Origin: a virus
Strand: one strand, 5' to 3'
IMG/VR virus record: IMGVR_UViG_3300028550_004390
Span: 1-64,000 of that record
DNA: 64,000 nt
Position numbers and translations under genes: made by a program. Of the stretch, positions 1-64,000 are shown piece by piece (the stretch's first letter is position 1; every line of letters begins with the position of its first letter). A model generated the notes under the pieces. The model made no database searches. It was not told where the DNA came from and saw only the letters and a program-made list of their open reading frames with translations.

Positions 1-147
1 TGTAAACTCATTACATCCACAGTTTTCGCTATTGATAGCTTCAATAGTAATGTCGCCTGTTATAGCATCCCAATTACTTATAGCTACATCACACTGTGCT
101 GCCATTGTCGGCGCAAATAAGGCTAATAGGTATATTAATCTACGCAT
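1..147 (-). CDS. Secreted hypothetical protein, 5' part only
   Basis: The first 49 codons of a gene that continues past the left window edge. It starts at an ATG at 147 and overlaps the 3' end of the next upstream gene by 13 bp. The N-terminus (MRRLIYLLALFAPTMAAQC) is a clear Sec signal peptide: two Arg, a hydrophobic core and an AxA-type cleavage site. The mature part begins CDVAISNWD and has a CGC motif, the style of secreted Bacteroidetes proteins. The fragment is too short to assign a function. Confidence 0.6.
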   Translation of the reverse strand, partial: MRRLIYLLALFAPTMAAQCDVAISNWDAITGDITIEAINSENCGCNEFT

Positions 148-509
148 CCTACTCCATAATTTGATAAGAATGCTTGCAGATCAGAGACTCCAACTATTCC
201 ATCCCCATCAAAGTCATATGGACATGGAACCAATACAGGTTCTTGGCAAGATGCATATGCAGGGTGTTCTGTTAGTAATGGATATACAAAACCATCTCCA
301 TTTAAAGCAAATGCAGTTCCTATGTCTGCACAGAATATGATGGTATATCCTCCAGCAGGTAATCCGAAGTTGTGAATATTTCCATCACAATCTATATATT
401 CAAAGTTAGTCCATTTAGTAGCTCCTACTGAGCTAAAAACATGTTGGTTGCATTGTCCAAGGGCTATCTGTGATAACGCCATGGCAGTTATTAGTAATAA
501 ATGTTTCAT
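135..509 (-). CDS. Secreted protein with dockerin-like Ca-binding motif
   Basis: A 124-residue protein with a signal peptide (residues 1-18, ending ALGQ). Near the C-terminus is DFDGDGIVGVSDLQAFLSNYG (about residues 99-119, written here in full as one 21-residue loop-helix: DFDGDG, IVGVSD, LQAFLSNYG), the DxDxDG calcium loop plus helix of a dockerin or EF-hand half. Flanking Cys residues (PCPYD, GVGCVD) could form a disulfide. Such C-terminal loops are common in secreted marine Flavobacteria proteins. The middle matches nothing I recognise. It probably acts in the periplasm or outside the cell; its role is unknown. Confidence 0.65.
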   Translation of the reverse strand: MKHLLLITAMALSQIALGQCNQHVFSSVGATKWTNFEYIDCDGNIHNFGLPAGGYTIIFCADIGTAFALNGDGFVYPLLTEHPAYASCQEPVLVPCPYDFDGDGIVGVSDLQAFLSNYGVGCVD

Positions 510-518
510 TAGTTTTTC

Positions 519-794
519 CTAATATAAATTTTCAAAGTAGGATACCTTTAATGGATAATCCTTTTTAACGAAGTCTGCTGTTGCAGGGGTTAGGTGTATT
601 GATTCGACTCTACTGAACCCACAGGAGTTCCGAATTGTTTGGGCAATTGATTTATGGACAGTTACGCTGTCTATGCCAATCAACTTAAGCTCTTGGGTTT
701 TACCACAATGGCCAGCGTAGCGGATTATGTAATTCCAATCTGGAGCTCCACATAATCTACGCTTTGGATGAGTTAGTATATAGTTTGTAATCAT
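519..794 (-). CDS. Hypothetical protein
   Basis: A small basic protein of 91 residues without a recognised domain. The open frame extends to an ATG at 809, but I prefer the ATG at 794 (MITNYILTHP) because it makes a 4-bp ATGA overlap with the stop of the upstream gene, the usual coupling here. Visible features are a Cys-His stretch (YAGHCGKTQ) and a C-terminal half rich in V, S and T. It lies in a short transcript led by a class A promoter at 1124-1170. Confidence 0.5.
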   Translation of the reverse strand: MITNYILTHPKRRLCGAPDWNYIIRYAGHCGKTQELKLIGIDSVTVHKSIAQTIRNSCGFSRVESIHLTPATADFVKKDYPLKVSYFENLY

Positions 795-1096
795 CTGTAT
801 GCAATACAAAAGTAATACTTTCTACCATGAAGCAGATGAGTACCATAGGTTAATATTCCGAGACCTGACATTGATTCTGTCCATGCGTCAAGCTTATCAG
901 CTCTGATTAGCGTGTAGTCTTCTACATCATAGGCTTCAGATAGCTTCTGGCCTGTTGAATTGAAGTTACGATCAGTTACGATTTTCTTGACATCGTTCCT
1001 CAAGTATTCGCGATCATACCAAGGAGTCTTCTCCCAGGCGAATCCATTGCAAATATCCTTGCAGAATCTTTCTATTGATAGTTCTTTAGCTTTCAT
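791..1096 (-). CDS. Hypothetical protein, first gene after a class A promoter
   Basis: A 101-residue protein (MKAKELSIERFCKDIC...) rich in aromatic and charged residues, ending HGRKYYFCIAYR. I do not recognise the family. It is the first gene downstream of the class A promoter at 1124-1170, and its stop overlaps the ATG of the next gene. A soluble cytoplasmic protein is likely, since no signal or membrane segment is seen. Confidence 0.55.
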   Translation of the reverse strand: MKAKELSIERFCKDICNGFAWEKTPWYDREYLRNDVKKIVTDRNFNSTGQKLSEAYDVEDYTLIRADKLDAWTESMSGLGILTYGTHLLHGRKYYFCIAYR

Positions 1097-1123
1097 AGGG
1101 TATTTTTTGTTTTGTTGTTATAA

Positions 1124-1170
1124 GTAAATATACGACATAATGTGCGAAATAAAAAATTATTTAATGGTTA
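1124..1170 (-). promoter_or_regulatory. Class A promoter element
   Basis: On the coding (minus) strand: AAATAACC, then AATAATTTTTTATTT, 11 nt, then TCGTATATTTAC as a -10-like box. It lies before the gene starting at 1096 and overlaps the end of the upstream metallophosphoesterase gene. One of eight similar copies in the window. Confidence 0.65.
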
Positions 1171-1831
1171 TTTTATTACCATTTGAGGTTAAGTCATCAT
1201 AGATACCATCGGTCACACAAGATCCATTACTGGATAATATGCCTTCATTAGTTTCCATTCCTTTATTCTTAAGCCCCTTACGACTGTTATGAATATGCCC
1301 AAATAGATGAGCCTTTGGTTTAACATGGGATATTCTTTCTGACAAAGCTTTGCATCCATGACTTTCAGATTCTCCCTGCTTTACATCACACAGATCTAAC
1401 ACTCCAAATGCCGGACCATGGGTAACAACAATATCAGAGTCTTCTGGGATTAGCTTCCAAATAGATTTCATTTGGTCTCTTGGCTTCATAAATGCCCAGT
1501 CCCCATATTTTGGGACATAAGGACTACCCCATATTTTAAGACCATCGATTGTAGTGCTTTCATTATGCAAATATGTTATTCCCATAGCTTCTATCTTAGC
1601 CTTATTGATAAGCCCCATTTCTATGCTTGTGTCATGATTTCCAGCTATCATTACTTTATTTGTAATTGGAATTGAACTAAACCACTTTAGGAAATTCATA
1701 ACCTCGTATTCATTTTCGTAGGGACTTCTATTGTCTGAACAGTCTCCACTAAATATTACTGTGTCAATATCCTTTGGTACAGTTAAAAACGCATGACGTT
1801 TATGAGTGTCGCTTATGTGCCATAAATTCAT
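1157..1831 (-). CDS. Calcineurin-like metallophosphoesterase
   Basis: A 224-residue cytoplasmic enzyme with the full metallophosphoesterase motif set in order: DTH (near residue 8), GDCSD (near 29), GNHD (near 65), VTHGP (near 136) and GHIHNSRKG (near 178). These residues bind two metals and hydrolyse phosphomono- or diesters; the substrate cannot be read from sequence. The length is that of a single-domain enzyme such as phage serine/threonine phosphatase or YfcE-type phosphodiesterases. The gene upstream ends two bases before its ATG, so it is probably co-transcribed. Confidence 0.85.
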   Translation of the reverse strand: MNLWHISDTHKRHAFLTVPKDIDTVIFSGDCSDNRSPYENEYEVMNFLKWFSSIPITNKVMIAGNHDTSIEMGLINKAKIEAMGITYLHNESTTIDGLKIWGSPYVPKYGDWAFMKPRDQMKSIWKLIPEDSDIVVTHGPAFGVLDLCDVKQGESESHGCKALSERISHVKPKAHLFGHIHNSRKGLKNKGMETNEGILSSNGSCVTDGIYDDLTSNGNKITIK

Positions 1832-1832
1832 T

Positions 1833-2045
1833 TTAGTCTAGTTCACCTTCCATCATTGCATTATATAGCTCTGGGTATTCTTCATCTTCTCCCCATCCTT
1901 CCCATCCATCATCTTTCAAAATGAAAAACTCACTTGACTTAGGGTTTTCAGCCCATCTTACTTTTACAATTTCACCATTGTCCATTTCGACAGTGTATTC
2001 TTTAGTGGTTGCCCACCATACTTCTTCTACAGATTTTAATTCCAT
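1833..2045 (-). CDS. Small acidic hypothetical protein
   Basis: A 70-residue, strongly acidic and Trp-rich protein (DDGWEGWGEDEEYPE). The first half (YTVEMDNGEIVKVRWAENP) looks like a beta hairpin. It has no recognised family. The ATG at 2045 overlaps the TAA of the upstream gene by one base, supporting both ends. Confidence 0.55.
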   Translation of the reverse strand: MELKSVEEVWWATTKEYTVEMDNGEIVKVRWAENPKSSEFFILKDDGWEGWGEDEEYPELYNAMMEGELD

Positions 2046-2206
2046 TATATTTTATCTATTTCTTTTAGGATTTCGTCAGCTTCAAAATATTTCATATCAC
2101 TTTGGCTTCTATTAATCTTAGACAATTTAAAGGCTTCATTCATTAGCAATTGGTATTTTGCTTGAAGCTTTTCTTTTTTTGTCTTTCTTTTAAATAATCC
2201 GAACAT
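2045..2206 (-). CDS. Lacal_2735-family small protein
   Basis: A 53-residue protein starting MFGLFKRKTKKEKLQAKY, with a predicted helix and the pattern NRSQSDMKYFEADEILKEI. This closely follows the Lacal_2735 family of tiny Flavobacteriia proteins (MFGLFKK...EKL...NR..SD.KYAEAEE), whose function is unknown. The frame opens further upstream, but that extension runs into the tRNA gene, so I place the start at the ATG at 2206. Its presence on a phage is a host-range clue: it was probably acquired from a flavobacterium. Confidence 0.7.
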   Translation of the reverse strand: MFGLFKRKTKKEKLQAKYQLLMNEAFKLSKINRSQSDMKYFEADEILKEIDKI

Positions 2207-2226
2207 TCTATTTATTTTAATATTTG

Positions 2227-2300
2227 TGACCTGGGTGGGACTCGAACCCACGGCCTTCTCATTAAAAGTGAGAAGCTCTAACCAGCTGAGCTACCAGGTC
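2227..2300 (-). tRNA. tRNA-Lys (UUU)
   Basis: A cloverleaf on the minus strand. The acceptor stem GACCTGG pairs with CCAGGTC. The D arm is GCTCAGCTGGTTAGAGC. The anticodon stem TTCTC/GAGAA carries loop CTTTTAA with anticodon TTT. The T arm is GTGGG-TTCGAGT-CCCAC. The discriminator base is A and CCA is not encoded. It sits between two protein genes on the same strand and probably helps translate the phage's AAA-rich genes. Confidence 0.93.
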
Positions 2301-2304
2301 TTAA

Positions 2305-2868
2305 TTACATGTTGCGAAGTTGTTCGTACATGTCATCATCCATTTGGTCTTCTATATCTGGATTAGGTTCTACCTGATGTTTTACCCTGTAGATTATTCC
2401 AGACACATATAAGTAGTAGCAATTATAACATAGCACCTGGAGGTTGTCCAAGTTGAAATCTTTTTTGTCGCCATTCTTTTGGTGGAGTAGAAGTGGTACA
2501 GTATAATCCGTTACCCTTCTTTCATTAAACCCACACTCTTCACATTCTTCAGCCTTCATGCATTCTTGAAATAGCTTAGGCTTTAACTTGGATAGGGGAT
2601 ATCGGGGAGCTTTACCGTCTAGGATATCCTGTATGGTGTATTTCTCCCCTGAAGAATATGTTACCCTCCATTTGACACCCTTACCAGTTACGTTCTTGTG
2701 CTTCTCATATAGATTTATACCATCATCAAAATATTGAATGGCATACTTCTTATAAGTCTTTAATGTTACTCCGAGGTATCTACTAGCTTGGCCATTCGAA
2801 ATGGTGTGTTCCATCGCTTTTCTGATGTCCGACTCCATTATAGCAAACTTGCTTTTACCTCTACCCAT
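2305..2868 (-). CDS. HNH-type nuclease-like protein with N-terminal HTH
   Basis: A 187-residue protein. The first 50 residues (AMEHTISNGQASRYLGVTLKTYKKYA) look like a helix-turn-helix of the kind found in homing endonucleases. The C-terminal part has CEECGF, then PLLLHQKNGDKKDFNLDNL and LCYNC, which is the zinc-framed HNH layout (CxxC, H, N, CxxC). The final His of classic HNH is replaced by Tyr (CYNCYYL), so catalysis is uncertain. It overlaps the upstream gene by one base. It could be a homing endonuclease or a DNA-binding relative. Confidence 0.7.
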   Translation of the reverse strand: MGRGKSKFAIMESDIRKAMEHTISNGQASRYLGVTLKTYKKYAIQYFDDGINLYEKHKNVTGKGVKWRVTYSSGEKYTIQDILDGKAPRYPLSKLKPKLFQECMKAEECEECGFNERRVTDYTVPLLLHQKNGDKKDFNLDNLQVLCYNCYYLYVSGIIYRVKHQVEPNPDIEDQMDDDMYEQLRNM

Positions 2869-3062
2869 TATACTGCTGCTATAATTTTAGTTGATTTGAC
2901 TTCTTTCACTTCGAAATCACTAACACCTTGTCCGAATTCTTGTACAGTTTTAGCTTCAGCTTCTGTAACTGATGCAGCTTCTACTAGGTATTGTTCGGTA
3001 TACTTTTTAACTTTACCGTTGTGGTCACCTTCCCACTTTGCTTTTACTAGATAATTAATCAT
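2868..3062 (-). CDS. DUF4494-like small protein
   Basis: A 64-residue protein (KVKKYTEQYLVEAASVTEAEA) resembling the N-terminal part of DUF4494, a Bacteroidetes family with a KVTEPYLVDALSFTEAEAR-type core. The function of the family is unknown. It overlaps both neighbours (1 bp and 8 bp), so it belongs to the transcript running down from the VWA protein gene. It is another hint of a Bacteroidetes host. Confidence 0.6.
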   Translation of the reverse strand: MINYLVKAKWEGDHNGKVKKYTEQYLVEAASVTEAEAKTVQEFGQGVSDFEVKEVKSTKIIAAV

Positions 3063-3414
3063 AACTTTCTTCCTTTTTTATATTATTATTTTCAATGAAA
3101 TATTCATAAGACTTTTGGGTTGTTCCGTTTGGATCGTCCGCAGTGCTGTTCATAATGTCAGCAGCAAAGCCTCGGTTATTACGCTTTTCAATTTGCTCCC
3201 AATGATCTACAACAAATAAGTTTTTCCATGCTGTAAACACGTCTTTAGCAGACTGTAGAGAGGTATATTTATGAGGTATTAAGCTCTTACCAGATTCGGA
3301 CTGCACAGCAAACCCATTAGAGGTTGCTATAGTTTTGCATCCAGGATACCGCTTAGTTAAAACTGCTTTAAGTTTTCGGAACTTAAACATCCGGAATTCT
3401 TTTGAATCTATCAT
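3055..3414 (-). CDS. Hypothetical protein
   Basis: A 119-residue basic protein. The N-terminal half (FKFRKLKAVLTKRYPGCKTI, FAVQSESGKSL) suggests a small alpha/beta fold; the C-terminus is polar. No recognised family. It overlaps the stop of the VWA protein gene by one base and is likely co-translated with it. Confidence 0.55.
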   Translation of the reverse strand: MIDSKEFRMFKFRKLKAVLTKRYPGCKTIATSNGFAVQSESGKSLIPHKYTSLQSAKDVFTAWKNLFVVDHWEQIEKRNNRGFAADIMNSTADDPNGTTQKSYEYFIENNNIKKEESYD

Positions 3415-5426
3415 TAGATGAACATTTTATTAAGTGAACGTGCGAGAGGCATAAGCTCATCGACTGAAATGTTTGAAGCTCCTTTACCATACATCTTTTG
3501 GAAATTAGCTAGACCATAGTCTCCACCATCAATAAAGTAGCTTAAGACTTTGATGCCTTTATTAGTCATTTTATTGACTTGCTTTCTTGTATGATCGATA
3601 GCGTATTCTCCACCATAGCTAATACCTTTGCCGTTGAACCAAGGTTGACCGTCACTAAAGTTAATGAAGTAGCTATCAAGGTTACCAGCTGAACTAGACA
3701 AATGATTTTGTAGAGCTTCGAAGCATAGACCTTCTGGAGTTGTTCCTCCTGGGTAGATGTGCTTAAACAAAGTCTGAATCTTTAGTATTTTGTCTGTTCT
3801 TGAATCATAAGCAATTAAAGCAAGAGGCTGATGATTTTCTGTACTTCTGAATGATATTTGAACGTCGAAGTTGTTGGTCATTGAAGCTGCTTTAGCTATT
3901 GCCACCGCAGCAGTCATTGATTTGGAGAATCTAGTCCCAGACATACTTCCTGAAGCATCTATTGATAAGTGGACTATAGCATTTTTGTGCTTTTGAACGT
4001 CCATAGTAGAAAAGATATTCTCTGCTCCATATCCTAATGAGGATAATAAACGCTTATCTATTCTGCCTTTAGGAAGACGAGTTGTTTTTAAGGTTCTGGA
4101 CTCGTTTCTGACTTGGAGTTTGCGTCCTAGTATTGATCCAAGTCTTAGACCTTTATCGACATCCCCTTGGGTTCTGTCTGTAGGGGTCCAACCATATCCT
4201 TGAGTAAGAATTTCCTTAAATGAATCTGAATCTATTAGCTTTTTTGTAAGCTTTTTAACCAATATGCATTTGACTCCGGTATGAGTAGTCTTTCCATAGC
4301 GGCCAGTGAATTCTCCAGCTCCAACATTAGTTTCTTCCACTGCAGAATCTGCAATAGCTTCTACAGACTTGAGAGCAGATTTGCTAAGTTTAGATTTCTT
4401 AACACTGCCTTCTAGGAATTTTTCTTGAGCTTCTATAGCTTTTTTTAGTTGTTCCTGTTGGCGAGGACTTAATTGTGATGGAGCAGGAGCGTTTCCTCCA
4501 GGTCCGCCATTTCCAACTTCTGTTTGAGACATAGTAGTAGAACCATCGGCAGTAGAGCCGTCATCTTTACCACCTGAAGGACCATTGCCGAAATTTCCAT
4601 TGCCATCTACGGGATTAGTATTCCCAGCTGTTTGGCTATCGCATTCGCCTTCGCCGCCTGTTTCGCCTTCTCCTTCACAGTCAGATTCTTCTGGTTCTGG
4701 TAGAGATTCATTGACCAATTCGTAAACATCCAAAGCAAGAGCTAAAGAATCCCATGTTGTTTCCAATCTTGAAATATCTTTGATGTTAATTAAGTCCCAA
4801 ACTTCTTGAAGTTTTGGTAGAGCTGTTAAGTTCCTATTTGGATTAATGAAGTTGCAAATGTGAAACATGTAATTGCCCCAGTTTTCTTCGGAGTTTTCTC
4901 CGAGGATAAGAGCTTTATCAATGATCTTGGCATTAAAGTATTTGTCATACATAGCATGATAATAGCCTTTATAGCCAGGAGATGTTTTAAATATGAAGTA
5001 GTCTATTCTACGGTCTTCGATAATATTAACAAGGTCCTTAACAGTAGCCCTAACATCCATAAGCTCTCCGGCATCAAAGCCAAACCTATCTTTAATAGCT
5101 TTTTCTATTGCTGGGAGAGTTTTGAAGTCTGTTAATTTGATGTGAGACCCTTCATGAAGAGCAAGTCCAACAGCAGCATCGAAGTTAGAATCTTTTAGAT
5201 CTGCGCCTATAGTAACAGTTTTACCATCAGTGTAGCTATCCTTTCCAGTAAATGTAACTGGAATGTTTTCGCCTGTGACGATATTAACAAAATTACCAAT
5301 GGCTCTTTTAGAGGCAGCCAATTTGACAAGGTTTTTACCTTGGTTTATCTTTTCACCAGTTAAGATGTCGAACTCATTGCTGAGTCCAGGGTTTAACCAA
5401 AAAGATGAATTTCCATATTTGTTCAT
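3414..5426 (-). CDS. VWA-domain protein with N-terminal metallopeptidase-like motif
   Basis: A 670-residue protein in three parts. Residues 1-230 carry HEGSH (91-95), a variant of the zincin HExxH motif, followed by helices. Residues about 245-345 are a low-complexity Glu/Gly/Asn linker. The C-terminal third is a von Willebrand factor A domain with the MIDAS motif DASGSMSG near residue 488 and later Ser/Thr and Asp residues. The layout recalls CobT-type or phage VWA/peptidase-like proteins that usually work with an AAA+ ATPase; no such partner is seen here. A class B promoter lies just upstream (5463-5520). Confidence 0.75.
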   Translation of the reverse strand: MNKYGNSSFWLNPGLSNEFDILTGEKINQGKNLVKLAASKRAIGNFVNIVTGENIPVTFTGKDSYTDGKTVTIGADLKDSNFDAAVGLALHEGSHIKLTDFKTLPAIEKAIKDRFGFDAGELMDVRATVKDLVNIIEDRRIDYFIFKTSPGYKGYYHAMYDKYFNAKIIDKALILGENSEENWGNYMFHICNFINPNRNLTALPKLQEVWDLINIKDISRLETTWDSLALALDVYELVNESLPEPEESDCEGEGETGGEGECDSQTAGNTNPVDGNGNFGNGPSGGKDDGSTADGSTTMSQTEVGNGGPGGNAPAPSQLSPRQQEQLKKAIEAQEKFLEGSVKKSKLSKSALKSVEAIADSAVEETNVGAGEFTGRYGKTTHTGVKCILVKKLTKKLIDSDSFKEILTQGYGWTPTDRTQGDVDKGLRLGSILGRKLQVRNESRTLKTTRLPKGRIDKRLLSSLGYGAENIFSTMDVQKHKNAIVHLSIDASGSMSGTRFSKSMTAAVAIAKAASMTNNFDVQISFRSTENHQPLALIAYDSRTDKILKIQTLFKHIYPGGTTPEGLCFEALQNHLSSSAGNLDSYFINFSDGQPWFNGKGISYGGEYAIDHTRKQVNKMTNKGIKVLSYFIDGGDYGLANFQKMYGKGASNISVDELMPLARSLNKMFI

Positions 5427-5462
5427 GAGGTAGTGGGTTTAAGTAGTTAGTTAATGTACATA

Positions 5463-5520
5463 GCTAATATACAGCTTTATCTGTAAATACTATGATAAAA
5501 AGCGTTAAGAAACGTTAAAA
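5463..5520 (-). promoter_or_regulatory. Class B promoter element
   Basis: On the coding strand: AACGTTTCTTAACG dyad, then TATCATAGT, then GCTGTATATTAGC about 60 nt before the ATG of the VWA gene. It shares its layout with four other copies (5886, 33914, 38885, 49372). The dyad overlaps the stop region of the upstream gene. Confidence 0.65.
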
Positions 5521-5853
5521 CTTATTTAGTAGTTCTTTTATAATTAGGACATCTTCAGGAGATATTCTTCCTGCTCCTGGAACGTCGAGATACTCATCCA
5601 AAGAAGTCATTGTGGAGATGTTGTATTTTTTATTCATCGTCCTCATTAACTCAATGGCCTCGTAGTGTAGTTCCATTTCTTTAGAATAAAACTTTTCTCT
5701 ATATTCACTGTAGTTGGTCAGGATGTCTATAATAGTGTCTGTGTCTAGACTAGAGTAGGCTGAGACTGTTTTAGTGTCGAACATATTGGTGACACCTGAT
5801 TTGCGGACTGATTCGTAAGAATCAAATTCTGATTTTGTAATTTCTTTTGTCAT
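5515..5853 (-). CDS. Hypothetical protein, class B promoter
   Basis: A 112-residue acidic, mostly helical protein (MTKEITKSEFDSYESV...) with no recognised domain. It is a single gene between two class B promoters, which suggests separate timed expression. The leader AATAAACCCACTAAC resembles that of the VWA gene (TTAAACCCACTACC), a conserved 5' leader worth noting. Confidence 0.55.
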   Translation of the reverse strand: MTKEITKSEFDSYESVRKSGVTNMFDTKTVSAYSSLDTDTIIDILTNYSEYREKFYSKEMELHYEAIELMRTMNKKYNISTMTSLDEYLDVPGAGRISPEDVLIIKELLNKF

Positions 5854-5885
5854 GTTAGTGGGTTTATTAATGATTGATTGACATA

Positions 5886-5940
5886 GTCAATATACAACTT
5901 TTTAAGCAAAGACCACGATATAAACCGTTAAAAAACGTTA
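5886..5940 (-). promoter_or_regulatory. Class B promoter element
   Basis: Coding strand: AACGTTTTTTAACG dyad, TATCGTGGT, then GTTGTATATTGAC, before the gene starting at 5853. The dyad abuts the stop codon of the upstream gene. Confidence 0.65.
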
Positions 5941-6159
5941 AGAATCCCGAAATTTGTCATCCAATATCTTATCCATTATAGTTAGGATCTCTGATGGTCT
6001 TTTATCAGAGTTAAATATGCCTACAAGCTTAGTTGAAAACTCATCTTCGCACATCAAGGCATCTGCTTTGCCCAGTCTTCTTAGAACTTCTGTAATTCCT
6101 CCGGATTGAAACCATTCTCTTAGTTTCCATGTTGAAACGTATCTTTTGTTAAATCCCAT
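5938..6159 (-). CDS. Hypothetical protein
   Basis: A 73-residue protein starting MGFNKRYVSTWKLREWF. The frame is open to 6219, but the ATG at 6159 overlaps the upstream stop by only 11 bp and avoids a 70-bp overlap, so I use it. The sequence is helical with a Trp-rich N-terminus and an acidic C-terminus. No family recognised. Confidence 0.5.
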   Translation of the reverse strand: MGFNKRYVSTWKLREWFQSGGITEVLRRLGKADALMCEDEFSTKLVGIFNSDKRPSEILTIMDKILDDKFRDS

Positions 6160-6331
6160 AAAATTCCTTTTTTGCTTTGTATAAATAATTAAGGGTCTGA
6201 AAGTGTATTCCCGCACCATGTATCAATTTAAAGTTAGCTAACATCCTCTTTGACCCATTAAAATGAGGGGTTGTTTTGCAACTATCTATTACCTTAGCTG
6301 TCTTTCTATATGCTTTAGTAATGCTTTTCAT
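6149..6331 (-). CDS. Small basic hypothetical protein
   Basis: A 60-residue basic protein (MKSITKAYRKTAKVIDSCK...). It is the first gene after the class A promoter at 6345-6394 and overlaps the next gene by 11 bp. The ATG lies about 20 nt below the -10-like box, a short leader. No family recognised. Confidence 0.5.
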   Translation of the reverse strand: MKSITKAYRKTAKVIDSCKTTPHFNGSKRMLANFKLIHGAGIHFQTLNYLYKAKKEFYGI

Positions 6332-6344
6332 TGTTATTGTCTAT

Positions 6345-6394
6345 GTTAATATACGACATTTATGGTAAGAATAAAAATTTATTGAAGGGTATTT
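6345..6394 (-). promoter_or_regulatory. Class A promoter element
   Basis: Coding strand: AAATACCC, AATAAATTTTTATTC, 12 nt, then GTCGTATATTAAC. It overlaps the end of the glutamine synthetase gene and leads the small gene at 6331. Confidence 0.65.
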
Positions 6395-7407
6395 ACAATT
6401 GCTGCTGTTGCTAAATATGGATCCACATTTGATGACGGTCTGCGATCTTCTAAATAGCCTTTCCAAGTTTTACCTACATTCTCTGGAATTCTTATGGAAG
6501 CTCCGCGATCACTTACCCCATATGAAAATTTACGAATATCTTGGGTTTCATGTTTTCCGGTAAGTCGCTGGTCATTGTATAGTCCGTAGACCTTCATGTG
6601 CGTGTCGTGTTGGTCCTCTAAACGCTCGCATATAGCTTCAAAATAGCTTTTTCCACCCTTACCTCTAGTCATTTTTGTGCTGAAGTTAATATGACATCCA
6701 GACCCATTCCAATCTCCTAGCACAGGTTTTGGATGTAGTTCTATATCTGCTTTAGCATCTTCTGCTTCACGAATTAACAAGAATCTACTTAGTATTAGAT
6801 TGTCACAAACTTCTAAAGTGTCTTTACCAAACAACTGGAATTCCCATTGCCCAAGAGTAACCTCGGCATTTACCCCAGTTATGTCCATTCCAGCTGCTAT
6901 GCATTGTTCGGCATGTTCTTCACATATCCATCTGCCAGCTACATTCTTATTTCCAGATGCACAATAGTTTTCACCTTGTGGTGGTGGAGTTCCTTTTGCT
7001 GGCCATCCCATTGGTCTTCCATCTTTGAATATAAAGTATTCCTGTTCAAATCCCCACCAATACTGGTTCTTAGTATATAGGTCTTTGAACTCTCTTAGTT
7101 TGGCTCTGGTGTTTGACTCATGAACTGTTCCGTCGGCATTGTAGACTTCACACAAAACTAATAGATGAGAATTATCATATCCATTTGGGATTATTCGTAC
7201 AGGTTTCAGAACACAGTCAGAACTATTTCCATCGGCCTGTTTAGTAGAACTACCGTCAAAGTTCCATTCTGGAAGATCTTCTACCATAACTATGGATGAG
7301 TCCATGTCATTTATATATCTTACTTTACTTCTGATGTTCTGGACATCATAACCATCAAGCCAAATATACTCGGCTTTTAGGACTTTTTGATTTAAATTAT
7401 TTATCAT
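6379..7407 (-). CDS. glnII: Glutamine synthetase, type II (GlnII)
   Basis: A 342-residue enzyme that would make glutamine from glutamate, ammonia and ATP. All conserved blocks of the eukaryote-like type II family are visible: EWNFDGSS, EQEYFIF, NAEVTLGQWEFQ, GDWNGSGCHINFS, RLTGKHET, SDRGASIRIP and DRRPSSNVDPY. The length is typical, so it looks intact. The frame extends 23 codons upstream into another gene; the ATG at 7407 (MINNLNQKVLKAEYIW) fits the family start. GlnII occurs in many Bacteroidetes, so recent host acquisition is plausible. It would feed amide nitrogen to nucleotide synthesis or to the AsnB encoded at 40117-41478. Confidence 0.9.
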   Translation of the reverse strand: MINNLNQKVLKAEYIWLDGYDVQNIRSKVRYINDMDSSIVMVEDLPEWNFDGSSTKQADGNSSDCVLKPVRIIPNGYDNSHLLVLCEVYNADGTVHESNTRAKLREFKDLYTKNQYWWGFEQEYFIFKDGRPMGWPAKGTPPPQGENYCASGNKNVAGRWICEEHAEQCIAAGMDITGVNAEVTLGQWEFQLFGKDTLEVCDNLILSRFLLIREAEDAKADIELHPKPVLGDWNGSGCHINFSTKMTRGKGGKSYFEAICERLEDQHDTHMKVYGLYNDQRLTGKHETQDIRKFSYGVSDRGASIRIPENVGKTWKGYLEDRRPSSNVDPYLATAAIVNTLQ

Positions 7408-7630
7408 ATTTAGGCCATAACTTTTTAGGACAACTTTCAGATGCCCAGATTGTTTTTGTGCGGATACGACATCCACATTCTTTACATTTTATTTTCTTCG
7501 CATCAAAGCTTGGGCAGGAAAAACATATAAGCTTTCTCCTCAACTCTACTTCAAATGGAACATCTGTGGGATCTTTCGATCTGCGCCACAACGCCTTTAT
7601 AAATGTGAATACTACTTTAATAGTTTTCAA
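7397..7630 (-). CDS. Cys-rich zinc-binding-like phage protein
   Basis: A 77-residue basic protein with CFSCPSF, CKECGCRI and SESCPKKLWP, a pattern of two knuckles ending CPxxxW that recurs in small proteins of T4-like phages. It likely binds zinc; the role is unknown. The start appears to be a TTG right after the upstream TAA, because no ATG lies near the N-terminus. Confidence 0.6.
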   Translation of the reverse strand: MKTIKVVFTFIKALWRRSKDPTDVPFEVELRRKLICFSCPSFDAKKIKCKECGCRIRTKTIWASESCPKKLWPKYDK

Positions 7631-7999
7631 TTACTTCGCTTTCTTAATGAGTGCTAATGCATTTTGTATTTCTGATAGCTTAAGCTGTAGTTCCTTTGTC
7701 TTCTCAGCTAGATTGATTACTTCAGCCGAGTAATATCCGGTGAAATATACTTCACTCTTCTTTGAATCTACAGCAGCTTTTGCTCTTGCATGCTTTGGGC
7801 TATCCGCTTTATAATAGCCTACTGTTCTCATGTGACGTCGTCCGTCCAGTTCATATACTTCATATGTGCCCTTCTTCTTTGGACTGTAGGTCGAGAAAAA
7901 ATCTTTTTCCGCTTGGGGAGTTTTATCTTTTGCAAGGGTGTTAAGAGCGGCTAACTCTTTGTCATATACACCTTCATTCATAATATCTTTTAATTTCAT
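7631..7999 (-). CDS. Putative capsid-targeted internal protein
   Basis: A 122-residue protein opening MKLKDIMNEG. This N-terminus matches the CTS-like leader seen on other proteins of this block: a short amphipathic start, then hydrophobic-x-Glu and a small residue. By analogy with T4 internal proteins, the prohead protease would cut after Glu9. The rest has a compact beta part (GTYEVYELDGRRHMRTVGYY) and a C-terminal coiled-coil-like helix. It follows directly after the polyprotein gene. The family and activity are unknown. Confidence 0.55.
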   Translation of the reverse strand: MKLKDIMNEGVYDKELAALNTLAKDKTPQAEKDFFSTYSPKKKGTYEVYELDGRRHMRTVGYYKADSPKHARAKAAVDSKKSEVYFTGYYSAEVINLAEKTKELQLKLSEIQNALALIKKAK

Positions 8000-8010
8000 T
8001 TTTATAGTCC

Positions 8011-11000
8011 TTATTTCAAACGGCTAAGTGCTTTACCACACGCTTTGTTGAATTTGTTCATGTGCGGTACAGCTTCTTTATTCTCTCGTTCTTGTATAAG
8101 CTCTATGGCCATATCTAAGTGGGCTGTTATACCTTCATACGTATTGTCGTCATTATCAATAAGCCATTCCTCAAATGCTTCTGAGAGCTTGTATAGCTTT
8201 TTCTCACCCATACTAACGGTAGCAAACTTGCCCAAACCTAATAGGGATTTGATAGGTAGATCTTGAAGTTGAGCTTCATTAACTGACTCTACTATTTTAG
8301 CCTTTTTCAATATCTTCATTACATAGTCTTCAGACGAATTGCCAGAAGAGGGTGGAGAAAAACTACCATTAGCAGTGACGGACCCACCAACATGTTGACC
8401 TCCAAGGAGTAAGTAGTATCGATCGCCAAATCGAGTAGAATTATTCGAACCCTTAGGGACTTTTACTATTTCCCATTTACCCTTAGCAACTGTCTGTTCC
8501 TTTCCTTCATTAACTGATTCACTGAATAGCGTTTCGCCAGTGTTTGATTCAATCGATATAATAGCATTTGGATATTGTTTTTGTAATTCATTAAACGCTG
8601 CTGGAACTGCTGCTGGTGTGTCAACTAATTCTTGTTTAACAACCATACCGCTATTAATTACTACGATCGTTACAGGATAGCTTCCCTTCTTTGCAGCTTT
8701 ATGTATCTTACCTCTACTAGCTTCATTTATTTTGCCTTCTTGGTATAGATCTTTACCTTTATGCTTCTTACCAGTTTTAGTTAGGTTCCTAGCTAGGATT
8801 GGGTGAAAGCTTTTTGGTCTTGAGTTAAATTTAACATAAGCTACTTGGTTAGCACCACTGCCGCTTACTTTATTAACCAACCCAACTTCCTTTCCTGAGC
8901 CAACATAGTCTCCTTTACGAATTTCAGTTAGTTTGCCTTCTTTAACAACCAAGCTAGCAATTGTATCAATAAACTTTATTGACTTACCAGTCTTAGTGAA
9001 TTCCACTGTCCATTTCCTTGGGTCCTTTTTGGCTCCATTGGTACTAACAGTAACTGATTTACCATCATATTTTCCATTTGCTTCACCATTCTTGAACATG
9101 AACTTCATGAACCTGTCTCTTTCACTAGTATTTTGTTTGCCAATGTTAAAATCTTCTTCAACAGATTCTTGGGCATCTTTCCAAGCCTTAGAGTCTGGGT
9201 ATTCGTCATCGCCTGGCTTTGCAGGAGATTCACCCCTAGCCTTTTTCTTTCTGACATTGTCCCAAAGACCTTCAGAAACTGATTCCTTAATTCCTTCTAC
9301 AACAACCTTGTTTTGTCTGAACATCATGTCCAACCAATCTTGAGGCTGCCAACCTGTGTTTCTGCCATAGTTTCCATTGCCTTCCTGATCTACTTTAACT
9401 CTATAGCCATCACCATGAGGATTAACAATTTTCCATTTAGCACCAGTTTTGAATTTTAATATGTCACCCTTTTTAAGAGTTACTTCGGAGATAGATTCCA
9501 CCTTACCTTTGGATATCTTAGTTCTAAGCTTTTTAAACTTGTCGTTAATATAGTAGTACCCATATTTACCTGATTTACCACCGCCTAAACCTTTAATATG
9601 ATTATAAAGAGCTTTATAATGTCCAGACCCTGTTGCGATAGAATCTATTAGCTTTTTAATTTTAGGATCTTCAGAAAGTATTTTAATAATATCTGCATCA
9701 GTTAACTCATCATTAATGTACTTAGCAACTTGAGCTGTCTGAAAGTCCTGGAGTTCTTTATACTTTATCTTCTTGCCAATGACAGGTAATAGCTTAGCAT
9801 AGTTGTTGAATCCTTTTTTGAATATCTTACCTATGCCTTTGACATCACTTTTTGTTTGTCCCATTAGTTTTGTAAACTTATCATCAGACATTAAAGCAAG
9901 TCTTCCTAGAATTCCAGTAGTAGTTATTAGCGCTGCAACTACCGGTAATGATAGCACCATCTCATTAAGAACCCCTTCAGAAACTGATTCATTATAATCT
10001 TCAATGTCAGAATATCTAATTTCGTGTTCTTCACCATCTTCATCAACTCCAAAGATAACTTTATCTTGCCACATATCCCAAAAATCCTGCCCTCCTCTAC
10101 CAGAGTTGGATTCGATATTACTATCGTCACCTTTCTTAGGATTGTAGATGACATATTGTTTTCCTCTATTGACAGTAATCATACCATCAGCCTTTTTCAT
10201 GGCTTTCAACAATGAATTCTTGTTGAATTTAGCTTCGTTAATTGATTTATTCTTTTTCATTATTTTAGCTTCCTTTAAGCTGTATTCCTTTTTAAGCTTT
10301 TCCCAAACAGTTTTGTATTTACTTGATAGCTTTTCACGGCCAAGTACTTTGGATAGCATAATCTTATTGAGAGCAAGTTGCTCATACTCTGGCTCTTTGT
10401 CTCTATTGGCTTTTAGTCTAGACTTCTTTTCAACATCTTTAATAGCAAGCTTGATCTTGTGCTCATCTTTATTGATGTGTTTGAATTCTGCTTCAGTTAA
10501 TTTGCTTTCAGTAAGTTTTTTCATTAGCAACGTTTGAGTCAATGCATTTGCATCTACTGGTCCGTATTTTTTACCATCTTTAGTAAAGGTTACGTAATCT
10601 GTTCTTCCACTAGCTTTTTTCTTAACGTCCCAACCAAGTTTTCTACCAATTCGCATTGCTTTAGAAGCTCCTAAAGTTGCTACTTCATTAACTGATTCCT
10701 TTACGCGATTGCTTGTAAAGGCTCTCTTAACGGCCTTGTAAAAGTCTTTATGGTATTTCTTAGGAACGTGGTCTGACTTTAAGTAGTCATATAGGTCTTG
10801 CTCGTAACTCCAAGATTGATTTGCTGCTTGGTGTTGAGTTGAACTCCACCTTGCAGCTATATCTAGCATAGTAGCTACATCACTGGGATCCATGAAGTCA
10901 CCAAAACCTTCTGTTAATTCCACTGAACCTTTCGCATACTTACTTGATTTGGAGCCTAATTCTGCTTTATTCCTTTGGTGGTTATGTTTAAGACCACCCT

Positions 11001-12828
11001 TTTTTAAGAGATAGTTAAATGTCTTTATGGTTATGGATGGTCCGACTTGGGATGGAAGCTTCTTAAAGTCTTTTACTTTACCTAAAGCATTACCTTTGAA
11101 TTTGACGGACAAGTTTCCAAAACCAAATGCAATCAAATCATCTAATGTACTGGTCCAAGAACCAATACCCTCGGTAACCGATTCTTTTTTGATTAAGTCT
11201 ATAGTAGCTAAAGCTAATTTCTTCAATTTATCATCCCCATTCTTTTCAGCTTTTACAAGAGAAGATTTAGCAATTTTTAAGCGATCTTCTTTTGATAATA
11301 CTTCATTAACTGATTCGTCTAGATCTAGATCCCAACCATACTCTACATATGCAATTGCGTCATCTGGGTCCATATTAAATTTCTTAGCAGCCTTTAAAAC
11401 AATATCTCTTGTTATTTTGGAGTTTGGTATCTTAGCGATTATTTTACTAAATCTAGCATCGACACCTACTTCGGGGTTGACCATTGTTTTTTCAAGTATT
11501 TCACCTTTGCCTAGATCAAATCTTAAACTAGGAAACTTAGCAATGTCTACTGCAGTACTACCTCTAAGGGATACTTTCATATTAAATTTCTCGCCGTTTT
11601 CATTCTCAACCTCAAATACTTTTTCTGCATTTGATTTCTGACCGTAGCCTGTAATAGTGTAGGTTCCTTTCTCAGTTTTGACCGTACTACCAATCTTAAG
11701 CTTCTTAGCTGCTTTAGGAGCCATCATAGCTTCATTCATCGATTCTCCTATGGTATCTCCTTCTATTCTATTGAACATTATTCCATACACATCACCCTTT
11801 CCAAAATCAACGTTAGCCATATCTTGCATCACTTTAACGACTTTTCCCTTTCTTCCATCCATATATAAAATGTCTCCAACTTTTACTGGTGTGTTAGGAT
11901 TACCTTCATTAACCGATTCATTAGCCATTTGGGTTAATGCTTTGTCAATCTGACTTGCTGCCTTTGGATTAGTTTTGTATTGGTCAAGACCTTGTAACCA
12001 AGCTTGATATGATTTTTCCTTGTAATTACTTTTAGGTGTTATTTCTAGGGTTTTACCATTAGATGCTTTAACCATTATCTTATTCGGTCTAGTCTCTTCA
12101 TGCCAAGATTTAACTGTAAGGCCTTCATTAACTGATTCGGTTTTTTTTCTGACCTCATCACTAACCCATTTCTTTTCGCTCTTAGACAATTGCTCCCAAT
12201 CTTTTTTGAATTTCTTTTGGGCTATCTGATCTACGTGGCCAGTAAAAAATGATTCTTTAACTGATTCATGGGAGAGCTCTTCGCTATCGTCATTGTGAGG
12301 ATCTCCAGTCATAAGAGTACCATCAGGCATTTTATGAGTTGGTCCAGTCCATTCCTTACCATCTTTTGTATAGTGTTTTTGGCCTGGTCCTTCATTAACT
12401 GATTCTTTTAATTTAGATATGCTCCAAAATTTATTTTGATAGTCTGCATAACCATCTAGGTATTTCTGTGCATCCTTTAGGGTTTTAAATTTATAGGCTT
12501 TAGAAATCTTCCGATCAGATACCCACTTTGGACCTTTTGAGTTATCCCTGACTCGCCAACCAATATCTTTTACATATTTAGGACTTCCAGTCTCCTTACT
12601 TTGAATAACATAATATTCTGCACCTTCATTAACTGATTCTTTAAGGTCAAGTGCCTTGGCAATAGTCTCTCTAAACTCATCTAACTCATCGTCATTAAGC
12701 TTTCTAAATTCTGATCTGAGTTTAGCAACATATTTGTCTGCTAGGTCCTGACCCTTACCTTCGGTTATTTGATCAACTAGTTGGTTGACTTCTTCACCTA
12801 TTATTTTTCTTAAATCTGATGGTTTCAT
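8011..12828 (-). CDS. 1605-residue modular polyprotein with repeated protease sites
   Basis: A giant protein built of about 21 modules separated by a recurring junction, most often ESVNEG. The Glu before each cut is residue 23, 68, 146, 235, 308, 366, 509, 553, 640, 715, 779, 865, 951, 1115, 1186, 1225, 1302, 1369, 1441 and 1518, followed by G, A or V (D or I in two weaker sites). Each fits the T4-type prohead protease rule (I/L/V-x-E, then G/A). Modules are 39-164 residues, unlike each other; several look like small beta barrels (VKVGDILYMDGRKGKVVKV; LKKGDILKFKTGAKWKIV), others are helical, and the module at 952-1115 has a hydrophobic helix. I infer a capsid-packaged precursor cut into many small internal proteins. 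No signal peptide. It ends just before the class A promoter-led gene above it. Confidence 0.85.
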   Translation of the reverse strand: MKPSDLRKIIGEEVNQLVDQITEGKGQDLADKYVAKLRSEFRKLNDDELDEFRETIAKALDLKESVNEGAEYYVIQSKETGSPKYVKDIGWRVRDNSKGPKWVSDRKISKAYKFKTLKDAQKYLDGYADYQNKFWSISKLKESVNEGPGQKHYTKDGKEWTGPTHKMPDGTLMTGDPHNDDSEELSHESVKESFFTGHVDQIAQKKFKKDWEQLSKSEKKWVSDEVRKKTESVNEGLTVKSWHEETRPNKIMVKASNGKTLEITPKSNYKEKSYQAWLQGLDQYKTNPKAASQIDKALTQMANESVNEGNPNTPVKVGDILYMDGRKGKVVKVMQDMANVDFGKGDVYGIMFNRIEGDTIGESMNEAMMAPKAAKKLKIGSTVKTEKGTYTITGYGQKSNAEKVFEVENENGEKFNMKVSLRGSTAVDIAKFPSLRFDLGKGEILEKTMVNPEVGVDARFSKIIAKIPNSKITRDIVLKAAKKFNMDPDDAIAYVEYGWDLDLDESVNEVLSKEDRLKIAKSSLVKAEKNGDDKLKKLALATIDLIKKESVTEGIGSWTSTLDDLIAFGFGNLSVKFKGNALGKVKDFKKLPSQVGPSITIKTFNYLLKKGGLKHNHQRNKAELGSKSSKYAKGSVELTEGFGDFMDPSDVATMLDIAARWSSTQHQAANQSWSYEQDLYDYLKSDHVPKKYHKDFYKAVKRAFTSNRVKESVNEVATLGASKAMRIGRKLGWDVKKKASGRTDYVTFTKDGKKYGPVDANALTQTLLMKKLTESKLTEAEFKHINKDEHKIKLAIKDVEKKSRLKANRDKEPEYEQLALNKIMLSKVLGREKLSSKYKTVWEKLKKEYSLKEAKIMKKNKSINEAKFNKNSLLKAMKKADGMITVNRGKQYVIYNPKKGDDSNIESNSGRGGQDFWDMWQDKVIFGVDEDGEEHEIRYSDIEDYNESVSEGVLNEMVLSLPVVAALITTTGILGRLALMSDDKFTKLMGQTKSDVKGIGKIFKKGFNNYAKLLPVIGKKIKYKELQDFQTAQVAKYINDELTDADIIKILSEDPKIKKLIDSIATGSGHYKALYNHIKGLGGGKSGKYGYYYINDKFKKLRTKISKGKVESISEVTLKKGDILKFKTGAKWKIVNPHGDGYRVKVDQEGNGNYGRNTGWQPQDWLDMMFRQNKVVVEGIKESVSEGLWDNVRKKKARGESPAKPGDDEYPDSKAWKDAQESVEEDFNIGKQNTSERDRFMKFMFKNGEANGKYDGKSVTVSTNGAKKDPRKWTVEFTKTGKSIKFIDTIASLVVKEGKLTEIRKGDYVGSGKEVGLVNKVSGSGANQVAYVKFNSRPKSFHPILARNLTKTGKKHKGKDLYQEGKINEASRGKIHKAAKKGSYPVTIVVINSGMVVKQELVDTPAAVPAAFNELQKQYPNAIISIESNTGETLFSESVNEGKEQTVAKGKWEIVKVPKGSNNSTRFGDRYYLLLGGQHVGGSVTANGSFSPPSSGNSSEDYVMKILKKAKIVESVNEAQLQDLPIKSLLGLGKFATVSMGEKKLYKLSEAFEEWLIDNDDNTYEGITAHLDMAIELIQERENKEAVPHMNKFNKACGKALSRLK
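8275..12762 (-). repeat. Dispersed junction repeats inside the polyprotein gene
   Basis: About 20 short in-frame repeats encode E-S-V-N-E or close variants. Many share the same 15-16 nt on the coding strand (GAATCAGTTAATGAAG), for example near 8506, 10684, 11302, 12124, 12391 and 12625. Spacing is irregular (117 to 492 nt), always a multiple of three. The identical nucleotides, not only amino acids, suggest spread by recombination or recent duplication of the seams. Confidence 0.8.
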
Positions 12829-12829
12829 A

Positions 12830-13012
12830 TTATACCCACTTATTATTATATCCTGACCTTTGGTCTTCTAACACATATTCAACATGATCGTTTGTACCAC
12901 AGTGTGGACAGTTCAATCTATCTAAATCAGCTGCCTCATTTATCTTCCATTCTTCGACACAACTGCTACACTGATAGATGTATGTGTGTCGTATGAAGAC
13001 TTTATGTGACAT
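12830..13012 (-). CDS. Small zinc-ribbon protein
   Basis: A 60-residue protein with two knuckles, QCSSCVEEW and NCPHCGTND, spaced like a zinc ribbon, and a polar C-terminal tail. Such mini-ribbons often bind nucleic acid or partner proteins. The first gene below the class A promoter at 13037-13085, one base before the polyprotein start, so it and the polyprotein are likely on one transcript. Confidence 0.65.
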   Translation of the reverse strand: MSHKVFIRHTYIYQCSSCVEEWKINEAADLDRLNCPHCGTNDHVEYVLEDQRSGYNNKWV

Positions 13013-13036
13013 TCCTTTATCCTATTATCTTATTCT

Positions 13037-13085
13037 CAATATACGAAATTAACTGCAATTATAAAAATATTTCAGCAGTTATTTT
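13037..13085 (-). promoter_or_regulatory. Class A promoter element
   Basis: Coding strand: AAATAACT, AAATATTTTTATAATT, then TTCGTATATTGAG. It leads the zinc-ribbon gene and, beyond it, the polyprotein and cargo genes. The AAATAACT block contains the stop codon of the upstream holin-like gene. Confidence 0.6.
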
Positions 13086-13303
13086 TTACCTGCAAACTTT
13101 TCTAAGCCTGCAATACCAAAGCATCCTAGTACTACCATTACGAATGAATTGTATATAGCCTCATTAATAACTAAGTCCTTGCCAAAGGCTCCAGTTGTTA
13201 CGTCAGCTACCATTACTACTGTCATTATTAAAAATGCACAAAAACCTACTATAGATTTTTCATTGTAGTCATTTTTGTCTTTAAATATGTCTTTCCAGCT
13301 CAT
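13079..13303 (-). CDS. Small membrane protein, holin candidate
   Basis: A 74-residue protein with a charged N-terminus (MSWKDIFKDKNDYNEKS) and two membrane helices (about residues 18-36 and 48-68) joined by a short polar turn, ending FAGKK. Size and topology suit a class II holin, and similar short proteins occur in flavobacterial phages. The class C promoter at 13320-13333 lies directly upstream with a short leader carrying AGGAG. Holin function is an inference from topology and context. Confidence 0.5.
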   Translation of the reverse strand: MSWKDIFKDKNDYNEKSIVGFCAFLIMTVVMVADVTTGAFGKDLVINEAIYNSFVMVVLGCFGIAGLEKFAGKK

Positions 13304-13319
13304 TATTGTACTCCTAATT

Positions 13320-13333
13320 TATATATAAATATC
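13320..13333 (-). promoter_or_regulatory. Class C (late-type) promoter element
   Basis: Coding strand GATATTTATATAT, about 17 nt before the ATG of the holin-like gene, overlapping the stop codon of the gene above. It matches the elements at 21181, 50532, 53043, 61855, 62993 and 63847. Confidence 0.6.
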
Positions 13334-13673
13334 AAAAACCATTCATTATAGCTTCACTTATTGCATCTTGAATTTCATCTTGTGTGACTTCTAATACCAT
13401 CATTATGTTTGCTTGAAACCTTGCTACTTCAACACCATCATTAAATACTACCACCGATGGTACTACTACGATCTTGTGTTCTTTCTGTGCAGCTGTGTTG
13501 GCAAATATATCGATCCTTAGGGTTTCGCAGTCTTCCAGGGCTTCTAGGAATTCACATTTAGTTGGCGAGAATGGAGCATTGAACTCAACCACCTCTATTC
13601 CTTCACCTTGAATTTCTTGAGTATAAACCATTGTTGATATGCATATTAATAAAAACGCTAAAATGTATTTCAT
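13332..13673 (-). CDS. Secreted thioredoxin-fold protein lacking CxxC
   Basis: A 113-residue protein with a signal peptide (MKYILAFLLICISTMVYTQ). The mature part follows the thioredoxin fold: VVEFNAPFSPTKCEFLEAL aligns with the WCGPC helix region, and VPSVVVFNDGVEVARF with the cis-Pro strand. The redox motif is reduced to a single Cys (SPTKC), so it is unlikely to be a normal disulfide reductase. It may be a periplasmic binding or structural variant. It lies in a cluster of envelope genes. Confidence 0.65.
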   Translation of the reverse strand: MKYILAFLLICISTMVYTQEIQGEGIEVVEFNAPFSPTKCEFLEALEDCETLRIDIFANTAAQKEHKIVVVPSVVVFNDGVEVARFQANIMMVLEVTQDEIQDAISEAIMNGF

Positions 13674-13676
13674 GGT

Positions 13677-14024
13677 CTAATTCCTATTGGATCTGTTTAT
13701 GTCGAACTGACTGCCTTCTACATATCTGATACTATCGTATGATCCATCTTCATATTCTAGTCTTTCTAGTTTATATAGTATATTATCAATTGATCTTTTG
13801 ATCGTGTCCATATCCATAGATGTTTGTTCTACTATATTAAACATGCTATCTTGATATGCTATATCTGCCTCCGATGGTTGCCAAGGCTCTTCAGTAGTTT
13901 TAATTATAACTTTTTCTGGATCAAGCATGACATCTGCCAGTAGTAAAGTACTGCAAGAAGCTATTGTCATCACGAATATTGATACTCTTGACGATAGGCA
14001 TATGTTTGTGTTCCATATTTTCAT
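13677..14024 (-). CDS. Membrane-anchored or lipoprotein, spanin candidate
   Basis: A 115-residue protein with an N-terminal hydrophobic segment (VSIFVMTIASCSTLLLADV) that contains a lipobox-like MTIASC, followed by a polar, helical periplasmic part. It may be a lipoprotein; the Cys lies rather deep for a standard lipobox, so a simple membrane anchor is the alternative. Its place next to a holin-like gene and another one-helix protein suggests a spanin pair, but this is weak. Confidence 0.4.
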   Translation of the reverse strand: MKIWNTNICLSSRVSIFVMTIASCSTLLLADVMLDPEKVIIKTTEEPWQPSEADIAYQDSMFNIVEQTSMDMDTIKRSIDNILYKLERLEYEDGSYDSIRYVEGSQFDINRSNRN

Positions 14025-14030
14025 ATTTGG

Positions 14031-14318
14031 TTACTTCATTGCATCTATTTTATCATTCAGTTTTACTAAGGTAGCCTTAATCTCTTTTACATCTTCCTGA
14101 GTCGTCATAATGGTCTGTCGGACTAATTGGTCCTTCATGTCAAATTCCATACGACTAATTTCTGGTGGAGTAGGTTCTGGTAATAGCCTTGCCTCTTCTA
14201 TATCTGCCTGAAGTACAAACCACATACTGATTACCGTTGCCATAGCTACACCAATACCAGCTAAGGTTTTTATGCTTATATTAAACCCAGTGTCTTCATT
14301 TAATTCTTTAGTTGCCAT
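14031..14318 (-). CDS. One-helix membrane protein with coiled coil, spanin-like
   Basis: A 95-residue protein. Residues 1-16 are polar, residues about 17-36 form one membrane helix (TLAGIGVAMATVISMWFVL), then a Pro-rich link (LLPEPTPPEI) leads to a coiled coil (EDVKEIKATLVKLNDKIDAMK). The layout suits an inner-membrane spanin or a holin accessory. An AGGAG-like site precedes the ATG. Function unproven. Confidence 0.45.
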   Translation of the reverse strand: MATKELNEDTGFNISIKTLAGIGVAMATVISMWFVLQADIEEARLLPEPTPPEISRMEFDMKDQLVRQTIMTTQEDVKEIKATLVKLNDKIDAMK

Positions 14319-14330
14319 TTTCTCCTCTCC

Positions 14331-15398
14331 TTAGAATATTACATAGTTGACGCCGATAGAAAAATCGTGCCAAGCTCTGTTCCAGTATTTGTTATATTTT
14401 CCTTCTGCAAACACTCCAAGGTGCTTATCAAATTTATATCCAAAAATTAAACCTCCTGAGAAGTCTGTCCATTGTCCATCATTGAATTCATGATAGCTAA
14501 ATTCATTGTTGCCTTGTATATGGTATGGCATTAGGTTACCCCAAGAATGTAACCAAAAGTCTTTAGTGTAGTAATAGTAATCAAAGCCTACGACTAATGA
14601 ATGTTGTAGGTTGTTAGCTAGTTTATTCCTTTCTTGTTCTGTATAGTCAGCTAATACATCAGGTATAACAACACCTTCCCATATCTGGATATTCTCTGCT
14701 ACTAGAGTTCCTGAAGGGTCATAGTATGTTTCTCCACCTATTCCGTCAAAGTCTATTGTATAACCTTGTTGCAATGCTAGATCTGTATAGTGTAGATTAC
14801 CATTTGACAATAGCCAATCTGATAGAGGATCATACCCATAAGGTTCTGATAGTCTTTGTACTGTTCCAATATTTAGGGATAGCTTTTTGCCTATGTTATA
14901 TCTATACCTCTGTGAAGACTCGAAGTATTCTATATCTGCAAAGCCATCTTGTAAATATTCTACTTTTGCTATCCAATCATCAGCTACATACCTAAGGAAG
15001 TGATGCTGATTTAGAAAGTTAGTTCCTTGCTGTCTTGTGTAGTCACCTTCAAATAAGAATTCAAAGCCTTTTATCTTACCAATCGTTGCAGCATCTGCAT
15101 ATGAATTTTCAGTTCCATCATAAAATACTTTTTCTCTATTCTCATATCCCAATCTAGCAATCTTTCTTATGCCGAATGTAATTGAATAGTCGAATGGTGT
15201 TTCAATGACTTCTGTTTGTAATCCATTTGTAATAGAATATACATCTACATCAGATATAGAATTTCCCCCATTTACTGCACCATAGAATGTTGCAAACTTG
15301 AAAGTCTTCTTTAGGTTCTTATTGAATGCACTTTGCTCCTGGCTTATTCCCAAGATAGGGATTAGAAGTAATAGTACTGATAATAAAAGGTTTCTCAT
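14331..15398 (-). CDS. Outer-membrane beta-barrel protein
   Basis: A 355-residue protein with a signal peptide (MRNLLLSVLLLLIPILGISQ) and alternating aromatic/polar strands through its length (LVVGFDYYYYTKDFWL, FSGGLIFGYKFDKHLGVFAEG). It ends FSIGVNYVIF, with the terminal aromatic residue typical of BAM-inserted barrels. It would sit in the host outer membrane. A phage gene of this kind could block or alter receptor use, or change permeability. It starts with an ATGA overlap on the Ntn hydrolase gene, so the two are coupled. Confidence 0.7.
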   Translation of the reverse strand: MRNLLLSVLLLLIPILGISQEQSAFNKNLKKTFKFATFYGAVNGGNSISDVDVYSITNGLQTEVIETPFDYSITFGIRKIARLGYENREKVFYDGTENSYADAATIGKIKGFEFLFEGDYTRQQGTNFLNQHHFLRYVADDWIAKVEYLQDGFADIEYFESSQRYRYNIGKKLSLNIGTVQRLSEPYGYDPLSDWLLSNGNLHYTDLALQQGYTIDFDGIGGETYYDPSGTLVAENIQIWEGVVIPDVLADYTEQERNKLANNLQHSLVVGFDYYYYTKDFWLHSWGNLMPYHIQGNNEFSYHEFNDGQWTDFSGGLIFGYKFDKHLGVFAEGKYNKYWNRAWHDFSIGVNYVIF

Positions 15399-16300
15399 TT
15401 CTTTATATCCATTTTTTTGTTTTTTATGTATTCAACCATAATCTTTATCTTAGGCTTATACCAATCCGGAGTCCTGTCTATTATACCAAGGTATTCCGAC
15501 TTCTCTTCGTCCATTCTAACAGTTATCTGGAGATCTGTCAAGTTTAAAAGGATTTGGCTAGATGTTGATAGAACATCCTTATCGGTTGAGTTTTGCACTT
15601 TGTCTTTGTCTCTATAAGGATTGTCCCTCATATTCACTGGATAGTAGCCGCTTAGGCCATCTAATATATCTAGTGGGTTTTTAGCTTTAGTTAAAACTGC
15701 GTGAGCAATATTCCATCTTGATTCTGATGATTTCCTATTTGCCCCGGATGTATATCCTGAATCTTTGTATTCGTAACCATGATTAGTCCTAACATGGTTT
15801 AAGCTTCTATCCATTTTATTTATCGTTGGAGAATGCTTAGAGGTCATTTCTATAGAGACAGAGTTTTTAGGGTCTGCTATGAATGTATGCCCCTTGACAC
15901 CAATATCTAGTTTATCCTTTCCAAAAAATTTAATTAGGGATTCAATGGACTTAGCGATTGTTGGATAGCTTAAAGCTTTTCTAATTTTGAGACCATCCTC
16001 AGAGACTTTACCTTTGTGCTTAATGATCTTCTTTTCTTTCTCATCAGCATTTACCATCAATGCTGAATTTAGAATGCCTATTCCTGCAGAGTTCATACCT
16101 TCAGACCAATCTGTTTCGTCGTCCAATATGTATACCAATTCAATATCACCTATCAATTCTCTTACAACATTTACCTTAGCATCGTAAGCTCGGTCACGAT
16201 TCTTTGCTAATAATACTTTATTACCTAGTACTGAATGTGTTATTATGCATTCATTTAGGGTGGCTTTAGGTTTTATTAATATGTTTTTGAGCTTAATCAT
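15395..16300 (-). CDS. Predicted Ntn hydrolase with capsid-targeting leader
   Basis: A 301-residue protein. Residues 1-17 (MIKLKNILIKPKATLNE) resemble the cargo leaders of this block and end in L-N-E. Residue 18 is Cys in CIITHSVLGNKVLLAKNRD, which fits the choloylglycine hydrolase / acyltransferase (C45-like) Ntn family: nucleophile Cys, then a KNRD/GRNxD motif. Later NSAGIGILNSAL and SLNHVRTNHGY fit the same fold. Cutting after Glu17 would free the N-terminal Cys and so activate the enzyme. It would hydrolyse an amide; the substrate is unknown. It is coupled by ATGA overlaps at both ends. Confidence 0.65.
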   Translation of the reverse strand: MIKLKNILIKPKATLNECIITHSVLGNKVLLAKNRDRAYDAKVNVVRELIGDIELVYILDDETDWSEGMNSAGIGILNSALMVNADEKEKKIIKHKGKVSEDGLKIRKALSYPTIAKSIESLIKFFGKDKLDIGVKGHTFIADPKNSVSIEMTSKHSPTINKMDRSLNHVRTNHGYEYKDSGYTSGANRKSSESRWNIAHAVLTKAKNPLDILDGLSGYYPVNMRDNPYRDKDKVQNSTDKDVLSTSSQILLNLTDLQITVRMDEEKSEYLGIIDRTPDWYKPKIKIMVEYIKNKKMDIKK

Positions 16301-16599
16301 TTTATGATTCTTTTTATGGCTTGTACTGTGAACGGATACGCCTTACCCTTTCCCTTTTCATCCCATATAACAATTTCTGATTTGTTGGTCTTTATTTTTA
16401 GTGCTGCTTTTGCCATAGTTAAAGCATTCCTATAATCAAACACCAAAGGGTTGCCATCAACACTTGTCGTATGCTTTTGAATCATACCATCTCTATGGAT
16501 AAAATAAGGGTCATCTCCACTTCTTTGGGATATCTTTATTTGGAAATCATAGTAGATAGAATTCTTAGCTTCAGTTAATATGTCTTTAAGCTTGATCAT
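16297..16599 (-). CDS. Putative capsid-targeted internal protein
   Basis: A 100-residue basic protein opening MIKLKDILTEA. Cleavage after Glu10 (L-T-E then A) is predicted, the same position as in T4 internal proteins. The mature part has beta and helix stretches (DFQIKISQRSGDDPYFI; ALTMAKAALKI) and no recognised domain. It overlaps both neighbours by ATGA. Confidence 0.55.
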   Translation of the reverse strand: MIKLKDILTEAKNSIYYDFQIKISQRSGDDPYFIHRDGMIQKHTTSVDGNPLVFDYRNALTMAKAALKIKTNKSEIVIWDEKGKGKAYPFTVQAIKRIIK

Positions 16600-17129
16600 T
16601 TACCATACATTCTTTTTATTACGGTTCCACCTTTCTTAAGCTTTCTTTCATAATAACCATCTTCAAGGTGTTTAATAAACTTAGGACCAACCATCTTTTC
16701 AATTTTCTTTTTATCCAAGACTACGGGTGCACCTTTAGATGCCATAATTTGATCCATTTTTTTACTGCCTTCTAGCCTATATCCGGACTTAACCATGGCG
16801 ACAGCTTTTTTAACTACTGCACTTTTTGCTGCACTTTGACCGTCAGTTGCTAATAGCTTAACCACCTTACCTCTTGTGAATATAAATGCATCTGGCATTG
16901 GGTCTTTATCTACATCTATTAACATTACTATTTCATAACTACTTTGTAGTTCACTTGCAGAGAATGCTGATAGTTGTAGACCTTCAGCTGAATAAACTGC
17001 ACTATACATCTTGAATAGTTTGTCCATTATCCTTTCGTCAATAGATGAAAGCTGTTGGGATATCCACTTTTTCTTAGGGTGGTCGTCTAAGTTATAGTCT
17101 TCTTTTAATATGTCTATTAGTTTAATCAT
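16596..17129 (-). CDS. Putative capsid-targeted internal protein
   Basis: A 177-residue protein with start MIKLIDILKEDYNLDDHPK. The frame opens earlier, but the ATG at 17129 shares one base with the upstream TAA and yields the same leader as its neighbours, so I take it. L-K-E then D is a weaker cleavage site than in the neighbours. The middle (YEIVMLIDVDKDPMPDAFIFTRG) looks like an alpha/beta fold; the C-terminus is basic (GGTVIKRMYGK). No family recognised. Confidence 0.55.
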   Translation of the reverse strand: MIKLIDILKEDYNLDDHPKKKWISQQLSSIDERIMDKLFKMYSAVYSAEGLQLSAFSASELQSSYEIVMLIDVDKDPMPDAFIFTRGKVVKLLATDGQSAAKSAVVKKAVAMVKSGYRLEGSKKMDQIMASKGAPVVLDKKKIEKMVGPKFIKHLEDGYYERKLKKGGTVIKRMYGK

Positions 17130-18019
17130 TACCATGCCTTGCAAGACCAATATCCTGCTGATGTTTTATCTTTCTTCTGGTCACACTTATGTCTTGCTCT
17201 AAATGATTTTCTTGCATCAGGATTATCCTTTCTGATCCTTTGGGTTTCTTGTCCTGCTTTCTTAGCGGCTTTACCACCTTGACCAAAGTGAACAACTTTT
17301 ATATTTCCAGATGATGGATCTTTTACATAGACCTTAAACTTCTTTTGGTCACCTTGCATAGGTTTATTAAGCTTAACCTTTCTGCCTTTATACTCTGCCT
17401 CTTGAAATACAACAGGTTCTGAATGCTCTACTAGTTCTATTCTTAAAGAGCTATTTTTATATATTGATTTTTCCATGCTTTCCTTTATTAAGCTTGTTTT
17501 AGATTTAACTTCAGGATGTCTTTTTAACATTTTATCTACTGCTGCTATATTTTTAGAACTGTCGTCCATAAAATACACTGTGTCATATCCTTTTTTAATT
17601 TGTCGTTCAATCCAATCTGCTTTAACTTTTGGATCGGCACTACCTACCGGTACAACATATGCATCTATACCAACAGATCTTAAGAAACTAGAAACAGGAG
17701 CTCCTAAAGATCTTGCAGTTAATATAGTCACCTTCCTTGCACCCTTAGAAGATCTTCTGGCTTTATCTAATTGCTTTCTTAATAGATCTGCATTCTTTTT
17801 AATTAGCTTGGGATTCTGTAATGGTCGATCGAAATCTTTGAAATCGAACTCTTCTTCTGGAGCAGCCTTGTATACTGCAAACTGAGCAGGGTCTAGCTTC
17901 TTAACTACCTTACCATTTTTTGTGACATATATCCATGCATCAGATTTTGCAATAGTGTCGTCGAAATCGAATACACTTAATACTTTGCCTTCCTCTAATA
18001 TGCCTTTGAATTTAATCAT
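17129..18019 (-). CDS. Capsid-targeted HAD-family phosphatase fusion
   Basis: A 296-residue protein. Residues 1-10 (MIKFKGILEE) are a cargo leader, cut predicted before Gly11. Residues about 13-175 form a HAD fold: nucleophile motif VFDFDDT, Ser/Thr motif VTILTARS and acidic motif VYFMDDSS. The C-terminal 90 residues (KFKVYVKDPSSGNIKVVHFG, RKSFRARHKCDQKKD, YWSCKAW) are a basic Cys/Trp-rich domain seen in many marine T4-like phages, of unknown function. It would be a phosphatase (possibly on nucleic acid ends) injected with the DNA. Confidence 0.7.
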   Translation of the reverse strand: MIKFKGILEEGKVLSVFDFDDTIAKSDAWIYVTKNGKVVKKLDPAQFAVYKAAPEEEFDFKDFDRPLQNPKLIKKNADLLRKQLDKARRSSKGARKVTILTARSLGAPVSSFLRSVGIDAYVVPVGSADPKVKADWIERQIKKGYDTVYFMDDSSKNIAAVDKMLKRHPEVKSKTSLIKESMEKSIYKNSSLRIELVEHSEPVVFQEAEYKGRKVKLNKPMQGDQKKFKVYVKDPSSGNIKVVHFGQGGKAAKKAGQETQRIRKDNPDARKSFRARHKCDQKKDKTSAGYWSCKAW

Positions 18020-18075
18020 AATGATGTGTCAGGGAACCAGTTGTCATTTTCTAATATGTTTTCTGGATCCTTCAT
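18016..18075 (-). CDS. Micro-ORF of 19 codons coupled on both sides
   Basis: The frame MKDPENILENDNWFPDTSL runs from an ATG overlapping the stop of the T9SS protein gene (ATGA at 18072-18075) to a TGA overlapping the ATG of the HAD gene (18016-18019). Both joints use the ATGA coupling typical of this genome. It may be a real micropeptide or only keep ribosomes moving between the two genes. Confidence 0.4.
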   Translation of the reverse strand: MKDPENILENDNWFPDTSL

Positions 18076-20546
18076 TGCTTTAATATCCTTTTACTTATTC
18101 TAATCTCATCAGCTACAATAGTCATAACGTATATCCCAGTAGGATAATCACCTAAGCTTATCTCCTTTGAAGTTTGAGATACTATTTTTTTACCATTAAT
18201 ATCATAAACTTCGATCTGTACGTTTAGTCTTGTATTTACTATAAATATATCATTAGAAGGGTTTGGGTACACTACGATCATTTTACTATCAATATCATCT
18301 ACACCTGCCGGCCATCCTAATTCGCAATAATCATACATTGATTCACATGAAGCATCCCATTCTGTAGTACAACAATAGTCGTCTACATCTATTACCCAAG
18401 CAAAACATCCATCGTTTAGATAGTATGGTAAGCCTTCACCTTGGTAGCATCCTGCATCATATAGACAGCTGCCATCTTCTGTATTAACAAACTCATCGTA
18501 GTTAGCTGCTGATAGATCTGTGCATCCCATCATAATTGTTTCGCAGAAGTTCAATGGCTCATAACATGCAGTAGAGTCATAGTTAAATGCTGTGGGGTTA
18601 GTACATCCTGAAACATAACAACATGTATTATCTAGGGAGTTTGCTAAAGGATTGAAGTTGAATGCTGCAGTATCTGTACAACCATATTCAAATGGTATAC
18701 ATGAATCATTGTCTACATTCGCTAGTGGGTCATAATTAAACATTGAAGGGTAAGTACATCCAAATACCGGGAGAATACATGAATCATCATCAGTATTAAC
18801 TGCTTCGTCATAGTTAAGGGCTGTAGCATCAGTACAACCATAAATAAATGGTATGCACTCGTCATTAGTATTAGCATTAGAATCATAATTAAATGCCAAA
18901 TCATTCATACATCCATAGATGAATGGAGTGCAATTAGTTGCTACGTTTGCTGACGGATCATAATTAAACTGAGTGTCATCCATGCAACCAAATGCAGCCA
19001 ATATATCACAAGAGCTATCATCGTAGTCAGCATCATATCCTTGGGTGTAGAATTCTAAGTAACCTGCTTGAGTGCATCCAGGTAAATAGTAACATTCACC
19101 ACTGTCTGTATTTGCACCATCTTCATAATTTACAGCAAGATTGTCCATGCATCCTTCAACATAAGACTCACAGTAATTTAAACAAGTAGGTGTTCCTTCA
19201 TATACAAATGGAAATTGCTTAAGGAGGTCTGTCCATGGGTTAGTTCCACTTTGGAGAACGATACCATTAGGTCCTTCCAATCTAAAACCACATTGGGCTG
19301 CAGTTGTTGCTGAATTGCCACTTGTAAAGAAATAAACGTTAACCTCTTCATTAGAATTAAGATCTAATCCAAAAGATTCTTCATAACCATCGTCTGGTCC
19401 CATTTGGAAAGGACCGTAAATCTGATCTCCTTGAGTTATTCCTAGCCAACTACCGAACCAGCCATCTGCTCCACCGTCTGTAATGATAAGATCGTATTGG
19501 CATGTTGGATGAACGTCCATAGTATTTGCTAGGACATCATAATTAAACATTGTAGCATCTATACAACCTAACTGTATTGGAGTGGTGCATGTGTAATCAT
19601 CTACGATAGCAAGTGGATTATACTCGACATATCCAGGAGTCGTGCATCCTTCAAGTTGGTATGGTGTGCACTGAGGAACTATATATGGTCCTGATGACAC
19701 TGTATCGAATTGTTGTTGTCCACCTATAGCAAATATACTATCGCCACATGCAGTAAATACATTGAAATACCCATCTACTCCACCCCAACATGATCCGCAA
19801 AGACCATCACCAAAAGTATCATAAATAATTGTTTCAATGGTATCACCTTCAGCAACACAAAAGTAAGCTGATTGTGGAACGTCTGGGATGGTGAATCCTG
19901 TAGACGATGCGACTATATTGCTATTAACTATTAATTCCCAAGATGTTTCATTAGGGTAGTTGTCAGGAGTAGTAATAATAATAATGCCAGTTTCCCCCAT
20001 ATCGCAAGGGACTGGAAGAAAGTTACATGATGAGGGTGCATTTGCCCATGGGTTGAAGTTTAAAGCTTCAGACTCCATACATCCATAAACTAAGCAGCTA
20101 TAATCACAAGACCCATCGTCATTGGTAGCATTCTCATCATAATTACATGCTGCAATGTCTGCACATCCATATAGTGGTGGAGGGCAAGCTAGAAGATCGA
20201 AATATACAGTTGCTGTAGGACCTGCAAAGTCATATACAAACGTATTCAATCCACATGAATTAGATAGCCCGAAGAAGCCTTCACCATATGCACAGCAAAT
20301 ACCATCTCCAAACTCGTCATATATAACAAGGTTGTATTGTCCAGCATCGAGATTAACCATAGTCTCGTAATATGAATTGCCATCATATGTAGGAGAGGTG
20401 GCTACAATGTTAGTGTCTTGGTATATTTCCCAAGTAGTCTCACTGCCATAATTGTCTGTTTGAACTACTACATTTACCCAGCTGTCCTGTGCTACTGGGA
20501 TTATTGGTAATAACGCCAGCAGTAGAAATATTAATAAGTTTCTCAT
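18072..20546 (-). CDS. Large secreted Cys-repeat protein with T9SS sorting domain
   Basis: An 824-residue protein with a signal peptide (MRNLLIFLLLALLPIIPVAQ). The first 440 residues hold beta-rich parts (NVVVQTDNYGSETTWEIYQ and a second copy near 190). There are about 13 repeats of the form GC(T/M)D-x-x-A-x-NYD...A-x-x-DD-x-SC, common in marine Bacteroidetes surface proteins. The last 75 residues (VYPNPSNDIF ... GIYVMTIVADE ... ISKRILKQ) are a type A T9SS C-terminal sorting domain. It would be exported by the host Sec and T9SS machines and attached to or released from the cell surface. The role could be adhesion, shielding or a secreted virion-release factor. It is coupled to the endolysin gene by ATGA. 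Confidence 0.85.
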   Translation of the reverse strand: MRNLLIFLLLALLPIIPVAQDSWVNVVVQTDNYGSETTWEIYQDTNIVATSPTYDGNSYYETMVNLDAGQYNLVIYDEFGDGICCAYGEGFFGLSNSCGLNTFVYDFAGPTATVYFDLLACPPPLYGCADIAACNYDENATNDDGSCDYSCLVYGCMESEALNFNPWANAPSSCNFLPVPCDMGETGIIIITTPDNYPNETSWELIVNSNIVASSTGFTIPDVPQSAYFCVAEGDTIETIIYDTFGDGLCGSCWGGVDGYFNVFTACGDSIFAIGGQQQFDTVSSGPYIVPQCTPYQLEGCTTPGYVEYNPLAIVDDYTCTTPIQLGCIDATMFNYDVLANTMDVHPTCQYDLIITDGGADGWFGSWLGITQGDQIYGPFQMGPDDGYEESFGLDLNSNEEVNVYFFTSGNSATTAAQCGFRLEGPNGIVLQSGTNPWTDLLKQFPFVYEGTPTCLNYCESYVEGCMDNLAVNYEDGANTDSGECYYLPGCTQAGYLEFYTQGYDADYDDSSCDILAAFGCMDDTQFNYDPSANVATNCTPFIYGCMNDLAFNYDSNANTNDECIPFIYGCTDATALNYDEAVNTDDDSCILPVFGCTYPSMFNYDPLANVDNDSCIPFEYGCTDTAAFNFNPLANSLDNTCCYVSGCTNPTAFNYDSTACYEPLNFCETIMMGCTDLSAANYDEFVNTEDGSCLYDAGCYQGEGLPYYLNDGCFAWVIDVDDYCCTTEWDASCESMYDYCELGWPAGVDDIDSKMIVVYPNPSNDIFIVNTRLNVQIEVYDINGKKIVSQTSKEISLGDYPTGIYVMTIVADEIRISKRILKQ

Positions 20547-21148
20547 GCTAGATCCTTAGATTCTATTAAGGTGTATGTAAATGAATTTCCCCAAAGGTCT
20601 TTTGCATTGTTACATATTTGCATGAACTGCATGAAGTCATCATATGCTGCTATTACTTGACATCCTGCTGACCATCTGTCTATTTGGCTAGATTTCTTAC
20701 CAGCATACTTAGTTGCTCTATGTATATTGATTCCGAAAAGACCTTCTTGGATTGACGATTCGTCGAAATCATAACAATCGTCTAGGTTATTGTCTCTATA
20801 TACTTTAACAGGTTTTTGCTGACCCAGGGCTTCATAACGACCTTGGTGCAATCTGATTTTGTGGGATCCTCGATATTGACCTGGTACTAGGATAGCTACA
20901 CCGTTGTCGTTCATCACGTTTTCTACCCAGTGTTTTCCTGGATCTGTTGTGCAGTCAAACTGGTGGAATTCTCTGTTACCATCTATCATATATGATAGTG
21001 TAATTTGATCGTCAAATTTGTTGGTTACTTCGCCATTGGTATCGGAATTACGAACCCCAACGATGTTCAGGTTATAACTGTCACTTTCGAACCATTTGTA
21101 GTCTTTAGCTAAGACTGCATCTTTAATCTTGTCATAAGTTAAATTCAT
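20543..21148 (-). CDS. Probable endolysin, L,D-transpeptidase-like fold
   Basis: A 201-residue protein without signal peptide. The C-terminal half has GINIHRATKYAG and, 16 residues on, RWSAGCQVI, resembling the YkuD motif (H...S-x-G-C) used on peptidoglycan. Similar proteins with IHRA...WSAGCQVI occur in phages as likely lysins. The N-terminal half (FDDQITLSYMIDGNREFHQFDCTTDPGKH) forms part of the same domain. The class C promoter at 21181 lies just upstream with GGAG before the ATG, which fits late lysis expression. Confidence 0.55.
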   Translation of the reverse strand: MNLTYDKIKDAVLAKDYKWFESDSYNLNIVGVRNSDTNGEVTNKFDDQITLSYMIDGNREFHQFDCTTDPGKHWVENVMNDNGVAILVPGQYRGSHKIRLHQGRYEALGQQKPVKVYRDNNLDDCYDFDESSIQEGLFGINIHRATKYAGKKSSQIDRWSAGCQVIAAYDDFMQFMQICNNAKDLWGNSFTYTLIESKDLA

Positions 21149-21180
21149 ATACTTTTCTCCTCTACATTATTAGTAGATTT

Positions 21181-21193
21181 GTATATAAATATC
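21181..21193 (-). promoter_or_regulatory. Class C (late-type) promoter element
   Basis: Coding strand GATATTTATATAC, 33 nt before the ATG of the endolysin gene, directly after the stop of the small gene upstream. Confidence 0.6.
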
Positions 21194-21195
21194 GA

Positions 21196-21360
21196 CTAGA
21201 GTACTAAGTCATTCTCTACAAGCCAAAATATGCGTCCTGTCATGTCACTGACTTTTACGTTAGATTCTGTGAATTCTAGTATTTTTACTGCTGATGCCTT
21301 CATGAGGAATCCTTCTGAAGTTTGAATGTTCCTTCGAGTTATAGTTCTTTTTACTGCCAT
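21196..21360 (-). CDS. Small hypothetical protein (54 residues)
   Basis: A frame of 54 codons: MAVKRTITRRNIQTSEGF ... GRIFWLVENDLVL. Its ATG is one base below the stop of the upstream gene and the frame fills the gap up to the class C promoter. It is basic at the start and hydrophobic at the end. No recognised family. The tight fit with both neighbours is the main support. Confidence 0.5.
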   Translation of the reverse strand: MAVKRTITRRNIQTSEGFLMKASAVKILEFTESNVKVSDMTGRIFWLVENDLVL

Positions 21361-21361
21361 A

Positions 21362-21619
21362 TTACTTTTTTTTAGAATACTTTACACCTTGGGTGATAAG
21401 CTTTTCTGCTCTTATTATTGCTTCGTTTTTGGTTTTAAATGGACCTGCCATTTTTGCTTTTGAATGGTAAATGAACAGATCGGTTTTCCCACCAATCATT
21501 TCAAATCCTCCATTTTGCATTCTTTGTTTCTTTGGTTGTACTACTTTCTGGCGGATATCAAAATACCCCACCTTACATATATAATTACCTAATCTTTGAC
21601 CTTTTGAATTGTTCGACAC
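21362..21619 (-). CDS. Small basic hypothetical protein, GTG start
   Basis: An 85-residue basic protein (MSNNSKGQRLGNYICKVGYF...). The start is GTG, supported by AAAGGAG about 6 nt upstream. The core MAGPFKTKNEAIIRAEKLI resembles the small SPOR-like or DUF-type motifs found in many short phage proteins. Function unknown. Confidence 0.5.
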   Translation of the reverse strand: MSNNSKGQRLGNYICKVGYFDIRQKVVQPKKQRMQNGGFEMIGGKTDLFIYHSKAKMAGPFKTKNEAIIRAEKLITQGVKYSKKK

Positions 21620-21630
21620 CGAATCTCCTT

Positions 21631-21652
21631 TATTTATATATAAGTATATATC
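21631..21652 (-). promoter_or_regulatory. Class C variant promoter element
   Basis: Coding strand GATATATACTTATATATAA followed by an AAAGGAG ribosome site. Related to the element at 32543-32561; it differs from class C by an ATACTT insertion in the core. Confidence 0.45.
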
Positions 21653-21893
21653 AGTTTGATCTTACACTTAAATTTTGAATTCTTTCTAAGAATTGTTCAA
21701 CAGATATGGACTCGCCCTTTTCTGTTTTTATTGTTACAGCCTCTAGCATTTCTGGTGCTTGATCTACCATCTTCATTAGAACTGTGAGGCCTTGTGCTGC
21801 CCAGAATACCTTGAATGAAGCTTCTCCTAAAAGGTTTGACTCATACATAGCAGACTCGGCGTCATCGCCTGGCATCATTATGTAGTATTTCAT
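21651..21893 (-). CDS. Hypothetical protein of T4-like phage type
   Basis: An 80-residue protein (MKYYIMMPGDDAESAMYESNLLGEASFKVFWAAQGL...) resembling small conserved proteins in marine T4-like phages that begin MKYYIMMPGD. The function is not known. It is the last gene of the glycan block, one base below the GDP-mannose dehydratase stop. Confidence 0.55.
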   Translation of the reverse strand: MKYYIMMPGDDAESAMYESNLLGEASFKVFWAAQGLTVLMKMVDQAPEMLEAVTIKTEKGESISVEQFLERIQNLSVRSN

Positions 21894-21894
21894 A

Positions 21895-22878
21895 TTACTT
21901 TTTTGATAGTTCGTAAAGCCAATGATTCATCATTTCATCTAGCATTTCTTTGAATGTATACTTTGGTTCCCAGCCTAGATCATTTTTTATTTTACTGCAA
22001 TCACCCTTAAGGAATTCAAGTTCTTCAGATCTAAAAAACTTTTGGTCAGCTTCTACATGATCTCTCCAATCCATTCCTAGTTCCCTGAATACGTATGAGC
22101 ATAGATCTCTAACTGTATGAGATTCTCCAGTCGAACAAACATAGTCATCTGGTGTATCGGATTGTAGCATCAACCACATTGCATACACATAATCTTTGGC
22201 GTGGCCCCAATCTCTGCTAGCATTTAAGTTGCCAAGTCTTAGCTCATTTGAAAGACCCAATTTAATCTTAACTGCTTCTTTAACAACTTTGTTTGTTACA
22301 AAATTGCTGCCTCTTCTTGGTGATTCATGATTGAATAGGATGCCATTCCATATCTTCATACCATAAGCATTTCTATAATTTCTGCAGATATTATATGCAT
22401 AGACCTTTGCACAACCATAAGGAGAGACTGGGCTCATTGGTGTTGTTTCTCTTTGATAGCCATCAGCATCTACACTATTACCAAACATTTCTGAACTACT
22501 TGCTTGGTAAAATCTTGCTTCTGGAGCCATCAGCCTCATAGCTTCTAAAAGGTTTAGGGTCCCTGTAGCTATTGAATGTGTAGTGTAGATTGGCATACTA
22601 AAACTAATTTGAACATGGCTTTGTGCTGCAAGGTTGTAAATTTCATCTGGCTTGCATAACTGTAGAACTCTGCATAATGAAGCCATGTCTAGCATGTCTG
22701 CATATTCTAAGTTAATTCTCTTATATGTTTCGTCAGGAATTCTTGCAGTTTGGTTTTCAGCTACGGAATTTCTTTTTAAGATTCCCCAGACTTCATAGCC
22801 TTTTTCTAATAATAATTCAGCTAGATATGACCCATCCTGGCCATTGATTCCAGTTATCAGTGCTACCTTAGTTTTCAT
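21895..22878 (-). CDS. gmd: GDP-mannose 4,6-dehydratase
   Basis: A 327-residue short-chain dehydrogenase that turns GDP-mannose into GDP-4-keto-6-deoxymannose, the precursor of GDP-fucose, rhamnose or perosamine. Visible are the NAD(P) loop GINGQDGSYLAELL, NLAAQSHV, SSSEMFG, the catalytic YGCAK and the family mark FNHESPRRG. Length is near the usual 340-370. It overlaps the next SDR gene by 11 bp. The product would feed the glycosyltransferases encoded upstream. Confidence 0.92.
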   Translation of the reverse strand: MKTKVALITGINGQDGSYLAELLLEKGYEVWGILKRNSVAENQTARIPDETYKRINLEYADMLDMASLCRVLQLCKPDEIYNLAAQSHVQISFSMPIYTTHSIATGTLNLLEAMRLMAPEARFYQASSSEMFGNSVDADGYQRETTPMSPVSPYGCAKVYAYNICRNYRNAYGMKIWNGILFNHESPRRGSNFVTNKVVKEAVKIKLGLSNELRLGNLNASRDWGHAKDYVYAMWLMLQSDTPDDYVCSTGESHTVRDLCSYVFRELGMDWRDHVEADQKFFRSEELEFLKGDCSKIKNDLGWEPKYTFKEMLDEMMNHWLYELSKK

Positions 22879-23755
22879 CTAGCCAATCCTTTAATTTTAC
22901 TTTTGGAGTCCATTTTAAAATGTCGTTTGCTTTTGAGATGTTTGCTTGAGTGAACCTACATTCACCAGGCCTTTCGTCAATATGTAAATATTCTTCCCCA
23001 ATCATTTTAGCCAAGTCTAGAACGCTGGTTTGTAAGCCGGTTCCTATGTTGTAAATTCCACCAAAGCCTTCTGTGCATTTTGTAGCTGCTATATTTGCAT
23101 TGACAACATCACTGACATGGGTAAAGTCTCTAGTTTGTAAGCCGTCACCTACTATGGTTATTGGCTCATCCATATTTTTCTGTCTTAAGAATAAACCTAT
23201 TACTGGAGCATATTGACCTTTTAATGGTTGACGCTCTCCATAGACATTGAAATACCTAAATGTTATGGTTTTTAGGCCAAATAAATCAGTATACATTTTG
23301 CATAATTCTTCCCCAGCTGTTTTTGAGACCGAGTATGGATTCAAGCAATCTTTGGGCATTGATTCCTCTAGGGGAATTGAATTTTTTAGGCCATAAGCAG
23401 CTGAAGTTGATGAGTAAATGACTCTTTGCACCTTATTATATCTAGCTGCTTGGAGCACATTACATGTACCTACAACATTTATTTCTACGGCCTCTGTTGG
23501 GTTTAGGATTGCAGGCTGGATCCTTGATTCTGCTGCTAAGTGAAAAACAAAATCGACGCCTTTAAATAGGGGCTCTATCAAATCATAATTTCTGATATCA
23601 TACTTGTAGTTTTTTGCTTTGTCATTCCAGTAAAAACTTTCATGAGCATCTGAATGTTCATTGTCTACTACAATTACTTCATGGCCTTCTCCTATTAGTC
23701 GATCTACTATATTAGATCCTATAAACCCTGCACCTCCTGTGACTAGATATCTCAT
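22868..23755 (-). CDS. NAD-dependent sugar epimerase/dehydratase
   Basis: A 295-residue extended SDR protein of the UDP-glucose 4-epimerase / dTDP-glucose dehydratase superfamily: GGAGFIGSNIVDRL, YSSTSAAYG, YSVSKTAGEE (YxxxK) and FRYFNVYGERQ. Substrate cannot be fixed. It works on a nucleotide sugar in the cytoplasm, paired with GMD next to it. ATGA overlap with the glycosyltransferase gene upstream. Confidence 0.88.
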   Translation of the reverse strand: MRYLVTGGAGFIGSNIVDRLIGEGHEVIVVDNEHSDAHESFYWNDKAKNYKYDIRNYDLIEPLFKGVDFVFHLAAESRIQPAILNPTEAVEINVVGTCNVLQAARYNKVQRVIYSSTSAAYGLKNSIPLEESMPKDCLNPYSVSKTAGEELCKMYTDLFGLKTITFRYFNVYGERQPLKGQYAPVIGLFLRQKNMDEPITIVGDGLQTRDFTHVSDVVNANIAATKCTEGFGGIYNIGTGLQTSVLDLAKMIGEEYLHIDERPGECRFTQANISKANDILKWTPKVKLKDWLDEN

Positions 23756-24603
23756 TTTATTTCTCCGTATAATTCTATAAGTTTTCCAACTCTTTTTGTA
23801 TATGTGTGTTTTTTTGCAAGTTTATATCCTGCATTTCCAATTCTAATTCTTAAGTCCTCATCATTCAATAGTTCATCCAAGCAACCATACAGTTCCCCAA
23901 TATTACCATAAAACATTGCATTAACCCTATGCTCAAAGCCAAGCAATTCATATTGATAGTTAGCACTCGTTACTAGAGGTATTCCACAGCCAATAGTTTC
24001 AAAATTCCTATAGTTTATGTCTGTAGATAGATTTTGATTGAAGTGAATTTTATATGAATTAATGGCTTTTACCATAGATTCTCCCAATACAAAATTGTCA
24101 TGGACAAAACTATAATTTTCACTAAGACTACTTACCAACATTTGGCGATTTAACATACTGCCGCAAAATCCTATGTCAGATCTATTTTCTACACTTCGCT
24201 TACCAATTAATGTATCATCATATGCATTTGGGAACCATACTTTTTTTTCACCTGTTGCGTAATCTTTAGTCGAATGTAAAAGTAAGTCGTATTTACCATT
24301 TAAGAATTCATAGTCAAAAGGCTCCGTGCCACGGCAGTGAGCATCTATTGACCAAAGGAATTTTTTTGTTTTTACGTTACTTAGACTTGGCACCCAATCC
24401 CCTGCTGTGTTAGAATAATTTTCCAAATTTATTATTAAGTCGTAAGATTCATAGACCGGAATTGTGTCATAGTTATCATGGCCTAATCCCCATACATCGG
24501 CTATGTGACCAAGGACTTTAAACCCTCTCTGTAAGCAAAAGCACTCTCTAAAATTCCTATTCTCTTCGTGACGTCCATTTTCTTGTATTATTAATACCTT
24601 CAT
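23752..24603 (-). CDS. CgeB-like glycosyltransferase
   Basis: A 283-residue GT-B type protein resembling the CgeB / Glyco_trans_1_2 group: DLIINLENY, SIDAHCRG, VWFPNAYD, DIGFCGSMLNRQ and the C-terminal NYRNFETIGCGIPLVTS with a NAGYKLAKKHTYTKR tail. Donor and acceptor are unknown. It sits between sugar-nucleotide enzymes and other transferases with ATGA overlaps on both sides. Confidence 0.75.
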   Translation of the reverse strand: MKVLIIQENGRHEENRNFRECFCLQRGFKVLGHIADVWGLGHDNYDTIPVYESYDLIINLENYSNTAGDWVPSLSNVKTKKFLWSIDAHCRGTEPFDYEFLNGKYDLLLHSTKDYATGEKKVWFPNAYDDTLIGKRSVENRSDIGFCGSMLNRQMLVSSLSENYSFVHDNFVLGESMVKAINSYKIHFNQNLSTDINYRNFETIGCGIPLVTSANYQYELLGFEHRVNAMFYGNIGELYGCLDELLNDEDLRIRIGNAGYKLAKKHTYTKRVGKLIELYGEIK

Positions 24604-25409
24604 TTATTATCCTTAAATACTACTTGATCTATACTAACATCAGTTCCAAATATGTAATCGGCAACTGGCTTTATACTTTTAAAATTTTCTCTGAAAGGCC
24701 TTAGGAAATTGCACGTTATATATCCATCTGAATGAAGCTTATTTAGATCTATATTCCACCAAGACCTGTCTATCCAATCAATACTTACGTTTGCATTTCT
24801 ATCGACCTTTGTGATTTTTCCAGCCCAAATATTTAATAGAACCCTCATTAGGGATTCATCTGAAAATATGTTAGACGGAATTTCTATAGCTTCTTTATGG
24901 TCGAAGGTTTCCGATCCGACAAATGACTTTATTAGCTTTTCATATGATAATCCATTAGGGTTTACTATAGCTTTAAATACACTTCCCTTTGCTGTCATTG
25001 TGCTCATAGGGAACTTGCCTTCATGGGGAGTTCCTTTATATACCTCAGACCCTACAACTATAACACCGTCTTTATATGTTGAAGTTCTATCTTCAAAGAA
25101 TTTTTTTTGTAAAGGTATTGTATCCATATCTTCAATCATGCAAACTTCGTTTTCATATTCTGCTGCTATTATATGTCTACTAATTTTTGCTTGGTTTGCT
25201 GTCGGTATACCTGGAATGGTATTGAATATCTTAACTTCTGCGTATGTTCTCATTCGCACAACTAATTCATCATCTTCACTTCGATCGCTTATAAAAGCAA
25301 TACTCAAGGCTTTTTCGGGGAAGTATTTTTTCCAAGCTTTTGCAACTATCGGTACAAATTGTAAAAACATTGGGTTTTCATCTGTACTTACTATGATTCT
25401 ATCAAACAT
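24600..25409 (-). CDS. GT-A-like glycosyltransferase
   Basis: A 269-residue protein (MFDRIIVSTDENPMFLQFVP...) with the motif CMIEDMDTIPL, a D-x-D metal site of GT-A transferases, and a C-terminal SWWNIDLNKLHSDGYI. It resembles phage and Bacteroidetes transferases of uncertain donor. It overlaps the WbqC gene by 8 bp. Confidence 0.6.
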   Translation of the reverse strand: MFDRIIVSTDENPMFLQFVPIVAKAWKKYFPEKALSIAFISDRSEDDELVVRMRTYAEVKIFNTIPGIPTANQAKISRHIIAAEYENEVCMIEDMDTIPLQKKFFEDRTSTYKDGVIVVGSEVYKGTPHEGKFPMSTMTAKGSVFKAIVNPNGLSYEKLIKSFVGSETFDHKEAIEIPSNIFSDESLMRVLLNIWAGKITKVDRNANVSIDWIDRSWWNIDLNKLHSDGYITCNFLRPFRENFKSIKPVADYIFGTDVSIDQVVFKDNK

Positions 25410-25971
25410 TTTTTATCTTATCCTTTAGTATTTCTAATACTGGTTTTTTTATCATATCTTTATCGTTTTGGAAAACGAGGTCTATATTATTGCTATGGAA
25501 CATATCTAGGTCCATATAGCTTTTGCCACTTGTTCCTGATATGTAAGATGTTGCATTCATAGATTTGCATATTTCTACTAATCTGGCTGTACCTTTTAGT
25601 TCTGTATCCTTATCTGAAACTATCTCTGTTTTTATATCCAATATCTTGCAAATTTTTCTTATTAGATTTCCATTCGTTTCGAAAAGACTGTTGGATATGC
25701 ATTCATCAAATATTTCTAAATTATAATCATAAAGACTTTTTTTAATCTTGGTCCAATCTCTTTGTGGGTTTACATACCTCTTATCGACTATACTTTCCAA
25801 ACCTTTATTTGTACCCATGGTAAACCACCTTTCATTCATGTTAAATCTATTTTGGAAATTATTCTTTTCAAACTGGCAATGATTTAACAGTACAAACACA
25901 TCGGCTGACTCTATTTTTTGAAAGAATGGGTACCAAGGCATAAAGTTTGGTTGGTGGATTGTTATTTGCAT
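25402..25971 (-). CDS. WbqC-family protein
   Basis: A 189-residue protein of the WbqC family: MQITIHQPNFMPWYPFFQKI, DVFVLLNHCQFEKNNFQNR, and late TSYISGTSGKSYMD. The family is found in O-antigen and surface-glycan clusters, with a suspected acyl- or aminotransfer role that is unproven. Its place here supports the surface-glycan reading. Confidence 0.8.
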   Translation of the reverse strand: MQITIHQPNFMPWYPFFQKIESADVFVLLNHCQFEKNNFQNRFNMNERWFTMGTNKGLESIVDKRYVNPQRDWTKIKKSLYDYNLEIFDECISNSLFETNGNLIRKICKILDIKTEIVSDKDTELKGTARLVEICKSMNATSYISGTSGKSYMDLDMFHSNNIDLVFQNDKDMIKKPVLEILKDKIKNV

Positions 25972-25981
25972 TTGGAAACTT

Positions 25982-26536
25982 TTACTTTAGCCATTGTTTA
26001 AATCCTTCAAATGTAAATTCTCTTGCATGTATATACCACAAGTTGTGTTTTGGATTATACTCGTTATATTCACAGCATAGCCATCCATCTTCAAATTTTA
26101 CTAGCTTTATTCCATGTTCACTACATATACTTTCAGTATCTATATTCCACTTATTGAATGGAGGAACAAATATAGAAGCTTTTGCTAAGTTACAGCTAGT
26201 AATGATACTAAGCTCTTGGGTTTCCTTTGTAAGTAGTCTGTGGTCAACGTGGATGAGACCATGACCTGCTCGGGTGATCCATTCTGGGAATTCTGGTATG
26301 CCGCAATCATCGACTTCATAGAATTTTCTATGGTCACTATGGGCATTGAGAATTTTAGGAAAAATCCTTTCGGAGGTGATTCCCTCTTCCGAAGTCATAT
26401 CATGTACTAGGGGTGAGATGCAGAAAATAACTTCAGCGGATGGTATTTTCTTTTTTATTAACTCTGCAAATCTGATTGTCAAGTCCATATCTGCATTTAT
26501 GCAAATGTCGTCAAATCTAAATGTCCTCTTACTCAT
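25982..26536 (-). CDS. Polysaccharide deacetylase-like protein
   Basis: A 184-residue protein starting FRFDDICINADMD, with SPLVHDM, AGHGLIHVDHRLL and PPFNKWNID. The DD pair, H-x3-H pattern and PPF block resemble NodB-type or DUF2334-like deacetylases, which remove N-acetyl groups from sugars by a metal-dependent route. Residue spacing is not a perfect match, so the assignment is tentative. Confidence 0.55.
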   Translation of the reverse strand: MSKRTFRFDDICINADMDLTIRFAELIKKKIPSAEVIFCISPLVHDMTSEEGITSERIFPKILNAHSDHRKFYEVDDCGIPEFPEWITRAGHGLIHVDHRLLTKETQELSIITSCNLAKASIFVPPFNKWNIDTESICSEHGIKLVKFEDGWLCCEYNEYNPKHNLWYIHAREFTFEGFKQWLK

Positions 26537-27177
26537 AACATATCTCCATGTTCAGGGTGTAATTTAGCATTATGCTCATCGAATGCTTGGCCTATAAATA
26601 GACCTGGCTTCCTTTTTGTTGGGAATGGAATTTTTTGGAAGTACTCATCGTGAACGCAGCTATTGTTTTTTACCAAAGGAAATACCATTTCCCTTAGAAA
26701 GTTTTGATCAACTTGCCAAAAGTTTCCCTTATCATAACTGGTTATTAGCTCTTTAAGGTTTGCCAAAATGTTTCCCCTTACTCCCCACATACCACCTAGT
26801 ATTTCAGTACCGTGCTGTGGATGATCTCTCATGATATGGAAGTCTTTTTCACTTTTTAGCCATTCATTAACAGCTGCTGACTCTCTGCTATTCAATCTGC
26901 TATCAGTATCCCTAGATATCATTACTTCTACGTCGGTCTCTGAAGCAGGGTAGAATCTCCAGAACATTGCTGTCCAATCTCCAGGACCCATTTCTACTAT
27001 TTCTGTATTGTCTTGAGATTTTATGGTATTGATAATATCTTCAGGCACACAATCAGCTACATAAAATCTACAGATCCAACCTGGATAATGTTTTTTGGCA
27101 AGAGCCGATTGCTTTACTGCACCTATTGTATATGTAGGGTTATTTCCCCATAGACTAAAACTAATTATTTTTTTCAT
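26533..27177 (-). CDS. Glycosyltransferase-like protein (GT-A, SRDTDSR motif)
   Basis: A 214-residue protein (MKKIISFSLWGNNPTYTIGA) with KHYPGWICRFYV and MISRDTDSRL, a DxD-type site. Proteins with FSLWG...YPGW...RDxDSR occur in host glycan clusters and giant phages as predicted glycosyltransferases. ATGA overlap with the deacetylase gene. Confidence 0.65.
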   Translation of the reverse strand: MKKIISFSLWGNNPTYTIGAVKQSALAKKHYPGWICRFYVADCVPEDIINTIKSQDNTEIVEMGPGDWTAMFWRFYPASETDVEVMISRDTDSRLNSRESAAVNEWLKSEKDFHIMRDHPQHGTEILGGMWGVRGNILANLKELITSYDKGNFWQVDQNFLREMVFPLVKNNSCVHDEYFQKIPFPTKRKPGLFIGQAFDEHNAKLHPEHGDML

Positions 27178-28743
27178 TTAGCCCTTTCCAAATATATGTT
27201 TATAATTATTGAATACTAAAGATTCTTCAATATGCTTTTCTTTTTGAGTTTCTAAGCTGGTTGACATTCCTTTTGGGTTCATATAGTACATGCCATATAT
27301 TCCTGGTATTTTTGAGAACACAGATCCATTTTTAACCATTCTAAGCCACATTTCCCAATCTCCAGCAGATTTATATGAATCGTCAAACATTTCCTTTTCA
27401 TGTATTTTAGCTCTCCAAACGGGCATACAACCTGGCAAGCATTTCTCCATATTTCTAATTGAAAATTCTTTGATAGGATAAACTCTTCCTTGGGATGTAT
27501 TATTATAGTAGCTTTCAAAGTCATTCATTGTTAGGTATGCTTCACTATAAGCTAAGTCTATGTTTTCATTATCCTCTAGGAACCTTACATGATGTTCAAT
27601 ATGGGTATCTGCTCTTCTATCGTCTAGATTTGCATTTGTTATATACTTACCTTTTGACAGTTCGATGCCTTTATTCCAGCAACCATATATTCCAGGATCA
27701 TCTTCTAGTTTTTTATATATTATGTTGTCGTGTATTTTCATTTGTGAAAGAATAGTTTCACATAGTGGTCCTGGTGTGGGATCAACTATAATAAGTTCAC
27801 ACGAACTAAATACTGACTGGGAGGTCATATTTTCTAAGAAAGCCTTTATATGGTCTTCACCTTTAAACTTTGAAGTAATGATTGAAACTAGAGGTAATGC
27901 GTGTTCATATAACTTTGGTTCTTGTATAAAGTTCTCTATAAAGCTCTGTTTGGATGCTCTAATGAAGTCTAGTAGCTCGATACCTTTTAACTTAGGAAAC
28001 CATGGTTCTGAAGTGCATCCATTTTTATCGTCCGTTATAACCTTACATCCTAGCATCCGGGCCTCAACTATAAACTTATTATATGTTTCCAATACCCCAG
28101 GTAAAAATAGTACTGTTTCGTATTTTGCCATGGTTTCCATAAGGTCCTTATATGGCAATGGGCCTACAAGATCATATTCTATACCGTTAGTTTCACAATA
28201 TTGAATACAAACGTTAGTATTTTTTATCGGATTAGGCGAATTCAATATCATAGTTTTTGATTTGGTCTTTTCACAAATAGATTTTTCAATGATATCTAGA
28301 TGCTCATCAGACCATATACTAGTCGATAAATTAACAACGTTATTTAAACCTACATTTTTACTAACAACATCGCTGTGTAGCCTAGATTGACAATAAACAT
28401 ATTTTGCATTTGTGTAGAACTTTCGGTTAATTATCTGGTTTGGTGGAACCATATAGTCTTTATATTTTGATACATCCCTTTGAGGTATGTATTTATGGTC
28501 ATGTTCAATTATGCAATAGTTACATTCTTGTAACTTAAGCTTAATATTTTCTGACAGTTGTACGAAATTACTTATGAAAATATTCTCTGTTAAGTGTTCA
28601 TTGGTAACATTTGAACATTTTACTCTACTAACTTGACAACCAAGCTTTTCTAGTTCTTTAATAATTTCTTCATTAACTAGTTCTGCTCCGCCGAATATTT
28701 CATCTAAGAAAAAGTCTGCTATAAATGTTATACTTTTACTCAA
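27178..28743 (-). CDS. Bifunctional glycosyltransferase (GT-B plus GT2)
   Basis: A 521-residue fusion. Residues 1-270 are GT-B like (ITFIADFFLDEIFGGAELVNEEII; TMILNSPNPIKNTN; FLPGVLETYNKFIVEARMLGCKVI). Residues about 280-521 are a family 2 GT-A domain (PLVSIITSKFKGEDHIKAFLENM; CWNKGIELSKGKYITNANLDDRR, with NLDD as metal site; SAGDWEMWLRM). The start is TTG with AAAGGA 8 nt upstream; no ATG is near. First gene after the class A promoter at 28774-28823. Confidence 0.8.
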   Translation of the reverse strand: MSKSITFIADFFLDEIFGGAELVNEEIIKELEKLGCQVSRVKCSNVTNEHLTENIFISNFVQLSENIKLKLQECNYCIIEHDHKYIPQRDVSKYKDYMVPPNQIINRKFYTNAKYVYCQSRLHSDVVSKNVGLNNVVNLSTSIWSDEHLDIIEKSICEKTKSKTMILNSPNPIKNTNVCIQYCETNGIEYDLVGPLPYKDLMETMAKYETVLFLPGVLETYNKFIVEARMLGCKVITDDKNGCTSEPWFPKLKGIELLDFIRASKQSFIENFIQEPKLYEHALPLVSIITSKFKGEDHIKAFLENMTSQSVFSSCELIIVDPTPGPLCETILSQMKIHDNIIYKKLEDDPGIYGCWNKGIELSKGKYITNANLDDRRADTHIEHHVRFLEDNENIDLAYSEAYLTMNDFESYYNNTSQGRVYPIKEFSIRNMEKCLPGCMPVWRAKIHEKEMFDDSYKSAGDWEMWLRMVKNGSVFSKIPGIYGMYYMNPKGMSTSLETQKEKHIEESLVFNNYKHIFGKG

Positions 28744-28773
28744 TTGTTTTTTCCTTTAGTATTTAATAGACAT

Positions 28774-28823
28774 GTAAATATAAGGTATAACTAGCGAAAT
28801 AAAAAATTATTCCCTGGTTATTT
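28774..28823 (-). promoter_or_regulatory. Class A promoter element
   Basis: Coding strand: AAATAACC, AATAATTTTTTATTTCG, 11 nt, CCTTATATTTACATG. It begins the transcript for most of the glycan block. AAATAACC includes the TAA of the gene above. Confidence 0.65.
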
Positions 28824-29237
28824 TCCTAAGTTATAATCTAGAAGCATTATCCCTGACATCTTTTTTATATCTAAGGTTCTATAGCTTGTGTTGTATTTAC
28901 TACCCATTTTAGATTTTAAAATGCCCTCATATATTGCACGAGGACTTCCAGGCAGATTTAGCTTTGGGATATTATTTTTAACCCCAGGTTGGGATATAGA
29001 AGTAGTACCTACTGTTTTAGCTAGATTTATAAATGTTATAGAATTAAACTCATTGAGAGATAAAGCATGTAACTGGCCTTTGTAATTTACATCTAGAACC
29101 AGAAGAATATATTCGCCCCCTGATTGGTCCTGGCTCGTATACCTGCATTTAACAATCATTCCCTCGGTAAGCTTGTCTTTAGATATTATAAATCTAGATT
29201 TTACTCTAGTATTATGTTCACTATAAAAGTTCGCCAA
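28818..29237 (-). CDS. Hypothetical protein, TTG start
   Basis: A 139-residue basic protein with a beta-rich N-terminal half (VKCRYTSQDQSGGEYILLVLDVNYKGQLHAL) and a helical C-terminus. It probably starts at a TTG at 29237 with AAAGGA upstream; an ATG lies only at codon 27. It overlaps the upstream gene by 17 bp. The layout recalls small T4-like proteins adjoining tail or DNA-handling genes, but no family is certain. Confidence 0.5.
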   Translation of the reverse strand: MANFYSEHNTRVKSRFIISKDKLTEGMIVKCRYTSQDQSGGEYILLVLDVNYKGQLHALSLNEFNSITFINLAKTVGTTSISQPGVKNNIPKLNLPGSPRAIYEGILKSKMGSKYNTSYRTLDIKKMSGIMLLDYNLGK

Positions 29238-29694
29238 GACTATATCCTTTTATATTCTTAATAGCAGATAGATATGCGTCATAGTACTGAGCATTATCCA
29301 TATCTATTTTCGATTCATAATTAACATCCTGGGAGTATTGCTTCTCTTCAGATTGGGTTAACTTAATTATAGGGGCATAGCACCATTTGTACTCGTTTTT
29401 ATTCCCAGTAGGAAATACAATGCCTTCTGTTGTTTGAATAGATGATGGGTACCAATACGATTCACCATCGTCGAATCTGAGGTCTTTCATAAGTCTAGGC
29501 ATTTTAGATTCAAAAGTATTTAAATCAAAGTCTGGGTTCTTTTTGTAGTTTAATGGAAATTCATTTGTAAAAAAGCCAGAGCTAAGATCCATTCTGGTTT
29601 GCATATTTTTATCATCATACTCAGTTAAGACCCTGTCTTTTCCTGTGATAGGACTTTTAGTCCAGACATCTTTTGTCGCTTTTTTATTATTCAT
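29221..29694 (-). CDS. Hypothetical protein
   Basis: A 157-residue polar protein with an N-terminal TKSPITGKDRVLTEYDD and several Trp/Tyr blocks (GESYWYPSSIQTTEG; EYKWCYAPI). The latter half is helical. It overlaps the GT4 gene by 8 bp. No family recognised. Its place within the glycan block may be by chance. Confidence 0.5.
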   Translation of the reverse strand: MNNKKATKDVWTKSPITGKDRVLTEYDDKNMQTRMDLSSGFFTNEFPLNYKKNPDFDLNTFESKMPRLMKDLRFDDGESYWYPSSIQTTEGIVFPTGNKNEYKWCYAPIIKLTQSEEKQYSQDVNYESKIDMDNAQYYDAYLSAIKNIKGYSLGELL

Positions 29695-30952
29695 ATGTTT
29701 GAAGTGCCTCTAATTTTGGTACTTTGGGTTCAAAGCTAGGAACGTTATTTTCTACTTGCTTTGTAAATAGTTTAGTCATTTCATCTAATGTAAAATTATC
29801 TTTTATATATTGTTTTTGCTTTCTAGATTTAGCAAGATGTTTTTTGTAATTAGATTCAACATCCTTTATAACTCCCATAGCATATCCATAGTCAACGTAA
29901 TACCAACTAGAACCTTCAATAATAACTTTTTCCCACTGAGCTGACTTGTGAACTGGCTGTAGTTGGCCTTGTAGTAGTAACCCATGTTCAGAAAGGAAAT
30001 CAAGATGTCCAGACCAATTTGAAGCCAAAATAGGTTTTCCAGTTATTCCAAATTCTAATAGCGGTCGTCCGAATCCTTCTCCATGAGTAAAACTTACCAT
30101 AGCCTTAATTTTAGGATGGTGGTATAAGCCATTCATTTCTTCAGAGGATAAGTCCCCATGTAATAAATACACATTTGGGACTGTACCTGAAGTCTCTACC
30201 GAGCTTCTGATCTGACGTATTCTATCTAGCATGTTTTCTCTATCAGTAACTGAATACCCTGCTGAAGATGTTTTAATTATTAAAGCAGGTTGATTTTTAG
30301 ATGCTTTATTTTTAAAGGCTTCTAAAAAAGTCCTAAGTGTTCCTCCGGTGTCTTTTCGATCGTGGCCAAAGTCCCCATTAAGCCAATGGCCAACCATTAA
30401 ATAGCAATTCTTTTCAGGAATAGTGTCTAATGATGAACAAATGGACTCTGGATATTTTTGGAACTTATTAAATACTGACAGGTCTAAGCCTTCAAATAGG
30501 ACTTCTATTTTTGTATCTAAAACAAGCTCAGATGTTACTTGTTGGGTGTTCGGATCCTTTCCTTGGTACTTAGTATTTTCAAATACCTTTTTAGCATGCT
30601 CAGATGGTACAATAACCAGGTCCATCCTATTAACTCCCTGTAACCATTCTGGAGAAACCATAGTTGTTTCCATTCCGGCAGTTATGCCTATATTATATTT
30701 GCCTACTTGTTGGAATTCCGAAGGCACTGTTACTTGGATCCATACATCTGGCTTAGCCGTTAATTGCGGAATTACCATTTTAGAAAATTCTTGAGGCATA
30801 GCATTTCTAGGACACGATCCCCAGGGCTGATCTAGGATCCCTATAGAAAACTTATCCATAGCTATTAAGCTACGTATTAGATCTCTAGCATGGTCACCAT
30901 ACCCAGATCTACTAGAAGCTGGGGCACTTATTACTAAATTAGGCTTAATCAT
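29687..30952 (-). CDS. Glycosyltransferase family 4-like
   Basis: A 421-residue GT-B transferase: SAPASSRSGYGDHARDLI at the N-terminus, FTHGEGFGRPLLEFGITGKP as the E-x7-E nucleotide-binding block, and DGD/GHLDFLSEHG after it. The frame opens 29 codons earlier, but the ATG at 30952 makes an ATGA overlap with the upstream GT4 gene and drops a Ser/Cys-rich extension. Likely adds a hexose to a phage or host glycan. Confidence 0.75.
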   Translation of the reverse strand: MIKPNLVISAPASSRSGYGDHARDLIRSLIAMDKFSIGILDQPWGSCPRNAMPQEFSKMVIPQLTAKPDVWIQVTVPSEFQQVGKYNIGITAGMETTMVSPEWLQGVNRMDLVIVPSEHAKKVFENTKYQGKDPNTQQVTSELVLDTKIEVLFEGLDLSVFNKFQKYPESICSSLDTIPEKNCYLMVGHWLNGDFGHDRKDTGGTLRTFLEAFKNKASKNQPALIIKTSSAGYSVTDRENMLDRIRQIRSSVETSGTVPNVYLLHGDLSSEEMNGLYHHPKIKAMVSFTHGEGFGRPLLEFGITGKPILASNWSGHLDFLSEHGLLLQGQLQPVHKSAQWEKVIIEGSSWYYVDYGYAMGVIKDVESNYKKHLAKSRKQKQYIKDNFTLDEMTKLFTKQVENNVPSFEPKVPKLEALQTYE

Positions 30953-32349
30953 ACTAAGACTCCTGAAGGTGCTACTGGAGCATGTATTGCTGCATTTATG
31001 AGAGTAAAGTTTTTCCGTGGCTCCCATGTTTCTAAACACGTATTAATTGAATTTGTCATAGCTTCTGCCATTCCTTTAGCTGTAAATTTATTTTTAATTG
31101 CCCAGGTTCTTCCTGATAGGCCTTTTTCGGCTCTAATTTCTTTTCCCATTTCATACCAATATTTTAGTCCTTTTGTTATTTGATCTAGGGAAACCCTTGA
31201 ATCGTAAATATATGGGGTTGCTGGTGATCCCTGAAGGGCTACTTGTGGCCATAAAGGATATACCCATTCTCCATGTTCCTGGGCAATTTTACCTGTGCTA
31301 TTACTAGGTATTTCAGCAGTAAAATCTTCGAGACCCATTGGGCGATCATTAATAGTGAACCCCATTTGATCTTGTAATCCTCCTATGACTGATGCTATTG
31401 TTGGGGTACCAGCCATTATAGCTTCCATATGAGTTAATCCAAACCCTTCTGCTGATGATGGGTTGCACATAACGTCTACTATATTATATAGATAATTTAA
31501 TTGTTGTTGCTCTAACTTGCCATTACTAAATATAATGTCGGAATCCTTAGCTAGCTTTTGGGCCACAACCTTTAAATCTGTTCCTGCTTGGTCTACTATA
31601 TCCGTATGAAGTATTAGGGCTGTTTCGGATCTAGCTTCTTTTGGAATTGACAATACAAACGAATTAAATGCTGAAATAAGATCAGCAGGATGTTTTCTTA
31701 AAATATTTCTAGAGTTGAAAAGAGCAATATAATTATATTCTTTATTTCCAAATAGTTTTTTCTTAAATTCTAATAGTTCTGGATCGTCCTGAGGTAGAGG
31801 CTTAAATATGGTTTCGTCTATACCATGTTGGACATATGTTAGGTCTTTACCTTCAATTCTAGGTTTTCTAACACAGACATTTTTATTTATATTATATGTT
31901 TGCTGGGATATTGCCATTAACATGTCGCACGATTCATAAGCATTTTCATTCCAATGCGGATATGGAAGATCATCCCATATATTATAATACATAATAGGAA
32001 TGTTCTGGCGTAGCTCGTGCTCCATATCATACAGCCAACCCCAAAATCTTGGGTCTGTGAAGTGTAATATTGCATCAGGTTTTTCCTTAGCAATTACAGC
32101 TCTTAGAATATTAGGATCTCCATAACCGCTAACAGGATATAGTCGAAGCGATGCATCTTTAACTCCTGTTTCTTGAGCTACATGCCCACTCATATCTAAA
32201 AATTTTCCTTGTTCGGGGTGTGATACTGCTCCAGCCATTTGGACCCAGTCAAAGTCTTTTAAACTGTTTATGACAAACGATTTGGACATCGTGCCGATAC
32301 CAGATGGGATCCTTAGATCATCTGACAATAGTAATATTTTCTTTTTCAT
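30949..32349 (-). CDS. Glycosyltransferase family 4
   Basis: A 466-residue GT-B protein starting ILLLSDDLRIPSGIGTMSKSF, with NSRNILRKHPADLI as linker, and PSSAEGFGLTHMEAIMAGTP, the GT4 donor-binding EGFG...E motif. It is the most complete GT4 of the set. Substrate unknown. It and the neighbouring GT4 are divergent paralogues and are coupled by an ATGA overlap. Confidence 0.85.
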   Translation of the reverse strand: MKKKILLLSDDLRIPSGIGTMSKSFVINSLKDFDWVQMAGAVSHPEQGKFLDMSGHVAQETGVKDASLRLYPVSGYGDPNILRAVIAKEKPDAILHFTDPRFWGWLYDMEHELRQNIPIMYYNIWDDLPYPHWNENAYESCDMLMAISQQTYNINKNVCVRKPRIEGKDLTYVQHGIDETIFKPLPQDDPELLEFKKKLFGNKEYNYIALFNSRNILRKHPADLISAFNSFVLSIPKEARSETALILHTDIVDQAGTDLKVVAQKLAKDSDIIFSNGKLEQQQLNYLYNIVDVMCNPSSAEGFGLTHMEAIMAGTPTIASVIGGLQDQMGFTINDRPMGLEDFTAEIPSNSTGKIAQEHGEWVYPLWPQVALQGSPATPYIYDSRVSLDQITKGLKYWYEMGKEIRAEKGLSGRTWAIKNKFTAKGMAEAMTNSINTCLETWEPRKNFTLINAAIHAPVAPSGVLV

Positions 32350-32355
32350 TAAAAC

Positions 32356-32523
32356 CTATTTATTTTCATTAATCATTTTTCTAAATTTAGTATCTTGGAC
32401 ATACTTCTCCAAGACTATATTTACTAAACTTTGGAAAGTCATATTGTCTTCTATAGACATTATTTTAAACCTTTTATGATTGTTCTTGTTAACATTGACC
32501 GAGGTCAGTTTTGCATTTTTCAT
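32356..32523 (-). CDS. Small ribbon-helix-helix-like protein
   Basis: A 55-residue protein (MKNAKLTSVNVNKNNHKRF ... MTFQSLVNIVLEKYV). One predicted beta strand (TSVNV) followed by two helices fits the Arc/MetJ ribbon-helix-helix DNA-binding fold. AGGAG lies 8 nt before the ATG, and an AT-rich promoter-like box at 32543. It may regulate a phage promoter class. Confidence 0.55.
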   Translation of the reverse strand: MKNAKLTSVNVNKNNHKRFKIMSIEDNMTFQSLVNIVLEKYVQDTKFRKMINENK

Positions 32524-32542
32524 AACTTATTCTCCTATAACT

Positions 32543-32561
32543 CATATATAAGTATATATTA
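32543..32561 (-). promoter_or_regulatory. Class C variant promoter element
   Basis: Coding strand TAATATATACTTATATATG, about 20 nt before the start of the ribbon-helix-helix gene. Its core ATATATACTTATATAT matches the element at 21631-21652. Confidence 0.45.
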
Positions 32562-32572
32562 GAAGAGATTAT

Positions 32573-33001
32573 TCATGACACAATAACTATTTTTTTATTT
32601 AATTTATGGGCTTCTCTAATGGTATGTAAACTACCTGATGATTTTTCGCCTTCAGTTATAAAGGCAATGATGTAGTCCGAAGACTTTGCTAACAACTTAT
32701 TCCTATGAAAGAAATTTTTTGGACTGTAAGTCTTACCATAGAATGCCTCATTCATTGCTGAATATAGATTCTTATTCGTATGGGAGGGGTTAAACTCCCG
32801 ATAATAACATTCGAACTCCAAAGCATATTTTTTGGCCAAAGCATCTGCCCCATGAGGACATCCTCCTGAAAGTATTATTAGTTGGTCACCGAACTTTTGC
32901 TTTAGCGAATAGATCATCTCCTTCACCTTCTTTTTGTTCTGCCATGTTCGGCTTCCAACTATGCCTACCTTTACTGGGCTTGTCGAGTTTCTTTCGGACA
33001 T
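32573..33001 (-). CDS. SLOG/DUF2493-type nucleotide-binding protein
   Basis: A 142-residue Rossmann-like protein: VGIVGSRTW, IILSGGCPHGADALAKKYA and late GSLHTIREAHKLNKKIVIV. This is the YspA/DUF2493 (SLOG) pattern, predicted to bind or process nucleotide derivatives. Its gene overlaps the end of the PD-(D/E)XK nuclease gene by 31 bp, which ties the two together. Confidence 0.75.
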   Translation of the reverse strand: MSERNSTSPVKVGIVGSRTWQNKKKVKEMIYSLKQKFGDQLIILSGGCPHGADALAKKYALEFECYYREFNPSHTNKNLYSAMNEAFYGKTYSPKNFFHRNKLLAKSSDYIIAFITEGEKSSGSLHTIREAHKLNKKIVIVS

Positions 33002-33894
33002 ACATTATAATCTTTTGCGAATGGACACCAACGACAATTACAGTTTTTTTCTCCAGATATAGCAGGAAATTCTGCCTCAGTCTTATATGTACCATCCATG
33101 TTAAACACATTATCTACAAAGGTATCTAGTTTTTTAGACATCTTATTAAGTGATGGTTTTCCATTTGATGGTTCGTAGACCTGAAAACGTTTCATAGGAA
33201 AGTCCATATTTTCATATAGCTTTCTTTTTACGATTAGGTATTCTACGGTTATATCTGACTCAGGCACATCATACTGCTTAGAAAAAAATCTTTTGTAAAG
33301 CCGGAGCTGATCGCCATTTTTCTTTTTCTCAGCTTTAGACCAACCCCAAGTAGATGTTTTTAAATCTAGGATTCTGATCTTATTACCTTCTTTAAGAACC
33401 ACGTCCATAAACCCAAATACAATTATATTAGGATTTGTTTCGGTTTCCATAAAAATAGGCATTTCTATTCCGAGAAGTTCTGTGTTTTTCTTAGAGAAGT
33501 ACTTGCCCCTATTCTTAACCAGATAGTCTAGAATGTCTACGCCTTGATAGTAAATATCTTGAAGGTCATCCGCTGTGCTAAAGTGTTTGCCCTTTTCCTT
33601 CTCTACTGCTTTTTTATAGAGGTCGAACATTGTTTGCTTTAGCATTTGAGCCAGAGGCAAAGCTTCTGCTTTTTTAGCAGTTTCGCCATACATAACTTCT
33701 AGGAATTCCTGAATGACTTCATGTATAGCAGTTCCGAAAACATTGAAAATGGTAGGGTCCCACTTGCCAAGCTTCTTTATGTACTGTAGCTCCCAATGTT
33801 TTGGGCACTGCGAATACATATTGAATTGACTATATGAGATGGTTTTCTTACCCATCTTTTTAGCCTTAAGATAATATTCAGTATGTTTTTCCAT
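32971..33894 (-). CDS. PD-(D/E)XK exonuclease of the RecB/Cas4 type
   Basis: A 307-residue nuclease. SYSQFNMYSQCPKHWELQYI is the start typical of AddB/Cas4-like nucleases; GTAIHEVIQEF is the motif with the metal-binding His; VFGFMDVVLKEG...IRILDLKTS is the D...DxK core. Four Cys, one near residue 30 and three in CNCRWCPF / VCPKE at the C-terminus, could hold an Fe-S cluster. It would process DNA ends in recombination or host DNA breakdown. A class B promoter (33914-33968) lies just upstream. Confidence 0.85.
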   Translation of the reverse strand: MEKHTEYYLKAKKMGKKTISYSQFNMYSQCPKHWELQYIKKLGKWDPTIFNVFGTAIHEVIQEFLEVMYGETAKKAEALPLAQMLKQTMFDLYKKAVEKEKGKHFSTADDLQDIYYQGVDILDYLVKNRGKYFSKKNTELLGIEMPIFMETETNPNIIVFGFMDVVLKEGNKIRILDLKTSTWGWSKAEKKKNGDQLRLYKRFFSKQYDVPESDITVEYLIVKRKLYENMDFPMKRFQVYEPSNGKPSLNKMSKKLDTFVDNVFNMDGTYKTEAEFPAISGEKNCNCRWCPFAKDYNVCPKETRQAQ

Positions 33895-33913
33895 TTGACC
33901 TATTTTGTATACT

Positions 33914-33968
33914 ATTAATATACGACTTGTTTAGTAAATACTACGATGTTAACCGTTAAAAAACGTTA
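33914..33968 (-). promoter_or_regulatory. Class B promoter element
   Basis: Coding strand: AACGTTTTTTAACG dyad, CATCGTAGT, then GTCGTATATTAAT. It leads the RecB-type nuclease gene with a leader of about 20 nt. Confidence 0.7.
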
Positions 33969-34178
33969 TTTCGAGATCTTATTCTCTGTGTGTTCTATTA
34001 GCCTATCCAGATACTGTTTGGCTTTGTATAGATCCTCGAGGCCATTCTTATGCCGCCATCTAGTGACGTACTTAAGAATGTTACCCTCGAAGAAATCCAT
34101 ACTGTGAGAATACGCATAGTCCCACATTTCAATGCCATCAGTATAATGGCTTGGATGTTTTATCCTATCCTTATCCAT
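33966..34178 (-). CDS. DUF3310-family protein
   Basis: A 70-residue protein beginning MDKDRIKHPSHYTDGIEMWDY, then GNILKYVTRWRHKNGLEDLYKA, the full DUF3310 pattern seen in many phages. The function is not proven. The frame is open to 34268, but the extension overlaps the zinc-ribbon gene by nearly 100 bp, so I use the ATG at 34178. Confidence 0.8.
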   Translation of the reverse strand: MDKDRIKHPSHYTDGIEMWDYAYSHSMDFFEGNILKYVTRWRHKNGLEDLYKAKQYLDRLIEHTENKISK

Positions 34179-34416
34179 CGCTAGGATCGTTTGGGAGGAA
34201 CACTTTATTAATGTGCCCACAGCTGTCGCATTTATATGTTGGCAGGGGAACCATAGACTCCTGGCCATTTGGTGACAGTATAGCTGATATCTTTTTAAAT
34301 AAAAATACCGGAGTGAAGACTTGATGACCGCATTCTGTACACACTACGTCTGTTAGGTCTTCTGGTTTAATGGCCACTTGCTGTTGCTGTTGGCCCATGT
34401 TAATTTGTTTTCCCAT
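34171..34416 (-). CDS. Zinc-ribbon phage protein
   Basis: An 81-residue protein with a Gln-rich start (NMGQQQQQVAI) and two CxxC knuckles, CTECGHQ and CDSCGHI, about 38 residues apart. Small proteins of this type are common in T4-like phages and may bind RNA polymerase or DNA; none of that is shown here. It directly follows the GroEL gene. Confidence 0.65.
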   Translation of the reverse strand: MGKQINMGQQQQQVAIKPEDLTDVVCTECGHQVFTPVFLFKKISAILSPNGQESMVPLPTYKCDSCGHINKVFLPNDPSDG

Positions 34417-34420
34417 GATA

Positions 34421-36082
<1,662 letters not shown>

Positions 36083-36092
36083 TTATATCTCT

Positions 36093-36371
36093 TTATACTA
36101 TGGTTAATAATTCAGGTTCTCTTATGACTAGGTATTCCTCGCCTTCATGGTCAAACTTTTTTGCCCCATGCTTTGGGTATATTACGTGGTCTCCCACTTT
36201 TGTTTGCATATCGCCACGGTCTCCACTCATTAGGTGAAAGCCAGGACCTACCGCGATTATTTCCCCGACCATTGTTGCCTCTTGGGACGTGTCAGGGATT
36301 ATTACTCCGCCAGTTGTGATGTCTTGTGCATCTACGGGCTTTAAAACTACCTTATCGGAAATTGGTTTCAT
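36093..36371 (-). CDS. groS: Co-chaperonin GroES (10 kDa)
   Basis: A 92-residue GroES: KPISDKVVLKPVDAQDITTGGVIIPDT covers the first strand and the mobile loop (TTGGVIIPD), and VGEIIAVGPG and VIYPKHGAKKFDHEGEEYLV follow the family. The loop Ile-Ile-Pro contacts the GroEL apical domain. It lies 10 bp upstream of groEL. Together they suggest a phage with its own folding chamber, perhaps for the major capsid protein. Confidence 0.93.
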   Translation of the reverse strand: MKPISDKVVLKPVDAQDITTGGVIIPDTSQEATMVGEIIAVGPGFHLMSGDRGDMQTKVGDHVIYPKHGAKKFDHEGEEYLVIREPELLTIV

Positions 36372-36399
36372 ATATATTACTCTTTTTTTAATTTAATAT

Positions 36400-38862
36400 T
36401 TAAGCTGGTTGGGATACCTTTTTGATATATCCCTTGTATGCATTAAGCATAGTTTTAACTTCTGGTATGAGTGCGAACTCTTCTAGTTGCTCATAGATCT
36501 GCTTTTTGAAGTAGACATCATAATCAATACTAAAGATGTCTGGTCTGTCATCTATAAACTTTAGGTCTGATTCATTCAAGCATATTGCAGTTTGACGGTC
36601 ACCTTTCTTTAGATCTGCCTCGCAATTAGACTTGATGTAGAATAAGAATGGATTATCCTTATTCGTGATCTCAGTACCTAATTTGGTGTTTGCCCACTTA
36701 GATGCTTTTACGTGTTGAGGCATAGTCTTTATATACTCTGCAAATGGTTTACCAAAAGCTTTGGCTATTCCTAGATCAGCATATGGTATTGTTTCAATCT
36801 CTGCCCTAATCTTTAATAGCCAACTTAAGTCTAATTCATTCCGAACCGCTTTTTCAGCCATTTCATTAAGTTTAGACTTTAGGAATTCAGGGGTGTCTTT
36901 TCGGATTATATTTAACCCGCGAATGACTTTTTTATTGTTTTCCCGAATGATGCCGTAGTATCGCTTTTTAGCTGAACTGAAGTAGATGTATTCTAAATCA
37001 TACTCGAACTTAAGATCCATATGCTGATAGTTCATATCGATACCGGGATTGTAGTGCTTAACGAAGTTGTCTTCTAGATCCTTATTGAATCCTATAAGCT
37101 TCTGTTCCATAGCTTCCGGAGTTTCACCTGCGGACTTAACAAATATTGAATCTGTATCTCCATAAAGAGTTTTGTGGCCACGATCCTTAAAGTTGACTAT
37201 GGCATACTTTAGAGCTTGTCTAGCAAAGAATGTAATAGCATCTGCACATTCATATGAGCATAGTCTGAAATAGTTAAAGCCCATTGCACCGTATGCCGAA
37301 TTCATAATAAGCTTAAATGCCCATTGTCTTTTGTGCATAGCATCAACCTGACTATCATCATACTCACCTGCTTTTAGCTTCCGGTTAATCTCCACTCTTT
37401 GGTGAAATAGACCTTTTAGAGCTTGTGGTAATATACCTTGTTGGTGTGAGTGTGCGTAGAATAGGTAGCGACCACCGATCAAGTCAGTTTGTTTACCAGT
37501 ATCGACATAGTCAATATTCTCGGCTTTTAACTGAGCTATAATATCTTCTATATCCATTCCAGCTTCAATGCATGCTTGTTCTGAAGCTATGAATGTTTCA
37601 GGGCTAATATTGAAAGCCATTATAGTTGTTGGATATAGAGAAGTGTAGTCCATTACAGTAACATCTTCGGTCCTACCAGGTTCGGTAGGGTCTATTACAA
37701 TAGCACCGGTGAATGGCTTTCGAGGAATTGTTCTTCGTGTCGGGAATATTAACTTGTTGTGGAATTCCTTGATGATGTAGTTGTCTACGATCATTGACTT
37801 AAAGAATACCAGAGAAAGTGATTCTAGATTAGCAATCTGTTGGATGGCTGTGTATAGATCGAACATCTGGATCTTATCATTGATCTCTTTTAGAATTTCA
37901 ACGTCACGAATGGCGTAGCGAATAAACCCATCATAGTCTTCTAGCCAATCACGCCAAGTCACATCAGTTAACTTATCTAGATCAGGGTCGCCTAAGATCT
38001 CCTTAGCAGCAGTAGCTAGCTTCCAGTTAGGTAGATTGTACCCCATGTCCTGTAGACCCGTCATCATATCTACGTGGTCTAATCCACGAATAGCTGTTCT
38101 CCAGAATTCACCACGTTTACGCATATAGATGTCATTAATAGGCGATAGCATTTCTGCAGGTAAACCTAAGATCTTACAACGATTAATGATGTATGGCATA
38201 TCATAGCCATCAGAATACCAACCTGAAAGAATATCTACTTTGCTAACCCTAACAAGGTTAAGGAATGCCATAATCATTTCCTCTTCGGTCTTTGTGTAGA
38301 TGTAGCTGACATTGCCCTTGTCTTCGAGCTTAGGCTCTTCTAAGTTAGCAGTGTGTTTAGGATGCCACGACATAACAAAGTATTGGTCTTTTTCAGTTGA
38401 ATAGGTTACCAATGAAGTAATAGGCATTAAAGCCTTTTCTGGCTTATTCATAGACGAATCATTAGGATCATACCATGTCTCAATGTCATAGTACATGATG
38501 TGGCGCTTAGTAGACCATTCCTGCTTATTGTCTAGTACATATTTGAATTCAGGCTTTACGTCTGCTTGAAATACCTTTCCTGGTTGGCTTTTGGATAACT
38601 GGTTCTTTTCTTTGATTGAGCTGTAGTAAACCCGTTGAACCATTTCACCGTGCAAAGTCTTATAGATCTTTGTATCATTACAATCAAATTGCTTCTTGTC
38701 ATCAAGATCCGCAATATCCTCATACTTGTAGTAAAAGTAATCCCGATACTTATCCACGTGTTCTTTATAATTCCCTTTTGAATCATAACCGAACTTGTGA
38801 ATGTTCCACATACCCCTATCGAATTTAGCGGCTATTCTTGAAAGTTTGAAATCCATGTGCAT
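36400..38862 (-). CDS. DNA polymerase, family B (gp43-like)
   Basis: An 820-residue replicative polymerase. The 3'-5' exonuclease motifs are MYYDIETW (Asp126, Glu128), SGWYSDGYDMPYI and YAIRDVEI. Polymerase motifs are DYTSLYPTTIM (near 404), KLIMNSAYGAMG and YGDTDSIF (near 566), followed by AKKRYYGI. It ends with a basic tail (GYIKKVSQPA) that may hold a clamp-binding site. It is T4 gp43-like, though shorter by about 80 residues. It follows a class B promoter at 38885-38937. Confidence 0.95.
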   Translation of the reverse strand: MHMDFKLSRIAAKFDRGMWNIHKFGYDSKGNYKEHVDKYRDYFYYKYEDIADLDDKKQFDCNDTKIYKTLHGEMVQRVYYSSIKEKNQLSKSQPGKVFQADVKPEFKYVLDNKQEWSTKRHIMYYDIETWYDPNDSSMNKPEKALMPITSLVTYSTEKDQYFVMSWHPKHTANLEEPKLEDKGNVSYIYTKTEEEMIMAFLNLVRVSKVDILSGWYSDGYDMPYIINRCKILGLPAEMLSPINDIYMRKRGEFWRTAIRGLDHVDMMTGLQDMGYNLPNWKLATAAKEILGDPDLDKLTDVTWRDWLEDYDGFIRYAIRDVEILKEINDKIQMFDLYTAIQQIANLESLSLVFFKSMIVDNYIIKEFHNKLIFPTRRTIPRKPFTGAIVIDPTEPGRTEDVTVMDYTSLYPTTIMAFNISPETFIASEQACIEAGMDIEDIIAQLKAENIDYVDTGKQTDLIGGRYLFYAHSHQQGILPQALKGLFHQRVEINRKLKAGEYDDSQVDAMHKRQWAFKLIMNSAYGAMGFNYFRLCSYECADAITFFARQALKYAIVNFKDRGHKTLYGDTDSIFVKSAGETPEAMEQKLIGFNKDLEDNFVKHYNPGIDMNYQHMDLKFEYDLEYIYFSSAKKRYYGIIRENNKKVIRGLNIIRKDTPEFLKSKLNEMAEKAVRNELDLSWLLKIRAEIETIPYADLGIAKAFGKPFAEYIKTMPQHVKASKWANTKLGTEITNKDNPFLFYIKSNCEADLKKGDRQTAICLNESDLKFIDDRPDIFSIDYDVYFKKQIYEQLEEFALIPEVKTMLNAYKGYIKKVSQPA

Positions 38863-38884
38863 TCTTTTGTTGTTTGTTTATATA

Positions 38885-38937
38885 GCTAATATACGACTTA
38901 TTTGGCTATTACTACGATAAATAGCGTTAATTTTTAA
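38885..38937 (-). promoter_or_regulatory. Class B promoter element
   Basis: Coding strand: TTAACGCTAT, TTATCGTAGT, then GTCGTATATTAGC before the polymerase gene. The upstream dyad is degenerate here (AAAAATTAACG). Confidence 0.6.
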
Positions 38938-38939
38938 GA

Positions 38940-39377
38940 TTATTTTTCACCCGTACTGCCAAAACCACCTTCACCTCTTGCTGACTCTTTTTCATATAAC
39001 TGAGCTTCTGGGACAATATTAACATTGTGTGGACCTAATGGTAATAATACAAATTGAACAATCTTATCACCAGGATTAATGACCTGTTCGAATTCCCCAA
39101 CGTTTGTCAAATTTATATGCACTTCACCTTGATAGCCATTATCAACTACGCAAGCTCCTACATGCAAAGATTTTTTGACAGCTATTCCTGATTTATTAAA
39201 TGCAACTAAAACAAAGCCTTCGGGGACATTTACCTTGACTCCAGAAGCTATTAAGCAAGATTCTCCAGGAGCTATCCTTACCATAGGGTTATCTTCTGGC
39301 ACGAAGAAGTCTATTCCAGCGTCGGTATTGTTTGCTCTTGTAGGAGCCTTTACATTTCTAATTTTAGATATTTTCAT
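38940..39377 (-). CDS. dut: dUTPase (deoxyuridine triphosphatase)
   Basis: A 145-residue trimeric-type dUTPase with all five motifs: DAGIDFFVP, KSGIAV, VVDNGYQGEVHINL, GDKIVQFVLLPL and ARGEGGFGSTG. It would hydrolyse dUTP to dUMP and PPi, limiting uracil in DNA and supplying dUMP. It starts on the last base of the thymidylate-synthase-family gene (TAATG). Confidence 0.95.
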   Translation of the reverse strand: MKISKIRNVKAPTRANNTDAGIDFFVPEDNPMVRIAPGESCLIASGVKVNVPEGFVLVAFNKSGIAVKKSLHVGACVVDNGYQGEVHINLTNVGEFEQVINPGDKIVQFVLLPLGPHNVNIVPEAQLYEKESARGEGGFGSTGEK

Positions 39378-40120
39378 TATTTATTCTTTTGTCTTAAGAC
39401 TCCAAGTTCATTCTTGAAGACGTGTAGGGAAACTATATGCATATTAAAATAGCCTGGTTTAACATTTTCCCAACCGGGCTCTTTTTTAAGTTGCTCTAAC
39501 ATCCAAAATAGCTTTCCACAAGCTAAATAGATATCATCTCTTAAGTGTCTTAGGTAGTCACAAGATCTCATATAGTAAGTTAGATGCATAACATCGCCTC
39601 TTCTGATAAAGTGGTATCCTATTGTACATGGGACTCTTTCATTATGGGTTGCTCCAGTATCTTCTGGAAACCACATAGGCAAAAATGCTTGTCTGGTGAA
39701 TGGCTCTTTACGTAACATATCTACTACGTCACCCATATTGCCATAATCATATCTTATGCCTTTTAGCTTTGGAGTCCATAGCCTTTCTGGATACGTATGA
39801 CTAAATTTAGTATCAGCTTTGAATTGGGTATTACCACTTTGTGCAAATGGCCACCATTCATTACTTGGGGGTGGGTTTAGAGGTTCGCCACCGACTCTTT
39901 CATTCAAATGGTCTTTAGCCCATGGGAGGTTTGGTCGAACCTCATCAATCACTTGTACCATATTGTCAGGTATGACGAATTTGATGGTGTGGTTTAGAAG
40001 TTCGACCATTGGTTGTTCAACATTAATAGATTGCCATTTGCCAGAAAATACCTCGACACCGTTTTTGTGGAGCTTTTCTTTTGCAAATCTAATGGCATCT
40101 TTTGGTTTTGTGAACATCAT
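39377..40120 (-). CDS. Thymidylate-synthase-family enzyme, probably dCMP-specific
   Basis: A 247-residue protein of the ThyA superfamily. The nucleophile is in RVPCTIGYHF, the phosphate-binding R in YMRSCDYLRHL, and FNMHIVSLHVF follows as the H-x-Y-like region. The residue equal to Asn177 of E. coli ThyA is Asp (RSCDYLRHLRDDIYL). Asp at that site is the mark of dCMP-using relatives such as T4 dCMP hydroxymethylase. So it probably makes 5-methyl- or 5-hydroxymethyl-dCMP rather than dTMP. ATGA overlap with asnB. Confidence 0.7.
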   Translation of the reverse strand: MMFTKPKDAIRFAKEKLHKNGVEVFSGKWQSINVEQPMVELLNHTIKFVIPDNMVQVIDEVRPNLPWAKDHLNERVGGEPLNPPPSNEWWPFAQSGNTQFKADTKFSHTYPERLWTPKLKGIRYDYGNMGDVVDMLRKEPFTRQAFLPMWFPEDTGATHNERVPCTIGYHFIRRGDVMHLTYYMRSCDYLRHLRDDIYLACGKLFWMLEQLKKEPGWENVKPGYFNMHIVSLHVFKNELGVLRQKNK

Positions 40121-41478
40121 TTTTCAGTGTGGTAATCTACGAACAGATCCAATACTTTTTTACGGTATTGCATTTGATCTTTTTTAATACTAGGGTTTTT
40201 TAGAGGTGCTTTGGTTCTATCCAATATCTCTTTTGGGATATCATCTTTGAAAGCTTCCTTTAATATAGATTTGTGAGTTCGATCCTTTAAATCTAAAGAT
40301 CTAGCAAACCTGATAACGTCATGGCCTAAAAATGGGGATCTCAATTCGATGGTGTGTGCCATAGACATACGGTCAAGTCTAGGTAAGTGGTAGTATGTTA
40401 GTTCGTCGAAGATGTCTGAACCTTGAGAATCGTACTCATCTATTCTGCGATAGCCTCCGAATAACTCATCAGCACCATCTCCAGATATAACTATTCTATG
40501 TCCAGTTTTAGCAACTGCTTCGAATAGGTGGTATTGAGGAATCACCGAACCTAAGTCAATAGGAGTCTCATTCCATTTACAATATATTTCAGACAGCTTA
40601 GATTCATCACTAAGGTCATAAGTAAGTCTATTAACTTTAATTCCCCAGTGGTCTTCACAAAGCTTTACATATTCATCTTCGCCATTGGAAATGGTATAAT
40701 AAGTTACGTCTGCACCAAGATCCTGTAATATAGAAGTTATAATAGTTGAATCAAGCCCGCCAGATAATAATACTGAGATAGGGTAGTTCTTTGATAATAG
40801 CCTGCGCTTTACTGACTCAACCATGATTTCTTTTAGGGTCAAGTCAGGTGGAGAACCAAAGGTTACATTCTCTGATATCCTCATTGCTCGGGGTTGACCG
40901 AATCTATAGTTATACCAATACTTGGGATCCAACCTTTTTATCCCATTCCATGGAGTTCTATTGTCATGGTTATATCCAAACTTATGAATAGCTCCAATAT
41001 ATGAATCGTCTATGGTATCATATGGTAGGATTAAGGGCTCAATCTCCGAACATACTTCACCATGGGTATTTATATACAATTGCTTCTTTCCTAATGGATC
41101 ATTCATCGTAGTTATCATTTTAGTTCTAGCATCATAAAGAACTATAGACCAAAACCCATCCCATTGGGATATTCCTCTTTCATACTCTCGGATTTTATCT
41201 AGGTCTATAGATCCTATATTCTTGAAGAAATCAATGAGATATTCTGTGTCCGAGTCATACATCTCGGTATCATAATTGAATATCTCACCATTAAATAGTA
41301 AATACAAATCTGGTGCATACTCATATGGCATTGCCCATTTATCGTTGTCTACAGTTTGAATTGGCAACCTATGGTGTGATAGTCTTATATGATCTACCAT
41401 AATAGTTTTGTGTTCTGTTCCGCGATGACTTATGAGGTGAGTCCTATCTCTACCTCCTGAAATTGATATTCCGCACAT
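40117..41478 (-). CDS. asnB: Asparagine synthetase B-type glutamine amidotransferase
   Basis: A 453-residue two-domain enzyme. The N-terminal Ntn domain starts MCGISISGG (Cys2 nucleophile after Met removal), with RLPIQTVDN, LLFNGEIFNYD and later DPLGKKQLY. The synthetase domain has the PP-loop VLLSGGLDSTIITS, GDGADELFGGYRR and RLDRMSMAHTIELRSPFLG. It would move ammonia from glutamine to an aspartate or aspartyl-like acceptor with ATP. It is about 100 residues shorter than typical AsnB. Its place between a TS-family gene and a kinase raises a link to nucleotide modification, but asparagine supply is the simple reading. Confidence 0.85.
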   Translation of the reverse strand: MCGISISGGRDRTHLISHRGTEHKTIMVDHIRLSHHRLPIQTVDNDKWAMPYEYAPDLYLLFNGEIFNYDTEMYDSDTEYLIDFFKNIGSIDLDKIREYERGISQWDGFWSIVLYDARTKMITTMNDPLGKKQLYINTHGEVCSEIEPLILPYDTIDDSYIGAIHKFGYNHDNRTPWNGIKRLDPKYWYNYRFGQPRAMRISENVTFGSPPDLTLKEIMVESVKRRLLSKNYPISVLLSGGLDSTIITSILQDLGADVTYYTISNGEDEYVKLCEDHWGIKVNRLTYDLSDESKLSEIYCKWNETPIDLGSVIPQYHLFEAVAKTGHRIVISGDGADELFGGYRRIDEYDSQGSDIFDELTYYHLPRLDRMSMAHTIELRSPFLGHDVIRFARSLDLKDRTHKSILKEAFKDDIPKEILDRTKAPLKNPSIKKDQMQYRKKVLDLFVDYHTEK

Positions 41479-41479
41479 T

Positions 41480-42019
41480 TTAATTATTTCCTTTTAAAAG
41501 TTCCCGAAATTCAAGGGATGAAAACATTGTGAACTCGTTTGCGAATCTAGTTATTTTTAAATTTGGAAGTGCTTCATGAAGTTCAGACAATAGCTCTTCA
41601 TATAATAAAACTTCTTTATTTTTAGATGAGTCATCCCAAACGTCTTTTGCACCACGTTCACGAGGATTGGTCCCGTGAATATATATTATTTCAGTCTCAT
41701 CAAATAATCCTTCATTAGCAAAGGTCCAAAGCTGTTTAACAGCTTCATCCATAGTTACACGATTTTCCATTACTCCCCAAACTAAAACCGTGAGGATACC
41801 CCGATCGATGTATAGTTTCTTAGTAATGTGCTTATCCCGATTTAAGTGGTGTAGCATTATTTCTTTACTAATAGCAAATTGGTGTGTACCAGGATCATTA
41901 TTACTTAACTTAAGTTTCCCATACCAAAAAGGAAATGGAAACTTATAAGTCTTAATGTGTGATTGCTGCAGTAAGTACGTTTTGCCAGTGTTTCTGGCAC
42001 CTTCAATTAATTTTAACAT
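41480..42019 (-). CDS. P-loop kinase (dNMP or nucleotide kinase-like)
   Basis: A 179-residue protein with Walker A EGARNTGKTYLL, a thymidylate-kinase-like YIDRGIL (DRG) and a C-terminal helix. Arg-rich GTNPRERGAKDVWD could be the lid. Role is likely phosphorylation of a deoxynucleotide; T4 gp1 does this for 5-hydroxymethyl-dCMP, which would match the neighbouring TS-family enzyme. It is first gene after the class A promoter at 42045-42094. Confidence 0.7.
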   Translation of the reverse strand: MLKLIEGARNTGKTYLLQQSHIKTYKFPFPFWYGKLKLSNNDPGTHQFAISKEIMLHHLNRDKHITKKLYIDRGILTVLVWGVMENRVTMDEAVKQLWTFANEGLFDETEIIYIHGTNPRERGAKDVWDDSSKNKEVLLYEELLSELHEALPNLKITRFANEFTMFSSLEFRELLKGNN

Positions 42020-42044
42020 CTATAACTTTTATTTATTGTATACT

Positions 42045-42094
42045 ACAAATATACGAAACTATTGGCGATATAAAAAATATATCACAGGGTATTT
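42045..42094 (-). promoter_or_regulatory. Class A promoter element
   Basis: Coding strand: AAATACCC, ATATATTTTTTATATCG, 11 nt, TTCGTATATTTG (a full TAnnTTTG match). It leads the P-loop kinase, asnB, TS-family and dUTPase genes. Confidence 0.65.
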
Positions 42095-42137
42095 CACAAT
42101 AGCCCGTAATATATTCTCGTTATCCAGTCGTCACGTC

Positions 42138-44006
42138 TCATAAAGCTTCTACTGTGCAGCTTCCACCACTACAAGCTAATTCTCCAGATAGGTCTGTATT
42201 ATCTTCCATTTCAATTACACGGGTAAGATCGATAGAATTTAAGGACTCTAGCATTGACTCATACTGTGCCTTTGTTATATCTTCAAATGGTGCTTGGACG
42301 TATGTTCCTCCGTCATGGGGTAATACTGATAAGCCATTATAAGATTCTCTATTTTCCCACATCCACTCTCCAACTGGTTCCCAATCTTTTTCTTTAAGAG
42401 AAACAGTTGCAGATACATTATGAGTATTAGATCCATTTCTATGTCCAGGTTTAACCCATTCCGTAGCTACTCTTTTGATTCTTTCTAATAGGTCGAGAGG
42501 CTTTTCTGTACGAAGGATTGCTCCTCGTGGAGCTTTCTGAGGTATGCTGATAACTGCAGTATCATGAGTTCTAAAATAGTCATCTTCAACTAATTCTGGA
42601 TGGTACTCCATCAGATATCCATAGATAGCTTCATTCTTACCAACTCGAAGCCTTCTGATATAATATGTATTGTGCCATGCATGAATTCCGGATGATGTTC
42701 CCAATACTAATGATGTTGTTCCTGCAGGTTTTACCGTAGTGATTCTTGCTGCTGGGTTAATGCCTAATATTTTAGCCATTCTAGTATTTTCTCTTTTTGC
42801 TACGCTTGACGCTTTTTTGAGATCATACTTTAATACCTCACCAGAGCCAATACCAGTCATTGAAACTCCAACCAAAGCATCTTTTTCTGTGGTCTCTTTC
42901 CAGACTTCTCTAAGGTAGTGAAAGTCCGTATATGAAGCTTGGATAGTTCCAATAAATGAAGCGACTTTAACTCTTTCGTTAAAATCTTCTTGAGATTCTA
43001 TATTAGATACATTTACTTCGCATAGGTTACAGAACTGATAAGGCCGAAGAGCAATTTCGCAGCAAGGATTAGTTCCCCAGTCTTTATCATTTGATAAGTA
43101 AATTCCTGGCTCTCCAGCTCCGGATAGCTCTACACGTTTCCATAAGTCCATAAAAAATTCTTTTGTTATTTTATGACGCATTAGGACTGCTGAATTGTTT
43201 GCACGACCTCTTTGGGCATTTAGTTCCCACCAATTTCCAGATTTACAAGAAATCATTTTTTCATCTGTAGCTGTAAATAGACTAATAAGAGCTGCTCTGC
43301 GAATACCCCCAGCTAGTACTGCGTCTGCAATATAGCAAACAATATCATGTACTTCTAGTGTTGATAACCTGTCACCTTCTAACTTAGACTCAAGAATACC
43401 TTCTATTTTTAAAATGCACTCTTTTAGGGGCTGAGGTCCTGGTGCTTTACCACCTGAGGTTACTAGCATTGCTCCTTTGGGCCTGATGTCAGAATAGTCA
43501 AATTTAATTCTGGATCCTCTTTTGTTGCCAAGGAATGACTTCATAAGCACCTTAATAGCATCTGCCCATCCTTCTATAGAATCACCTATTACAAACCTTC
43601 GTTCTCGTTTTGGAAATGGCTTTAGAACGTGAGGTAATTGATCTACGTGATGATTTTGCACACTATAGCCAACTCCACAGCCGCTAAGCAATAAAAACAT
43701 TGTTTCACTAAAAGAGTCAATGTGATCTATAGGTAGATAGCTGCAATTATAAAGTCTGTTAGGAGAAATTTCTATCGGACGACCTCCGAATTGTAAGCTT
43801 CGCATAGATGGCAATACTTTTTTAGAATATACAAATTTGTAGCATTCTTCTATTTCATTAGCCAGGTTAGGGAATTTTTTTATATGCATAGCTTTGTTGC
43901 GATCTACTAGCTCTTCCCATGTTTCCCTTCTATTTTCATCGGGGGAGTATTTTGCATATTTCATATGCACTGTCAAATCAGACAGGATTTTATTCGATAT
44001 ATTCAT
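42138..44006 (-). CDS. nrdJ: Ribonucleotide reductase, class II (adenosylcobalamin-dependent)
   Basis: A 622-residue reductase of the monomeric RTPR type. Visible are MRSLQFGG, YNCSYLPI (first active-site Cys), SGCGVGYSVQ, the catalytic NPCCEIAL with N-x-C-x-E, VKPAGTTSLVLGTSSGIHAWH and the C-terminal redox pair ACSGGSC. It would reduce ribonucleotides using B12. Class II enzymes are common in marine phages. It lacks a partner beta subunit nearby, as expected of the class. It is the only RNR in the window and sits directly upstream of the kinase group. Confidence 0.9.
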   Translation of the reverse strand: MNISNKILSDLTVHMKYAKYSPDENRRETWEELVDRNKAMHIKKFPNLANEIEECYKFVYSKKVLPSMRSLQFGGRPIEISPNRLYNCSYLPIDHIDSFSETMFLLLSGCGVGYSVQNHHVDQLPHVLKPFPKRERRFVIGDSIEGWADAIKVLMKSFLGNKRGSRIKFDYSDIRPKGAMLVTSGGKAPGPQPLKECILKIEGILESKLEGDRLSTLEVHDIVCYIADAVLAGGIRRAALISLFTATDEKMISCKSGNWWELNAQRGRANNSAVLMRHKITKEFFMDLWKRVELSGAGEPGIYLSNDKDWGTNPCCEIALRPYQFCNLCEVNVSNIESQEDFNERVKVASFIGTIQASYTDFHYLREVWKETTEKDALVGVSMTGIGSGEVLKYDLKKASSVAKRENTRMAKILGINPAARITTVKPAGTTSLVLGTSSGIHAWHNTYYIRRLRVGKNEAIYGYLMEYHPELVEDDYFRTHDTAVISIPQKAPRGAILRTEKPLDLLERIKRVATEWVKPGHRNGSNTHNVSATVSLKEKDWEPVGEWMWENRESYNGLSVLPHDGGTYVQAPFEDITKAQYESMLESLNSIDLTRVIEMEDNTDLSGELACSGGSCTVEAL

Positions 44007-44062
44007 AAACTATATTTCCTCTAGTAAATTGGTGTAGTAATAAGTATCCACATATTTGTATA

Positions 44063-45418
44063 TTACTTTGGATCTGCTTCATTTAATTCTGTAAATTTTT
44101 GAGCCAACATTTTTCTCATGAATTCGCTACTTCCATTTATTTGTTGTTGAGTCTCTTGGCCCTGCAATGTACTAGCTTCGAATATTTCTATCATGCCATT
44201 CGAAGCGTTTATTTTGCTTGGTAGGGTTATACCATCTGGTCCAAATCTATTTTTAATGACGTGCCATCTTCCTGTTCCAGCAACCTTATCTTCGATCTTA
44301 CGGGATAGGGATGCTACAAAGTCGGCTGTCATAATCTTTGAATAATCTTCTGCAATTTTATCTGCTTGGATTACATCTTCTTGTAGTGCAGATCTATTGG
44401 CCTGGGATGCTGTCCAAATTGGTATTTGGTATTCCCCAGCCATACCTCTAAGATCCTCGTATATGTTTCCAATTTCAAATCTCTTTTCTTTACCTTGGCC
44501 TCTTAAAAGGTCTGCATAATCTACTATTATTAGATCTGGCTTCTTATCGTTAATTCTGCATCTTTCTAGGTGAGCAGCCAACGTATTAACTCCAGCACCC
44601 TTTGTGGGGTAGTACTTAATTGTTAATTGGCCAGGTAATTCCCCAACCATTTTAGCAACCTTTTCCTGGTGGAAACGTAGATCTTGAGCAGATATTCCTG
44701 TGAACACTGCGTCATATCGTAAGCCAACATAATGCTCATTTAACTCTAAAGTATAATGGACTACATTAAGGCCCGCTTTAACAGCATTTGCTCCTATATT
44801 GACTAATGCCCAAGACTTTCCAATACCAGCTGGTGCTACTATCACACCTAGTTCTCCGCTACCAAGTCCACCATCAGCTAAGTCATCAATAACACTCCAA
44901 CCAGTTGTAACAGTATTTCTTACGGACTCTTCATATCTTAAGGCTATTTCTGTATTGTAATCATGGCCGAGATCTTTTTCCACCCCGGCTTTCATAGCAT
45001 CATCAATCTTAACTTTAATTGCATCAAACTCGCCATGCTGTAGTAGATCTACAGACTCAACTATGGCTTTTTTTAAAGCTTGATTTTTGCAAAAGTCTAA
45101 GGTTTTAGTCTTAACAAATTCTAGGTCAGTTGCCTCGAATTGTTTGTAGATATCCTTTAGATGGGTTTTAATCGTTTCAACTAATAAAGCATTTTCGATT
45201 TCACCCAACTGGACTTTCATTACTTCCATAGTCGGAGCATCTTTATACTCTTGGAAGTATTCCATTATTGTGCCAATTATAAATTGATTTGCTTCAGACT
45301 CAAAGAACTTAACATCTAATATGTCAGAAATTTGTTGTAGAAACAGGCGGTCGGTGAAAAGGGCTGAGATTAACTTTATTTGAAAGTTATAGCCCCAATC
45401 GGAAATTCTATCGGTCAT
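44063..45418 (-). CDS. Replicative DNA helicase, DnaB/gp41-like
   Basis: A 451-residue hexameric helicase. The N-terminal half is helical; the C-terminal RecA fold has Walker A APAGIGKS (near residue 196), VVHYTLELNEHYVGLRYDA as motif H1a, and LIIVDYADLLRG as Walker B. Later WTASQANRSA and KNRFGPDG fit DnaB motifs H3 and H4. It would unwind the fork with the primase, not seen here. It lies between NrdJ and the 5' nuclease. Confidence 0.93.
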   Translation of the reverse strand: MTDRISDWGYNFQIKLISALFTDRLFLQQISDILDVKFFESEANQFIIGTIMEYFQEYKDAPTMEVMKVQLGEIENALLVETIKTHLKDIYKQFEATDLEFVKTKTLDFCKNQALKKAIVESVDLLQHGEFDAIKVKIDDAMKAGVEKDLGHDYNTEIALRYEESVRNTVTTGWSVIDDLADGGLGSGELGVIVAPAGIGKSWALVNIGANAVKAGLNVVHYTLELNEHYVGLRYDAVFTGISAQDLRFHQEKVAKMVGELPGQLTIKYYPTKGAGVNTLAAHLERCRINDKKPDLIIVDYADLLRGQGKEKRFEIGNIYEDLRGMAGEYQIPIWTASQANRSALQEDVIQADKIAEDYSKIMTADFVASLSRKIEDKVAGTGRWHVIKNRFGPDGITLPSKINASNGMIEIFEASTLQGQETQQQINGSSEFMRKMLAQKFTELNEADPK

Positions 45419-45425
45419 ATATATC

Positions 45426-46475
45426 TTATTGTTTTAAACCTGCCATAGTGTCGAGATAAATAAACGAGTCCCTGAGCCAAAACTCTGGGTTGTTAACTAT
45501 CTTCATCCTATCATCTTGCAAGTATTTTAAAAATTCGGATGGAGCCAAACGGGCTGTCGGCTGCTCTACGATATTTCGAATGGATTCTTTAGCCACTCCA
45601 GATATATCAACTTCATGTAACTGCATCAATCGGAAATTTAGATCTAAAAGCTTTTCAGAGGCTGCTATAGTGTCTAGCACTTTAGCTTCGTCTTTCCTCT
45701 GCTTAGCATCTTCTATCACATCATCCATTGAAACAATAGTCTCTCCAAATAACATTGGGAGACGTTTCTCTAGTGTTTTCTGCCCAAGGCCTTTAATGCC
45801 TGGTATGTTGTCGGACTTATCCCCAGTCAGAGACTTATATAGAATATAGTTCTCAGGCCTTAGCTTGAACCGATCTTTCATATCTTCCTTGAAATAAAAC
45901 TTTTTTGCTGTTGGGGACCAAACTGCTATCTTATCATTGATAAGTTGTAAAAAGTCCGTATCCGTAGACATGATAAAGTGTTGGCTTTCTGGCAGGATCT
46001 GTTTTGCTATATATGCTATAGCATCATCAGCTTCTATCTTTTCAGTAGCCATCACAGTAACAGGAAGATGCTCCAAGTACTCAGTCAGTCTATGTATTTG
46101 TTGGCCCATAGAAACTCGTTCGTCTTCACCACTCGAATTAGAATTTATTCGGGTTAAGCGATTATTAACTGTTCTTTGGGCTTTGTAGTTTGGAAATAGC
46201 TTTTTACGTCTAGCAGATCCGCCCTTACCATCAAAACAGATTATAACTCTCGTTGGCTTAATATGCCTTATAGCATATCCAATAGAAAGGAGGAATCCTG
46301 TTATACCACCGATATGTATTCCATCTTCGTTAGTTGCTGGATTACATGTGTATGACCTGATAAACGTATTAAGTCCATCTATCAACAACACCCGGTCGTT
46401 AAGCCCCCGAGGGGCAGATTCCTCCTTTAGATTGGCTAGGATATCTAAATATTTAACCTTGTGGGACATCGTCAT
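45426..46475 (-). CDS. 5'-3' exonuclease / RNase H (FEN-like)
   Basis: A 349-residue nuclease of the T4 RNase H / Pol I 5' nuclease family. Acidic metal sites are VLLIDGLNTF, IICFDGKGG, KIEADDAIAYIA and STDTDFLQL, and the helix-hairpin-helix GDKSDNIPGIKGLGQ follows. It would remove RNA primers and flaps. It overlaps the UvsX gene by 23 bp; either ATG at 46475 or 46469 is possible. Confidence 0.92.
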   Translation of the reverse strand: MTMSHKVKYLDILANLKEESAPRGLNDRVLLIDGLNTFIRSYTCNPATNEDGIHIGGITGFLLSIGYAIRHIKPTRVIICFDGKGGSARRKKLFPNYKAQRTVNNRLTRINSNSSGEDERVSMGQQIHRLTEYLEHLPVTVMATEKIEADDAIAYIAKQILPESQHFIMSTDTDFLQLINDKIAVWSPTAKKFYFKEDMKDRFKLRPENYILYKSLTGDKSDNIPGIKGLGQKTLEKRLPMLFGETIVSMDDVIEDAKQRKDEAKVLDTIAASEKLLDLNFRLMQLHEVDISGVAKESIRNIVEQPTARLAPSEFLKYLQDDRMKIVNNPEFWLRDSFIYLDTMAGLKQ

Positions 46476-47577
46476 TGCCTATTTCAATGTCATCAATACC
46501 TATAGCATCAGTCTTGTAATCCATAATCATGGAATCGCAAATCTGATTATATAGCCGGTCTTTCCGTTCAGGGTCATTTAATATTTTAGATTCGAACTCT
46601 TTAGATTGAAACTTAATAATCTCTCCAGTTAGTTCGTCAGTATAGGTATACCAAGCTCCAGCTTGTGCTACTAGTTTTGCATCTTTCATCATTTGTAGCC
46701 AAGAGCCATAGTCATCAATCCCACTATCAAATAGAATATTAAATTCTGCTGTTCGTAGTGGTGGTCCCATTCTATTTTTAACTACTTGGGCTTTGGTTTT
46801 GATCCCAATGACTTGGTCTTTACCATTCACTTTGACTTTGATTTGGCCTGCAGCTTTGAGTCTTAATCTACAACTTGCATGAAAGCCAATAGCTTTACCG
46901 CCTGATGTAGTATAAGGATCTCCAAACATAGCACCCAACTTAACTCTCAATTGATTTGTAAATATCAAACATATTCTTTGACGTCCAATCATCTGAGTTA
47001 TCTTTCTCATTGCTTTTGAAAGAATGATAGCTTTTTGGGTTGCCCAACCTGTCTGGTCGAAATCATCAGCCTGTTCAACTTTTGTTGTAGCTGCTGCCAC
47101 AGAATCTACTACGATAGTAACCAAACGGTCTTTATCTGATTCTCTAACTTTGGTAATAATATTCTCGATAACTTCGAAAATATCTTCAACCGTTTCCAAT
47201 TGAATATATAGCATCTTAGATACGTCAATACCAATACACTTTGCAAAGTCTTCATTCATTGCATTTTCAGTATCAATATAGACAGCTAAGCCACCTTTCT
47301 TTTGAGTGTTTGCCAGAAGATGGGCAGCTAGCAGGGATTTCCCGCTAGCTTCTAAGCCCGTCAATTCTGTTATCCTACCTACAGGTAAGCCTCCATTTTT
47401 GCGATTGGAAATAGCAAGGTCCAATATACTTGAACCTGTGCTAATCCATTCTCCTAGATCAGTTGGAGTATCCTCCGAACCATCTAGAAAGTACGCAACC
47501 TTGAAAGACTTAAACTTCTTGTTTAATGAGTCAGCTAATGAATTAGCCAAGTCGTCTGTTCTTTGAGCTTTAGACAT
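46453..47577 (-). CDS. uvsX: UvsX/RecA-like recombinase
   Basis: A 374-residue strand-exchange ATPase. Walker A is TGLEASGKS, the adjacent LAVYIDTENAMNEDF fits RecA, Walker B is TIVVDSVAAA, loop L1/L2 marks are FTNQLRVKLGAMFGDPYTTSGGKA. The C-terminus is acidic (IGIDDIEIGNDDVP), which usually damps activity or binds gp32. It is just downstream of the gp32-like gene, the T4-like replication cluster. Confidence 0.95.
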   Translation of the reverse strand: MSKAQRTDDLANSLADSLNKKFKSFKVAYFLDGSEDTPTDLGEWISTGSSILDLAISNRKNGGLPVGRITELTGLEASGKSLLAAHLLANTQKKGGLAVYIDTENAMNEDFAKCIGIDVSKMLYIQLETVEDIFEVIENIITKVRESDKDRLVTIVVDSVAAATTKVEQADDFDQTGWATQKAIILSKAMRKITQMIGRQRICLIFTNQLRVKLGAMFGDPYTTSGGKAIGFHASCRLRLKAAGQIKVKVNGKDQVIGIKTKAQVVKNRMGPPLRTAEFNILFDSGIDDYGSWLQMMKDAKLVAQAGAWYTYTDELTGEIIKFQSKEFESKILNDPERKDRLYNQICDSMIMDYKTDAIGIDDIEIGNDDVPQG

Positions 47578-47584
47578 TCAGATC

Positions 47585-48364
47585 TTAGCTAAATAGGTCA
47601 TCAAATGCAGCTGAGATGTTGTCTGTCTTCTTGACACTGGCTGGAGCATCTGCTGCTGTGTCCTTAAATGGACTTTCAGATTTACCTGCTGTTACTGGAG
47701 CTGCACCTTCTTCACCACCATTAAGCCAAGTTGCTAGAGCAGCTTTTAAGTCGTCATATGTACACTTCTTGTAGATGTCAAAGATATCAGTCTGTCCATT
47801 CATTACCATTTCAGCAACATTTTTATCTTCTGTTGCTGGTGTAACATTAGGCTTAACCATGATAGTGGTCTTTGGATATCTTTCGCTTCCTTCTGGAGGA
47901 GTATAAGTGATTGTTAAGTCACGGCCTGCTGTAGGATCTGTGATGTCACCATAATCAGGATCAGCAATAAATGTTAATAATTCTTGGTAGACTTGTTTTC
48001 CAAATCCCCACATCTTAACACCTTCTGACTCCTTCCCACGAATTAATACTGGTAGGTATGTTCGCATCTTAGGCTCAAGCTTCTTTCCCAACTTCCAGTC
48101 GTCAGAGTTACCTGATGATTTTAATTGTTCTGCAAATTCGAGTACCGGATCTGGCTCACCAAAAGTAAGTGGTGATAGATAGTTGCGCTTACCCAAATCA
48201 TAGTGGAAGTATAGTTCCATAAATGGGTTTTCTTTATTATGCTGGTAAGGCACTATTCGTAGTTGGTTTTTACCAGGTTCTGGTTTCCAAAGATTCGATG
48301 TTCTCTGGTTAGTTGTTTGAAGCTTGTTCAGCTTATTGCGGATTGCATTTAGATCAATTGCCAT
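47585..48364 (-). CDS. Single-stranded DNA-binding protein (gp32-like)
   Basis: A 259-residue protein: basic N-terminus (LNAIRNKLNKLQTTN), OB-fold core (GKNQLRIVPYQHNKENPFMELYFHYDLG ... YLSP), and an acidic tail (ISAAFDDLFS) as in gp32. The four zinc-binding residues of T4 gp32 are not evident, since only one Cys is present. It would coat single-stranded DNA and load the other replication proteins. Class A promoter at 48395-48443 upstream. Confidence 0.88.
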   Translation of the reverse strand: MAIDLNAIRNKLNKLQTTNQRTSNLWKPEPGKNQLRIVPYQHNKENPFMELYFHYDLGKRNYLSPLTFGEPDPVLEFAEQLKSSGNSDDWKLGKKLEPKMRTYLPVLIRGKESEGVKMWGFGKQVYQELLTFIADPDYGDITDPTAGRDLTITYTPPEGSERYPKTTIMVKPNVTPATEDKNVAEMVMNGQTDIFDIYKKCTYDDLKAALATWLNGGEEGAAPVTAGKSESPFKDTAADAPASVKKTDNISAAFDDLFS

Positions 48365-48394
48365 TGAGTTCTCCTTTTAATTGTTAATAGACAT

Positions 48395-48443
48395 GTAAAT
48401 ATAAGACATAACTTCTCAAATAAAAAATTATTTGGTGGTTAGT
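48395..48443 (-). promoter_or_regulatory. Class A promoter element
   Basis: Coding strand: AACTAACC, AAATAATTTTTTATTTG, 11 nt, TCTTATATTTACATG; a GGAGA site precedes the gp32 ATG. AACTAACC contains the TAA of the gene above. Confidence 0.65.
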
Positions 48444-49362
48444 TTTCAAGATTTGTCATATAATCTTGAATAGATAATTCTTTTGCTTTAGATTCCACCA
48501 TGATATCTAGTGGTAGGCCCCACGAGTTAATTTTGTCGTGTATATAGTCTGAGTGAGCTTGCGGCTTTATTTTTGGATTATTTTCGTGCAAGGCTTTAGA
48601 TTCTGAGTAGTGTACACATTGCTTGATTTCGTCCGGCCAGGTTTTAGATGCTAAGTGTAGTGCAGCTTCTTCGGATAAGTCCCCAGTGCAAAACTGGTGG
48701 TGGTGATAGTCGAAGACAATGGGTATGCCAACAACTTTGTGTATACCATGATACAAATCCATTACAGAATACATTGAAGCACGGTCGTCGTTTTCTATAG
48801 TAAGCCTAGATTGTGCGCCAGGACTAAGACGTTTAAAGCTTTTGCAGAAGCGATCCATTGCCGATGTTTTATCCCCGTATGCGCCACCAACATGTATATT
48901 GATTTTTGCATAGTTGGATTGTGGTAGGCCCATTAGATCCATGACTTCCGCATGTTGGTTTAATTCGTGAATAGATTTATCTACGACCGACGGAGTTGGT
49001 GAAGCCAAGACCACAAATGGACCTGGATGGAATGATAAGCGCTGATTGTATGACTTAGCCAGTGTACCAGCACCTTTTAATATGTTTGATATTTTGGTGT
49101 AATCTGGTAGGTCCGATATAGCATACTCCGACATCCAAGGAAATATTCCTGATGACATGCGAAATAGCTTGATGCCATTTGCATGATTCCACTTTATAAT
49201 TTCCACCAAGTCTTTTGAATTTTGCAATGCTAATTCAGATGCATACTGAATGCCTTTAGCGTTAAAGGTTTTTTTGATCATTGACCGACTTGTAAATATA
49301 CCCGACTTGCGAAGGTGGGTATTGATACATGCATATCCTAATTGTGTTTCCATTTTATCCAT
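48439..49362 (-). CDS. uvsE: UV damage endonuclease (UvsE/UVDE)
   Basis: A 307-residue TIM-barrel endonuclease: LGYACINTHLR at the start, KLFRMSSGIFPW, RLSFHPGPFVVL, INIHVGGAYGDK, RLTIENDDRA, VFDYHHHQFC and HYSESK are the conserved metal-binding His, Glu and Asp stations of UVDE. It would nick DNA 5' to UV photoproducts. Useful to a phage of sunlit water. A class B promoter (49372-49427) lies directly upstream. Confidence 0.9.
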   Translation of the reverse strand: MDKMETQLGYACINTHLRKSGIFTSRSMIKKTFNAKGIQYASELALQNSKDLVEIIKWNHANGIKLFRMSSGIFPWMSEYAISDLPDYTKISNILKGAGTLAKSYNQRLSFHPGPFVVLASPTPSVVDKSIHELNQHAEVMDLMGLPQSNYAKINIHVGGAYGDKTSAMDRFCKSFKRLSPGAQSRLTIENDDRASMYSVMDLYHGIHKVVGIPIVFDYHHHQFCTGDLSEEAALHLASKTWPDEIKQCVHYSESKALHENNPKIKPQAHSDYIHDKINSWGLPLDIMVESKAKELSIQDYMTNLEN

Positions 49363-49371
49363 TTTGTATAC

Positions 49372-49427
49372 TACTAATATACGACTTATTTAGTAAAGAC
49401 TACGATATTAATCGTTAAAAAACGTTA
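49372..49427 (-). promoter_or_regulatory. Class B promoter element
   Basis: Coding strand: AACGTTTTTTAACG dyad, TATCGTAGT, then GTCGTATATTAGT, with a leader of about 10-20 nt before the uvsE start. Nearly identical to the element at 33914. Confidence 0.7.
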
Positions 49428-49769
49428 TTTCCAGAATAGTTGCACACAGATAATACCTGTTGACAAGATCAAGGATGTTAGGGTTTTTATACTGATACCT
49501 TCGTTCATAAAGTAACTAGTTAGTAGGGCATATGCCACCATGCCAAAGCCAAAGCCTAAAAAACGGCCAGGCCATAATAGGCCATCAAAATACTCATAGG
49601 AATACTTAGTTGCTTGGATAAATAGATAGGAAATAATTGAACCCATACCGACCGCTAGGAGCAGGGGGTTGCGTTTGAACCATGGCCATAGGAATTGACC
49701 ATTTACTTGGAACCAAATTAGGGTTTGTCCGCCGAGGAACAGGCTTATAGCCAGTAGAAGTTTATGCAT
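49425..49769 (-). CDS. Four-helix membrane protein
   Basis: A 114-residue hydrophobic protein with about four membrane helices (MHKLLLAISLFLGG; LLAVGMGSIISYLFI; GRFLGFGFGMVAYALLTSYF; LTSLILSTGIICVQLFW). It resembles a small family of unknown function in phages. The frame extends to a TTG at 49778, but the ATG at 49769 (MHKLLLA) is the likelier start. Led by a class A promoter at 49796-49845. Confidence 0.6.
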   Translation of the reverse strand: MHKLLLAISLFLGGQTLIWFQVNGQFLWPWFKRNPLLLAVGMGSIISYLFIQATKYSYEYFDGLLWPGRFLGFGFGMVAYALLTSYFMNEGISIKTLTSLILSTGIICVQLFWK

Positions 49770-49795
49770 AATATTCAATCTTTAATTAGTACTTA

Positions 49796-49845
49796 GTAAA
49801 TATAATAAATCTTTGGTGAATAAAAAAATTTATTGGGGGTTATTT
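49796..49845 (-). promoter_or_regulatory. Class A promoter element
   Basis: Coding strand: AAATAACC, AATAAATTTTTTTATTC, then TTATTATATTTACTAAG before the membrane-protein gene. Confidence 0.6.
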
Positions 49846-49865
49846 TTTAATTATTTTTAATTGTC

Positions 49866-50099
49866 TTATAGGTTTGGAAGTTCGCTAGACTTTCCGACCT
49901 TTGGCTGCATACCGCCTACATCAAATGAAATGTACTTGCCATTAGATAATTCAACGTAGTATGTACCCTGCTCATAAAAAACCTCTATGACCTTTTTACC
50001 TTTCATTACTTTAGAGGCCTGCTTATGGATAAATGCATCTTCTATAGATTCATTTGTGAAGGTTTCGTTCCCTTTTCGAATGTCAGTTAACTTAATCAT
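49866..50099 (-). CDS. Small protein with possible capsid-targeting leader
   Basis: A 77-residue protein opening MIKLTDIRKGNETFTNES. The MIKLxDI start is that of the cargo proteins in 7.6-18 kb, and F-T-N-E then S could be a cleavage site after Glu17. The mature part (KVIEVFYEQGTYYVELSNGKYISFDVGG) is beta-rich, SH3-like. It is outside the main cargo block, in the virion region. Confidence 0.5.
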   Translation of the reverse strand: MIKLTDIRKGNETFTNESIEDAFIHKQASKVMKGKKVIEVFYEQGTYYVELSNGKYISFDVGGMQPKVGKSSELPNL

Positions 50100-50103
50100 A
50101 AGG

Positions 50104-50466
50104 CTAAATGTTTCTAAATTTAGGAGCCCCTTTTACAGCCTGGACATTACGGAAGTCTGAGTCTACATAGATGTAGTACTTTTCACTGTCCTTAGTTAGG
50201 TAGTGGACAACAAAGTTTTCCATATCTTGGTATGATTTAACGCCTGTGAGTTGGTCATTTGCGATTTCACCATCCCGAGCTACTTTATCTAATGCAGATT
50301 TTTTACCAGATGGGAAGTTTTCAAATTCCCAACCATTGTCCCACATATTTTGAACGAAGTCAGGAAAATTACTAGCTTTAACTACATCCTGTGGATGCGT
50401 GTATGACGATTCGTATAGGTGCTTTTCATTCCATTCGCGAATGTTAAATTTTTTAGGTCTTGACAT
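50104..50466 (-). CDS. Hypothetical protein
   Basis: A 120-residue protein (MSRPKKFNIREWNEKHLYES...) with an alpha/beta feel and Trp/Phe-rich core (NFPDFVQNMWDNGWEFENFP). No family recognised. The ATG is preceded by an AT-rich leader below the class C promoter at 50532. The N-terminus resembles a cargo leader only loosely. Confidence 0.45.
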   Translation of the reverse strand: MSRPKKFNIREWNEKHLYESSYTHPQDVVKASNFPDFVQNMWDNGWEFENFPSGKKSALDKVARDGEIANDQLTGVKSYQDMENFVVHYLTKDSEKYYIYVDSDFRNVQAVKGAPKFRNI

Positions 50467-50531
50467 TATAATATCCTTTTTTGTTGAAGGGGGGCCTTTA
50501 GTGAAAAAACCTTCCTCGATAATTTTTTACA

Positions 50532-50543
50532 TATATAAATATC
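50532..50543 (-). promoter_or_regulatory. Class C (late-type) promoter element
   Basis: Coding strand GATATTTATATATG about 65 nt before the ATG at 50466. Leads a pair of small genes. Confidence 0.55.
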
Positions 50544-50550
50544 AAGCTAT

Positions 50551-50943
50551 TTACTTTGTATGCACCACATCATGAATGGTCGTGTTTATACGTCGTAGTT
50601 CTTCGACATTTGTTGTTAATAAACAGTTTTGATAATCATTCCAGTCCACCTGAAAAGTAGGGTCTAACTCATTTCCATTTACAGATCTGATTAGGGTATT
50701 CAGTGCATTGATTGTGTATAGGGTATTGGTGTGCCTTTTCCTATGTAGAGATATTGTACTGCCAAGAATATTGAAATCCACAGCGGATGTTACATTGTAC
50801 GTACACATGTAATCATACTGTTTATCTGCATTTTCTAAGACAAATATTTTACTATATAGCACATCATAATTCTCGGTTATTGAATCTAGAGTCTGATCTA
50901 AACTTTCACCGAAAGTAAATGTGCATAGGAGTTGTGATTTCAC
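50551..50943 (-). CDS. Hypothetical protein, GTG start
   Basis: A 130-residue protein (MKSQLLCTFTFGESLDQTLDSI...) with an N-terminal alpha/beta part and a helical C-terminus (VEELRRINTTIHDVV). It starts at GTG with AGGAAA upstream, five bases below the end of the large virion gene. Homologues occur in T4-like marine phages; function unknown. Confidence 0.5.
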   Translation of the reverse strand: MKSQLLCTFTFGESLDQTLDSITENYDVLYSKIFVLENADKQYDYMCTYNVTSAVDFNILGSTISLHRKRHTNTLYTINALNTLIRSVNGNELDPTFQVDWNDYQNCLLTTNVEELRRINTTIHDVVHTK

Positions 50944-50948
50944 TTGTA

Positions 50949-53033
50949 TTATTTCCTAGCAGCCTTTACTTGTAAGCAATCTCTCATTCCCTTCCCAAAC
51001 CCGGTAGCGACCTTTTGGGAGGTTCCAGCGGTTCGCCAGGTATCATCAAATAGGTCTTCGCCTTTTCCACTTTCATCGTCAATTGTAATCCTGTCACCAC
51101 CTGGTTGCACCCTACATCTTTTTCTTAAATGGTTTTTAAGTGCTGCCTTGCCTTCTGTGGTTGAGCTATCACCTTTAAACCCACTTCGTTCTCCTACACA
51201 CTTTCTTATCATAGATGGCTTTACTCCGTTAATTCCCATTTGAAGTAACATGCCATCGTCTGAGTCCATATCGATATATGTGTCAATATGACATGCGTCT
51301 AGAACCCCACTGATATATCCCTCTTGATGTGGACCATTATCAGCATCCGGATTGTCTTTCGAATATCCATCTGGTTTGTCTGCTTCTACCAAATCGTTAA
51401 CTGCAGCAGCGTGTGAACTTTTGACTACGTCTTTTTCCGTTTGTTTTATCTCTGCAGATGCTTTGACACTCTCGTCATCGAAATTTAATGTTGGATTGTC
51501 CCTTTTAAACTTACCATCTGCTGCAAACTCTCCCACTTTAATAGCAATTTTGCCATATGTTGTGTATGAGGGACTTTTCCCTTCAGCAGTAAGTTTTTTT
51601 GAATGAGCATTCATTTCAGTTAAAAGTTCTTTAGTATCCATCTTGTCAGGATCTAAGCCGTTCTTTTTAAGATGAGCTCTAAACTTTGAATTTTCCCTTA
51701 ACTTTTTGATGTAGGGTTTCATTTCTTTTGATTCGCACACAGCAACAAAGTCATCAGTAATTTTAATGTCGCTTGCTGATTTAACAGTATTTTCCTTGAC
51801 CTCATCAACTTTTTTTATATTTTCCTGAAGAGATTTTATTACTTCTTTGGCAACCTTAGGCCCATACTTAGTTTCTAGCTCGCGGAAACGTTTACTAGGT
51901 GACGAGTTGTTTTGAGGATCTCGAATCTGATCGTCTTTTTTGTTAGATATGCCCATATATGTAGTTCTGCCTTTGTCGTCCTTACCTACAACATAGGTGT
52001 CATGATATGATTTGAACTTGGAAAAGTTTTTCAGTTGCTTTTCAGCGTATTTCTTATCTTCAGGAGTTTTAGCATTTTTTAAATTATCTTCCAAATGGGC
52101 TTCAACTGCTTGGTCTGCTTCTGGAGTAGACTGAACTGTCACGTTAGGCTTTGATGTGTCTATTGACGACTCCTCTATAGATTGCTTAGTTGATAATGCT
52201 CCATCATAAGCAGTTTCCATCCATTCATCATATGCTTTATCGTTGCTATTAAAGCCTTTTTTACCTTTTTTATGGAATACACTCTTTGGATCTGCCTTAG
52301 CTTTCTCCTTTTGCTGTATGGACCAGACTTCTCTTTTTGCAAGGTAAGCATTGAATTCAGGAGAATCGGGTTCTAAACCTAAAGCTTTAGCAGTTCGGGA
52401 ATCCTGTTTAGTCTTTGGCCTATCATTAATTTCTTTTTCTTTTTTTAATATAGACTCTTTATTGTCCGAATCAAATTTATCAAAATCAGTGTTAGTAGCC
52501 TCACAATACTTGGACTCTCCTTCACTAGCTAGTGCACCGCCTGGACCGGCAATACCTAAGGCCCTGTTGGTTTGTACGCCATTTTGGAATTCTACAAGAA
52601 CATCTAGATTCCCAGAGTTTAGGTCATCTAAAACTTCCTTTCTAGTAGGTCCTTTAGGATTATCCTTATGAGTTTTATCCTTTTCACCAAACTTACTTCT
52701 ATCAACATTTATTTTAGGATCTTCTTTTGGGACATCATCCTTATCTATTTTAGGGTCATTTTTAGGTTCCTCTTTAGACTTTTTTGGAGAGTCTCCAGGA
52801 CTTGACCCGTATGGTTTTCCCACTCTTCCAAGGCCCCTATTCTGAGAATTATCAACGTACGTACGTTCTTCTGTAAGGGTTTCTATTAATTCATTAATAG
52901 CAGGTGTAGTCCACCTATGCATAGTGAGTACTACTTTTAATTCTTGTAGATGTTCGGGATTGTTAAAGTCTGGAGTTCCATCTTCTAGTCTCCAACAAAG
53001 TTCTGTTATTATTCTATTAAAATCCATAGGCAT
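50949..53033 (-). CDS. Large charged virion-associated protein
   Basis: A 694-residue, Lys/Asp/Glu-rich protein. The N-terminus (MDFNRIITELCWRLEDGTPDFNNPEHLQELKVV in two parts: MDFNRIITELCWRL and EHLQELKVVLTMHRW) looks like a folded domain, then long polar linker, with a Cys-containing C-terminal half (RKCVGERSGFKG; RVQPGGDRITIDD). It follows directly after a class C promoter, so it is probably late. Position next to baseplate genes suggests a virion role; I know no family. Confidence 0.5.
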   Translation of the reverse strand: MPMDFNRIITELCWRLEDGTPDFNNPEHLQELKVVLTMHRWTTPAINELIETLTEERTYVDNSQNRGLGRVGKPYGSSPGDSPKKSKEEPKNDPKIDKDDVPKEDPKINVDRSKFGEKDKTHKDNPKGPTRKEVLDDLNSGNLDVLVEFQNGVQTNRALGIAGPGGALASEGESKYCEATNTDFDKFDSDNKESILKKEKEINDRPKTKQDSRTAKALGLEPDSPEFNAYLAKREVWSIQQKEKAKADPKSVFHKKGKKGFNSNDKAYDEWMETAYDGALSTKQSIEESSIDTSKPNVTVQSTPEADQAVEAHLEDNLKNAKTPEDKKYAEKQLKNFSKFKSYHDTYVVGKDDKGRTTYMGISNKKDDQIRDPQNNSSPSKRFRELETKYGPKVAKEVIKSLQENIKKVDEVKENTVKSASDIKITDDFVAVCESKEMKPYIKKLRENSKFRAHLKKNGLDPDKMDTKELLTEMNAHSKKLTAEGKSPSYTTYGKIAIKVGEFAADGKFKRDNPTLNFDDESVKASAEIKQTEKDVVKSSHAAAVNDLVEADKPDGYSKDNPDADNGPHQEGYISGVLDACHIDTYIDMDSDDGMLLQMGINGVKPSMIRKCVGERSGFKGDSSTTEGKAALKNHLRKRCRVQPGGDRITIDDESGKGEDLFDDTWRTAGTSQKVATGFGKGMRDCLQVKAARK

Positions 53034-53042
53034 TTCCTTATA

Positions 53043-53053
53043 CTATAAATATC
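53043..53053 (-). promoter_or_regulatory. Class C (late-type) promoter element
   Basis: Coding strand GATATTTATAG, about 10 nt before the ATG at 53033, so the leader is very short. It sits between the family A polymerase stop and the large virion gene. Confidence 0.55.
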
Positions 53054-53056
53054 ATT

Positions 53057-54055
53057 TCACAAAGCCAAAGGTCTCATGGCATCATAATTCTTGCCATACT
53101 TAGATTTGGTTGGTAGACCCATCAGGGCTTTTAGTTCGAACAATAGGGATTTGCCATCCTCGGGGGCAACGTCAAACAAAAATGAATCATAGGTATATAA
53201 GACCAATTTGGTTTTACGATTCTTTAATAGTGCTTGAATTTTTTCCATAACTTCGATATTCTTTTCTGTCTCATATGCTTGGATCAAATAATTGAATAGC
53301 TTCTGAGGAGACATCTCCTCGTAATTCTTCTTATAAAACCTTCTGCCAAATATAGGGGTCTCGATGTATCCCCTCTCATTATAACTATCCCATAATTCAA
53401 AAATATAGGTCTTAGTCTTCTTAAAGTATTCTATGTTCTCAAACTCCTTCGGTATACCTCCATAGAGCACCCTAAACGAGATCCTTTTCGACTCTTCATA
53501 TTCCTCATTGGTCAGGTTATTAGTGTCAAAGTACATTTTTCCGAGATGGGTGTGAACTGAAGATTCTGAGAATTCATAATCAATAAGTCCAGCTATCAGC
53601 CTTAGATGGTAGGCATCATAATCAAACTCAACTAAAACGCCGTCCTCATGTCTACTGATGAACCTTTCTCTAGACTTGTCGTCTTTGTTCAATGCAGCAT
53701 AGTTTACACCCTTGTTTGTATTCGAAGGTCTTCCTGTTAGTGTATATAGGTTGTATCTGGAATGTTCTGTGCCTGTGGTGGTAAAGATGCCGCTATCTTC
53801 AATTGATTCAAATAACGGAGTGATCTTATCCATGTACGTTTCTTCACATACTGCCTTTGGCATACCTTCTAGCACTCTGGTGTTTATGGCTACTTGCTCT
53901 CTGTGCTTATTCTTTGGGATAATCATATGGACATCCTTTCTGTTCCAATACTTATGGCCAAAAAATTTGAATATTGGTAGTTGAATGGTTTCTAGATCTG
54001 TGGCTTTCCCTGTGTTCAGGTAACTGCGAACTAGAATCTGCTTCAAAATATCCAT
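53057..54055 (-). CDS. Short family A DNA polymerase-like protein
   Basis: A 332-residue protein with the palm/finger motifs of Pol I: YTLTGRPSNTNKG (like TGRLSS), motif A VEFDYDAYHLRLIAGL, motif B KRISFRVLYGGI (like the O-helix K...YG), and motif C LVLYTYDSFLFDV where HDE is now YDS. There is no 3'-5' exonuclease and little thumb. The catalytic Asp of motifs A and C remain, the motif C Glu is missing. It may be an active short polymerase or a remnant. Its ATG lies about 6 nt from the class A -10 box. Gene in the middle of virion genes. Confidence 0.7.
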   Translation of the reverse strand: MDILKQILVRSYLNTGKATDLETIQLPIFKFFGHKYWNRKDVHMIIPKNKHREQVAINTRVLEGMPKAVCEETYMDKITPLFESIEDSGIFTTTGTEHSRYNLYTLTGRPSNTNKGVNYAALNKDDKSRERFISRHEDGVLVEFDYDAYHLRLIAGLIDYEFSESSVHTHLGKMYFDTNNLTNEEYEESKRISFRVLYGGIPKEFENIEYFKKTKTYIFELWDSYNERGYIETPIFGRRFYKKNYEEMSPQKLFNYLIQAYETEKNIEVMEKIQALLKNRKTKLVLYTYDSFLFDVAPEDGKSLLFELKALMGLPTKSKYGKNYDAMRPLAL

Positions 54056-54058
54056 ATA

Positions 54059-54107
54059 GCTAATATACGAAATAAAGGCTACAAATAAAAATATTTATGA
54101 GGTTATT
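54059..54107 (-). promoter_or_regulatory. Class A promoter element
   Basis: Coding strand: AAATAACC, AAATATTTTTATTTG, 12 nt, TTCGTATATTAGC, ending within a few nt of the polymerase ATG. Overlaps the end of the gene above. Confidence 0.65.
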
Positions 54108-54640
54108 TTGGCTAAATCATGAGCCGGAATAACTAGTGGGAGTTCAGGGAATTTAGCTTTGTAAAGAGCCATAGATTTCTGGTTGGTTTCTATAATGCCA
54201 GTTTCCACAATTGTACCACTAGAATTTAATACATCATTCAAAGGGCCAGATATTTTCCACACCAGCTTTATTGTCTCATACAAGTTTTTTAAGATTATAT
54301 CTTTTTTCTTGTAGATAGTATATGTTGGTTTTGATACTTCAAATATAGTTTTTGTATACATGTTTTTAACAAAGTATCGGGTTATACTTGAAATTCTGTA
54401 ATCTTTTTCTAAAGGACTAGGTTTAAAACTTACTGGGTCGTCAAGGTGTTGGCCGAATGTAGGATGTAAGCTATTAAATTCTAATGCTTCTACTCCAAAT
54501 TGAAATTCGCTAAGCCTAGTAGAAGGTTTAGGACTGTCGGCCCCTGAATATGGAATCCCTTTGTAATAATGGTATAGGCCCACATACTCATTTCTGGTAG
54601 ATATTAGTATGAATTCCGAGCCTAGAGTAGAGTAGATCAT
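54095..54640 (-). CDS. Virion-associated hypothetical protein
   Basis: A 181-residue beta-rich protein (MIYSTLGSEFILISTRNEYVGLYHYYKGIPYSG...). It lies with ATGA overlap after the tail/baseplate protein gene, so it is probably part of the late tail operon. Homologues exist in T4-like marine phages of unknown role. Confidence 0.5.
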   Translation of the reverse strand: MIYSTLGSEFILISTRNEYVGLYHYYKGIPYSGADSPKPSTRLSEFQFGVEALEFNSLHPTFGQHLDDPVSFKPSPLEKDYRISSITRYFVKNMYTKTIFEVSKPTYTIYKKKDIILKNLYETIKLVWKISGPLNDVLNSSGTIVETGIIETNQKSMALYKAKFPELPLVIPAHDLAKITS

Positions 54641-56856
54641 GCTTTGTTTCCGTATCCACCTCCAGTACCAACACCCTTAGTCCATGCTGCGGGTGCGGGA
54701 GCAGGCTTTGTGACTCTTAAGACCCTTTCTGCTGGAGGAATAGGCTTTATTCTTAAAACTGTAGATATTGAAGTGTCCCAAGAATCTAAACTTATACTAT
54801 GGTCTATTCCAGTTACCATAAAAGTACACCCATCATACCTTGCAGGAATTGGCTCTATAGTTAAAGAATGTCCCCATTTAAATCCTCCAATACCATCCAT
54901 TTTAAATGATAAGTTTATTGGGAGTATAGGGGGGGAATTTTGTACTGCATCTTCGTATCTACTAAATGCCTCTAGGCCCTTTACCGAAGCTTTCATAGTG
55001 TCTATAGTGTCAGGATCTACACCTTTGACCAAAGCTAACCAAGCATCTGTATATTGCTCCTTAAGGTTTTTCAGGTCTGTTTCCCAATCGTCTGTTATAT
55101 TAGTTTCAGCTGTGCCATTTTCATCTTCTTCACACTGATTTACTACTTTCATTTCCATTTCACCCCATCCCGGAGTTGCATCTGTGAGACCTATTCCAAA
55201 TAAGCTAAACTCATCATTATTAGGGGGCTCTGATCCATTTGAGGTTGTTGGAACTTTTGCATTTGAACCATACATTATTTGTGCTTTAATGTCATTAGAA
55301 ACTTTGGTGTCTAATGTTACATCTTTCATTATGCTGTGATTCCCATAAATACTAAGTGGATATGCTGAGACAGCCTTTCCTAAAGATTTAGCATCAACGA
55401 CAGTCATTAAAGCAGGGTTTTGGGGAAGTGGTGTAACAACTAGTTGCCAATTATTTCCACAAGCTTGATTTATCCCGTCTAAAACTTTATTTACTAATTC
55501 CTCAACGGTTTCAGATTCTAAAGCCATTCGGTGTAGAAATCTGACATTAATACATATATGAGCCAACCACCCTAAATTATCGTATGCAGGGTCTTCAGTT
55601 TTCCATACTTTAAAAGGTTCCATTTGGTTAAGCCCTAGCATTTGTTCAAAGTCTAAAACATCGCCTTCTGCATTAGCCGATTTTTTTTCGTGAACTAAGT
55701 CCCAAAAGTTTTGACCAGGTAGCATGCAAACAGTAGGGTCTGCTGAAACTAATCCCTTCCCTTCATATCCGGGATTTGCAAGAGTTGTCATGCGGGTGTC
55801 GAACCTATATGCAGACTTAACATTTCCATTTCTATAGCTTGCTGGTGCCTGCTCCCCAGCGGTTCCTCCATTGGTAGAGGTTTCAGAACCAGGGGACTTT
55901 GGCAATAAAGCATCGTTTATCAGTTCTTCTTCAAACCAAGCATAAGTTACAAATTTCTGAGCGGTCATTATTGAGCCTCCTCCTAAAAATGCTTTGAAGT
56001 TATCCCATGAATTATTATCATCTTTTTCTTCGTCGGACTGCTTTTTGTCCATTTTCATTGCAAAGCCCCAGGGCTTGCTATATTTAGATTTAGATTTTCC
56101 CATTGGGATTACACCATCAGATGATAAAAGCTGCTTTAGTTTTCTAGATAAATCAGACTCTTTTGCGCAATTAGATCCGTCTTCCTGTTCTTCAGTTTTA
56201 CAGCAAACAGCGTCTTGCCCTACTTTGGTGGACTCATGAGACATCATCATTTCTGCAGGAGATGAAAATGTTGTGGTACATGAATAAACTCCGTCATTGT
56301 CTTGGGTCCATGAAAAATTTGACACCACACCTTTTTCTGCGCCATAACAACCTTCATTGGTTACAGCAAGTTCAGCAGCTTTAACTAGGAATTTATCAAA
56401 TGCTAATGCATGGTCATCATCACCCATGATATCTACCATTCTTTTTCCAGATGGTTTTACCGTCCATCCATACTCAAGAACAACAGTTTTACCAAGAGAC
56501 ATAAAAAGCTTTTCGAGTGCTTCAAGATGGACTATGTGATAACATTTATAACTAACCTCGATTTTTTTAAGAGTTTTTAAAGTTCCTGTGTGTTTTATTT
56601 CTGCAGATATAAGTCCTGGTGTTGGCGCCATCCGGGAGTTGGTGTCGTATAAATTACCACTACTTATACTTTCTAAAGATTGATAAGGGCTTTTTTCTTT
56701 TTTTTCCCCGTTCTGTCGTACATTTGAAGTAAACTTTAACCAAACCATTCTAGCCGTTGTCCAAGCAAGGTTGTCACCTGGAGACTTGGCTGCACTTATT
56801 CTATTGGTAAGGGCTTTTTTCAGGTCTGCATCAACCGGTATCATTTTCATAGCCAT
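54637..56856 (-). CDS. Large tail or baseplate protein
   Basis: A 739-residue protein (MAMKMIPVDADLKKALTNR...) with ordered beta segments (AEIKHTGTLKTLKKIEVSYKC, split as AEIKHTGTLKT and LKKIEVSYKC) and a C-terminal SVLRIKPIPPAERVLRV then a Gly/Ala tail. The place between the LysM-like baseplate protein and other tail genes, and the length, fit a baseplate hub or gpD/gp27-like component; this is not a firm family call. It starts on the last base of the upstream stop (TAATG). Confidence 0.5.
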   Translation of the reverse strand: MAMKMIPVDADLKKALTNRISAAKSPGDNLAWTTARMVWLKFTSNVRQNGEKKEKSPYQSLESISSGNLYDTNSRMAPTPGLISAEIKHTGTLKTLKKIEVSYKCYHIVHLEALEKLFMSLGKTVVLEYGWTVKPSGKRMVDIMGDDDHALAFDKFLVKAAELAVTNEGCYGAEKGVVSNFSWTQDNDGVYSCTTTFSSPAEMMMSHESTKVGQDAVCCKTEEQEDGSNCAKESDLSRKLKQLLSSDGVIPMGKSKSKYSKPWGFAMKMDKKQSDEEKDDNNSWDNFKAFLGGGSIMTAQKFVTYAWFEEELINDALLPKSPGSETSTNGGTAGEQAPASYRNGNVKSAYRFDTRMTTLANPGYEGKGLVSADPTVCMLPGQNFWDLVHEKKSANAEGDVLDFEQMLGLNQMEPFKVWKTEDPAYDNLGWLAHICINVRFLHRMALESETVEELVNKVLDGINQACGNNWQLVVTPLPQNPALMTVVDAKSLGKAVSAYPLSIYGNHSIMKDVTLDTKVSNDIKAQIMYGSNAKVPTTSNGSEPPNNDEFSLFGIGLTDATPGWGEMEMKVVNQCEEDENGTAETNITDDWETDLKNLKEQYTDAWLALVKGVDPDTIDTMKASVKGLEAFSRYEDAVQNSPPILPINLSFKMDGIGGFKWGHSLTIEPIPARYDGCTFMVTGIDHSISLDSWDTSISTVLRIKPIPPAERVLRVTKPAPAPAAWTKGVGTGGGYGNKA

Positions 56857-57158
56857 TATCGTTCTTCCTGGAGTTTTCTATATAATGACTGAATTGTTGT
56901 TATTTCTGTAGGAATTCTAAGTTGTATTCCCGGGGGCACTATCATACCATGCTTGCCAAGACCATTTGCTACTGCTATGATCCACCATAGTGTTTGGTCT
57001 TCATAATACTTACTAGAAAGAAGATCTAGCCTGTCTCCGGAATTACTTATTAAGTAAATATCACTTATGCTTCTTGGGATTTCCGGGTAGATATTGCTTT
57101 TTAATTGCCTGGGTTTACCCTTGTAGCGAATTTCTGGGTTGGATGTGTATCTGCTCAT
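56856..57158 (-). CDS. Baseplate protein with LysM-like domain (gp53-like)
   Basis: A 100-residue protein: DIYLISNSGDRLDLLSSKYYEDQTLWWIIAVANGL has the layout of gp53/gpX-type LysM modules that bind baseplate or peptidoglycan (split here for length: DIYLISNSGDRLDLLSSKYY, then EDQTLWWIIAVANGL), and MIVPPGIQLRIP closes it. Such proteins sit in the baseplate wedge of T4-like tails. ATGA overlap with the neighbour upstream. Confidence 0.7.
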   Translation of the reverse strand: MSRYTSNPEIRYKGKPRQLKSNIYPEIPRSISDIYLISNSGDRLDLLSSKYYEDQTLWWIIAVANGLGKHGMIVPPGIQLRIPTEITTIQSLYRKLQEER

Positions 57159-58972
57159 TCTGTGGATTCTCCAAAATCAGTTTTCCAATATCTAGTGCCT
57201 TTGGAAAAGAAGCCCCCATCAGCGTTTGTTAATAGTTTATAGCCTAGGTTTAATTTTATTACCATAGGTAATTCAGCTTCTGCGGTTTCTGTGTCGGGTG
57301 TCCCTATGTTTATGTCCCAAGGAACATCTTCATCTACAGTAAAAGTTATTTTATCTATAATTACATTTTGATCTTTATAGAGATCCCCTAGTGTGAGTTT
57401 ACAAAATGCAGCAGTTGCAAGACCACCAGATAGTGATGGTGAAGCCATTTGATAGAGCTTATTTAACCGAATATAGTTTTGTTTTGCTTCTACTGCTGTA
57501 AAGGAAACTACCATTAGATCATGGGAAACGTCTCTAGATACACTATCAAACTTTTGCTGGGCCATTGTTCTTCCTGCATACTTAACTTCTGACCAACTGA
57601 ATGAAGTGTTGTCAGTAATAGAGCCTAAGCCATAAGATCTAAATCTAATAACGTCATCTCCTCTTGTGAGCTTTAAAGTAACATAATCAGATGGTGAGTT
57701 AAAAAGTTCGCCATATTTATCGTGTTGACCTCCTTTAGATTTTCCATAGTCTATAAGACCAAGTCTTGCATATGAATTATCCTGAGTATCGTATTCTGTT
57801 CCTTTTCTAAATGACCTAATAGTATTTGAAGAGTCGTTGATTTTTCCCTTTCTAGTTATGGCCCCATACTCTAAAGCCCCATACTTTATAATAGCATCGT
57901 CACCGCTTTTAGCTGGAATGTTAATTGGAGAAAAATCGTTCTTTTCTGCTATTTTTTTAAAGTCACCTTCAGTTCCTTTTAGGTCTTTATATGAATCTGG
58001 ACCAGGATCTCCTACTGGTAAAGGTCTTTCTGAAGGCTTGTATTTATTTGGATAGTCTTTATCAGTTGTAGGGTCAAAAAAGTAGGGTTTATTATTTTTT
58101 TCTGAAGCAATCGCCCCTACATAGTTTCCCCTTTTTTTATATTTGCCTTCATATGAATTATCTCCGGTTTCTCCGATAGGCAGGTTTGTCCCTGTTGGAG
58201 GTTGATACATGACAATGACTTCACCATCAATTCTCGGGGGTTTGGAGGTTCTGTGGGTGGTAAAGCCTATTCCAAATACAGAGTTAGGTCCTCCTAATCC
58301 AGACATAGCATTTATTTTTTTGCTACGATTAATATACCAATTGGTATTTTTTATTTTATCAGCTACTTTTTGGATAAATGTCTTGTCTGACCTTACCTCC
58401 TCATTTTCAGACGGTGCTATGACTAGCTTTTTAAAATGCCCGACATTTAGTTGACTTGCTATGCTAACTAGTCTATTTTGTCCGAGAAAGGCTTTGGCTT
58501 TAATTCTTTTTTCATAATTAATAGCTTCAAGATTAAGGGGTCCTAGACCATGACGATCAATATGAATCCCAAGAGCTCCTGCGGGAATTTGAGCTACAGT
58601 AGCCAGAGGATTATATATTCTTCCTGCATTAATAGGCCCCGGAGCTAGAAATTCTCCTTTTGGATTTGACAATTGCAAGCCTGCTTGCTTTGCAATAAAT
58701 AGAAGACCTTTTGGAGATCCCATAAACTTAGCTATTCTGCCTGTGTCTATTACAGGAGCAGTTAAAAAGTTTATTTTATTTGAGGGGTTGGATTGCCCTT
58801 TTTGGATTCCTCTTTGCATAAATGGCTGAGCCATCCATAATGGAGTTCTAATATTTCTATTTTCAGCTTCTGCTCGTATACTTTTAAATGGAGCTGCGCC
58901 AATATGAGTCTGGTAGTGGTCTGCCATTTTATTGGCAAAAGCGTCATTAGTTAAGTTTTCTAAAAATCCCAT
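57155..58972 (-). CDS. Virion structural protein of the tail operon
   Basis: A 605-residue protein (MGFLENLTNDAFANKMADHYQTHIG...). Beta-rich repeats and a C-terminal KITFTVDEDVPWDIN suggest a structural tail or baseplate component. The frame extends nine codons, but the ATG at 58972 is one base after the upstream stop and keeps the neighbour gene intact. No family known. Confidence 0.55.
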   Translation of the reverse strand: MGFLENLTNDAFANKMADHYQTHIGAAPFKSIRAEAENRNIRTPLWMAQPFMQRGIQKGQSNPSNKINFLTAPVIDTGRIAKFMGSPKGLLFIAKQAGLQLSNPKGEFLAPGPINAGRIYNPLATVAQIPAGALGIHIDRHGLGPLNLEAINYEKRIKAKAFLGQNRLVSIASQLNVGHFKKLVIAPSENEEVRSDKTFIQKVADKIKNTNWYINRSKKINAMSGLGGPNSVFGIGFTTHRTSKPPRIDGEVIVMYQPPTGTNLPIGETGDNSYEGKYKKRGNYVGAIASEKNNKPYFFDPTTDKDYPNKYKPSERPLPVGDPGPDSYKDLKGTEGDFKKIAEKNDFSPINIPAKSGDDAIIKYGALEYGAITRKGKINDSSNTIRSFRKGTEYDTQDNSYARLGLIDYGKSKGGQHDKYGELFNSPSDYVTLKLTRGDDVIRFRSYGLGSITDNTSFSWSEVKYAGRTMAQQKFDSVSRDVSHDLMVVSFTAVEAKQNYIRLNKLYQMASPSLSGGLATAAFCKLTLGDLYKDQNVIIDKITFTVDEDVPWDINIGTPDTETAEAELPMVIKLNLGYKLLTNADGGFFSKGTRYWKTDFGESTE

Positions 58973-58973
58973 A

Positions 58974-61541
58974 TTAAGTTCCCATTGGTCCACGAGCAAG
59001 AGCTATTACATCTCCAACCTTTTTACCGTCCATTTTAACAACCCCTGGTTGGCTCATAAGGCCTATTAGTATATCAAGCTTTTCTGCTATAACATTGCTA
59101 TTATCGTCTTTGCCGCCCTCTTCACCAAGTCCACCTGTTATAGCACCTACAGCCATTGCCACTCCACCTAGTAATAATAGTGTTGGTAACATAGGGGTAA
59201 GCAATACTAAACTTCCAGCTAATGCTGCGATTCCCATAGCCATTGAGCCAAATGCGGGGCCTAATGATGCAATGCCAGCTGCTAATGGGGTTAGTATAGC
59301 CATACCTGCAGCAAGTCCTGTTATAATTTCAGTGCCACCTACCAATCCGAATAATCCTACCCCGATCGCTGCTACACCAAAACCTGCTCCTAAAAGTATT
59401 AAGCCATATCCTATAAGTGGCATAACTGGTATTGCGGGTACAAGAGTTAAAAGCCCAATCGCTAGTTCGGGTAACATTGGAATAAGTAATAAGAAGTTTG
59501 GTACGGCTTCACTTACAATTTTAAGAGCAACTGCCAACACTAGCATCGCTCCAGCAACTATTAACATTGCTGCAGCACCTGCTATGATTGCTAAAGCCCC
59601 TACTCCTGACATCATGATCGCCCCAAGCAAAGCTACAGCTCCAACTAATGCCAACATCGAAACAACTGCCATGCCTACTGCGGACCAACTTACACTCATG
59701 AATTCTTGTACTGCCTTTCCAAATATAAACACAGCACCTGCTACTAGAACCATAGCTGCAGCTCCCATTACTATGTTTTTCATATTTTTGCCTAGCTTAG
59801 ACACACCCATATCTGACACCTTCCCTTTTGGTCCTTTTGGCATTGACTTGATTTTTGATGGACCTTTTAAAGATTTTAAGTCTGGTTTTGCCATTGACTT
59901 GATTTTTGATGGACCTTTTAAAGATTTTAAGTCTGGTTTTGCCATTGACTTGATTTTTGATGGGTCTTTCATAAACTGGCCTTTTACATTTCTTAACATA
60001 CCCTTTGCATCTTTTTTGCCGCCATCTCCGGTAAGCATGGCTTTTGCCTTATCTTTTATCCCATTTAATCCTTCTTTTAGTGCTTTTGCTTGATCTTTTC
60101 TAAACTTAGATGATGTTGCCATTTTCCAAACCAAGTGAGCTTTTTCTGCAGCCCAACGTCCTACTTTCTTTGCAAATTCTACACCATCTGCAATGCGTTC
60201 TTTTATTTTCATCCCATTCCAGTTTACCAACATATTAGACATTGATGCTAATAGACCCATATTTTTTTTAATAGTTGTCCCTGCTCCCATTATAAACCCT
60301 AGGGATTTTTCTAAAGTGCTTGCTTCGACAAGTCCCATTTCGATTTGCTTTTCCTTGTTTCCAATCATGGATTGCATCGTTGCAAGATCAACTCCAGCAG
60401 CATCTGCTAATGCTTTTCTCTGAATCACCGACATTTTTTCAAATTCTGCTATACCACCTACTTGTTTGAGAATAGCTTTAGTTGCTCCTACAGTATCTCC
60501 TGCCATAGCTAGTTGTCTGGCTTTGTCGAATGATATTTGGCGACCTAGTAATACAGAAACCTGCATTTCTTTTTCTATAGATGTTTCTATATCCAAAATG
60601 CTGGTCATCATCTGATCTATAGAAGACATATTCGTACCGAGCTTGGCTGCTTGTACTGCAGTTTCTGCCATCGATAAAGCACTCTTACCGCCAAACTTTG
60701 CCATAAATTCTGAACTTTGAGCCATGTCTTCCATGACCTTTCCTGGAGCTACATTATTGGCTTTGGCTAAGTTGGCTACACTTAGCATCTGGTGTTTAAC
60801 CATTTCGTCAGACTCATTAGACATTAATTTAATCTGTTTAAATAGCTTGGCTCCAGATGCTTCTGTTACCCCATATGTTTTGCTCAACTTTGCAACAGCT
60901 ACAATTGCTGTAGAAGTTACACTACCCAGGTCACCCATTTCAGTAGCTAGGGCTCCTGCAGCTTTTGCAGACTTTTCAAAGCCAATACCAAGAGCCATTC
61001 CTTTTAATGATGCTTTACCTAAGGTTCCTGCCATTGCTAGACCCTGGGTGTATGATAGGCCCATTGAGTGCTGGGCATCCATTAAAGTGTCCTTTATCTC
61101 CATTGCTTTATCAGCTGCAGCTACTAAAAATAATCCTCTAGCTATTTTAGGGTCAGTGGCTAAATCATAAAATTGTTTAAATTTCTTTTTAAACCCACCC
61201 ATTAGAGCATCAATTTTGTCTTGTGCTGCTATTTGATCCTGATACACCTTTAATAGCTTTTTAGACGCACTCACATCTTTCGATTTATCTTGAATAGCAT
61301 TCTTCTGAAGTGTTTCAAGTTGTTTGGTGTAGCTTAGTGCTTTCTCAGTTGTTTCTGCTGCAAGCTTATATAGATCATTTTTTCTTATAGCATTTGCGAT
61401 CTCTCGGTCAGACATCGTTAATAATTTTTTGGCTGCTATAGCTTCTTCATTTTTGAACTTAGCAGTTTTTTCAGCTGCTATCCGTTTGGCCTCTGCTGCT
61501 GCAATAAACGCAGCCTGTCTTTTTGATTCCCCCGGAGTCAT
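58974..61541 (-). CDS. Tail tape measure protein
   Basis: An 855-residue protein. N-terminal half is helical and Ala/Lys/Glu-rich with coiled-coil segments, followed by Gly/Ala-rich stretches (LASMSNMLVNWNGMKIKERI). A 17-residue tandem repeat SKIKSMAKPDLKSLKGP lies in the middle, and the C-terminal third is a run of hydrophobic helices (LALVGAVALLGAIMMSGVGA). This is the typical make-up of a tail tape measure, which sets tail length and enters the cell at infection. Its location downstream of the tail tube and chaperone-like genes supports this. Confidence 0.85.
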   Translation of the reverse strand: MTPGESKRQAAFIAAAEAKRIAAEKTAKFKNEEAIAAKKLLTMSDREIANAIRKNDLYKLAAETTEKALSYTKQLETLQKNAIQDKSKDVSASKKLLKVYQDQIAAQDKIDALMGGFKKKFKQFYDLATDPKIARGLFLVAAADKAMEIKDTLMDAQHSMGLSYTQGLAMAGTLGKASLKGMALGIGFEKSAKAAGALATEMGDLGSVTSTAIVAVAKLSKTYGVTEASGAKLFKQIKLMSNESDEMVKHQMLSVANLAKANNVAPGKVMEDMAQSSEFMAKFGGKSALSMAETAVQAAKLGTNMSSIDQMMTSILDIETSIEKEMQVSVLLGRQISFDKARQLAMAGDTVGATKAILKQVGGIAEFEKMSVIQRKALADAAGVDLATMQSMIGNKEKQIEMGLVEASTLEKSLGFIMGAGTTIKKNMGLLASMSNMLVNWNGMKIKERIADGVEFAKKVGRWAAEKAHLVWKMATSSKFRKDQAKALKEGLNGIKDKAKAMLTGDGGKKDAKGMLRNVKGQFMKDPSKIKSMAKPDLKSLKGPSKIKSMAKPDLKSLKGPSKIKSMPKGPKGKVSDMGVSKLGKNMKNIVMGAAAMVLVAGAVFIFGKAVQEFMSVSWSAVGMAVVSMLALVGAVALLGAIMMSGVGALAIIAGAAAMLIVAGAMLVLAVALKIVSEAVPNFLLLIPMLPELAIGLLTLVPAIPVMPLIGYGLILLGAGFGVAAIGVGLFGLVGGTEIITGLAAGMAILTPLAAGIASLGPAFGSMAMGIAALAGSLVLLTPMLPTLLLLGGVAMAVGAITGGLGEEGGKDDNSNVIAEKLDILIGLMSQPGVVKMDGKKVGDVIALARGPMGT
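59842..59964 (-). repeat. 51-bp tandem repeat in the tape measure gene
   Basis: Two full 51-bp units (59842 and 59893) plus a partial third (59944), nearly identical in nucleotide sequence, encode the 17-residue unit SKIKSMAKPDLKSLKGP. Unit gain or loss would change tail length in steps of 17 residues. Confidence 0.8.
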
Positions 61542-61544
61542 CTA

Positions 61545-61829
61545 TTAGAGCTCACCTCTTTTTTTCATTTGCTCAATTTCCGCCATATCAGCTTCGAGTT
61601 GGTCTGAGAACTTTTTTAAATTGTCTACTACTTTCTTTCCTTCAGGAGAGCTTTTTGCTAGAGATGCAAGGCTTCGCTCATACCCTTTACTATTTGTTTT
61701 TTGAAGCACACTGGCAATGTGATTCACCACATTATCAAATAATCCTTCTTGTAATTTATTGGGATGTTTTGCCATTTGGGCAAGGATTACAGGCCTTAAT
61801 GCTTTTCTAAGTTTTTTCTCATTATCCAT
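61545..61829 (-). CDS. Small helical protein before the tape measure
   Basis: A 94-residue helical protein (MDNEKKLRKALRPVILAQM...), with LQEGLFDNVV in the middle, three bases from the tape measure start. Class C promoter at 61855 leads it. It may be a tail assembly factor. L-Q-E then G also fits the prohead cleavage rule. Function not known. Confidence 0.5.
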   Translation of the reverse strand: MDNEKKLRKALRPVILAQMAKHPNKLQEGLFDNVVNHIASVLQKTNSKGYERSLASLAKSSPEGKKVVDNLKKFSDQLEADMAEIEQMKKRGEL

Positions 61830-61854
61830 GGCTACTCCTATGTAGATCTATTCA

Positions 61855-61866
61855 AGTATAAATATC
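61855..61866 (-). promoter_or_regulatory. Class C (late-type) promoter element
   Basis: Coding strand GATATTTATACTT, about 25 nt before the ATG at 61829. It sits just below the stop of the frameshift-made product. Confidence 0.6.
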
Positions 61867-61867
61867 A

Positions 61868-62110
61868 CTAATTTGGAGTTTTGGTTGAATTAGGATATCT
61901 TGGGGGAGGTGTCCTAGATGATTTTCCCTTACTTGCTTTTTCCTGAGCTTCCGCCTCTTTTTTCAACTGATCTGACAGGGTCTTATAATAAAAAGTTCTT
62001 AGGTATACTGGAAGGGTGTAGACATCAGTGTGCGTAAATGCACCTTGAGAATGGTATGCTATCTCAAAGATTTGTTTGTGCAGAATGGGCTTGTAATCAA
62101 GCCCTAGGCC
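61868..62110 (-). CDS. C-terminal frame reached by +1 frameshift from gp26-like gene
   Basis: An open frame of 80 codons (GLGLDYKPILHKQIFEI ... SRTPPPRYPNSTKTPN) with no Met at all and no good start signal, so it is not a normal gene. It lies in the +1 frame of the gp26-like gene and begins right at CAA-TTT-TTT-TGG. Reading TTT-TTT-GGC after a one-base slip continues straight into it. Protein features (IFEIAYHSQGAFTHTDVYTLPVYLRTFYY) resemble a small tail-baseplate protein seen after gp26 in marine T4-like phages. A fusion of about 366 residues is predicted. Confidence 0.7.
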   Translation of the reverse strand, partial: GLGLDYKPILHKQIFEIAYHSQGAFTHTDVYTLPVYLRTFYYKTLSDQLKKEAEAQEKASKGKSSRTPPPRYPNSTKTPN

Positions 62111-62969
62111 AAAAAAATTGGACGTTCATTGGCATTTGAACTGTTGGATCTTCGTGACCACAGCTTTCACATTCAAAGTCAATCGTCATGTCTACGTCGG
62201 GGGATACTGTGTCTAAGTACTGACGAAATGCTAAAGAATCTCTAGATAAAAATTCATTATCAACAAACGATCTAATTTCCGTTTTGTCTTCTTCACCATC
62301 TATAGCTACAATCATATATTTAAACCGACTGGTTAGTTCATATGTTACTCCGTTGCCACCAACCTTCTTTTTTTTCATTCTTTTTGCTTCTGCTTCAACT
62401 AGCTTTTCGTCAGCGTGAGTTAGAATTTTAAATGTTAAGGTTTTTTTAGCTATTGGAAGTTTAAATGTAAATCGACCTTCACTGTCTGGGGCATCGCCTT
62501 CTAGAATTTTATTTTCTAAAGATGTTAAATCGACATTTTGTTTATGTTTAGCGCCACATGCAGGACAAGCCAATTCTACTGGATATTCAGCACCATATCC
62601 TAGCACTCTTGCTGCTACCATGATTGCATTCTTATCTCCGGTAACTAAGTCGTTATAGTTTACAGATTTACCTTCACCATTACTTACGATCAGAGCTCTA
62701 AGTAGTGTGTCAATAACTAAGCCTTTTTGGATTAGATTAGAAGATGTTAGGATGTCTTCTTCTTTAGCAGTCATATACTTCATTTCAACCTTACCTGACG
62801 ATAATGCACTATGTTCAGGATATAATGTTCCTCCGCTTGGAAGGTCTATGATTTCTGTTGGAAATTTAGACTCTTTAATCAGAGTCGTATTAGACTCATT
62901 TGCAAGTTGTTGTTTTAGGTCGTCTGTGGATAGGGCTTTGCCTGGGTAATCATCTGTAACTTTATTCAT
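62097..62969 (-). CDS. Baseplate hub protein, gp26-like
   Basis: A 290-residue protein: FPTEIIDLPSGGTLYPEHSALSSGKVEMKYMTAKEEDILTS (given in parts: FPTEIIDLPSGGTLYP, SSGKVEMKYMTAKEEDIL) is the conserved start of T4-like gp26-type hub proteins, and two CxxC pairs (CPACG; CESCG) suggest a zinc-binding C-terminal part. It ends in a T7 run where the +1 frameshift is predicted. Its place just before the tape measure is like tail assembly chaperones. The ATG is preceded by AAAGGAAC. Confidence 0.75.
   Translation of the reverse strand: MNKVTDDYPGKALSTDDLKQQLANESNTTLIKESKFPTEIIDLPSGGTLYPEHSALSSGKVEMKYMTAKEEDILTSSNLIQKGLVIDTLLRALIVSNGEGKSVNYNDLVTGDKNAIMVAARVLGYGAEYPVELACPACGAKHKQNVDLTSLENKILEGDAPDSEGRFTFKLPIAKKTLTFKILTHADEKLVEAEAKRMKKKKVGGNGVTYELTSRFKYMIVAIDGEEDKTEIRSFVDNEFLSRDSLAFRQYLDTVSPDVDMTIDFECESCGHEDPTVQMPMNVQFFWPRA
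62109..62120 (-). promoter_or_regulatory. Probable +1 ribosomal frameshift site
   Basis: Coding strand CAA-TTT-TTT-TGG. A tRNA-Phe in the P site at TTT can slip one base forward and pair fully again with TTT, putting GGC in the A site. The +1 frame is open from 62125 to the TAG at 61870. A -1 slip reads TTG-GCC-TAG and stops, so +1 (or -2) is the useful shift. Confidence 0.6.
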
Positions 62970-62992
62970 AATTTAGGTTCCTTTTGAGGTTC

Positions 62993-63008
62993 GTATATAT
63001 AAATATAT
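62993..63008 (-). promoter_or_regulatory. Class C-like (late-type) promoter element
   Basis: Coding strand TATATATTTATATATAC, about 25 nt before the gp26-like ATG. It differs slightly at the first base from other class C elements. Confidence 0.5.
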
Positions 63009-63012
63009 AGCA

Positions 63013-63040
63013 ATAAAAAAAGCTCCCTGAGGAGCCTTTC
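63013..63040 (-). terminator. Rho-independent terminator
   Basis: On the coding strand GCTCC-TCAG-GGAGC (5 bp stem, extended by G-T and A-T pairs) is followed by TTTTTTATT. It lies between the small gene at 63064 and the gp26-like promoter, and so ends the tail-tube transcript. Confidence 0.7.
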
Positions 63041-63063
63041 TTAAATATATTATTTAGGGTTAT

Positions 63064-63324
63064 TTATACTGCTCTATCTGCAATATTATATGTGTGTCCG
63101 CTTCCAGATGCACTTAATAATGAAACTACCACTTTATTACCAGCAGGGCTGCCGTCAATATATGTTTGAGATATAGTAGTGTTCATAGATATAATACTTC
63201 CTGTATGAAGTGTTAAGATATGGTCATTAACTGCTTTAGATAAAGTGCCTGCAGTGTCTGATGTTTCATTTGCATTGACGTTACCAATAAATATAGACAT
63301 TGTAGTATTAGAATGAAGGGCCAT
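63064..63324 (-). CDS. Small virion-region hypothetical protein
   Basis: An 86-residue Ser/Thr/Asn-rich protein (MALHSNTTMSIFIGNVNAN...) with predicted beta strands and no recognised family. It lies 12 bp below the tail tube gene and just above the terminator, so it is likely in the same transcript. Confidence 0.5.
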   Translation of the reverse strand: MALHSNTTMSIFIGNVNANETSDTAGTLSKAVNDHILTLHTGSIISMNTTISQTYIDGSPAGNKVVVSLLSASGSGHTYNIADRAV

Positions 63325-63336
63325 AAATATTACTCC

Positions 63337-63831
63337 TTAGTATTGTAAGATAGCGTGATCATATCTAATGTCTAGTGAAATCATTAGAGGAGTTCCGTCC
63401 TCTTCATATGATAAATCTCCAAATGTTGCTTTTGTTATAAAAGCACCTTTAAGATTCCATTCTTCAACCTTATCACCTACTGGACCCAACACATTGATTG
63501 TTATATCCTTTTTATACATATCAGAATAGCCATTTCGGCCAGTAACTGATTCGTGATGTAGTCTTACCCATTCCATAACGGCTTGTGCTCCAGACGGAAC
63601 AATTGGATCGTAAAGTTCCATGCCTGATATTGCATCCCATTCTGACCTACCTTTAATGTATCTAGTAGTGTTCATATGCTTGATTGCAGTTTCACCATTA
63701 CTAATACTAGGCCTTGGGCACTTGCGTATAAGATATGATGGTATTCCGTCAACATACATGATAAACCTATTTGCAACCTTAGGTTCAAAATTAGTGTGCA
63801 TCAGTTCTGTTGGGTCTATTAAATTTGCCAT
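63337..63831 (-). CDS. Tail tube protein (gp19-like)
   Basis: A 164-residue tail tube protein: VANRFIMYVDGIPSYLIRKCPRP, split as VANRFIMYVDG and IPSYLIRKCPRP, DPIVPSGAQAVMEWVRLHH and NLKGAFITKATFGDLSYEE are the T4 gp19-type strand and loop blocks, with a C-terminal MISLDIRYDHAIL. It forms the inner tube through which DNA passes. It lies between the sheath and the tape measure region in the usual order, with a class C promoter and AAGGAG before the ATG. Confidence 0.9.
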   Translation of the reverse strand: MANLIDPTELMHTNFEPKVANRFIMYVDGIPSYLIRKCPRPSISNGETAIKHMNTTRYIKGRSEWDAISGMELYDPIVPSGAQAVMEWVRLHHESVTGRNGYSDMYKKDITINVLGPVGDKVEEWNLKGAFITKATFGDLSYEEDGTPLMISLDIRYDHAILQY

Positions 63832-63846
63832 TTAGTGTTTCTCCTT

Positions 63847-63859
63847 GTATATAAATATC
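63847..63859 (-). promoter_or_regulatory. Class C (late-type) promoter element
   Basis: Coding strand GATATTTATATAC directly after the tail sheath stop, with AAGGAG and the tube ATG 16-30 nt below. Confidence 0.6.
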
Positions 63860-64000
63860 TTAGTCTTCGAAAGTTGCGCCAGTTGGCATGATGTTAAAGT
63901 CAACTACGATAAACTCTGCAGCTTTTGCAGGTTGTAAGAAAATCTCTCCTTTCATGATATTTCTATCGATAAGATCTGGAGTGTTGTTAGACTCGTCCAT
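63860..64000 (-). CDS. Tail sheath protein, C-terminal end
   Basis: The last 46 codons of a gene running off the right edge: DLIDRNIMKGEIFLQPAKAAEFIVVDF and NIMPTGATFED (first part given as DLIDRNIMKGEIF and LQPAKAAEFIVVDF). This is the conserved C-terminal strand block of contractile tail sheath proteins (gp18: GEIYLQPA...FIVxDF...PTG). The sheath would contract and push the tube through the host envelope. Confidence 0.8.
   Translation of the reverse strand: MDESNNTPDLIDRNIMKGEIFLQPAKAAEFIVVDFNIMPTGATFED

Follow-up and report, generated by a model that had tools for sequence, protein, structure and literature searches.

A putative precursor polyprotein of internal head proteins, with tandem protease-type junctions, in a marine T4-like phage and its shuffled relatives in uncultured viruses

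T4-like phages abound in the sea, and the contents of their heads are mostly unknown because internal proteins evolve fast and carry hypothetical annotation. The internal proteins of T4 are packed with the DNA, which they contact via lysines, and IPI*, a 76-aa anti-restriction protein, is injected (PMC3012670). Residues 1-10 of IPIII are enough to target foreign proteins; L/I-X-E is the sequence after which the protease gp21 cuts, gp22 being cleaved between Glu and Ala (PMC9026906), while the cut sites of Alt are ITE-6 and LTE-619 (PMC5694885).

The window analysed here, the whole stretch of 64,000 nucleotides, comes from a marine T4-like virus that infects bacteria. It contains a gene (Table 1) that starts with ATG and encodes a basic, lysine-rich chain (180.0 kDa, pI 9.36); the earlier note on this DNA had its coordinates right and missed that it lies on the minus strand. 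The chain holds 13 ES[V/I/M][N/T/S]E motifs (2000 shuffles gave 0.013 on average and never more than 1) and 22 instances of the looser [I/L/V]-x-E followed by G/A/V (shuffle mean 4.6, maximum 13). With about 20 junctions in tandem in one ORF, the gene departs from the one-cargo-per-gene arrangement of T4-type internal proteins. Near-identity of about 20 junctions had been claimed, which holds for some 13-14 of the ESVNE type, the remaining seven or so being only looser variants (QITE↓G, ELTE↓G, KLTE↓A, SINE↓A, KLTE↓I, KINE↓A and KLSE↓A, the arrow marking the predicted cut). Since LKE, LRE and IKE are frequent by chance, it is uncertain where exactly the weaker junctions would be cut, and cleavage may fail there. 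The tandem-site pattern was absent from all other genes of the 64-kb window. The observation of a tandem-site gene is confirmed, and four findings of this analysis are absent from the earlier note: the strand of the gene, the shuffling of modules, stand-alone relatives and homogenisation of the junction DNA. The gene does not adjoin head genes, and the record to which the window belongs is without them.

The chain begins with a short propeptide that ends in [L/I/V]-x-E, as in T4-type internal proteins, and this putative targeting sequence (MKPSDLRKIIGEEVNQLVDQITE↓G) is similar to the N-termini of single genes in L275 (MNKERLKNIIREEISSILLGE↓A) and L001 (MKLTEQKLREIIQSEIKSLNE↓G). Single genes with targeting sequences are also present in the window, having pI 9.3-9.8, and most other sampled genes have pI 5-7. 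The phrog_7595 domain of one of them (17129..18019) is common to other targeting-sequence genes. This conserved C-terminal domain, AR(K)SFxxRHxC...YWSC, was seen in window 17129-18019, L035:4299-4850, L104:12275-12796 and L140:12001-12318, is labelled as HVA1 family in some records, and is shared by polyproteins and targeting-sequence proteins of phages that differ greatly. In L001:4540-6028, three tandem single genes have the common N-terminus MKLTE[Q/S]KLREIIQSEIKSLNE↓G/A in front of unlike bodies, one of them being a repeat protein of the NGDISKWNVSKVTDM type.

Table 1. Coordinates of the polyprotein gene, its predicted modules and the neighbouring single genes in the window (all on the minus strand)
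Feature	Coordinates (strand)	C-terminal site or N-terminal sequence	Remarks
Whole polyprotein gene	8011..12828 (-)		1605 aa, 180 kDa, pI 9.4, 14.6% Lys
Residues 1-23	12760..12828 (-)	MKPSDLRKIIGEEVNQLVDQITE↓G	putative N-terminal capsid-targeting propeptide, role inferred
Module 24-68	12625..12759 (-)	ESVNE↓G	
Module 69-146	12391..12624 (-)	ESVNE↓G	weak sub-threshold match to LPD34 (polyvalent-protein domain)
Module 147-235	12124..12390 (-)	ESVNE↓G	homologue in L001 polyprotein
Module 236-308	11905..12123 (-)	ESVNE↓G	homologue in L101
Module 309-366	11731..11904 (-)	ESMNE↓A	weak match in protease-fused chain of phage MA9V-1
Module 367-509	11302..11730 (-)	ESVNE↓V	homologue of C-terminal part in L041
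Module 510-553	11170..11301 (-)	ESVTE↓G	
Module 554-640	10909..11169 (-)	ELTE↓G	
Module 641-715	10684..10908 (-)	ESVNE↓V	homologues in L024, L039, L064, L080; helical domain predicted, pLDDT ~90
Module 716-779	10492..10683 (-)	KLTE↓A	
Module 780-865	10234..10491 (-)	KSINE↓A	L001 homologue
Module 866-951	9976..10233 (-)	ESVSE↓G	four homologues
Module 952-1115	9484..9975 (-)	ESISE↓V	
Module 1116-1186	9271..9483 (-)	ESVSE↓G	
Module 1187-1302	8923..9270 (-)	KLTE↓I	phrog_11180 match; homologues in L042 and L277 head operon
Module 1303-1369	8722..8922 (-)	KINE↓A	homologue in L277:15927-16568
Module 1370-1441	8506..8721 (-)	ESVNE↓G	found in 8 loci; predicted fold H-E-E-H-E-E
Module 1442-1518	8275..8505 (-)	ESVNE↓A	
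C-terminal module 1519-1605	8014..8274 (-)		homologues in L001, L005/L014; weak internal site KLSE↓A at residue 1550
Single putative internal protein	7631..7999 (-)	MKLKDIMNE↓G	targeting sequence; pI 9.4, 16% Lys
Single gene	15395..16300 (-)	MIKLKNILIKPKATLNE↓C	related N-terminus; pI 9.3
Single gene	16297..16599 (-)	MIKLKDILTE↓A	targeting sequence; pI 9.7
Single gene	16596..17150 (-)	MIKLIDILKE↓D	targeting-like N-terminus behind short extension; pI 9.5
Single gene	17129..18019 (-)	MIKFKGILEE↓G	targeting sequence; C-terminal phrog_7595 domain; pI 9.8

Other genes of the window include a 365-aa gene (6379-7476, minus strand) with both glutamine synthetase domains above the Pfam cut-off (PF00120, PF03951), which is unusual in a phage, and two adjoining genes (34421-36082 and 36093-36371, minus strand) that by eye resemble GroEL- and GroES-like chaperonins. 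Apparent N-terminal signal peptides were seen in four genes (18072-20546, 14331-15398, 13332-13673 and 135-509, minus strand), which possibly encode exported or surface proteins of the phage; the 824-aa one is very acidic (pI 4.1, 0.8% Lys).

Protein searches led to a second polyprotein, L001 (1040 aa), having the same kind of junction and some shared modules in a different order, and to more viruses with the same modules in chains of 2-5 or behind one N-terminal site; other parts of the chain used as queries brought no additional virus. A scan of IMG/VR with a degenerate DNA pattern (a pair of ESV[N/T]E sites separated by some 70-80 codons) found at least 119 viral stretches, each in an ORF with at least two in-frame junctions and a maximum of nine. 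The identical scan of 257 Gb of bacterial and archaeal genomes returned 13 stretches and no genuine case, all 13 being rejected as SVTE-type low-complexity repeats (Macrococcus and others) or for having no ORF with two junctions. Together with the window and L001, the matches listed make up a collected set of 141 polyproteins in 122 loci (111 after removal of 90% duplicates), in which the loci are partly redundant fragments; the set is a biased sample and gives a lower bound on abundance. Its long-chain viruses are all uncultured. Among the phage isolates searched there was no long ESVNE chain, several single modules were likewise without a match, and the pooled common modules matched isolates only over a 31-aa stretch in three cyanophages. 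The huge phage LR756500, PTm1, MA9V-1 and three other records were rejected as further cases, with single scattered junction matches and no tandem series. Judged by sequence, the same design with its pieces shuffled is present in more than 100 uncultured viruses and, because they share it, these viruses probably load many head proteins from one exchangeable gene.

Among the matches listed, 308 of 483 junctions (64%) have Ala or Gly at position P1', versus 13% in the background, P1' having been left free both in the scan pattern and in the counting; the enrichment (p ~1e-145) comes from a statistic that treats related sequences as independent. P3 is Val/Ile/Leu and P2 is Asn/Thr/Ser, which is partly built in by the search. 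With Glu at P1 as well, the junctions conform to the rule of T4-type prohead proteases, as had been proposed from the window's gene alone, and their agreement with the S77 substrate rule, together with the small P1' residue, predicts cleavage. Sites of this type are also seen in the capsid protein that the phage encodes and at the N-terminal targeting sequences. In AT-rich phage genes Glu, Ser, Val and Asn occur frequently, which would favour a chance pattern or a low-complexity repeat artefact; this explanation is next to impossible, being refuted by the shuffles, the cellular-genome control, the P1' enrichment and the modules, which are as unlike one another as had been claimed (3 of 147 chains hold any module family twice).

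The end of the window's record and contig G031 (L274-L276, IMGVR_UViG_3300028550_004391) have 4.9 kb in common at 99.3% identity (99.26% across 4441 bp, 100% across 488 bp), so that both are assigned to the same phage species. The head genes of G031 include terminase, portal, a gp23 capsid protein, an S77 protease (E 7e-33 in Pfam, 2e-53 in PHROGs) and a scaffold-like protein of acidic composition; the contig also encodes a 244-aa protein with several sites and single targeting-sequence genes. The gp21-like protease, which the earlier note had recommended seeking outside the window, was therefore found in the same species, and the pair of gp23 capsid protein and S77 protease that marks a T4-like phage is present by way of this contig. 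The tail sheath of the window phage is also T4-like, with Flavobacterium phage immuto as the nearest isolate (45% identity). The gp23 protein of G031 has QLISE↓ANN about 10 residues upstream of the conserved GVALPLVRRIF, which we take to be the position of the T4 gp23 maturation cut, and the S77 protease has sites of its own near the N-terminus (QMINE↓S) and near the C-terminus (AVNE↓S). These capsid and protease sites match the polyprotein junctions.

In the polyprotein contigs tested (25, mostly the longest), S77 was found in 19 and gp23 in 18, and the polyprotein lies at most 6 kb from the S77 protease in 9 of the 19, mostly directly adjacent. The gene order in L104 is terminase, portal, protease, polyprotein, scaffold, capsid, with which L090 and L035 agree over their extent; separate acidic scaffold-like genes are present in L104, L090, L035, G031 and G045. 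Just upstream of the S77 protease of G045, the gene L277:15927-16568 has an N-terminal site followed by a module 52% identical to 1303-1369. A GMGxxxxPGNPG...TGSGD motif, possibly a core-binding element, was seen at the N-terminus of the capsid protein and in small unrelated proteins (L011:14276-15943, L004:8436-9020, L006:9293-9682).

The 728 modules among the matches listed (median 78 aa) fall into 414 families, and 46 of the 52 families found in at least three loci, again among the matches listed, have differing neighbours. Alignments between loci end within -2 to +6 of a junction in 40% of cases versus 6.7% for random positions, part of the 40% arising because the motif itself aligns, although homology does end there. 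Homologues of module 866-951 begin exactly after SINE↓, TITE↓, SVTE↓ and NVNE↓ in four relatives. The homologue of module 780-865 in L001 comes directly after a T4-IPIII-like N-terminal targeting sequence (FVNE↓AEFKN), as does that of module 1370-1441 in L005/L014 (MKYFKTHSEFLNE↓A). Since modules begin exactly after either, an internal junction and an N-terminal cleavage site are positions that can replace each other. In L005/L014, the homologue of 1370-1441 is followed by that of 1519-1605, with module 1442-1518 cleanly missing between junctions. Phages with modules 44-59% identical to those of the window have hardly any other genes in common, which indicates that modules move horizontally. 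A close relationship of the window phage to G003 was rejected, only 4 of 46 genes being in common, and the modules have thus moved between distant phages.

The junction DNA is homogenised as well. Within genes, ESVNE is encoded by the identical 15 bases in 54% of pairs versus 5% predicted from codon usage, and between genes identical codon strings reach 23%, codon-identity figures that are somewhat inflated as the scan pattern partly left out AGY serine; in the window, GTT is used at 9 of 9 ESV[N/T]E junctions. Because this homogeneity extends to synonymous sites, the junction may be read as a module-exchange seam that spread by copying or recombination, and the data suggest that the junction DNA is a recombination seam. 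A pure seam would account for the homogenised DNA equally under an uncut beads-on-a-string protein, in which the junctions are only linkers and seams and the chain functions undivided, whether in the virion or inside the infected cell. We consider this unlikely, as a linker needs no Glu at P1, no Val/Ile at P3 and no Ala/Gly at P1', sites of the same kind are found in the capsid protein of this phage and at N-terminal targeting sequences, and the modules also exist as single units behind targeting sequences.

The modules have a median pI of 9.4, with values above 8.5 in 71% of the 728, and several modules of the window polyprotein are neutral or acidic; the chain as a whole shares the basic, lysine-rich composition of T4-type internal head proteins. 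A cytidylyltransferase-type domain was found in targeting-sequence or site-containing proteins of two relatives. In L004:6077-7783 and L006:7971-9293, cytidylyltransferase/NMNAT-like domains (GRFQPFTLGH) occur with protease-type sites in the same proteins, which are possibly NAD-related enzymes carried in the head. The basic character and the cytidylyltransferase-type domains favour cargo over disposable scaffold. A prohead core or scaffold protein of the gp22/gp67 type, cut into peptides that mostly leave the head and with modules that are only disposable filler, would agree with the cutting of T4 gp22, gp67 and gp68 into multiple fragments (PMC5694885, PMC9026906), with a polyprotein flanked by protease and capsid genes in many relatives, and with the MA9V-1 protease, which itself continues into a many-site chain. 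It is nevertheless quite improbable, given that the same operons, and the window's species, have an acidic scaffold-like gene besides the polyprotein, and given the related proteins with cytidylyltransferase-type domains and modules that are mostly basic, diverse and conserved domains moving between distant phages.

In Pfam, no family was above the cut-off in the chain or its modules, the sole sub-threshold match being to LPD34, and the search of the chain against known families gave only phrog_11180, a weak and short match to a PHROG without assigned function; PADLOC gave no match. AlphaFold models of two multi-module stretches were good only where homologues exist (641-708, 1370-1438 and 1519-1605), which form compact domains, and the predicted structure of 641-708 had no significant PDB match. 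Because most modules match no known family, an anti-defence role is a guess. The LPD34 match, together with the shared principle of delivering many activities as a single chain, brings to mind the polyvalent proteins of Iyer et al. 2017 (PMC5512222), multidomain injected chains processed by their own embedded metallopeptidase. Such an identity is very improbable for this gene, with no peptidase or other defining polyvalent domain at the Pfam cut-off and with junctions that are uniform and of the external-protease type.

The gene is quite probably, on the combined sequence evidence, a precursor polyprotein of internal (ejection) head proteins of a T4-like phage, which would be cut at each junction during maturation. 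The earlier note's reading of the gene as a cut cargo polyprotein is thus supported at the level of sequence. In this process, the N-terminal propeptide would act as a capsid-targeting sequence and bring the entire chain into the prohead core. During head maturation, the S77 prohead protease (gp21 type) would cut every [V/I/L]-[N/T/S]-E junction behind its Glu, and one chain would give about 20 small, mostly basic proteins remaining with the DNA. The released modules would enter the host on infection and presumably counter host defences or help takeover. The near-identical junction DNA may double as a recombination seam, through which modules could be gained, lost and reordered. The broader proposal, to which we give even chances, is a widespread modular delivery system of uncultured T4-like phages, with a library of small cargo domains that each end in the same protease site written in near-identical DNA; in it, 15-17 bp would be both cutting site and recombination seam, the injected anti-host repertoire could be reshuffled by ordinary homologous recombination, and equal copies would come from one gene.

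The uniform junction offers a handle, since sequence alone then suffices to flag probable cargo of the head and to place its ends exactly, in more than 100 uncultured viruses. The 414 families of small domains become predicted injected proteins, testable against host defences. The locus also suggests a polyprotein strategy of dsDNA phages with a built-in exchange seam, and would be a natural design for the equal-ratio packaging of several foreign proteins into T4 heads.

Among known systems, the closest likeness is to T4 IPI/IPII/IPIII and Alt, which have an N-terminal propeptide, are cut after [L/I]-x-E and are small basic cargo; a gp23-type head and highly variable content are also shared with the T4 internal proteins. 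However, in T4 each cargo has its own gene with a site at one or both ends, whereas here about 20 modules have a site at every joint. Multi-site cuts by a prohead protease are known from T4 gp22, gp67 and gp68 and from the long propeptides of SPN3US/phiKZ, but what is cut in those cases is scaffold, core or propeptide material, most of it cleared afterwards, unlike the dissimilar, mostly basic, exchangeable domains found here beside a separate scaffold-like gene. Polyvalent proteins (PMC5512222) likewise combine many activities per delivered chain with strong mosaicism and are thought to be released as separate units; they differ in their embedded peptidase and large known domains, where the present chain has no peptidase, small unassigned modules and sites for a separate protease.

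ORF151 of Chryseobacterium phage MA9V-1 (1347 aa) is also similar, being an S77-containing chain that has many [I/V/L]-N-E↓S/A/G sites and in which one or more modules are weakly similar; it differs in that protease and chain are fused and the sites are not ESVNE. This phage (OR050627.1, L166:3567-7610) is cultured, and about 1150 further residues are fused to its S77 prohead protease; its virion proteins have been published by SDS-PAGE only (PMC10537231). The polyproteins of RNA viruses resemble the present gene in having a single chain, multiple products and uniform protease sites, but their proteins are unrelated, and here, in a dsDNA phage, the protease would act inside the assembling capsid. 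The earlier statement that no described phage polyprotein is built this way was borne out in the open-access literature, where a search of about 5.4 million papers gave no prior description of a tandem-site cargo polyprotein. All parts of the design were already known; it is their arrangement that appears new.
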